Shown one piece after another: positions 1 through 20,420 of a DNA stretch of 20,420 bases. Source of the stretch: a virus. Under the pieces are notes generated by a model. That model was not told the DNA's origin. It was given only the letters and a program-made list of their open reading frames with translations, and searched no databases. Position numbers and translations under genes: made by a program. Every line of letters begins with the position of its first letter. The first letter of the stretch is position 1. The stretch is taken from positions 1 to 20,420 of IMG/VR virus record IMGVR_UViG_3300049846_000223. One strand, written 5' to 3'.

Positions 1-1
1 T

Positions 2-418
2 CTTCATTATAAAATACATCATGATTGTGAAAAAATATTTAACTTTACTGTATGCAATTATAGTAAAGATACATGTTATTGTTATATGTCTGATAGAAAA
101 AATTATGCAGAAATATGGCACAATCACGTTAAAACTTCTACCATAAACACAGTTTATTATTTCAATATTCCGAAAAATAAAACATCTATAGATTTTTTAT
201 CTGAGAAAAATAAGAAAATTTATACTCATACACCATTAACTGATGAACTTTTAATATTTCCGAATTACACATATCATAAACCAAATAGACCTCTTTATGA
301 TGGAGATAGAATTTCTATAAATTTTGAAATATCGTGCAAAGAACTTTCTATAGAACTTTTTTCTAGAATTAAAAAATCAAACAAACTTTTAAATATTTTA
401 AAATGGATACTAAAATGA
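2..418 (+). CDS. 2OG-Fe(II) oxygenase-like protein, 5'-truncated by window edge
   Basis: The reading frame is open from the first base, so the gene starts upstream; an internal ATG at 86 is unlikely to be the start. The visible part resembles the C-terminal half of the putative 2OG-Fe(II) oxygenases common in cyanophages. It has WHNH at 116-127 (candidate metal-binding histidines), a YYFNIP strand, LLIFPNYTYHKP with a second histidine at 275-277, and an RISINFE strand whose arginine (308-310) would bind 2-oxoglutarate. Such enzymes hydroxylate unknown substrates using Fe(II) and 2-oxoglutarate. The gene is much more AT-rich than what follows, suggesting separate acquisition. Its TGA overlaps the ATG at 415. 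The family call is recognition from motifs only. Confidence 0.6.
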   Translation, partial: LHYKIHHDCEKIFNFTVCNYSKDTCYCYMSDRKNYAEIWHNHVKTSTINTVYYFNIPKNKTSIDFLSEKNKKIYTHTPLTDELLIFPNYTYHKPNRPLYDGDRISINFEISCKELSIELFSRIKKSNKLLNILKWILK

Positions 419-621
419 TCGAATGGATTGATGATGCTTTTCGTGTAGAACAAAAGAAGTATGGACTTTGGGATTCTTATGATAAGGATGGCAAATGTAT
501 CATTACTGCACTTCATGAAGATGAATGTGTAAGAGCTACAAGATTTTACCTTAAGGGTAGACAAGAGGGATTCGGTGATGCTACAATCACTTATGATGGC
601 ACTGTAGGTGGTAAACTATGA
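403..621 (+). CDS. hypothetical protein (72 aa)
   Basis: Unrecognised small, mildly acidic soluble protein. Two starts are possible: ATG 403 (72 aa) and ATG 415 (MIEWIDDAF, 68 aa). The second forms an ATGA overlap with the upstream stop and fits the coupling pattern of this region. Its stop overlaps the next ATG as ATGA at 618-621. Base composition returns to the window average from here on, so this is where the phage small-gene array begins. Confidence 0.65.
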   Translation: MDTKMIEWIDDAFRVEQKKYGLWDSYDKDGKCIITALHEDECVRATRFYLKGRQEGFGDATITYDGTVGGKL

Positions 622-782
622 CAACCCGTACATTTGTAGATACTAATGGGAACTCTTGGGAGTGGGAAGAAACTAAGGAAACAGTTGCAGCAGTCAAAGA
701 ACTGAATAAGTTTGCTGGTAACTATCCTGGTCCTCTTTATGCTCCACATCCACATGTGAAAAGTGATGGAAAGTCTGCTTGA
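618..782 (+). CDS. hypothetical protein (54 aa)
   Basis: Begins MTTRTFVDTNGNSWEWEE and is coupled to the previous gene by ATGA. Hydrophilic; the N-terminal half looks like a short beta-hairpin followed by a helix, then a Pro/His-rich tail (PGPLYAPHPHV). No family recognised. Support comes from the exact start/stop overlaps on both sides. Confidence 0.6.
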   Translation: MTTRTFVDTNGNSWEWEETKETVAAVKELNKFAGNYPGPLYAPHPHVKSDGKSA

Positions 783-924
783 TCGTATTGAGAAACTTGA
801 ACAAGAGAACATAGAAACTACAAATGTACTCTATGAGATCTTAAATAAGTTAGAACTATTGGAGAACGATCATGTCTTACGATCTGACAGATTTCGAGAA
901 AGCGATGGCTCTGTTTGCGAATAG
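766..924 (+). CDS. small predicted coiled-coil protein (52 aa)
   Basis: ATG at 766 lies 17 bases before the upstream stop. The product begins MESLLDRIEKLEQENIE and continues with leucine heptads (ILNKLELLEN), a typical short coiled coil. Overlaps the following gene (start 872) by 53 bases in another frame, an unusually long overlap for this region. The real end or start is therefore less certain than for its neighbours. Confidence 0.5.
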   Translation: MESLLDRIEKLEQENIETTNVLYEILNKLELLENDHVLRSDRFRESDGSVCE

Positions 925-1042
925 AGTTGGCATTATTGTAAATCTTGAGGTTGGTGATAAGATGACACCAGAAGAAGCATATAAGCAAATCAAACAAGAG
1001 TACAAGCAACTGAAAAAGATTCACAAAAAGAACGATGACTGA
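872..1042 (+). CDS. hypothetical protein (56 aa)
   Basis: ATG at 872 is preceded by GGAG at a good spacing (ggagaacgatc). The product is helical, with a strongly basic C-terminus (YKQLKKIHKKNDD). Its stop overlaps the start of the AbrB-like gene by 8 bases. Function unknown. Confidence 0.65.
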   Translation: MSYDLTDFEKAMALFANRVGIIVNLEVGDKMTPEEAYKQIKQEYKQLKKIHKKNDD

Positions 1043-1520
1043 TTTCAATTACAAAAAGTATTCTCTTGAAAATCTTGAGAAATGGGTAGAAGATGCAATT
1101 TCTACTGATGATGTAACACCTCAGGAAATCTATGATGTGGTTGTGAAAGTAGCTCGTGAGAACCATGAGTATCATTCAGTTCAATTATCCAGGATGGATG
1201 AACTTCTTGGACTTTTGAATGGTAATGGTGGTTGGACATATGATGAAGTGATGAGAGAAAGAGAATACTATGAACCAGAATCTAAAGGTGCTTGGAATGA
1301 TTTTTGGAAATCAAGTCATCAAGAATATCTCAAGACTCAAGAAGATAAAGTAGTCAAATGGCAACTTCCTGTTCAAGTTGATGGTCTGACTGGTGATTGT
1401 TATATTGAATTACCTGATGATTTACTTGAAGCTGCTGGACTTAAAGAGGGTGATACTGTAGAATGGATTGATCTTAAAAATGGTAGTTTTGAAATGAGGA
1501 AAGTAAATGGCACTAAGTAA
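1035..1520 (+). CDS. AbrB/SpoVT-like domain protein (161 aa)
   Basis: Residues 1-100 are a helical, acidic region without a recognised family. Residues about 108-158 (QLPVQVDG..GDCYIELPDDLL..AGLKEGDTVEWID..) match the swapped-hairpin AbrB/MazE pattern: a strand, 'lP.dlle.lgl.eGD.v.w', then a second strand. That domain binds DNA as a dimer in transition-state regulators and antitoxins, and small cyanophage proteins with it are common. No toxin gene is adjacent, so a regulator of phage or host transcription is more likely than an antitoxin. The ATG overlaps the previous stop by 8 bases. Confidence 0.65.
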   Translation: MTDFNYKKYSLENLEKWVEDAISTDDVTPQEIYDVVVKVARENHEYHSVQLSRMDELLGLLNGNGGWTYDEVMREREYYEPESKGAWNDFWKSSHQEYLKTQEDKVVKWQLPVQVDGLTGDCYIELPDDLLEAAGLKEGDTVEWIDLKNGSFEMRKVNGTK

Positions 1521-1731
1521 ATCAGTAGAAGAGAGTCTAAAAGAAGCAGAGCAGAGTCTGCGTAATGCTCTGGCATTTGCTGCAAGACAAGAACGCCCAG
1601 TAGTTTGTACTACAATCTCAAAGGTGATTCAAGAGATTGAAACGCTGCAGAGTTTTGATAATTTGATGGATAAACTTGAGAATCGTATGAAGGGAGATTC
1701 TGGTGGATTCGGTTCATTCTTTAGAGAGTAA
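1507..1731 (+). CDS. hypothetical helical protein (74 aa)
   Basis: GAGGAAAG (1496-1503) gives a clear ribosome-binding site, and the gene overlaps the AbrB-like gene by 14 bases. The product is helical (SVEESLKEAEQSLRNALAFAA..) with a Gly/Phe-rich end (GDSGGFGSFFRE). It resembles a small protein seen in many cyanomyoviruses, but I know no function. It is the last gene before a hairpin at 1745-1783 and so probably ends a transcription unit. Confidence 0.7.
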   Translation: MALSKSVEESLKEAEQSLRNALAFAARQERPVVCTTISKVIQEIETLQSFDNLMDKLENRMKGDSGGFGSFFRE

Positions 1732-1744
1732 AGAACTGTTAAAC

Positions 1745-1783
1745 AATCCCAAAGAAAAGATTAAGAACTATAACTTTGGGATT
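1745..1783. terminator. 10-bp perfect inverted repeat, possible terminator
   Basis: AATCCCAAAG at 1745-1754 is exactly complementary to CTTTGGGATT at 1774-1783, with a 19-base loop. It sits 14 bases after a stop codon in the only gap of this stretch. There is no T-run after it, so it may be a weak or Rho-type terminator or an mRNA-stabilising hairpin. Confidence 0.45.
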
Positions 1784-1788
1784 AAATA
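1781..1788 (+). promoter_or_regulatory. weak T4-type late promoter candidate (ATTAAATA)
   Basis: ATTAAATA matches 6 of 8 bases of the T4 late box TATAAATA and lies 37 bases upstream of the ATG at 1825, just after the hairpin. Weak on its own; position is the main argument. Confidence 0.25.
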
Positions 1789-1824
1789 CTGTTAGGATAT
1801 CGACATAAATCACGGGAGCACATA

Positions 1825-1989
1825 ATGACCCTCGCAAAGACTGGTGGATCAAATCTTACAACAGAAGAATGGGACGAATTGAACGCTCTTAGGGTTGCTA
1901 TTCATGACAACCCCGCATCGGTTCATCCTGAGAAGCAAGAACGATTCACCGAACTCTTTGTGCGGTCACTGGAAGGTAAGGGAAATTAA
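1825..1989 (+). CDS. hypothetical protein (54 aa)
   Basis: Encodes MTLAKTGGSNLTTEEW..., a small soluble protein rich in Glu and Arg that resembles cyanophage small proteins I recall but cannot name. The start is fixed by GGGAG 8 bases upstream. The stop codon TAA (1987-1989) is the first part of the 34-bp promoter cassette, so no spacer remains between this gene and the next promoter. Confidence 0.7.
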   Translation: MTLAKTGGSNLTTEEWDELNALRVAIHDNPASVHPEKQERFTELFVRSLEGKGN

Positions 1990-2021
1990 AGTTACTCACC
2001 TCCAAAGTGTACCTATAGTAT
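1988..2021 (+). promoter_or_regulatory. 34-bp promoter cassette, copy 1 (CTCC type)
   Basis: Carries the conserved AAAGTTACTCACCTC, AAAGTGTACC and TATAGT blocks. The upstream gene's TAA overlaps it. Base 35 is A (TATAGTATA), so no start codon is formed; the gene begins at GTG 2035. The only copy outside the 11.2-19.6 kb cluster. Confidence 0.75.
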
Positions 2022-2034
2022 AAGCACTCTCACT

Positions 2035-2166
2035 GTGAAACCCTCTTACATCATCTTCGGTGTGGTTGCCATTTTTGGATGGAACGCATTTCTGGTTCAT
2101 CGTGATCATCAGATGTTCCAGAAGTATTATAATGACAAGGCACAAATTGAAATGAACTCCAAATGA
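2035..2166 (+). CDS. small membrane protein (43 aa, GTG start)
   Basis: GTG at 2035 follows the cassette's -10-like box by 19 bases, giving a leader of only about 10 bases with no Shine-Dalgarno. Residues 4-22 (SYIIFGVVAIFGWNAFLV) form one predicted membrane helix, followed by a short charged tail. The stop overlaps the next ATG (ATGA, 2163-2166). Function unknown; possibly an inner-membrane takeover factor. Confidence 0.6.
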   Translation: MKPSYIIFGVVAIFGWNAFLVHRDHQMFQKYYNDKAQIEMNSK

Positions 2167-2576
2167 CTTACAAAGCAACTCTCAAAGTTTCCTTCGATAC
2201 TGAATGGACCTCTACTCATTACAGTAGTGGTTTTGATGATACTGCTCTCCCTGAAGAGCATTATACCTTTCAGGTTCCTGCTGAAGACCTGAATGTATAT
2301 CAACTGTTTCGTTTCTTTGCAACTGTGGCACGTGCGATGGGTCACGATGAGATCAACATTATGAAAGGTGGTTGTGGTCTTGCATTTGCTGAGGACAAAC
2401 GTGTAGAAGATATGCGTAAGGTTGCTAATGAGTTTGAACTGACTCTAGGTGAAGACCTGCAAGAAAAGTTCAAAGACTGGCAGAAAGCAGAGGAAGATTG
2501 GGCACGACTGAAGAAAGGACCGATGGAAACTGTTCTGACTGATGATGAACTGACTAATCTTGAAGAGGGGCAGTGA
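2163..2576 (+). CDS. hypothetical protein (137 aa)
   Basis: Second gene of the copy-1 cassette operon. The N-terminal half (residues 1-75) is beta-rich with a conserved-looking core (YKATLKVSFDTEWTS, HYTFQVPAEDLNVYQLF, FFATVARAMG). The C-terminal half is an acidic helix (ELTLGEDLQEKFKDWQKAEE). It resembles a family of about 130 aa found in marine T4-like phages, function unknown. GTGA overlap with the next gene. Confidence 0.75.
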   Translation: MTYKATLKVSFDTEWTSTHYSSGFDDTALPEEHYTFQVPAEDLNVYQLFRFFATVARAMGHDEINIMKGGCGLAFAEDKRVEDMRKVANEFELTLGEDLQEKFKDWQKAEEDWARLKKGPMETVLTDDELTNLEEGQ

Positions 2577-2743
2577 ACGAAACAACCAAAATCATTCTAG
2601 CCCTTCAACAGATTGACAACATCACAGAACTTTTGAAGGACAACGAGTACCAACAGTTTCTTTATAGTCACCTTGTCTCTATACAAGTTGAACTGCAAAG
2701 ACAGTTGACGAATCTCTGTTCAACTGATAACATTAAGGAGTAA
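2573..2743 (+). CDS. hypothetical helical protein (56 aa, GTG start)
   Basis: GTG at 2573 overlaps the upstream TGA as GTGA and is preceded by a strong GAGGGG. The product (NETTKIILALQQIDNITELL...) is an amphipathic helix pair with Leu/Ile heptads, suggesting self-association. No family recognised. Confidence 0.65.
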   Translation: MNETTKIILALQQIDNITELLKDNEYQQFLYSHLVSIQVELQRQLTNLCSTDNIKE

Positions 2744-2756
2744 TTAACAAACACAA

Positions 2757-2996
2757 ATGGCACAAAAGTACCTTTATATCGTAGATCACTTTGTGAACTT
2801 CCCTCAATCAGAATATGGTGGAGTCTGGAACGTCATCGCAGAGAATGATGATGAATGTTTTGATTTGATCTCTGGAGTTGATAACGGAGACTATGAAGAG
2901 TGCTATGTGAATCTTCGTAACAATATCGTCAAGGCACCTCGTTTTGCCCTTGCTGATGCTGTAGAATCTGAAGTGATTGATCGGTTCCTCACCTGA
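2757..2996 (+). CDS. hypothetical protein (79 aa)
   Basis: ATG at 2757 is 13 bases after the previous stop; the GGAG at 2737-2740 is rather far away. The product (MAQKYLYIVDHFVNFPQSEYGG...) alternates beta strands and acidic loops, with WNVIAENDDECFDLI typical of small phage proteins of unknown role. Confidence 0.7.
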   Translation: MAQKYLYIVDHFVNFPQSEYGGVWNVIAENDDECFDLISGVDNGDYEECYVNLRNNIVKAPRFALADAVESEVIDRFLT

Positions 2997-2998
2997 TT

Positions 2999-3166
2999 AT
3001 GACAAATCACGTTGATCACACCAACAAGATGTTGTTTGATTTGAAAGAACAACATCGATCACAAATCAGTCATCTTCAAAATAAGATCACTGAACAAGAA
3101 CAAGAAATTGCTAAACTTAAAACTCTGATTTCTCTTTTGTCTATTGAACGAGAATATGACTGTTAA
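2999..3166 (+). CDS. small coiled-coil protein (55 aa)
   Basis: Starts 2 bases after the previous stop and overlaps the next gene by 11 bases. Nearly the whole protein is a coiled coil (QISHLQNKITEQEQEIAKL..) ending in EYDC. Function unknown. Confidence 0.65.
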   Translation: MTNHVDHTNKMLFDLKEQHRSQISHLQNKITEQEQEIAKLKTLISLLSIEREYDC

Positions 3167-3437
3167 GTTTCCCCACAAGGCACCGAAAGGTTATCATTAT
3201 GAACAAACTCCATTCAAAAGAAATGTCACCGCAATTTGGATTTGTCCTGACTGCCGTTACGACTATAATAATGGTAAGCCTGTCCGGTGTATTTGGGGGT
3301 TTTTTAACTCCAAAACCAAACAGTGGCACTCACCAGTCAATTCATCCACAGTGGGTGATGTAGTAGATCCTGCGAGAACTACACCTTATTCATCTATGCA
3401 AATTCGTCTGATCGGTGTCGAAAAATTCTTTTGTTAA
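3156..3437 (+). CDS. hypothetical protein (93 aa), 3' end shared with convergent HNH gene
   Basis: ATG at 3156 is preferred over the TTG at 3144. The protein contains one CPDC knuckle (IWICPDCRYDYNNGKPV) and a WHSPVNSS segment, suggesting a small beta-rich domain; a second Cys pair is missing, so zinc binding is doubtful. The last 48 bases (3390-3437) also encode the C-terminus of the opposite-strand HNH gene. The tail (MQIRLIGVEKFFC) may have been created or replaced when the HNH gene arrived. Confidence 0.6.
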   Translation: MTVKFPHKAPKGYHYEQTPFKRNVTAIWICPDCRYDYNNGKPVRCIWGFFNSKTKQWHSPVNSSTVGDVVDPARTTPYSSMQIRLIGVEKFFC

Positions 3438-3968
3438 TTTAATTTGATCTTCCATACTTAATGAAGAAAATAGTTTCATAGCAGCTTTTCTTTGACAGCA
3501 ACTCCATAATTTATGGTGGTGATTGCACATCAACTCCAGTTCCATTCCATTATCAATATCAGATAAAGAAACTCGGCAAGAGTTCCATTTTTTGGTTAAT
3601 CTTCTTTGTTCAGTATCTGCTAAATTTTTATGATTAACTTCTAAATTTTCTGTTGATCCACATATTATACATTTTCCACCCAAACTTTCAACAATTTTCT
3701 TTCTAGTATTTGTATAAGATCTAGTTCCATCCTTTTTTATTTTTCTTTTTTCCTTAAGTGAATTGTGAAGTTCTTCATTTGATTTTACCCTTTCCCATCT
3801 TTCTGCACCTTTTTCTTTAAAAGTCTCCTTATTATTTTCATAATATTTTTTAAAATAATCAACTTTTCTTTTTCTTTGATCATCAGTTAAAGGTTTGATA
3901 TTATCTTTGTTTTCTTGGTAGTATTTTTTACTATACTCTTTTCTTTTTTCTGGATCTTTAAATGGCAT
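3390..3968 (-). CDS. HNH homing-type endonuclease (192 aa)
   Basis: Start chosen at the ATG whose complement lies at 3966-3968 (MPFKDPEKRKEY). The N-terminal 60 residues are repeats rich in Lys and Tyr (KEYSKKYYQEN, KKYYENNKETF), typical of the DNA-binding part of free-standing phage HNH endonucleases. The nuclease core has C100-x2-C103, H113 in LEVNHKN, and C148-N-H150-H-H152-K in ELMCNHHHKLW. Such enzymes nick or cut DNA of phages lacking the gene and spread it by recombination. It is the only minus-strand gene, is clearly more AT-rich than its neighbours, and has its own late-type promoter, so it is very likely a mobile insertion. Confidence 0.85.
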   Translation of the reverse strand: MPFKDPEKRKEYSKKYYQENKDNIKPLTDDQRKRKVDYFKKYYENNKETFKEKGAERWERVKSNEELHNSLKEKRKIKKDGTRSYTNTRKKIVESLGGKCIICGSTENLEVNHKNLADTEQRRLTKKWNSCRVSLSDIDNGMELELMCNHHHKLWSCCQRKAAMKLFSSLSMEDQIKLTKEFFDTDQTNLHR

Positions 3969-3986
3969 GAATCTTTTCCAATTTAT

Positions 3987-4008
3987 AATGTATAAATATT
4001 TATACATT
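3987..4008. promoter_or_regulatory. 22-bp palindrome of two overlapping late promoters
   Basis: Positions 3987-4008 read identically on both strands. TATAAATA, the exact T4 late box, is at 3991-3998 on the plus strand and at 4004-3997 on the minus strand. The minus copy would start transcription near 3990, 22 bases before the HNH start. The plus copy points at the gene starting at 4054. Confidence 0.7.
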
Positions 4009-4053
4009 TAATGTCATGTTTTTCAATTTAAACCCTCTTGAATCTTGTTTCGT

Positions 4054-4227
4054 ATGAACACCAACCAACTAATGTCTGAACTTGAAGCATACTGGAACAA
4101 CCGTATGTGTGAACTGGTGACAGAAGATCGTCTCGATGATTCTGATGCACTTTATCTTGAGTTTGTGGTTGATGGTGAGGAACCTGAAGAGTACATGTTT
4201 CTGGAGTATCTGAATAGTGTTTGTTGA
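4054..4227 (+). CDS. hypothetical acidic protein (57 aa)
   Basis: ATG 4054 (MNTNQLMSELEAYWNN) is preferred; ATG 4072 is also possible. No good ribosome-binding site is visible. The protein is acidic and helical (LVTEDRLDDSDALYLEF..GEEPEEY). It may be read from the plus-strand late box at 3991. It overlaps the next gene by 11 bases. Confidence 0.65.
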   Translation: MNTNQLMSELEAYWNNRMCELVTEDRLDDSDALYLEFVVDGEEPEEYMFLEYLNSVC

Positions 4228-4390
4228 GGGAACCACAGTATCATACAAGAAAGTCACTGGAGTGATTGCCTTTGTGTGTGAACAATCGATCTCAATCTTA
4301 GTTCATAAAGGTTGGCATAAATCTCACGATGTTCGTGTTGTGGTGCATTCTTCTGACTTTGATCTTATCCAACCACTCGAAGAAAAATGA
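4217..4390 (+). CDS. conserved cyanophage-type small protein (57 aa, GTG start)
   Basis: GTG at 4217 begins VFVEGTTVSYKKVTGVIAFV. The protein is a compact all-beta chain with an SH3-like pattern (GTTVSYKKVTG-VIAFVCEQ-SISILVHKGWHK-DVRVVVHSSDFDLI). I recall very similar short proteins from several cyanophages, with no known function. Overlaps 11 bases with the upstream gene and is coupled to the next by ATGA (4387-4390). TTG 4222 is out of frame and not a rival start. Confidence 0.7.
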   Translation: MFVEGTTVSYKKVTGVIAFVCEQSISILVHKGWHKSHDVRVVVHSSDFDLIQPLEEK

Positions 4391-4656
4391 AACTAATCCA
4401 GTTCGGCACAAGAGAAGATTATGGTCGTGAACACTATATGACTCTTCTCACCACAAAACGATACTCACTTCTTCAGATTGCTGTTGATTATGGTGAGTAT
4501 GGTAACTGGATTGATTGGCCTTATCTTCAAATCTCTATGGGATATGGTAGACTGTTTTCGTTCTTATTCTCTATTGGTAGGTTAGGTTTCACTTTTGATA
4601 TTGCTGGTCGTAACTGGCGTGATGAGTTGTTTTATGTTCAGGGAAAAGATGACTAA
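4387..4656 (+). CDS. hypothetical protein (89 aa)
   Basis: Coupled by ATGA to the upstream gene. Rich in Tyr, Trp and Gly: YGEYGNWIDWPYLQISMG, then RLFSFLFSIGRLGFTFDI, ending in RDELFYVQGKDD. The order 'WPYLQISMG..GRLFSFLFSIGRLGFTFDI' resembles small phage proteins of unknown function. The hydrophobic part is interrupted by Gly and Arg and is probably a beta core, not a membrane helix. Confidence 0.7.
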   Translation: MKLIQFGTREDYGREHYMTLLTTKRYSLLQIAVDYGEYGNWIDWPYLQISMGYGRLFSFLFSIGRLGFTFDIAGRNWRDELFYVQGKDD

Positions 4657-4864
4657 AAACTACCGCATCAAAAAAGTAACAGACGGACACTCAACCAGAT
4701 ACTACCCACAACACAAAAGATTTGGATTGTTTTGGTATAATCTATTTGTAGATGAATATAGGGATGGTGATTATTCTACATTTGAAGAAGCACAGTGGCA
4801 CCTTTGTAACTATTTGAGAAAACCTGTGATTGAGTATCTTGACTTTGATTGTGGAGAAAACTGA
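4649..4864 (+). CDS. hypothetical protein (71 aa)
   Basis: ATG 4649, preceded by GGGAAAAG, overlaps the previous gene by 8 bases; an upstream TTG (4595) gives a longer but less likely frame. The product is MTKNYRIKKVTDGHSTRYYP.. with an FLFW-type core and a C-terminal helix (TFEEAQWHLCNYLRKPVIEYL) of the kind seen in small phage regulators. Function unknown. Confidence 0.65.
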   Translation: MTKNYRIKKVTDGHSTRYYPQHKRFGLFWYNLFVDEYRDGDYSTFEEAQWHLCNYLRKPVIEYLDFDCGEN

Positions 4865-4866
4865 AA

Positions 4867-5421
4867 ATGATTGAAATGAGAGTTGTTGATAATGGACCGA
4901 TGTTCCGTCCAGAGTTTCAGTATCGGTATAAAAATCAACTTCCTCCTGGATGTATTGCTGACCAATTTTGGAAAGAATGGAGTGAATGGAAAACTGCCGA
5001 ACAGGTAAAAGAAGAAGAGAGTAAAGAAGAACCAAAAACTCTGGATGAAATCCAACAAGAGTTTGATGAGAAGATTGATAAACTGATTAAAATAACAAAG
5101 GGACAATTTGAGTATTCTAAAATATATACTGAAAAAGGATACGACTATAAGTTTGATAAGATTATTGAGAACTTTGAGTATGCGAAGGAGCACGGACAGT
5201 TTCCACTCAAACTAAACCTTGCTTATACAACAACTGGATTGAGTGCTTATAATAGTCCTTATACTGAAACCTCTTTTGTAATCAAACAGGGAAATAATCA
5301 TAAAGGTTATTATACTTTTGGTAATCAACGATATTTCAGGTATTATATGCCTGATAAACCGAATATGATTGCTAGGTTCTTTATGAAAACTTGTTTGGGG
5401 TTTGTATGGGTTGATGAGTGA
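4867..5421 (+). CDS. hypothetical protein (184 aa)
   Basis: ATG 4867 is chosen; GGAG at 4853-4856 is the likely ribosome site. Residues 1-45 are Pro/Tyr/Trp-rich. Residues about 45-90 form a charged helix (EQVKEEESKEEPKTLDEIQQ..). The C-terminal half is Tyr-rich (YTTTGLSAYNSPYTETSF, GYYTFGNQRYFRYYMPD) and beta-like. It is one of the longest genes in this stretch and has no recognised family. Confidence 0.7.
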   Translation: MIEMRVVDNGPMFRPEFQYRYKNQLPPGCIADQFWKEWSEWKTAEQVKEEESKEEPKTLDEIQQEFDEKIDKLIKITKGQFEYSKIYTEKGYDYKFDKIIENFEYAKEHGQFPLKLNLAYTTTGLSAYNSPYTETSFVIKQGNNHKGYYTFGNQRYFRYYMPDKPNMIARFFMKTCLGFVWVDE

Positions 5422-5472
5422 GACACTTGAAGAACTGGCACACTCCTCCTTATGGTGTGGTGTGTTTGGTCG

Positions 5473-5478
5473 TATAAT
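5473..5478 (+). promoter_or_regulatory. candidate -10 box (TATAAT)
   Basis: Perfect TATAAT in the only sizeable gap (79 bases) of the long small-gene operon, 22 bases before the ATG at 5501. The -35 position (5450-5455, TTATGG) is poor. Likely an internal promoter. Confidence 0.35.
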
Positions 5479-5500
5479 ACTCTCATAAGCAATCAAACCG

Positions 5501-5737
5501 ATGAACCGCAAATCTTCTTCTCTTGACCTTTTCGGTCTTATTCCTATCTTTATGATTTTTGTAGTTGCTCTTATGTTCGTGGGAATTCCTCTTACTGGTG
5601 TCGGCAAAGTAATCGCAACTCAACAAGCACTCAACCAAGAATGTAAGACCAACTACACCTTCCTTCAAGTTGCTCTTGCTGGTGATAATCTTGCTCGTCT
5701 TTGCCAAATCAAAAATCAAACGGTGACTATCAAATGA
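5501..5737 (+). CDS. small membrane protein (78 aa)
   Basis: Residues 10-34 (LFGLIPIFMIFVVALMFVGIP) are one strong membrane helix. The rest is a polar domain with two Cys (QECKTN, LARLCQIK) that could form a disulfide if periplasmic. No ribosome site is visible; a TATAAT lies 22 bases upstream. Function unknown; membrane takeover or superinfection exclusion are possibilities only. Confidence 0.65.
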   Translation: MNRKSSSLDLFGLIPIFMIFVVALMFVGIPLTGVGKVIATQQALNQECKTNYTFLQVALAGDNLARLCQIKNQTVTIK

Positions 5738-5979
5738 AACTCTACGAACATTCCAAACAAACTTATCAGGATGGTGAAGTATCACATACTTGGCAGTTTG
5801 GTATTATCAACGACATATCACTACTCTGGGTGAATTTTGAAAGTCCTGGTAATGTCATTCATTCTTCTGGTGGCATCAACCTCTTGTTTTCTTTCTTTGG
5901 TAATTCTCTTATGAGTGTAGATTTTCAGCAACGAAGGTTTTGTTTAGCATTTGCTTTTATTACTGAATACGATGACTGA
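5734..5979 (+). CDS. hypothetical protein (81 aa)
   Basis: ATGA overlap with the previous gene. Related in style to the 4387 product: a WQFGIINDISLLWVNF strand pair, then SGGINLLFSFFGNSLMSVDFQ and a Phe-rich C-terminus. Both may be paralogous beta-rich proteins with an 'LFSF' strand. Function unknown. Confidence 0.65.
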   Translation: MKLYEHSKQTYQDGEVSHTWQFGIINDISLLWVNFESPGNVIHSSGGINLLFSFFGNSLMSVDFQQRRFCLAFAFITEYDD

Positions 5980-6187
5980 CGAACAAAAGTTCCAAAATCT
6001 TATCAAAGTTCTCAAAAATTACGCAGAACAACCAACTTGTTATAATCTAAATCCAGATTATACATATCCAGACCACAGTTGGGATATTTTTGAAGATGGT
6101 TCTGATTATGGTGAGATTATGTTTGCCCGCACACTTTTAGAACAGATTGATGTAGAATTTGAGTATCCTTGGAGTGATGGAAAATGA
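5972..6187 (+). CDS. hypothetical protein (71 aa)
   Basis: MTDEQKFQNLIKVLKNYAEQ: an N-terminal helix, a Tyr/Asp/Pro-rich middle (YNLNPDYTYPDHSWDIFEDG), then a C-terminal helix. Acidic, soluble. Overlaps 8 bases upstream and by ATGA downstream. No family recognised. Confidence 0.65.
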   Translation: MTDEQKFQNLIKVLKNYAEQPTCYNLNPDYTYPDHSWDIFEDGSDYGEIMFARTLLEQIDVEFEYPWSDGK

Positions 6188-6360
6188 CTGAAACCAAATA
6201 CCTAGTCAGTTGGAAATCAGACACTCAACGCACTCGTAAAGAAGCATATTTTGATACTCTTTGGGGTGCTGAAACTTGGTATGATGAGAAACTAACAGAA
6301 GGTAAGAAACCAAAACTCTGGCAGGAAGAAACCACCACGATTTTGAGGAAACTGAAGTGA
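6184..6360 (+). CDS. hypothetical protein (58 aa)
   Basis: ATGA-coupled. Product MTETKYLVSWKSDTQRTRKE.. is basic, with strand-helix-strand spacing (KYLVSWK, AYFDTLWGAETWYDEK, KLWQEETTTILRKL). Its overall order resembles the next gene's product (KTYLLIAGY..EEEAIDKMNAL), which may be a diverged duplicate. Function unknown. Confidence 0.65.
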   Translation: MTETKYLVSWKSDTQRTRKEAYFDTLWGAETWYDEKLTEGKKPKLWQEETTTILRKLK

Positions 6361-6551
6361 AAACTTATCTGTTGATTGCTGGATACAACTATTATCCTGC
6401 TCGTGGTACTGGTGACTGGATTGACTGCTATGATACTGAAGAAGAAGCAATTGATAAAATGAATGCTTTGAAGAATGCTGATGATAAGTATGGTGCTGAT
6501 TGGTATGATATTATTGATTTGAAAAAATGGATGTGTGATGATGACTATTGA
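6357..6551 (+). CDS. hypothetical protein (64 aa, GTG start)
   Basis: GTG overlaps the upstream stop as GTGA, with GAGGAA as ribosome site. MKTYLLIAGYNYYPARGTGD then CYDTEEEAIDKMNAL..DWYDIIDL: a strand, an acidic helix and a strand, a pattern common in short cyanophage proteins. Function unknown. Confidence 0.7.
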   Translation: MKTYLLIAGYNYYPARGTGDWIDCYDTEEEAIDKMNALKNADDKYGADWYDIIDLKKWMCDDDY

Positions 6552-6807
6552 AGAAATCCTTGAAGAATACGGACAGGAAGTATTAGACACATACTACGAA
6601 CTGTTTCCTGATAAAGACATTACAAAGTTTGGTGATAGGTTCTGTGGCCCTGTTGGTGAATACTCTGACTTTTTGTTAGACTGTTATTATTCTACTGGTA
6701 GTAATGAACTTGAACCTATTGAACACTTTGAAAACGGAGTGTTCCGAGAGTATTATTACTACGACGAAAAAACCTCAACTGGATTTGTATTTTATAATGA
6801 ACGATAA
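6541..6807 (+). CDS. hypothetical acidic protein (88 aa)
   Basis: Start chosen at ATG 6541 (MTIEEILEEYGQEVLDTYY); ATG 6538 and GTG 6535 directly precede it in frame. Very acidic and Tyr-rich, with EYYYYDEKTSTGFVFY at the end. Overlaps its neighbours by 11 bases on each side. No family recognised. Confidence 0.7.
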   Translation: MTIEEILEEYGQEVLDTYYELFPDKDITKFGDRFCGPVGEYSDFLLDCYYSTGSNELEPIEHFENGVFREYYYYDEKTSTGFVFYNER

Positions 6808-7003
6808 TCCTACACACGAAGAAATGCTTGCTATTGCTGAACGCAGAGAATTAGCAAATAAAACTTTTGAAGAACTCACCAAAGACGAAAAGATTAAACT
6901 TGCTCTGGAAGAACTTGCTGCGATTGTAATGGGTGGACAAGATGGTGAGGAGTATTATAATTCAATCAAGTTCATCAAAGATGTATTAGAGAGTTTCAAA
7001 TGA
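6797..7003 (+). CDS. hypothetical helical protein (68 aa)
   Basis: ATG 6797 (MNDNPTHEEMLAIAERRE) gives a fully helical, charged protein (TFEELTKDEKIKLALEELAAIV). ATGA overlap with the next gene. Function unknown. Confidence 0.65.
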   Translation: MNDNPTHEEMLAIAERRELANKTFEELTKDEKIKLALEELAAIVMGGQDGEEYYNSIKFIKDVLESFK

Positions 7004-7149
7004 ACTTCACAAAACGCCAACTGGTCCTATTGACGACTGCCCTTACTCTGTTCTATGATGAGATTGCAAAGACCGCACCTGCAGAAATGAAGACAGAAGT
7101 AATGGAACTTGCACAGATGGTTCAAGATGCTTATGAGGTGATAGAATGA
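7000..7149 (+). CDS. hypothetical helical protein (49 aa)
   Basis: MNFTKRQLVLLTTALTLFYD then an acidic amphipathic helix (KTEVMELAQMVQDAYEVIE). The N-terminus is mildly hydrophobic but contains charged residues, so it is probably a helical hairpin and not a membrane anchor. ATGA overlaps on both sides. Confidence 0.65.
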   Translation: MNFTKRQLVLLTTALTLFYDEIAKTAPAEMKTEVMELAQMVQDAYEVIE

Positions 7150-7361
7150 GTCACTTTGTAAAGAACCCTGATGAGATTGTTCTGGAAGATGTGAAGATGA
7201 TTCACTTTGAAACGATGGAAGAAGGCCGTGCCGTATGGTTGGGTATTTACCTGAATGATGGGAAGATGTATCATATGAACATCGGTGGTGAGAATCTTTA
7301 TGTGAACTATTCTTATGAAGGTAATGACCCTAACATCACTGAATGGGAAAAACTAAAATGA
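7146..7361 (+). CDS. hypothetical protein (71 aa)
   Basis: All-beta small protein: EIVLEDVKMIHFETMEEGRA, then AVWLGIYLNDGKMYHMNI and YVNYSYEG. Acidic. Overlaps its neighbours by 4 bases. Function unknown. Confidence 0.7.
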   Translation: MSHFVKNPDEIVLEDVKMIHFETMEEGRAVWLGIYLNDGKMYHMNIGGENLYVNYSYEGNDPNITEWEKLK

Positions 7362-7705
7362 GATTTGAAAACCAAACAAAACTTGAACTCTTCCTTGATG
7401 GTTTCCATAACTTCTGGAACTGTCTGGATTGTTATAATGATGGTGATACTTGGGGATACGATGAGTTCTGGGAAGGATTAAATCTTGGTTATTACCAACA
7501 ATACATCTGGGACTATGATGACCCATACAATCTCACTATTTCACCAGAAAGAAAGTTGAGGTTGGACCAAAAACCACCAGTCATTTATGTTTCAGAAGAG
7601 GCATATGATGCTCTGGTAGAAGCAATCAATAAACCACCAGAGTATAATGAAAAGATTGCTAGAGTATTAAGTCGTAAAGCACCTTGGGATGAAGAGAATG
7701 ACTAA
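7358..7705 (+). CDS. hypothetical protein with TacA/DUF1778-like C-terminus (115 aa)
   Basis: Residues 1-70 are Trp/Asp/Tyr-rich (FWNCLDCYNDGDTWGYDEFW) and unfamiliar. The C-terminal 40 residues (VSEEAYDALVEAINKPPEYN..LSRKAPWDE) resemble the end of DUF1778/TacA-type antitoxins, where a helix and a 'pP..n..l..ll.r.apw' tail contact the acetyltransferase toxin. The ribbon-helix-helix DNA-binding part usual in TacA is absent. This could be an anti-toxin decoy that neutralises a host toxin, or chance similarity. ATGA overlap upstream, 8-base overlap downstream. Confidence 0.6.
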   Translation: MRFENQTKLELFLDGFHNFWNCLDCYNDGDTWGYDEFWEGLNLGYYQQYIWDYDDPYNLTISPERKLRLDQKPPVIYVSEEAYDALVEAINKPPEYNEKIARVLSRKAPWDEEND

Positions 7706-7898
7706 AAGTATTATCATCTTCTTTGTTGGTCTTTCCTTCCTTGCACTTATCTTGAATGGTGCTGCAAACTGGGTAGAAAGCAAACCATCACCACCAGAAC
7801 GAAAGTTTGATGTGGTAGATACTTATCGGGGATGTAATGTAGTAAGATACACTCCTGATTATTCTGCAAAGTTTGCTTATTTCCTCGATTGTAAATGA
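7698..7898 (+). CDS. small secreted or membrane-anchored protein (66 aa)
   Basis: Residues 4-22 (SIIIFFVGLSFLALILNGAA) form a signal anchor. The rest (SPPERKFDVVDTYRGCNVVRY..) has two Cys near 44 and 65 that could pair in the periplasm. ATG 7698 is chosen; ATG 7689 adds three residues. The juxtamembrane PPERK string also occurs in the 9134 product. ATGA overlap with the next gene. Confidence 0.65.
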   Translation: MTKSIIIFFVGLSFLALILNGAANWVESKPSPPERKFDVVDTYRGCNVVRYTPDYSAKFAYFLDCK

Positions 7899-8068
7899 AC
7901 GAGAAATCTAAAATCTTCTACAACATCTGGTGCTGTGCATATCAACGCAGAGGACTATATAAAGGAACAGATAGGGAACACAGAGAGCACGAAACTGTTC
8001 GTATGTGCCTTGACATGAAAGACGTGATGTTCTATCGTTTTGATACTGAAAAACCCAGATATGTATAG
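7895..8068 (+). CDS. hypothetical basic protein (57 aa)
   Basis: MNEKSKIFYNIWCCAYQRRG.. has a CC pair, many Arg/His, and ends EKPRYV. ATGA-coupled to the upstream membrane protein. No family recognised. Confidence 0.55.
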   Translation: MNEKSKIFYNIWCCAYQRRGLYKGTDREHREHETVRMCLDMKDVMFYRFDTEKPRYV

Positions 8069-8426
8069 TAGAGTAGTACCAGGAACATCAAAAAGAAAAA
8101 CCAAAATGAATTGGTTTGATTATTGGATCATGCACTGCTGGATTACTGGTTGGCAGAGTATGAGATCATCATTCCGTAACTGGTCTGATCTGATGACTGG
8201 TAACTGGAAAGATTATGGACTTATGTTCTATGATGATCCTTATGAAGAATGTCGTGATTGTTTCTGGACATATCTTGGTGAGGATGACACTCTACCAAAA
8301 GAGTTTCTAGAACATCTACAACAACTCGTTGAAGATATTGAAACTGGTAAAGAGAAAGTCATTCCGATGGATGAACTTCTTATCAAACGAATGAAGGATC
8401 TTGTAGAAGATGTGGAGGTGGACTGA
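8061..8426 (+). CDS. hypothetical protein (121 aa, or 106 aa from 8106)
   Basis: ATG 8061 overlaps the previous stop; ATG 8106 (MNWFDYWIMHCWITGWQSM) starts exactly at the compact conserved-looking core and may be the true start. The core is Trp-rich (FRNWSDLMTGNWKDYGLMFY, ECRDCFWTYLGEDD), followed by an acidic helix. It resembles a cyanophage protein of about 105 aa without known function. TGATG overlap with the next gene. Confidence 0.65.
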   Translation: MYSRVVPGTSKRKTKMNWFDYWIMHCWITGWQSMRSSFRNWSDLMTGNWKDYGLMFYDDPYEECRDCFWTYLGEDDTLPKEFLEHLQQLVEDIETGKEKVIPMDELLIKRMKDLVEDVEVD

Positions 8427-8812
8427 TGGGAATGTTCGACTACGTTCGTTCTTCTTATGACTTAGGAGAACACTTCACCAACACCAGATGTCAGACAAAA
8501 GATATTGATAATACGATGACCGATTATTGGTTATCTCCATCTGGGCAATTTTATTTGATTGATTACTCTCATACTGCTGACTTTGTAGAACTCAAGGAAG
8601 GTGATGAGGGCTATAATGCTGAAGTGGCACTTTTTAACTTTACATGGATACCTAATGGCACTCATGGTAAAGTCCGACCATGGTATATAACAAAATATAT
8701 CTCAATATACCCAGAAGAATGGAAAGGTAAGTGGGAAGATTGGCCTACCTTGAAACTACACTTTAAGTATGGTAAACTGATGGACTATGAGGACATTACA
8801 GGACAACGATGA
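8426..8812 (+). CDS. hypothetical protein (128 aa)
   Basis: Strong GGAGG ribosome site 8 bases before the ATG and a TGATG junction. Begins MGMFDYVRSSYDLGEHFTN, a start I recall in widespread phage hypothetical proteins. The body is beta-rich (DYWLSPSGQFYLIDYSHTAD, LKLHFKYGKLMDYEDI). Function unknown. Confidence 0.75.
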   Translation: MGMFDYVRSSYDLGEHFTNTRCQTKDIDNTMTDYWLSPSGQFYLIDYSHTADFVELKEGDEGYNAEVALFNFTWIPNGTHGKVRPWYITKYISIYPEEWKGKWEDWPTLKLHFKYGKLMDYEDITGQR

Positions 8813-8973
8813 AACTTTTTAGTAAATCATTATCTGTACCAAGTGAATATAAATGTCAGTATTGTGATATAACAAAACCGTTGAACAGTGATCACTTTCA
8901 GGTTGTCAAAAAGTTCAAGTTCGGTTATTCTACTGTTTGCAACGAGTGTAACAAACCAAAACCAAAGGAGTGA
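8809..8973 (+). CDS. small zinc-ribbon-like protein (54 aa)
   Basis: Two Cys pairs, CQYC and CNEC, about 30 residues apart make a plausible four-Cys zinc ribbon, similar to the N-terminal knuckles of the endonuclease VII-type protein at 14159 (where C-x2-C is followed by 'F' and 'C..C'). No catalytic residues are present. It may be a stand-alone nucleic-acid-binding knuckle or a remnant of an endonuclease VII-like gene. Confidence 0.65.
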   Translation: MKLFSKSLSVPSEYKCQYCDITKPLNSDHFQVVKKFKFGYSTVCNECNKPKPKE

Positions 8974-8976
8974 GTT

Positions 8977-9147
8977 ATGAACACTACTGATTTCCCTTAT
9001 GCTTCGTTTCCAATTCGGTTAGAGTTTAAGGAAGGTAAGACTTCTAGAGTTTGTTACTTTCAAGACAAGACACATTTGAATAAGTATCTCATCCGACACA
9101 ATATTAACAAGAAAACTGCAGATATTCGATATAATGAAGAAACCTAA
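8977..9147 (+). CDS. hypothetical basic protein (56 aa)
   Basis: AAAGGAG 6 bases before the ATG fixes the start. MNTTDFPYASFPIRLEFKEG.. then CYFQDKTHLNKYLIRHNINKK: a small basic alpha/beta protein, possibly nucleic-acid binding by charge only. Overlaps the next gene by 14 bases. Confidence 0.65.
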   Translation: MNTTDFPYASFPIRLEFKEGKTSRVCYFQDKTHLNKYLIRHNINKKTADIRYNEET

Positions 9148-9400
9148 AAACTGGTGGTATGTGTGGAGCAAGGCTCTTGGGGAGAAGGCATCATCGTGCA
9201 ATAAAACATCCGATAAGGTTGCAGTTGTTCGTACCATCATCTTTGCAACCTATTTGATTACCAACTGCTTCATCGTGGCAGGAGTGTTGAGACAGTGGAA
9301 TCGAAATACTGCGGTGCATGTGTATATTGATTCTTCAGAGATTCGACCTTATTTGACACCACCAGAACGTAAAGTAAATAAACCTTTAGAGTTTGAATAA
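9134..9400 (+). CDS. single-pass membrane protein (88 aa)
   Basis: Residues about 30-52 (VVRTIIFATYLITNCFIVAG) form one membrane helix after a basic N-terminus (MKKPKNWWYVWSKALG), predicting N-in topology. The C-terminus ends with TPPERKVNKPLEFE, sharing PPERK with the 7698 product. It immediately precedes the glycosyltransferase (TAATG overlap) and could anchor or regulate envelope modification, but that is guesswork. Confidence 0.65.
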   Translation: MKKPKNWWYVWSKALGEKASSCNKTSDKVAVVRTIIFATYLITNCFIVAGVLRQWNRNTAVHVYIDSSEIRPYLTPPERKVNKPLEFE

Positions 9401-10950
9401 TGACCGCAACGATTGGAATATCTTTATATCAAAAACCGATTCAATATGTAAGGAAATGTATTGAGAGTGCATTAGATCAAACAGCAGATGTTCGGATCAT
9501 TCTAAGAACTGATGGGCCTAATGCTTGCGATAATGTAACTCTAACCTTTCTGAAAGAACTGGATAGGTCAATAAGTAACTTCACATTTATTGAAGGTAAG
9601 ATTAACTATGGAATCTATGGATCTTATCGTGAAATATTCAAAAATGTAACGACAGATAATCTATGTCAGTTAGATGCTGATGACTATCTACATCCAGAAG
9701 CAATCGAAACGTGTGAGAGAGTATTAAACTCTCATCCAGAGTATTCTATGGTTTACACTGATTGTATGGAGGTTGATAGTGAAGGAAAAGAACTGAAGTT
9801 GTGTGAGAAACAACTGATACGATTTACACCAGAAAATCTTGTTGCTGAGTTTATGACTTATCATCTTCGGTTGATAAGAACTCGGGTATATAATGCTGTC
9901 GGTGGATATGATGAGACTCTAAAATATGGTGGAGATTATGATCTATCTCTTCGTATATCTGAGATTGGTATGGAACAAAACATAGGATATATTCCACTGC
10001 CTTTATATTATTACCGAAGAGATGAGAACTGCCACTCACTCACTGATGGCATCATCGACTCAAATCTTGATTGCTATACTGCAAAGAAGAACCACTTTAA
10101 GAGAACAGGAAACGTTGAAAAAGTAAAAGTTATTCCCAATAAAGATTTCAGTCAGTTTATATTTGCTCCCAAGATTTCTTCAGAAGAATATAATAAACTT
10201 GATGTAATGAAGTCGCAACCAATCGTATTGACTGGGATGCATCGTTCCTTTACATCTTTGACATCTAATATTCTAACTGAACTTGGAATCTACATGGGTG
10301 AGAGTATACTTGAACCTGATGAGTTTAACCCTGAAGGATACTTTGAGAATGTAGATTTCTTACACTTTGACAGAACATTATGCAACTTCTGTATGGATAA
10401 TGAGAACTCATTTCCTGATTGGGGATGGAGTCCTGATGCAAAGATGGATGCAGATAGAGTCAAAGAGTTTGAAGAGTATGCAAAGAATTTAATCTATGAT
10501 CGTAGAAGGTTGAGAGTCTGGGGATGGAAAGATCCTCGTACTTCTTTACTGTTAAACTTCTGGGATCCTATCATCCCTCATGCAAAATATATCTTTGTTT
10601 ATCGTCATCCCGCAGAAGTATTTGCATCTGTAAGTAATCTTAAGGGCATAGAACTATTCCAACAAAATCCAGAATACATCGAAAAGTGCTGGCAAGATCA
10701 TAATCGAAACATCGTAGAGTTTGCATCAAAGAACAGAGATCGTTGCCTGGTTATTAACACCAACAATCTCATCAAGAATCCAAATGCAATCAAACCACTC
10801 TTAACTGATAAGTTTGGATTGTACATTTATGATGAAAACCTTGAAAATCTTGTGGTTTCTGATCACATTCGATCCGAGGGAGATGCTGAGTTATCATTAG
10901 AAACTGTGAGCATTTATGATCAATTAGAGCAAATGAATGAGTTATTCTAA
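9400..10950 (+). CDS. GT2 glycosyltransferase fused to sulfotransferase-like domain (516 aa)
   Basis: The largest gene in the window. Residues 1-230 are a GT-A family 2 glycosyltransferase: ATIGISLYQKPIQYVRKCIE strand-helix start, RTDGP, the metal-binding DAD at 92-94 (LCQLDADDYLHPEA), and GGYDETLKYGGDYDL, the usual acceptor-loop region. Residues about 275-510 look like a P-loop sulfotransferase: TGMHRSFTSL at 278 onward as the 5'-phosphosulfate loop, WGWKDPR at about 374-380, and VYRHPAEVFASVSN at 400 onward as the 3'-phosphate-binding strand. Together they suggest transfer of a sugar and then a sulfate onto a glycan, needing host nucleotide-sugar and PAPS. Target unknown (virion protein, host surface polysaccharide or DNA). 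It ends in the late box CTAAATA. Confidence 0.8.
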   Translation: MTATIGISLYQKPIQYVRKCIESALDQTADVRIILRTDGPNACDNVTLTFLKELDRSISNFTFIEGKINYGIYGSYREIFKNVTTDNLCQLDADDYLHPEAIETCERVLNSHPEYSMVYTDCMEVDSEGKELKLCEKQLIRFTPENLVAEFMTYHLRLIRTRVYNAVGGYDETLKYGGDYDLSLRISEIGMEQNIGYIPLPLYYYRRDENCHSLTDGIIDSNLDCYTAKKNHFKRTGNVEKVKVIPNKDFSQFIFAPKISSEEYNKLDVMKSQPIVLTGMHRSFTSLTSNILTELGIYMGESILEPDEFNPEGYFENVDFLHFDRTLCNFCMDNENSFPDWGWSPDAKMDADRVKEFEEYAKNLIYDRRRLRVWGWKDPRTSLLLNFWDPIIPHAKYIFVYRHPAEVFASVSNLKGIELFQQNPEYIEKCWQDHNRNIVEFASKNRDRCLVINTNNLIKNPNAIKPLLTDKFGLYIYDENLENLVVSDHIRSEGDAELSLETVSIYDQLEQMNELF

Positions 10951-10953
10951 ATA
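10947..10953 (+). promoter_or_regulatory. late promoter box (TCTAAATA) overlapping stop codon
   Basis: TCTAAATA matches the T4 late box in 7 of 8 positions and sits 18 bases before the ATG at 10972, spaced as expected. Its TAA is also the stop of the glycosyltransferase. Confidence 0.55.
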
Positions 10954-10971
10954 ATCAAAAAGATAGAAAAG

Positions 10972-11190
10972 ATGAAAACTTTTAGACAATTTTGTGAACA
11001 AGTTGTGGGCGGAAGAATGCAATCTGCAACACCACAACAAACTGCTCAACAAAGGTCTCAAAGTGTCAAGAGAGCAACAACAATTAATCGTCAGTTAAGA
11101 ACGAGATCTCGTGATGAACTTGATGCACATCAAGCAAACATGAGAACTCTACTGAAAAAGAGTGAAGAAGACATCAGAGGTTCTCACTGA
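10972..11190 (+). CDS. putative capsid internal protein with T4-like targeting N-terminus (72 aa)
   Basis: Begins MKTFRQFCEQ, close to the capsid-targeting sequence of T4 internal proteins (MKTYQEFIAE, from memory), which directs them into the prohead core before cleavage by the gp21 protease. The remainder is Gln/Arg/Thr-rich and basic (ATPQQTAQQRSQSVKRATTI). A late promoter lies directly upstream. Inference: a protein packaged with the DNA and injected into the host. The parallel with the 11667 gene strengthens the case. Confidence 0.65.
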   Translation: MKTFRQFCEQVVGGRMQSATPQQTAQQRSQSVKRATTINRQLRTRSRDELDAHQANMRTLLKKSEEDIRGSH

Positions 11191-11192
11191 TA

Positions 11193-11226
11193 AAAGTTAC
11201 TCACCTCGAAAGTGTACCTATAATGT
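11193..11226 (+). promoter_or_regulatory. 34-bp promoter cassette, copy 2 (CTCG type, perfect TATAAT)
   Basis: Same blocks as the other copies but with TATAAT at 11219-11224, the sigma70 consensus, which supports reading the TATAGT of the other copies as a -10. Followed by GTA, so no start codon is formed; the gene starts at 11243. Confidence 0.75.
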
Positions 11227-11242
11227 AAGCACGAAACCACTT

Positions 11243-11383
11243 ATGAACGACGATCTCTGGTCCGAAATCCAAGATGCTCCTGGTGAGATCTTTGATCTCC
11301 CAGAGATGAAAGGATGGGATGATGATATTGATATGGATGATCTTTCATTCACTGAAAACTTTAATTCTGAATTTGACTTTTGA
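11243..11383 (+). CDS. very acidic small protein (46 aa)
   Basis: ATG 11243 is preferred over the longer frame from 11162, which would run through the promoter. The product has 11 Asp and 5 Glu among 46 residues with a single Lys (MNDDLWSEIQD..., WDDDIDMDDLSF). Such charge is typical of DNA-mimic or polymerase-binding phage proteins, but no family is recognised. First gene after cassette copy 2. Confidence 0.65.
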   Translation: MNDDLWSEIQDAPGEIFDLPEMKGWDDDIDMDDLSFTENFNSEFDF

Positions 11384-11388
11384 TTCTA

Positions 11389-11592
11389 ATGACTGACACT
11401 GTAAATGTTCTGCCTCACATCAAAGAACTTCGTGAGACTTGGAGGAAACAAGATTTCACCTTCACTCGTGAGCAACAAGAACAATACGATCTCTTGATTA
11501 CTGCTCGTCGTGAACGTGTAAAATACTTTTACGATAATGATATGGTATGTAAGATTAGTAAATCTGCACAAGATAAACTAAAAGAAGATTGA
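11389..11592 (+). CDS. hypothetical helical protein (67 aa)
   Basis: ATG 11389 starts 5 bases after the previous stop. MTDTVNVLPHIKELRETWRK, then REQQEQYDLLITARRERVKY: two charged helices. It resembles a small cyanophage protein seen elsewhere, function unknown. A strong hairpin terminator follows. Confidence 0.7.
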   Translation: MTDTVNVLPHIKELRETWRKQDFTFTREQQEQYDLLITARRERVKYFYDNDMVCKISKSAQDKLKED

Positions 11593-11598
11593 TGCTCG

Positions 11599-11626
11599 GG
11601 GTGGTCGGTTGAAATACTGACCACCC
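11599..11626 (+). terminator. terminator hairpin after early operon
   Basis: An 11-bp stem with one G-T pair, GGGTGGTCGGT (11599-11609) against ACTGACCACCC (11616-11626), 6-base loop, followed by TCTCTT. It separates the copy-2 operon from the late gene at 11667. Confidence 0.75.
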
Positions 11627-11633
11627 TCTCTTG

Positions 11634-11640
11634 CTAAATA
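11634..11640 (+). promoter_or_regulatory. late promoter box (CTAAATA)
   Basis: CTAAATAC 26 bases before the ATG at 11667, right after the terminator. Same core as the box at 10947-10953. Confidence 0.55.
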
Positions 11641-11666
11641 CCTGAAAAGGGTTTAGTGTAGAGAAA

Positions 11667-12323
11667 ATGAAAACTTTCCAAGAGTTCATGGTTTTTTGTG
11701 AAGAAGTTGAAGATAAATCTAAAGCACTTGGATATGCTGCAACTATTAGGCGTGCTCGTCCTGGTGGAAGAGTAGGTGCAGAACGTAAGAAATCAACACC
11801 TGAAAAACGCAGAATGAAGGCAGTGGGTGGTGGAAAAATGGCACCCGTAGAATATAAACCCCGCAAAGATATTGGAACTCAACGTCAGGCATCTACAAGA
11901 GTTCAGCAACCAACTCAGGAAAGAGGTTCTGCAAGAGAAAGACAATTAGCAGCAGCAAAGGAAGAAAGAAGAAAAGCAGCACAAGCAAGAATTGCAGCAA
12001 AGAAAGCAGGTGCAAAACCTGAAGCAAAGAAAACAACATCTAAAGAAGCAGAGAAGACTGCAACTAAATTACTTGCTAAGAAGAAAGCAGAAACACCAAA
12101 ACCAGCAGCAAAACCACGTAGAGAGTGGAAACATGAGACTGGTGGTGGTATGACTCGTGCAGAGAGAGATAAAGCACGCAACAAAGAAAAGGGTGAAGCA
12201 CTCAAGAAGAGAAAGGCAGAACTGATTAAGGATTTCACTGAAAAGCATGGCAGAGCGCCTAAAGGAAAAGAGAGAACTAAACTGCTTGGTTTAGCACATG
12301 GGACTGTAAAGGCAGGAGTTTGA
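11667..12323 (+). CDS. putative capsid internal protein, Lys/Ala-rich, T4-like targeting N-terminus (218 aa)
   Basis: Begins MKTFQEFMVFCEE; the first seven residues differ from T4's MKTYQEF only by F for Y. The body is extremely basic and low-complexity (KAAQARIAAKKAGAKPEAKK, TKLLAKKKAETPKPAAKPRR), similar in composition to histone H1 tails, and ends with a helix rich in Lys. This fits a DNA-condensing internal protein packaged in the head and possibly injected. A terminator and late box upstream make it a separate late gene among early ones. No catalytic motif is visible. A prohead-protease site near CEE is possible but does not match the T4 consensus exactly. Confidence 0.7.
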   Translation: MKTFQEFMVFCEEVEDKSKALGYAATIRRARPGGRVGAERKKSTPEKRRMKAVGGGKMAPVEYKPRKDIGTQRQASTRVQQPTQERGSARERQLAAAKEERRKAAQARIAAKKAGAKPEAKKTTSKEAEKTATKLLAKKKAETPKPAAKPRREWKHETGGGMTRAERDKARNKEKGEALKKRKAELIKDFTEKHGRAPKGKERTKLLGLAHGTVKAGV

Positions 12324-12356
12324 GAATTACTCACCTCCAAAGTGTACCTATAATAT
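12323..12356 (+). promoter_or_regulatory. 34-bp promoter cassette, copy 3 (CTCC type, TATAAT)
   Basis: Starts AGAATTAC instead of AAAGTTAC, so the outer left end varies. TATAAT at 12349-12354. It begins on the last base of the upstream TGA. No ATG is formed; the gene starts 38 bases further on, the longest leader apart from copy 8. Confidence 0.75.
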
Positions 12357-12393
12357 AATTGCATCAGACCCCTCTAAAATCGTCTGTAACACC

Positions 12394-12591
12394 ATGAAAA
12401 CTGTGACTATGCCTGTTACTACCCTTGAAACTATTATTGAGGGTTTGCAGAGTGCTGTGAACATATGCTATAATGTTGATAGTCAATCCGATGATGGTGA
12501 GAAATCTTATCCCTTTGCGGCAGGATATTCTCGATCCACGATGGAATGTGTTATTCAAGATCTTCAACGTTTGAAAGATAACAGCAATTAA
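12394..12591 (+). CDS. hypothetical protein (65 aa)
   Basis: MKTVTMPVTTLETIIEGLQS.. then SYPFAAGYSRSTMECVIQDL: two helices joined by a polar loop. No ribosome site before the ATG. Its stop TAA (12589-12591) overlaps cassette copy 4. Function unknown. Confidence 0.7.
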   Translation: MKTVTMPVTTLETIIEGLQSAVNICYNVDSQSDDGEKSYPFAAGYSRSTMECVIQDLQRLKDNSN

Positions 12592-12623
12592 AGTTACTCA
12601 CCTCGAAAGTGTACCTATAGTAT
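12590..12623 (+). promoter_or_regulatory. 34-bp promoter cassette, copy 4 (CTCG type, ATG inside)
   Basis: Base 35 is G, so TATAGTATG carries an ATG (12622-12624) in frame with the helicase. The helicase's more probable start is 12634, about 6 bases downstream of the expected transcription start. Confidence 0.8.
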
Positions 12624-12633
12624 GACCGCAAAT

Positions 12634-13869
12634 ATGATGAAGATTCAACTCCGTCCGCATCAAGAACGTGCTGTTGCTGTTATGCAAAAGCACAACAAAG
12701 GTCAACTGATTGTACCTACTGGTGGTGGTAAGACTCTCAAGATGATCTATGATTGTCTGCGTGAGTTGCAGTCTGAAACTCCCCAGACTATTGTTGTTGT
12801 TGCTCCGCGCATTCTGCTTGCTGAGCAACTCTCTTCTGAGTTTCTGGAGTTCATCACCAACGCAGAAGTTCTGCACGTTCACAGTGGTGAAACTCATCAC
12901 GAGTCTTCTACTCGTCCTTATGAGATTCGTCGTTGGGTTGAGGCAAATGCTGACAATCATCGTCTGATTGTAACCACCTACAACTCTCTCAATCGTCTGC
13001 AAGCAGCAGAGATTGATGTGGATACGATTTACTTTGACGAGGCACATAACAGTGTTCAACGTCACTTTTTCCCTGCTACTGAGCACTTCTCTGCTGCTGC
13101 TCGTCGTTGCTACTTCTTCACTGCAACTCCCAAACATTCTCTTGCTGTGGGTAAAGCAGGCATGAATGATGCAGATGTTTATGGTCAGGTTATCTGCAAA
13201 GTTCCTGCTCCTGAACTTGTGCAAGGTGGTTTTATTGTGCCCCCTAAAGTTGTCGTCAAGCAACTGGAGATGGTGAAGGGCAAGCAGACCAACTTCGACC
13301 GTGATTCTGCTAACCTGCTGGAAACCATCGATGACAACAACGTCGGCAAGATTCTGATCTGTGCTAAGGCAACCAAGCAGATTGTGTCGTTGGTGACTGA
13401 AACTGATTTCTGCTTTGAGTTGGAGCAACGTGGTTTCTCTTGGATGTATATCACTGCCAAGACTGGTGCAGTTATTGATGGCAAGAAAGTGAACCGTGAG
13501 GTATTCTTTGATACCCTGAGTGCATGGGGCAAAGACAACTCTAAGAAGTTTGTTGTTCTGCACCACAGCATCCTCGCTGAGGGTATCAACGTGTCTGGTC
13601 TGGAAGCAGTGCTGTTCCTGCGCAACATGGACTTTATTGGCATCAGTCAGACCATCGGACGTGTGATCCGTTTGCATCACGATGATGCTGCTAAGTTGCG
13701 TGATGGTGCTATTCAACCTGGCAACCTCAGTCAGTATAGCAAATCGTTCGGTCTTGTGTGCATCCCTGTGTACAGCAAGGTTGGTATCAGCACTGCCCGT
13801 GCAGTTCAGTCGGTTGTTGATACGATCTTCGAGAAGGGAGAACCTGCCATCAGCACCGTTCGCAGGTGA
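12634..13869 (+). CDS. SF2 DEAH-box helicase (411 aa)
   Basis: Start placed at ATG 12634 (MMKIQLRPHQERAV) because the family-like LRPHQ motif follows at once; ATG 12622 within the promoter is in frame. Walker A PTGGGKT at 28-34, DEAH at 135-138, TATP at 163-166 and motif VI QTIGRVIR at 339-346 give a complete RecA-like pair, so an active ATP-dependent translocase is expected. It is shorter than T4 UvsW (about 500 aa), lacks the UvsW N-terminal domain and has DEAH, so it is a ResIII-type SF2 enzyme and not clearly the UvsW orthologue. Likely role: phage DNA recombination or fork processing, with the nuclease and ligase-like genes downstream. Codon use is more GC-rich than upstream genes. A strong terminator follows. 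Confidence 0.85.
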   Translation: MMKIQLRPHQERAVAVMQKHNKGQLIVPTGGGKTLKMIYDCLRELQSETPQTIVVVAPRILLAEQLSSEFLEFITNAEVLHVHSGETHHESSTRPYEIRRWVEANADNHRLIVTTYNSLNRLQAAEIDVDTIYFDEAHNSVQRHFFPATEHFSAAARRCYFFTATPKHSLAVGKAGMNDADVYGQVICKVPAPELVQGGFIVPPKVVVKQLEMVKGKQTNFDRDSANLLETIDDNNVGKILICAKATKQIVSLVTETDFCFELEQRGFSWMYITAKTGAVIDGKKVNREVFFDTLSAWGKDNSKKFVVLHHSILAEGINVSGLEAVLFLRNMDFIGISQTIGRVIRLHHDDAAKLRDGAIQPGNLSQYSKSFGLVCIPVYSKVGISTARAVQSVVDTIFEKGEPAISTVRR

Positions 13870-13893
13870 GTCTCACTGAGAACCCAATCACAG

Positions 13894-13917
13894 TCAGGGT
13901 CAAAACCCTGATTTTTC
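13894..13917 (+). terminator. terminator after helicase gene
   Basis: Perfect 7-bp stem TCAGGGT (13894-13900) / ACCCTGA (13905-13911) with loop CAAA and a TTTTTCT tail: a canonical intrinsic terminator. Confidence 0.85.
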
Positions 13918-13933
13918 TGCAATTTCATGTCAC

Positions 13934-13948
13934 TGACCCCATAGGTCA
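13934..13948. repeat. short inverted repeat TGACC/GGTCA
   Basis: TGACC at 13934-13938 and GGTCA at 13944-13948 with a 5-base gap, in the leader between the terminator and the 13983 promoter box. It could be an operator; no more can be said. Confidence 0.25.
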
Positions 13949-13974
13949 TCCACCGCAACCAAAATCACGATTTT

Positions 13975-13988
13975 TCTCAAAGTATAAT
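13975..13988 (+). promoter_or_regulatory. degenerate cassette-like promoter with TATAAT overlapping ATG
   Basis: TCTCAAAGTATAAT looks like a cassette with the GTACCT segment removed: CTC, AAAGT, then TATAAT at 13983-13988. The start codon of the next gene (13987) overlaps TATAAT, as in six cassettes. No -35-like hexamer at the expected place. Confidence 0.4.
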
Positions 13989-14157
13989 GAAAGAAGGATT
14001 TATTATCGGCAAAGGTAACTATGCTGCCATCCCTTATGGCAATCAACTGATGGTAATTTGCAACGGAGAGCAACTCAAAGTGTGTAGGACTGAATCATCA
14101 GCAAGAAACTTCATTCAGCAGCACAAAAAGCAACAATCCTCCAAATCCTTACCCTAA
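13987..14157 (+). CDS. hypothetical protein (56 aa)
   Basis: ATG 13987 overlaps a TATAAT box. MKEGFIIGKGNYAAIPYGNQ, then LMVICNGEQLKVCRTESSARN, then a Lys/Gln/Ser-rich tail: a small beta-hairpin domain plus helix. It ends 1 base before the endonuclease VII-like gene and is probably co-transcribed with it. No family recognised. Confidence 0.65.
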   Translation: MKEGFIIGKGNYAAIPYGNQLMVICNGEQLKVCRTESSARNFIQQHKKQQSSKSLP

Positions 14158-14158
14158 C

Positions 14159-14548
14159 ATGACTCAAATGCAAGAGACTCGAACCTGTTCCAAATGCCAG
14201 AAAGTTTACCCTCTGAGTGAACAATTCTTTGGTCGCAATCAGTCAACAAATACTGGTGGAGATAAGTATTTTCGACCTGAGTGCAAAGACTGTACAAAGA
14301 AGGCAAGTCAAGGTAAGGCGCAGGCATACAAACTAGCAGGAAAACCAAAATATCCAGAACTGGGAACTCCATGCTATAATTGTGGTCGAACTGATAAAAA
14401 GTTGGTGTTTGATCATGACCATGAAACCCTAGCACATCGTGGTTGGTTGTGTGATAATTGCAATCGCAGTATCGGTATGCTGGGTGATACCATCGAGTCA
14501 CTTGAACGGACTATTCGATACCTAAAGGAAGGAAATCTGTACGGTTAA
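14159..14548 (+). CDS. endonuclease VII-like HNH nuclease (129 aa)
   Basis: Two zinc knuckles: C10-x2-C13 with C42-x2-C45, then C72-x2-C75 with C98-x2-C101. Between the latter two lies LVFDHDHET (85-90), the catalytic Asp-His segment of the Recombination endonuclease VII family (T4 gp49 type), followed by RGWLCDNCNRSIG. T4 gp49 cuts Holliday junctions and branched DNA before packaging; this protein is slightly shorter than gp49 and may be the resolvase or a related homing enzyme. It lies between a helicase gene and a ligase-like gene, which fits a repair role. The start follows the previous stop by one base. Confidence 0.85.
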   Translation: MTQMQETRTCSKCQKVYPLSEQFFGRNQSTNTGGDKYFRPECKDCTKKASQGKAQAYKLAGKPKYPELGTPCYNCGRTDKKLVFDHDHETLAHRGWLCDNCNRSIGMLGDTIESLERTIRYLKEGNLYG

Positions 14549-14581
14549 AAGTTACTCACCTCCAAAGTGTACCTATAGTGT
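14548..14581 (+). promoter_or_regulatory. 34-bp promoter cassette, copy 5 (CTCC type)
   Basis: TATAGTGTA, so no ATG forms; the gene starts at 14598, 17 bases on. The cassette begins on the last base of the upstream TAA. Confidence 0.75.
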
Positions 14582-14597
14582 AAGACGCATCCACTCT

Positions 14598-14798
14598 ATG
14601 CCTCGCACTCGCAAACAGTCTGAAGTGTCTGTGCCTGAGGTTCTGATTACTCGTGATCAGTACATCAAAGACATCAAGATTCGTTGGCAAATCCACCAGT
14701 ATGAAATCACTAAACTGATGGAAGATCTGAACAAAGTTGTGCAAACTGTTGCTCCTTATGTTCAGCAAATCCGTGCTCGTTATGTGACAGTACGATAA
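14598..14798 (+). CDS. hypothetical helical basic protein (66 aa)
   Basis: MPRTRKQSEVSVPEVLITRD.. then a long helix (YIKDIKIRWQIHQYEITKLM, LNKVVQTVAPYVQQIRARY). Monocistronic: a cassette upstream and a terminator directly downstream. Basic and coiled-coil-like; function unknown. Confidence 0.7.
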   Translation: MPRTRKQSEVSVPEVLITRDQYIKDIKIRWQIHQYEITKLMEDLNKVVQTVAPYVQQIRARYVTVR

Positions 14799-14805
14799 GT
14801 GTACC
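14797..14805 (+). repeat. isolated fragment of the cassette (AAGTGTACC)
   Basis: AAGTGTACC equals the centre of the 34-bp cassette but lacks both flanks and the -10 box. It overlaps the stop of the 14598 gene. It may be a relic or chance. Confidence 0.2.
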
Positions 14806-14831
14806 AAGAGGGGTTGCGATCCCTCTTTTTT
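14806..14831 (+). terminator. terminator
   Basis: AAGAGGG (14806-14812) pairs with CCCTCTT (14821-14827), 8-base loop, then Ts. Nearly the same stem as the terminator at 19945-19972. Confidence 0.85.
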
Positions 14832-14847
14832 GTGCGATCATTACATT

Positions 14848-15744
14848 ATGCAAAACAAACACCTTGAACATCCAGAAGATCAAATCCTCACGGGCAATCT
14901 CTCTGTCCTGGATTGGTTTACTGCTGATTCTACTATCAGTGTCAAGATTGATGGTGCTCCCGCTATTGTTTGGGGCACCAATCCTGCCAACGGAAAGTTC
15001 TTCGTTGGAACTAAATCTGTCTTCAACAAAGTAAAGATCAAGATCAATCATTCACATGAAGAAATTGATGCGAACCATGAAGGTAAAGTTGCGACTATTC
15101 TTCATGCTTGCCTTGATTATCTGCCTCGCACAGATTATATCTTTCAAGGGGATTTTATTGGTTTTGGGGGTTCTGATACTTATCGTCCCAACACGATCAC
15201 TTACCAGTTCCCTGAGGTAGTCAATCAAGAGGTCATTATTGCCCCTCATACGTTCTATGTTGCAGAGAATGATCTGAGGGATGCTGTTGCCTATCCGATG
15301 AACTTTATCATCACGGATACTCCTTATGTGAAGTTTGTGTGCCCCAGAGCAGACATTTGCCCTCATCGTGAGGATCTGGAAGACATCAGTAAGTTTGCCA
15401 AACAGATGAGCACTTTGTGTGAGTTTGTGTCTGAACGCAAGGCAACAGAAATCAAAAAAGTTATCAATTCCTACATCCGTGAGGGTAAGGAGGTCGATGA
15501 GCATGAAATTGCAGAAAATTATGATGTTGACATCAACCTGCTGCGTTTGTGGAAGTTGGTGTACTCTATCAAGATGGATTTGTTCTTCTTCATTCGCACT
15601 GATGATAGCATCCAGTGCTCTATTAACGGAGAGAAGTCTGATCATGAAGGTTATGTCATGACCAACAAGTTTGGTATGATGAAAGTTGTTGATCGTCATC
15701 AATTCTCTCGTGCAAACTTCAACATGGTGCGGAATTGGGGGTAA
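14848..15744 (+). CDS. nucleotidyltransferase/ligase-like KxDG protein (298 aa)
   Basis: ATG 14848 is chosen; the frame extends to TTG 14830 but that lies in the terminator. Motifs in order match the covalent nucleotidyltransferase (ATP-dependent ligase/capping) fold: motif I VKIDGAP with Lys33, a FVGTKSVF strand, a motif III-like FQGDFIGFGG, motif IV HEGYVM with Glu267, and motif V MMKVVD with Lys279. A C-terminal OB domain is not evident at this length. A nucleic-acid ligase or end-adenylating enzyme is therefore plausible. I recall marine phage proteins with the same KxDGAPA start and no assigned function, so it may belong to an uncharacterised ligase-like family. The promoter is not obvious; the leader from the terminator is only 16 bases. 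Confidence 0.7.
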   Translation: MQNKHLEHPEDQILTGNLSVLDWFTADSTISVKIDGAPAIVWGTNPANGKFFVGTKSVFNKVKIKINHSHEEIDANHEGKVATILHACLDYLPRTDYIFQGDFIGFGGSDTYRPNTITYQFPEVVNQEVIIAPHTFYVAENDLRDAVAYPMNFIITDTPYVKFVCPRADICPHREDLEDISKFAKQMSTLCEFVSERKATEIKKVINSYIREGKEVDEHEIAENYDVDINLLRLWKLVYSIKMDLFFFIRTDDSIQCSINGEKSDHEGYVMTNKFGMMKVVDRHQFSRANFNMVRNWG

Positions 15745-15746
15745 TT

Positions 15747-15780
15747 AAAGTTACTCACCTCCAAAGTGTACCTATAGTAT
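15747..15780 (+). promoter_or_regulatory. 34-bp promoter cassette, copy 6 (CTCC type, ATG inside)
   Basis: Two bases after the previous stop; ATG 15779-15781 overlaps TATAGTATG and is in frame with the next gene. Confidence 0.8.
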
Positions 15781-16237
15781 GAGCAACACTACCATGCAAG
15801 CACAGGCACAACAAACTATTGCAGAGAATGTTCTCAAGAATACTCTACTGCTGATTGAAGCACTGAAAGACAACTATCGTGAATATGCTATTCGTGGTCA
15901 TCAGAAATCGATCGAGAACCTGAACTATACTTACGACACCACTGATTCAGTTCAGTCGCAGCATCATGCTCGCAAGATTGAAGAACTGAAGTCTGGTAAG
16001 TGTGACATCGATTATGTCATCGAATCTGGCAAAAAGTATCACAAAGTTATCTTTGTCAGTGGTGGTGGATCTCGTTCGGTTCACTGCTTCATCGATAAGC
16101 AAACTGGTGAAGTGTATAAGTCTGCTTCCTGGAAATCACCTGCCCAAGGTGTTCGTTATGATCTGCGATTGATCAAAGATCGTGAATACCTGCTTGAGAA
16201 TGCTGACTGGTCTGGTGGTTATCTGTACGCACGATGA
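15779..16237 (+). CDS. conserved hypothetical protein (152 aa)
   Basis: The N-terminal third is helical (AENVLKNTLLLIEALKDNYR), the middle charged, and the C-terminal domain (residues about 85-152) beta-rich: KKYHKVIFVSGGGSRSVHCF, DKQTGEVYKSASWKSPAQGV, ENADWSGGYLYAR. The 'SRSVH.FiDk.TGEVYK.ASWK.P..gvRY' block is one I recall from many cyanophages, function unknown. The start could be the cassette's ATG (15779) or ATG 15794. Confidence 0.75.
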   Translation: MSNTTMQAQAQQTIAENVLKNTLLLIEALKDNYREYAIRGHQKSIENLNYTYDTTDSVQSQHHARKIEELKSGKCDIDYVIESGKKYHKVIFVSGGGSRSVHCFIDKQTGEVYKSASWKSPAQGVRYDLRLIKDREYLLENADWSGGYLYAR

Positions 16238-16246
16238 TTCCCCATT

Positions 16247-16280
16247 AAAGTTACTCACCTCCAAAGTGTACCTATAGTAT
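16247..16280 (+). promoter_or_regulatory. 34-bp promoter cassette, copy 7 (CTCC type, ATG inside)
   Basis: ATG 16279 within TATAGTATG. There is no other ATG, GTG or TTG in frame nearby, so this copy is a critical test of start placement. Confidence 0.8.
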
Positions 16281-16518
16281 GAGCAACACCATCGTTTCCG
16301 AAGTCTACTCCTACCACACAAATTGGAAGGAAGGCAAAGTCAATCAAATGTGGATTGAGCAAATCACTGATAAAGAGTGCGATAATCTCTTTGTTGCTGT
16401 TGCACACAATCCTCGTAATGGTTCTACGATGGAGATGAGCAATCCCCGCACATCTTACCATGAAACTCTAAACTGGGTTCGCAACTGGTGTGGCACTTTC
16501 TGTATTCTTCCTGCCTGA
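16279..16518 (+). CDS. hypothetical protein (79 aa)
   Basis: MSNTIVSEVYSYHTNWKEGK.. then DKECDNLFVAVAHNPRNG and a Trp/Cys-rich end (NWVRNWCGTFCILPA). The start must be the ATG inside the cassette, since the next Met is residue 24. First of four closely spaced genes. Function unknown. Confidence 0.65.
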   Translation: MSNTIVSEVYSYHTNWKEGKVNQMWIEQITDKECDNLFVAVAHNPRNGSTMEMSNPRTSYHETLNWVRNWCGTFCILPA

Positions 16519-16520
16519 TT

Positions 16521-16688
16521 ATGAAGAACTATCGTCTCTTGATTGAGTATTGGGTTCCAGATGAAGATGAGAACCTATATGAAGAAAAGATCATCCAATC
16601 TCGTTCATCTTGTGGTAAGATTGCAGATGATTACCTAGCACAAGATCGCACAAATCTTATCCGTTCTGTTGAAGTTACTCCTGTTTGA
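16521..16688 (+). CDS. hypothetical protein (55 aa)
   Basis: ATG 16521 is 2 bases after the previous stop. MKNYRLLIEYWVPDEDENLY, then SSCGKIADDYLAQDRTNLI and RSVEVTPV: strand-helix-strand. No ribosome site; probably translated by re-initiation. Confidence 0.65.
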   Translation: MKNYRLLIEYWVPDEDENLYEEKIIQSRSSCGKIADDYLAQDRTNLIRSVEVTPV

Positions 16689-16690
16689 TT

Positions 16691-17098
16691 ATGGCAACTC
16701 GTTCCCGAATTGGTATTCAACTCTCTGATGATTCCATCCTCTCTGTGTATTGTCACTGGGATGGATATCCTGAGTTTAATGGTGTGAAACTCGTTGAACA
16801 TTTCAATAGTTATGATAAAGCATCAGAACTGATTGATGGTGGTGACATCTCTGCACTGTGGACAAATGCAGGATGGGACAACGAAACTCTAGAGGAAACT
16901 GGTCCCCTGTATTATTCTTCTCGTGGTGAAGATCTTGCTCCTCGATTAGATTCTGATCTGTGTGAGTATCTGCTACCTGCTGGTGCAGAAGAGTATCACT
17001 ACCTGTTTACAAATGGCAAATGGGTGTGCTACAATATGAATCAATTTGACAACAAACTCCCCCAAATCGTTCAAATCCCTGAAGGTGCAGTAGCATGA
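16691..17098 (+). CDS. conserved phage hypothetical protein (135 aa)
   Basis: MATRSRIGIQLSDDSILSVY then CHWDGYPEFNGVKLVEHFNS is a very recognisable N-terminus of a widespread phage family that I know only as hypothetical. It has a beta-rich first half, then LIDGGDISALWTNAGWDNE and a C-terminal LFTNGKWVCYNMNQFD strand pair. The gene starts 2 bases after the previous stop and overlaps the next by 4 bases (ATGA). Role unknown. Confidence 0.8.
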   Translation: MATRSRIGIQLSDDSILSVYCHWDGYPEFNGVKLVEHFNSYDKASELIDGGDISALWTNAGWDNETLEETGPLYYSSRGEDLAPRLDSDLCEYLLPAGAEEYHYLFTNGKWVCYNMNQFDNKLPQIVQIPEGAVA

Positions 17099-17238
17099 AA
17101 TGCGAAGTTAAACTCTACGTTGCTGGTAAAGTCTTTACGGAGACTGTAGAAGCACGAAACTATCAGGATGCTCGTGAGACTGCTCTCGCACGCAATCCTA
17201 CAGCAAAGGTGATCGGAGTCAACGCAGTTTTCAAGTGA
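17095..17238 (+). CDS. hypothetical protein (47 aa)
   Basis: MKCEVKLYVAGKVFTETVEA, then RNYQDARETALARNPTAKVI: a strand pair, a helix and a strand, like a small half-ferredoxin fold. It ends 2 bases before cassette copy 8. I recall similar short cyanophage proteins, function unknown. Confidence 0.7.
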   Translation: MKCEVKLYVAGKVFTETVEARNYQDARETALARNPTAKVIGVNAVFK

Positions 17239-17240
17239 TC

Positions 17241-17274
17241 AAAGTTACTCACCTCTAAACTGTACCTATAGTAT
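17241..17274 (+). promoter_or_regulatory. 34-bp promoter cassette, copy 8 (divergent, CTCT)
   Basis: The most different copy: CTCTAAACTGTACC where the others have CTC(C/G)AAAGTGTACC. TATAGTATA, no ATG. It has the second-longest leader (30 bases to 17304). Confidence 0.7.
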
Positions 17275-17303
17275 ACCACGACACTAACGGAGTTAGTTCA
17301 ATC

Positions 17304-17861
17304 ATGACAATCGCAAATCTTATCGATCACCTGGAAACTGGTGTAAATTGGAATAAAGTTTTCGGTGTAGTTTGTTCCACTTATGGTGACAAAGGATTCA
17401 CCTCTCGTGCAGACAACTTCACCAAGTCAACAACTATTGAAAAGGCACTTGCAAAGTTTTCTGATCTTAACCGCGTGGATCAGATTGGTTATGACTTCAT
17501 GTATGGTGGTCTCAAAGTAGAACTGAAGATGCGTCAGAATCTGTTCTACAAGAGAACACCACATCAGACGCAAGTGATCAAGATGAAGAACTTCCAAGGT
17601 AACAAAAAGACTCTGGAAGATTTTAAGAACGACCAAACATTTGATGTTGCAATCATCCTGTGTCTGACTACATTTCAGGTGATTGTTGTAGAGGATGATG
17701 TTGCTCGCAATCGTTACTTTGCAGATGGTGATGGAGTCTTTGCAAAGTTTGGTTTGGGAGACTACTACAAGTGTGATATTGGTGAAGTCAATCCCATAAT
17801 TCCTCCGACTTCACTATCTGAACAGATTCAGCAGGCAATCGACAATCACCTGAACTTCTGA
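17304..17861 (+). CDS. putative PD-(D/E)xK-type nuclease (185 aa)
   Basis: Residues 59-78 (DQIGYDFMYGGLKVELKMRQ) read as D64-x8-E73-x-K75, the core of the PD-(D/E)xK fold: a strand with Asp, a turn, then a strand with ExK. It is followed by a basic helix region (NLFYKRTPHQTQVIKMKN) and a hydrophobic strand (FDVAIILCLTTFQVIVVEDD). If correct, it would be a metal-dependent nuclease or an inactive relative acting in phage DNA processing or host DNA degradation. No other family fits. It is the only gene from cassette copy 8; a weak GGAG lies 15 bases before the ATG. Confidence 0.6.
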   Translation: MTIANLIDHLETGVNWNKVFGVVCSTYGDKGFTSRADNFTKSTTIEKALAKFSDLNRVDQIGYDFMYGGLKVELKMRQNLFYKRTPHQTQVIKMKNFQGNKKTLEDFKNDQTFDVAIILCLTTFQVIVVEDDVARNRYFADGDGVFAKFGLGDYYKCDIGEVNPIIPPTSLSEQIQQAIDNHLNF

Positions 17862-17868
17862 GTCCTTC

Positions 17869-17902
17869 AAAGTTACTCACCTCGAAAGTGTACCTATAGT
17901 AT
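17869..17902 (+). promoter_or_regulatory. 34-bp promoter cassette, copy 9 (CTCG type, ATG inside)
   Basis: ATG 17901 inside TATAGTATG, in frame with the next gene; a second in-frame ATG is at 17919. Confidence 0.8.
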
Positions 17903-18167
17903 GACCACTCCCGAAACCATGATCGAGTTCCCCACACTGCAGTCTAAAGATGGCACGATGCTGGTGGGTTTCTATCCTATCACCGATGCACCCAATCATG
18001 TTCTCAAGGTTCTATCTTGGAAAGGTGTTGATACCATCTCTCGCAAGTGCATCTGGAAATCTGATGTAACTCGTGAGGTGAATGAGCGTCTGTCACTGGG
18101 ATACTTTATCACTGGTGATAACATCGGCACTGAGCAAGAATGGAATCCTATGCAAGGTGCGTGCTGA
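17901..18167 (+). CDS. hypothetical protein (88 aa)
   Basis: MTTPETMIEFPTLQSKDGTM then LVGFYPITDAPNHVLKVLSW: beta-rich with Trp/Cys (KCIWKSDVTREVNERLSLGY). Start at 17901 or 17919 (MIEFPT). TGATG junction with the next gene. Function unknown. Confidence 0.7.
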   Translation: MTTPETMIEFPTLQSKDGTMLVGFYPITDAPNHVLKVLSWKGVDTISRKCIWKSDVTREVNERLSLGYFITGDNIGTEQEWNPMQGAC

Positions 18168-18328
18168 TGAAACATTCTAACACTGTTCGCATTATTGACA
18201 AACTCGGATTGTTTCCTGAGACAAGAGGAAAGGCACGATATATCACCGTCAAGACATACAATCATGCGATGGAAATTGTAGACGAACAAAACAAACTTGG
18301 CAACATAGCAACACTGATTAACTGGTAA
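18167..18328 (+). CDS. hypothetical basic protein (53 aa)
   Basis: TGATG start. MKHSNTVRIIDKLGLFPETR then GKARYITVKTYNHAMEIVDE: basic, alpha/beta. Its stop TAA (18326-18328) is followed by TTAAAG of cassette copy 10. Function unknown. Confidence 0.65.
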   Translation: MKHSNTVRIIDKLGLFPETRGKARYITVKTYNHAMEIVDEQNKLGNIATLINW

Positions 18329-18330
18329 TT

Positions 18331-18364
18331 AAAGTTACTCACCTCCAAAGTGTACCTATAGTAT
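18331..18364 (+). promoter_or_regulatory. 34-bp promoter cassette, copy 10 (CTCC type, ATG inside)
   Basis: ATG 18363 inside TATAGTATG. The coding bases after it (AGCACCACAACCACG) resemble those after copies 6 and 7. Confidence 0.8.
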
Positions 18365-18521
18365 GAGCACCACAACCACGATGCAAACTCTCACTCAAGA
18401 CGACATTCTAGCACTGATGGCACTAATTGAGTTTCATGATGATTGGGACGAAGTAAGTGAAGTTGTCGGTGCTGATGTTGCTGCACTTTATGATAAGGTT
18501 TCCAATCTTCTGAAGAAATGA
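18363..18521 (+). CDS. hypothetical acidic protein (52 aa)
   Basis: MSTTTTMQTLTQDDILALMA then LIEFHDDWDEVSEVVGADVA: a helix-turn-helix-like pair of acidic helices. ATG 18381 is an alternative start. ATGA overlap with the next gene. Function unknown. Confidence 0.65.
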   Translation: MSTTTTMQTLTQDDILALMALIEFHDDWDEVSEVVGADVAALYDKVSNLLKK

Positions 18522-18718
18522 ATTACTACAAAGTCACAAACATCGAGTTTGATTTTGATGATGAAGATCTCACTCAAGAAGAGCAGGATGAGATCATTCA
18601 AGAGACCAAATCCTGTCTGTGGGATTCACCTAATGGAGAGGAATCTCTTGCCGATGTAATCACTAACAACACAGGTTGGTGCATTAAGTCACTTTCTTAC
18701 GATACGATTCATGCTTGA
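18518..18718 (+). CDS. hypothetical acidic protein (66 aa)
   Basis: MNYYKVTNIEFDFDDEDLTQ then EEQDEIIQETKSCLWD: a strand, then a strongly acidic helix and a Cys/Trp segment. The YKVTNIEFDFDDED start is a pattern I recall from cyanophage small proteins. It overlaps the next gene by 8 bases. Confidence 0.7.
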   Translation: MNYYKVTNIEFDFDDEDLTQEEQDEIIQETKSCLWDSPNGEESLADVITNNTGWCIKSLSYDTIHA

Positions 18719-18860
18719 AATCCTGCTCGCATCTACCATCATCGGTGCAACTGAGATTGCTCCAAATGTTCTCCAGATTGACTACCTTACTCCGACGAAT
18801 CAGATTGTCACTGTCCTCGAAAATACAGAACTCCAAGGAGGACAAACCGACCGTGATTGA
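18711..18860 (+). CDS. small protein with signal-like N-terminus (49 aa)
   Basis: MLEILLASTIIGATEIAPNV is a short hydrophobic stretch lacking basic residues, so export is uncertain; the rest (LTPTNQIVTVLENTELQGGQ) is polar. GTGA-type overlap (18853-18860) with the next gene. Function unknown. Confidence 0.55.
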   Translation: MLEILLASTIIGATEIAPNVLQIDYLTPTNQIVTVLENTELQGGQTDRD

Positions 18861-18996
18861 AACTCAATTCTTTATACTGACTCCTGAACAATATCAAGAA
18901 CATCTACACGATGCTGATGAACTGAATGTTACTCTAGACTATTATTTGTCCGAGTTCTGTGATGTCCAAGGTCCTCTAATTTCTACAAACAAATGA
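18853..18996 (+). CDS. hypothetical acidic protein (47 aa, GTG start)
   Basis: AAGGAGG at 18836-18842, a full Shine-Dalgarno, sets GTG 18853 as the start; the longer frame from 18715 overlaps the upstream gene and is rejected. MIETQFFILTPEQYQEHLHD then ADELNVTLDYYLSEFCD: helical, acidic. ATGA overlap with the next gene. Confidence 0.65.
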   Translation: MIETQFFILTPEQYQEHLHDADELNVTLDYYLSEFCDVQGPLISTNK

Positions 18997-19229
18997 TTCT
19001 CTACAATCCCGAAGATCACGGTTGTGCCTATACTATTGACAGTGAAGGTACATTATACTACATCCCCATTCACTCTAATGGTATTCTCAACTTCGGTGAA
19101 TTATGCGAGGTTGATTATGAAGAACTGCGAGATGGTGGATACGAAGATGAAGTCCAAGAGGTTCATCAAAAGTTAATTCAAATGATGAAATCTGTAGGCG
19201 AATACTATCAACAAGCAGCAGTCAATTAA
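18993..19229 (+). CDS. hypothetical acidic protein (78 aa)
   Basis: MILYNPEDHGCAYTIDSEGT, LYYIPIHSNGILNFGELCEV, then an acidic helix (VDYEELRDGGYEDEVQEVHQ). The beta-hairpin followed by an acidic helix resembles other phage hypotheticals. Its stop TAA (19227-19229) overlaps cassette copy 11. Confidence 0.7.
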   Translation: MILYNPEDHGCAYTIDSEGTLYYIPIHSNGILNFGELCEVDYEELRDGGYEDEVQEVHQKLIQMMKSVGEYYQQAAVN

Positions 19230-19261
19230 AGTTACTCACCTCGAAAGTGTACCTATAGTAT
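19228..19261 (+). promoter_or_regulatory. 34-bp promoter cassette, copy 11 (CTCG type)
   Basis: TATAGTATA, no ATG; the gene begins at 19279, 18 bases on. The previous stop codon lies inside it. Confidence 0.8.
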
Positions 19262-19278
19262 AGGACTCACTACCACTC

Positions 19279-19596
19279 ATGCGAAAGATCGAAACCCAGA
19301 TGAATCAAGCAATCACTCAAGAGATTGATTGGTCAAAGGATAACACCAAAGTCATTAACAACGATGGTGTATCTGAAGTCTATCTGTATAACAATTTGAT
19401 TGCTAAGATTGGTGATACATGGATGCAACTGTTCGACGGTAATCATCAGACCAATACTACCAAATCACGTCTGAATGCATTACTCAAAGCACATGGTATT
19501 GGTAACGAATGTGTATTCCAAAAGGACTATGTTTGGAACTTCCGCATGTCTGATGGTACTACAATTCCTTTCTTCTCTGGTATGCGTCTGAACTGA
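19279..19596 (+). CDS. hypothetical protein (105 aa)
   Basis: MRKIETQMNQAITQEIDWSK then TKVINNDGVSEVYLYNNLIA, IGDTWMQLFDGNHQTNTTKS, RLNALLKAHGIGNECVFQKD, ending YVWNFRMSDGTTIPFFSG. Beta-rich, with an 'S.RLNALL..hg....v.qk...w.....dg...pF..G' pattern that suggests a conserved small domain. No known function. Monocistronic between two cassettes. Confidence 0.7.
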   Translation: MRKIETQMNQAITQEIDWSKDNTKVINNDGVSEVYLYNNLIAKIGDTWMQLFDGNHQTNTTKSRLNALLKAHGIGNECVFQKDYVWNFRMSDGTTIPFFSGMRLN

Positions 19597-19600
19597 TCTC

Positions 19601-19634
19601 AAAGTTACTCACCTCGAAAGTGTACCTATAGTAT
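19601..19634 (+). promoter_or_regulatory. 34-bp promoter cassette, copy 12 (CTCG type, ATG inside)
   Basis: Four bases after the previous stop. ATG 19633 within TATAGTATG is the only possible start for the downstream gene, as with copy 7. Confidence 0.8.
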
Positions 19635-19812
19635 GAGAACCCAACTTCAACAAGATTGCCTCAACAAGGCACAACAAATCGCAGATGAAATCAACGGTGA
19701 TTTGTTCTATGTGCCTGATGAAGATGTAGATCAACTGTTATCTCAACTCACTGAAGATAACATCGAAGAGATTGCATCTGAACTCGCAGAACTTGCTTAT
19801 CAATTCAACTGA
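19633..19812 (+). CDS. hypothetical acidic helical protein (59 aa)
   Basis: MRTQLQQDCLNKAQQIADEI then NGDLFYVPDEDVDQLLSQLT and EDNIEEIASELAELAYQFN: acidic, mostly helical, with no second Met near the N-terminus. It ends 4 bases before the last small gene of the cluster. Confidence 0.65.
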   Translation: MRTQLQQDCLNKAQQIADEINGDLFYVPDEDVDQLLSQLTEDNIEEIASELAELAYQFN

Positions 19813-19816
19813 TCTT

Positions 19817-19942
19817 ATGTCTAAGTTCCTGATTGGTGTTGTTGTTGGTATTGTACTCTCTACAGTAGGGTTCAACGGAATTGCATCTTTAGGCAATCGA
19901 GCAGTCAACGGAATCGAAACATTCGCATCTCAGAATCAATAA
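19817..19942 (+). CDS. small membrane protein (41 aa)
   Basis: MSKFLIGVVVGIVLSTVGFN is a single membrane helix; the rest (GIASLGNRAVNGIETFASQN) is amphipathic. Last gene before the terminator. Small holin-like, inhibitor or membrane-takeover roles are possible; nothing specific is seen. Confidence 0.65.
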   Translation: MSKFLIGVVVGIVLSTVGFNGIASLGNRAVNGIETFASQNQ

Positions 19943-19944
19943 GG

Positions 19945-19972
19945 AAAGAGGGAGACTAGACCCTCTTTTTTT
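19945..19972 (+). terminator. strong terminator closing the cassette cluster
   Basis: 8-bp stem AAAGAGGG (19945-19952) / CCCTCTTT (19961-19968), 8-base loop, then a T tail. The loop differs from the 14806 terminator but the stem is nearly the same. Confidence 0.9.
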
Positions 19973-19977
19973 ATGTC

Positions 19978-20033
19978 TAAAAACACAATATAACGATAAA
20001 AGTATATTAAAATGTATTATAAATGTGTTTTTA
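19978..20033. repeat. 10-bp inverted repeat flanking AT-rich tract
   Basis: TAAAAACACA (19978-19987) and TGTGTTTTTA (20024-20033) are exact complements around 36 almost pure A/T bases. Confidence 0.6.
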
Positions 20034-20046
20034 AATGTATATGAGT

Positions 20047-20088
20047 TTTCAACATACCTGTGGAAAAGTATGTTGAAAGTGTGGAAAA
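20047..20088. repeat. 11-bp hairpin with two DnaA-box-like 9-mers
   Basis: TTTCAACATAC (20047-20057) pairs perfectly with GTATGTTGAAA (20068-20078). The 10-base loop contains TGTGGAAAA (20059-20067) and a second TGTGGAAAA follows the stem (20080-20088), exactly 21 bp apart, two helical turns. The complement TTTTCCACA is the DnaA-box form I recall for cyanobacterial origins. Confidence 0.6.
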
Positions 20089-20109
20089 ACCCTTATTGAA
20101 TGTATACTT

Positions 20110-20196
20110 AAGACCCTTATATACCCCTTTAAATGCCTCAGGGTCTTGTGATCTTTGCCTGCACTCTATCACAACCGCACAGAAATGTCAAGACCC
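20110..20196. repeat. alternating AAGACCC / GGGTCTT elements
   Basis: AAGACCC at 20110-20116, GGGTCTTG at 20141-20148 and CAAGACCC at 20189-20196 allow two mutually exclusive hairpins. Nested inside, TTGTGAT (20146-20152) pairs with ATCACAA (20168-20174). Confidence 0.5.
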
Positions 20197-20246
20197 CCAA
20201 GTATCACAAAACCCCCACACAAGTCTCAGAAAACATAAGGACCGCA

Positions 20247-20254
20247 AATAAATA
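20247..20254 (+). promoter_or_regulatory. late promoter box (AATAAATA)
   Basis: 7 of 8 bases match the T4 late box and it fits the NATAAATA form I recall for cyanophages. It lies 68 bases before the ATG at 20323. Confidence 0.45.
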
Positions 20255-20266
20255 CCCACACCCCTA

Positions 20267-20295
20267 TTGACATCGACTCGGAGAAGTCTTATAGT
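20267..20295 (+). promoter_or_regulatory. consensus sigma70 promoter
   Basis: Perfect TTGACA (20267-20272), 17-bp spacer, TATAGT (20290-20295). The expected start is near 20302, giving a leader of about 21 bases with GGAG before the ATG. It is the only promoter in the window with a full -35, and it has the same TATAGT as the cassettes. Confidence 0.85.
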
Positions 20296-20322
20296 ATTCA
20301 CATACACATTCGGAGAACACTT

Positions 20323-20420
20323 ATGTCAGTTGCTTACAGTCAGGCGCAGAAGGTTCGTTATCGTGTAACCCTGGATCTTGAGGTTTTCGCAGACTTCGAC
20401 CCGCATCAAATGGACTGGGA
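20323..20420 (+). CDS. hypothetical protein, 3' end beyond window
   Basis: ATG 20323 with GGAG (20312-20315) 7 bases upstream. Only the first 32 residues are visible: MSVAYSQAQKVRYRVTLDLE then VFADFDPHQMDWD. 'YRVTLDLEVFADFDPHQMDW' looks like the start of a small beta-strand protein; similar starts occur in cyanophage small proteins. Under a strong early promoter, with a late box further upstream. Confidence 0.7.
   Translation, partial: MSVAYSQAQKVRYRVTLDLEVFADFDPHQMDW

What the first reader, a model, noticed from the sequence alone, without database searches (positions are those of the whole stretch)
10972..12323. Two proteins with T4-like capsid-targeting N-termini, under late boxes
MKTFRQFCEQ (10972) and MKTFQEFMVFCEE (11667) resemble the T4 internal-protein targeting sequence MKTYQEFIAE. 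Both bodies are basic and low-complexity, and both genes have CTAAATA boxes 18-26 bases before the ATG, while surrounding genes have early-type promoters. This predicts head-packaged, possibly injected, DNA-binding proteins, stored beside early takeover genes.
Basis: partly seen in the sequence, partly recalled or inferred. Interest (0 to 1): 0.7.

Follow-up and report, generated by a model that had tools for sequence, protein, structure and literature searches.

The report
Cyanophage head-packaged proteins with T4-type tags
Two small, strongly basic proteins of a T4-like virus of cyanobacteria begin with the address tag that coliphage T4 uses to load proteins into its head, and published virion data from a related virus show that proteins with such starts do end up in the particle, so these are very probably carried in the head and possibly injected into the host.

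Summary
ORFs A (10972-11190, 72 aa) and B (11667-12323, 218 aa) begin MKTF..F, matching the capsid targeting sequence (CTS) in the deposited T4 record (ipI MKTFKEF; ipII/ipIII MKTYQEFIAE). The only two CTAAATA boxes on the window's + strand lie before these two ATGs; eleven copies of a different promoter-like repeat precede other genes.

Related cyanophages support the reading. (1) In S-CREM2, all 6 proteins with a CTS-like start are among the 52 virion proteins found by mass spectrometry (p = 1.4e-4, pattern chosen after inspection). (2) A late box precedes 65 of 70 CTS genes against 64 of 1407 other ORFs. (3) In B, residues 4 and 7 and the cleavage-type Glu are conserved, while the C-terminus is swapped freely. 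(4) Just upstream of B lies a variable slot with unrelated CTS-led basic modules, joined in many orders; every module start follows a Glu (30/30 contexts), the residue after which the prohead protease cuts.

Best reading: a cyanophage counterpart of the T4 internal-protein system. Head packaging is well supported by inference; cleavage, DNA binding and injection are untested. Window A and B have Phe, not Leu/Ile, at P3.

The parts
10947..10953 (+). CTAAATA late-promoter-type box of gene A (start at -25)
   Evidence: same box in 65 of 70 CTS genes against 64 of 1407 other ORFs, and before sheath, portal and scaffold genes of S-SM2, S-CREM1 and S-CREM2
10972..11190 (+). Gene A, 72 aa, basic (pI 11.2), Q/R-rich; predicted packaged head protein
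   Evidence: coding by third-position changes
10972..10998 (+). CTS-like leader of A, MKTFRQFCE; predicted cut after Glu9
   Evidence: the 63-aa family in the same slot starts MKTFQQFME|Q; cut site inferred
11202..11231 (+). Repeated early-promoter-like element before the small genes between A and B
   Evidence: 11 copies in the window
11243..11383 (+). Small ORF between A and B (ATG start); not part of the tag system
11389..11592 (+). Small conserved ORF (phrog_3262) just upstream of B; similar SSM2_064 lies upstream of B in S-SM2
11634..11640 (+). CTAAATA late-promoter-type box of gene B (start at -33)
11667..12323 (+). Gene B, 218 aa, net charge +35, pI 10.6; predicted packaged head protein
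11667..11702 (+). CTS-like leader of B, MKTFQEFMVFCE; predicted cut after Glu12
   Evidence: F7 and E12 invariant in 35 rows, F4 conserved (one or two Leu); P3 is L or I in 50 of 61 members, Phe here
11703..11936 (+). Conserved basic core of B (about residues 13-90)
   Evidence: Alignment A1
12123..12320 (+). Exchangeable C-terminal module of B (two predicted helices, pLDDT above 90 for most of it)
12332..12361 (+). Repeated early-promoter-like element just downstream of B

Best explanation
A and B are internal head proteins of a T4-like cyanophage, made late. Inferred course: gp55-type late transcription from the CTAAATA boxes; the N-terminal MKTF..F leader binds the prohead core and carries the basic body into the prohead; the gp21-type prohead protease cuts after the conserved Glu (E9 in A, E12 in B) and frees the body; the lysine- and arginine-rich body stays with the packaged DNA and may leave with it at infection. 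The locus works as a cargo bay: B is the constant occupant, with swapped C-termini, and a slot just upstream holds interchangeable CTS-led modules, of which A is one. Shown here by sequence: the leader, the late box, the basic bodies, the modularity, and the Glu before every module. Shown by others in a related phage: proteins with this start are in the virion. Inferred: cleavage, DNA contact, ejection, and any host-directed function.
For: T4 match at CTS positions 4 and 7, which carry targeting in T4 IPIII, while 8 and 10 carry processing (PMC9026906). In S-CREM2, 4 of 4 proteins with the tight pattern (p = 0.003) and 6 of 6 with the looser one (p = 1.4e-4) are in the virion proteome of PMC10665884; the late box ATAAATA lies at -26 to -29 of gp6, gp13, gp15, gp136 and gp154. 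The cytidylyltransferase family T4-GC190, a virion protein in S-SM1 (PMC3037559) and (as gp154) in S-CREM2, starts MKSFFQFLSEA, MKRYTNFLSEA or MKNFSSFLTEA. Late box in 65 of 70 CTS genes against 64 of 1407 other ORFs. One leader on unrelated bodies. The residue before module starts is Glu in 30 of 30 distinct contexts, not required by the search. SSM2_108 joins MKTLKQFLKE to a stretch resembling the major capsid protein just after its own xxE site (GGMIAE|QPTN).
Against: No virion data exist for A, B or any B relative. Window A and B have Phe at P3 (FCE), where the T4 protease motif is L/I-x-E; the M2-M3 joint LQTE also breaks the strict motif. The CTS patterns were chosen after seeing the S-CREM2 starts, so its p-values are optimistic. 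The family rows are related, so counts are not independent. The window is a 20-kb fragment without its own protease, scaffold or capsid genes. T4 ip genes show no TAAATA box within 60 bases, so the late box is a cyanophage feature.
Confidence: 0.78

Rival explanations
1. A and B are prohead core components like T4 gp67 or IPIII: they help build the scaffold, are cut up by the protease and largely leave before DNA is packaged, with no role in the next host cell.
For: The T4 CTS binds the core, and several T4 core proteins are cut into pieces at L/I-x-E (PMC9026906). Slot-1 proteins are strings of modules with a Glu at each joint, as expected of proteins that are cut up.
Against: The B body is strongly basic with swapped C-termini, more like a diversifying DNA-associated or host-directed cargo than a scaffold. 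CTS-tagged proteins of S-CREM2 persist in the mature virion.
Confidence: 0.15
2. A and B are cytoplasmic nucleoid-associated proteins made late in infection; the leader is an amphipathic helix with another role.
For: High charge; AlphaFold gives a helix at residues 4-20 of B, at modest confidence.
Against: The same kind of leader marks virion proteins of unrelated function in S-CREM2; Glu at module boundaries; F7 and E12 invariant.
Confidence: 0.05
3. A refinement of the best explanation: A and B are ejected counter-defence proteins that bind and block a host restriction or defence enzyme, as T4 IPI does.
For: B keeps its N-terminus but swaps C-terminal modules among close relatives, and the slot upstream swaps whole bodies, as expected under an arms race. 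S-CREM2 carries CTS-tagged enzymes that could act at once on entry, such as a SAM hydrolase. T4 IPI precedent: PMC3012670.
Against: No target or similarity to any known inhibitor; no Pfam or PHROGs match for A and B; the bodies look largely unstructured.
Confidence: 0.3

Closest known systems
[quoted passage not shown]
   Same: N-terminal MKT[FY]..F leader ending in an xxE site, small basic bodies, unrelated bodies behind one leader, variable gene content (PMC9026906, PMC3012670)
   Different: No sequence similarity seen beyond the leader; CTAAATA late box; two adjoining cargo genes; bodies of the upstream slot built as strings of exchangeable modules; P3 is Phe in window A and B
Virion-packaged enzymes of cyanophage S-CREM2 (SAM hydrolase, APH-like kinase, cytidylyltransferase, Cas9-like nuclease)
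   Same: Same kind of leader (MKDFDSFLEE, VKRFDAFLTEE, MKNFSSFLTEA; the Cas9-like protein has RFASFMAEA inside its annotated N-terminus) and, for most, a late box at the head of the gene or operon
   Different: Large enzymes rather than small basic proteins; the authors suggested encapsulation but the passages searched do not mention a targeting sequence
T4 Alt, gp67 and other gp21-processed head proteins
   Same: Short N-terminal propeptide or several internal x-x-E sites removed or cut during maturation (PMC9026906)
   Different: No sequence similarity was tested or is claimed

Membership tests
T4 internal head proteins (CTS class) | N-terminal targeting residues at positions 4 and 7 (aromatic or Leu; Phe) | tested here: met
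   F4 and F7 in both window proteins; residue 4 Phe in 60 of 61 and residue 7 Phe in 61 of 61 B members
T4 internal head proteins (CTS class) | gp21-type cleavage site L/I-x-E in the leader | tested here: inconclusive
   50 of 61 B members have L or I at P3; window A and B have FCE
T4 internal head proteins (CTS class) | Same leader on unrelated, small basic bodies | tested here: met
   (hhalign aligns only the first 16 residues)
T4 internal head proteins (CTS class) | Made in time for head assembly (late expression) | tested here: inconclusive
   Late box present and specific, but no transcript data
T4 internal head proteins (CTS class) | Presence in the mature virion, processed | not testable with these tools
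   Only proteins of related phages with the same kind of start are known from virions
T4 internal head proteins (CTS class) | Ejection into the host with the DNA | not testable with these tools
   Needs experiment
T4 IPI, IPII, IPIII by body | Similarity of the mature body | tested here: not met
   No Pfam or PHROGs match for A or B; two members of B match unnamed PHROGs weakly, E 0.006 and 0.009. A direct profile comparison with the T4 bodies was not run

The most novel reading that the evidence does not exclude
Cyanomyoviruses have a general cargo system: a T4-type leader plus late box marks proteins for the head, and the slot beside B carries 'beads on a string' proteins whose basic modules are joined at protease-cut Glu sites, so that one translated chain is released inside the prohead as several different packaged proteins, reshuffled between phages.
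Probability: 0.45. Interest if true: 0.75.

Novelty: new variant of a known kind. Interest (0 to 1): 0.6.

Why it matters
Cyanophages kill many ocean and lake picocyanobacteria, yet which of their proteins enter the host with the DNA is hardly known. If an N-terminal leader plus a late box marks cargo, the packaged set of every sequenced cyanomyovirus can be listed by computer, and the idea can be checked against existing mass spectra. The open papers searched name no capsid targeting sequence in a cyanophage (one search found one T4 review only).

Tried and rejected
Pfam and PHROGs gave nothing for A and B; all 35 aligned members of B against PHROGs gave two weak hits only. PDB sequence search with the C-terminal module gave chance-level hits to release factor 2. 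AlphaFold of B was weak (mean pLDDT 65.5, pTM 0.31), with confident helices mainly at 164-215; Foldseek against BFVD found one strong match, an unnamed 220-aa protein at 50% identity (probably a B relative), and otherwise noise. A first module-joint count had Glu built into the search pattern, so it was repeated without it. TATAAATA with one mismatch is not enriched in the window as a whole (21 against 23.5 expected): the specific signal is [AC]TAAATA placed 25-34 bases before the gene. tblastn with A found no phage record. The S-CREM1 proteome could not be used, as its protein list is in a supplement.

Full report
What was checked. The window is a 20,420-base IMG/VR fragment whose nearest annotated relatives are T4-like cyanophages (Kyanoviridae). 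The starts MKTFRQFCEQ and MKTFQEFMVFCEE match the T4 internal-protein leaders read from the deposited T4 record: ipI MKTFKEF, ipII and ipIII MKTYQEFIAE. CTAAATA occurs twice on the + strand, at 10947 and 11634, just before these two genes. Eleven copies of another element, TTACTCACCTC[GC]AAAGTGTACCTATA[AG]T, precede other genes.

Relatives. B has at least 82 relatives in IMG/VR and lies in S-SM2 (SSM2_065), SynMITS9220M01, P-TIM68, S-B05, RN05-S, RB11-B and two single-cell marine viruses. A has four loci. In 35 aligned B proteins M1, F7 and E12 are invariant, F4 nearly so, and the body is basic throughout. Across 61 B members residue 4 is Phe in 60, residue 7 Phe in 61, and P3 before the Glu is Leu or Ile in 50. 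In T4 IPIII, residues 4 and 7 carry targeting and 8 and 10 carry processing (PMC9026906).

Is the start a marker of virion proteins? The virion proteome of cyanophage S-CREM2 (PMC10665884, Table 3) gives 52 detected proteins out of 219 CDS. Translating all annotated CDS, the proteins with a CTS-like start are gp6 SAM hydrolase (MKDFDSFLEE), gp13 (MKDLHSFLTEQ), gp14 APH-like kinase (VKRFDAFLTEE), gp15 (MNFSEFNES), gp136 (MQTFSMFFSED) and gp154 cytidylyltransferase (MKNFSSFLTEA): all six were detected (hypergeometric p = 1.4e-4; 4 of 4 and p = 0.003 for the tight pattern). The Cas9-like gp12, also detected, has RFASFMAEA inside its annotated N-terminus. The patterns were set after seeing these starts, so the p-values are optimistic. 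A second line: family T4-GC190 (cytidylyltransferase), found in S-SM1 virions (PMC3037559), starts MKSFFQFLSEA in S-SM2 and MKRYTNFLSEA in S-CREM1 (family membership of the S-CREM proteins by phrog_395). By longest ORF start, the leader pattern is seen 12 times against 0.125 expected; that set includes records fetched for B.

Late box. A TAAATA box lies within 60 bases of 73 of 83 distinct CTS upstreams, nearly always 25-34 bases before the start, and [AC]TAAATA in that zone marks 65 of 70 CTS genes against 64 of 1407 other ORFs. The same box precedes sheath, portal and scaffold genes, and most other late genes looked at, in S-SM2, S-CREM1 and S-CREM2, and gp6, gp13, gp15, gp136 and gp154 of S-CREM2. 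The loci are related, so the counts are not independent, but the contrast is large.

A cargo slot. Within about 1.4 kb upstream of B, many relatives carry another late-box gene with a CTS-like start. Its bodies are A, or combinations of three modules: M1 (GKK..AV.GT), M2 (a charged, coiled-coil-like stretch) and M3 (Q.P.M.PN...KAI[ML]SR), as CTS-M1, CTS-M3, CTS-M2-M3, CTS-M1-M3 and CTS-M1-M2-M3, and in L090 CTS-M2-B. A and the M3 family share only the first 16 residues. When module starts are searched without regard to the preceding residue, that residue is Glu in 15 of 15, 9 of 9 and 6 of 6 distinct contexts. SSM2_108 joins MKTLKQFLKE to a stretch resembling the major capsid protein just after its own xxE site, MIAE|QPTN. 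Module exchange at the site where a prohead protease would cut is the simplest reading. The joint LQTE does not meet the strict L/I-x-E rule (PMC9026906), and the window's own FCE sites have Phe at P3.

Mechanism and limits. The best-supported account is a T4-type internal-protein system: late synthesis, leader-driven entry to the prohead core, cleavage after Glu, basic body kept with the DNA. Cleavage, DNA contact and ejection are inferred. The window holds no capsid or protease gene to test pairing. Structure prediction gave little.

Known or new. The leader and its logic are known from T4. In the open-access library the terms 'cyanophage' and 'capsid targeting' occur together in one T4 review only; subscription papers were not searched. 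The S-CREM2 authors proposed encapsulation of the enzymes; the passages searched do not name a targeting sequence. Hence 'new variant of a known kind'.

Noticed in passing
window 1997, 11202, 12332, 12599, 14557, 15756, 16256, 17878, 18340, 19237, 19610 (+): Eleven near-identical copies of TTACTCACCTC[GC]AAAGTGTACCTATA[AG]T; in several the ATG starts within a few bases of the TATA[AG]T, suggesting very short or leaderless transcripts, or a role other than a promoter.
   Followed up: partly
window 9400-10950: Fusion of a family 2 glycosyltransferase with a sulfotransferase (Pfam); in relative L009 the end of the preceding gene is followed directly by the late box and A, so this gene looks like an insertion into the slot.
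   Followed up: partly
L096:31377-31805 (S-SM2 SSM2_108): Protein with a CTS-like leader joined to a stretch resembling the start of the mature major capsid protein, encoded between gp16 and gp17.
   Followed up: partly
L098:9282-9611 and 10886-11161 (S-CREM1 SCREM1_177 and _179): Two further proteins with CTS-like starts (MKSYKQFLSES, MKTYNDFITEV) near the terminase genes; candidates for packaged proteins.
   Followed up: no
window 14830-15744: DUF6267 / phrog_455 protein; the C-terminal part of the phrog_455 profile matches the cytidylyltransferase family that is found in virions.
   Followed up: no
L091:7704-13331 (S-CREM2 gp12-gp15): Two late-box gene pairs in which a small CTS-led protein (gp13, gp15) precedes a large virion enzyme (Cas9-like gp12, APH-like gp14).
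   Followed up: partly
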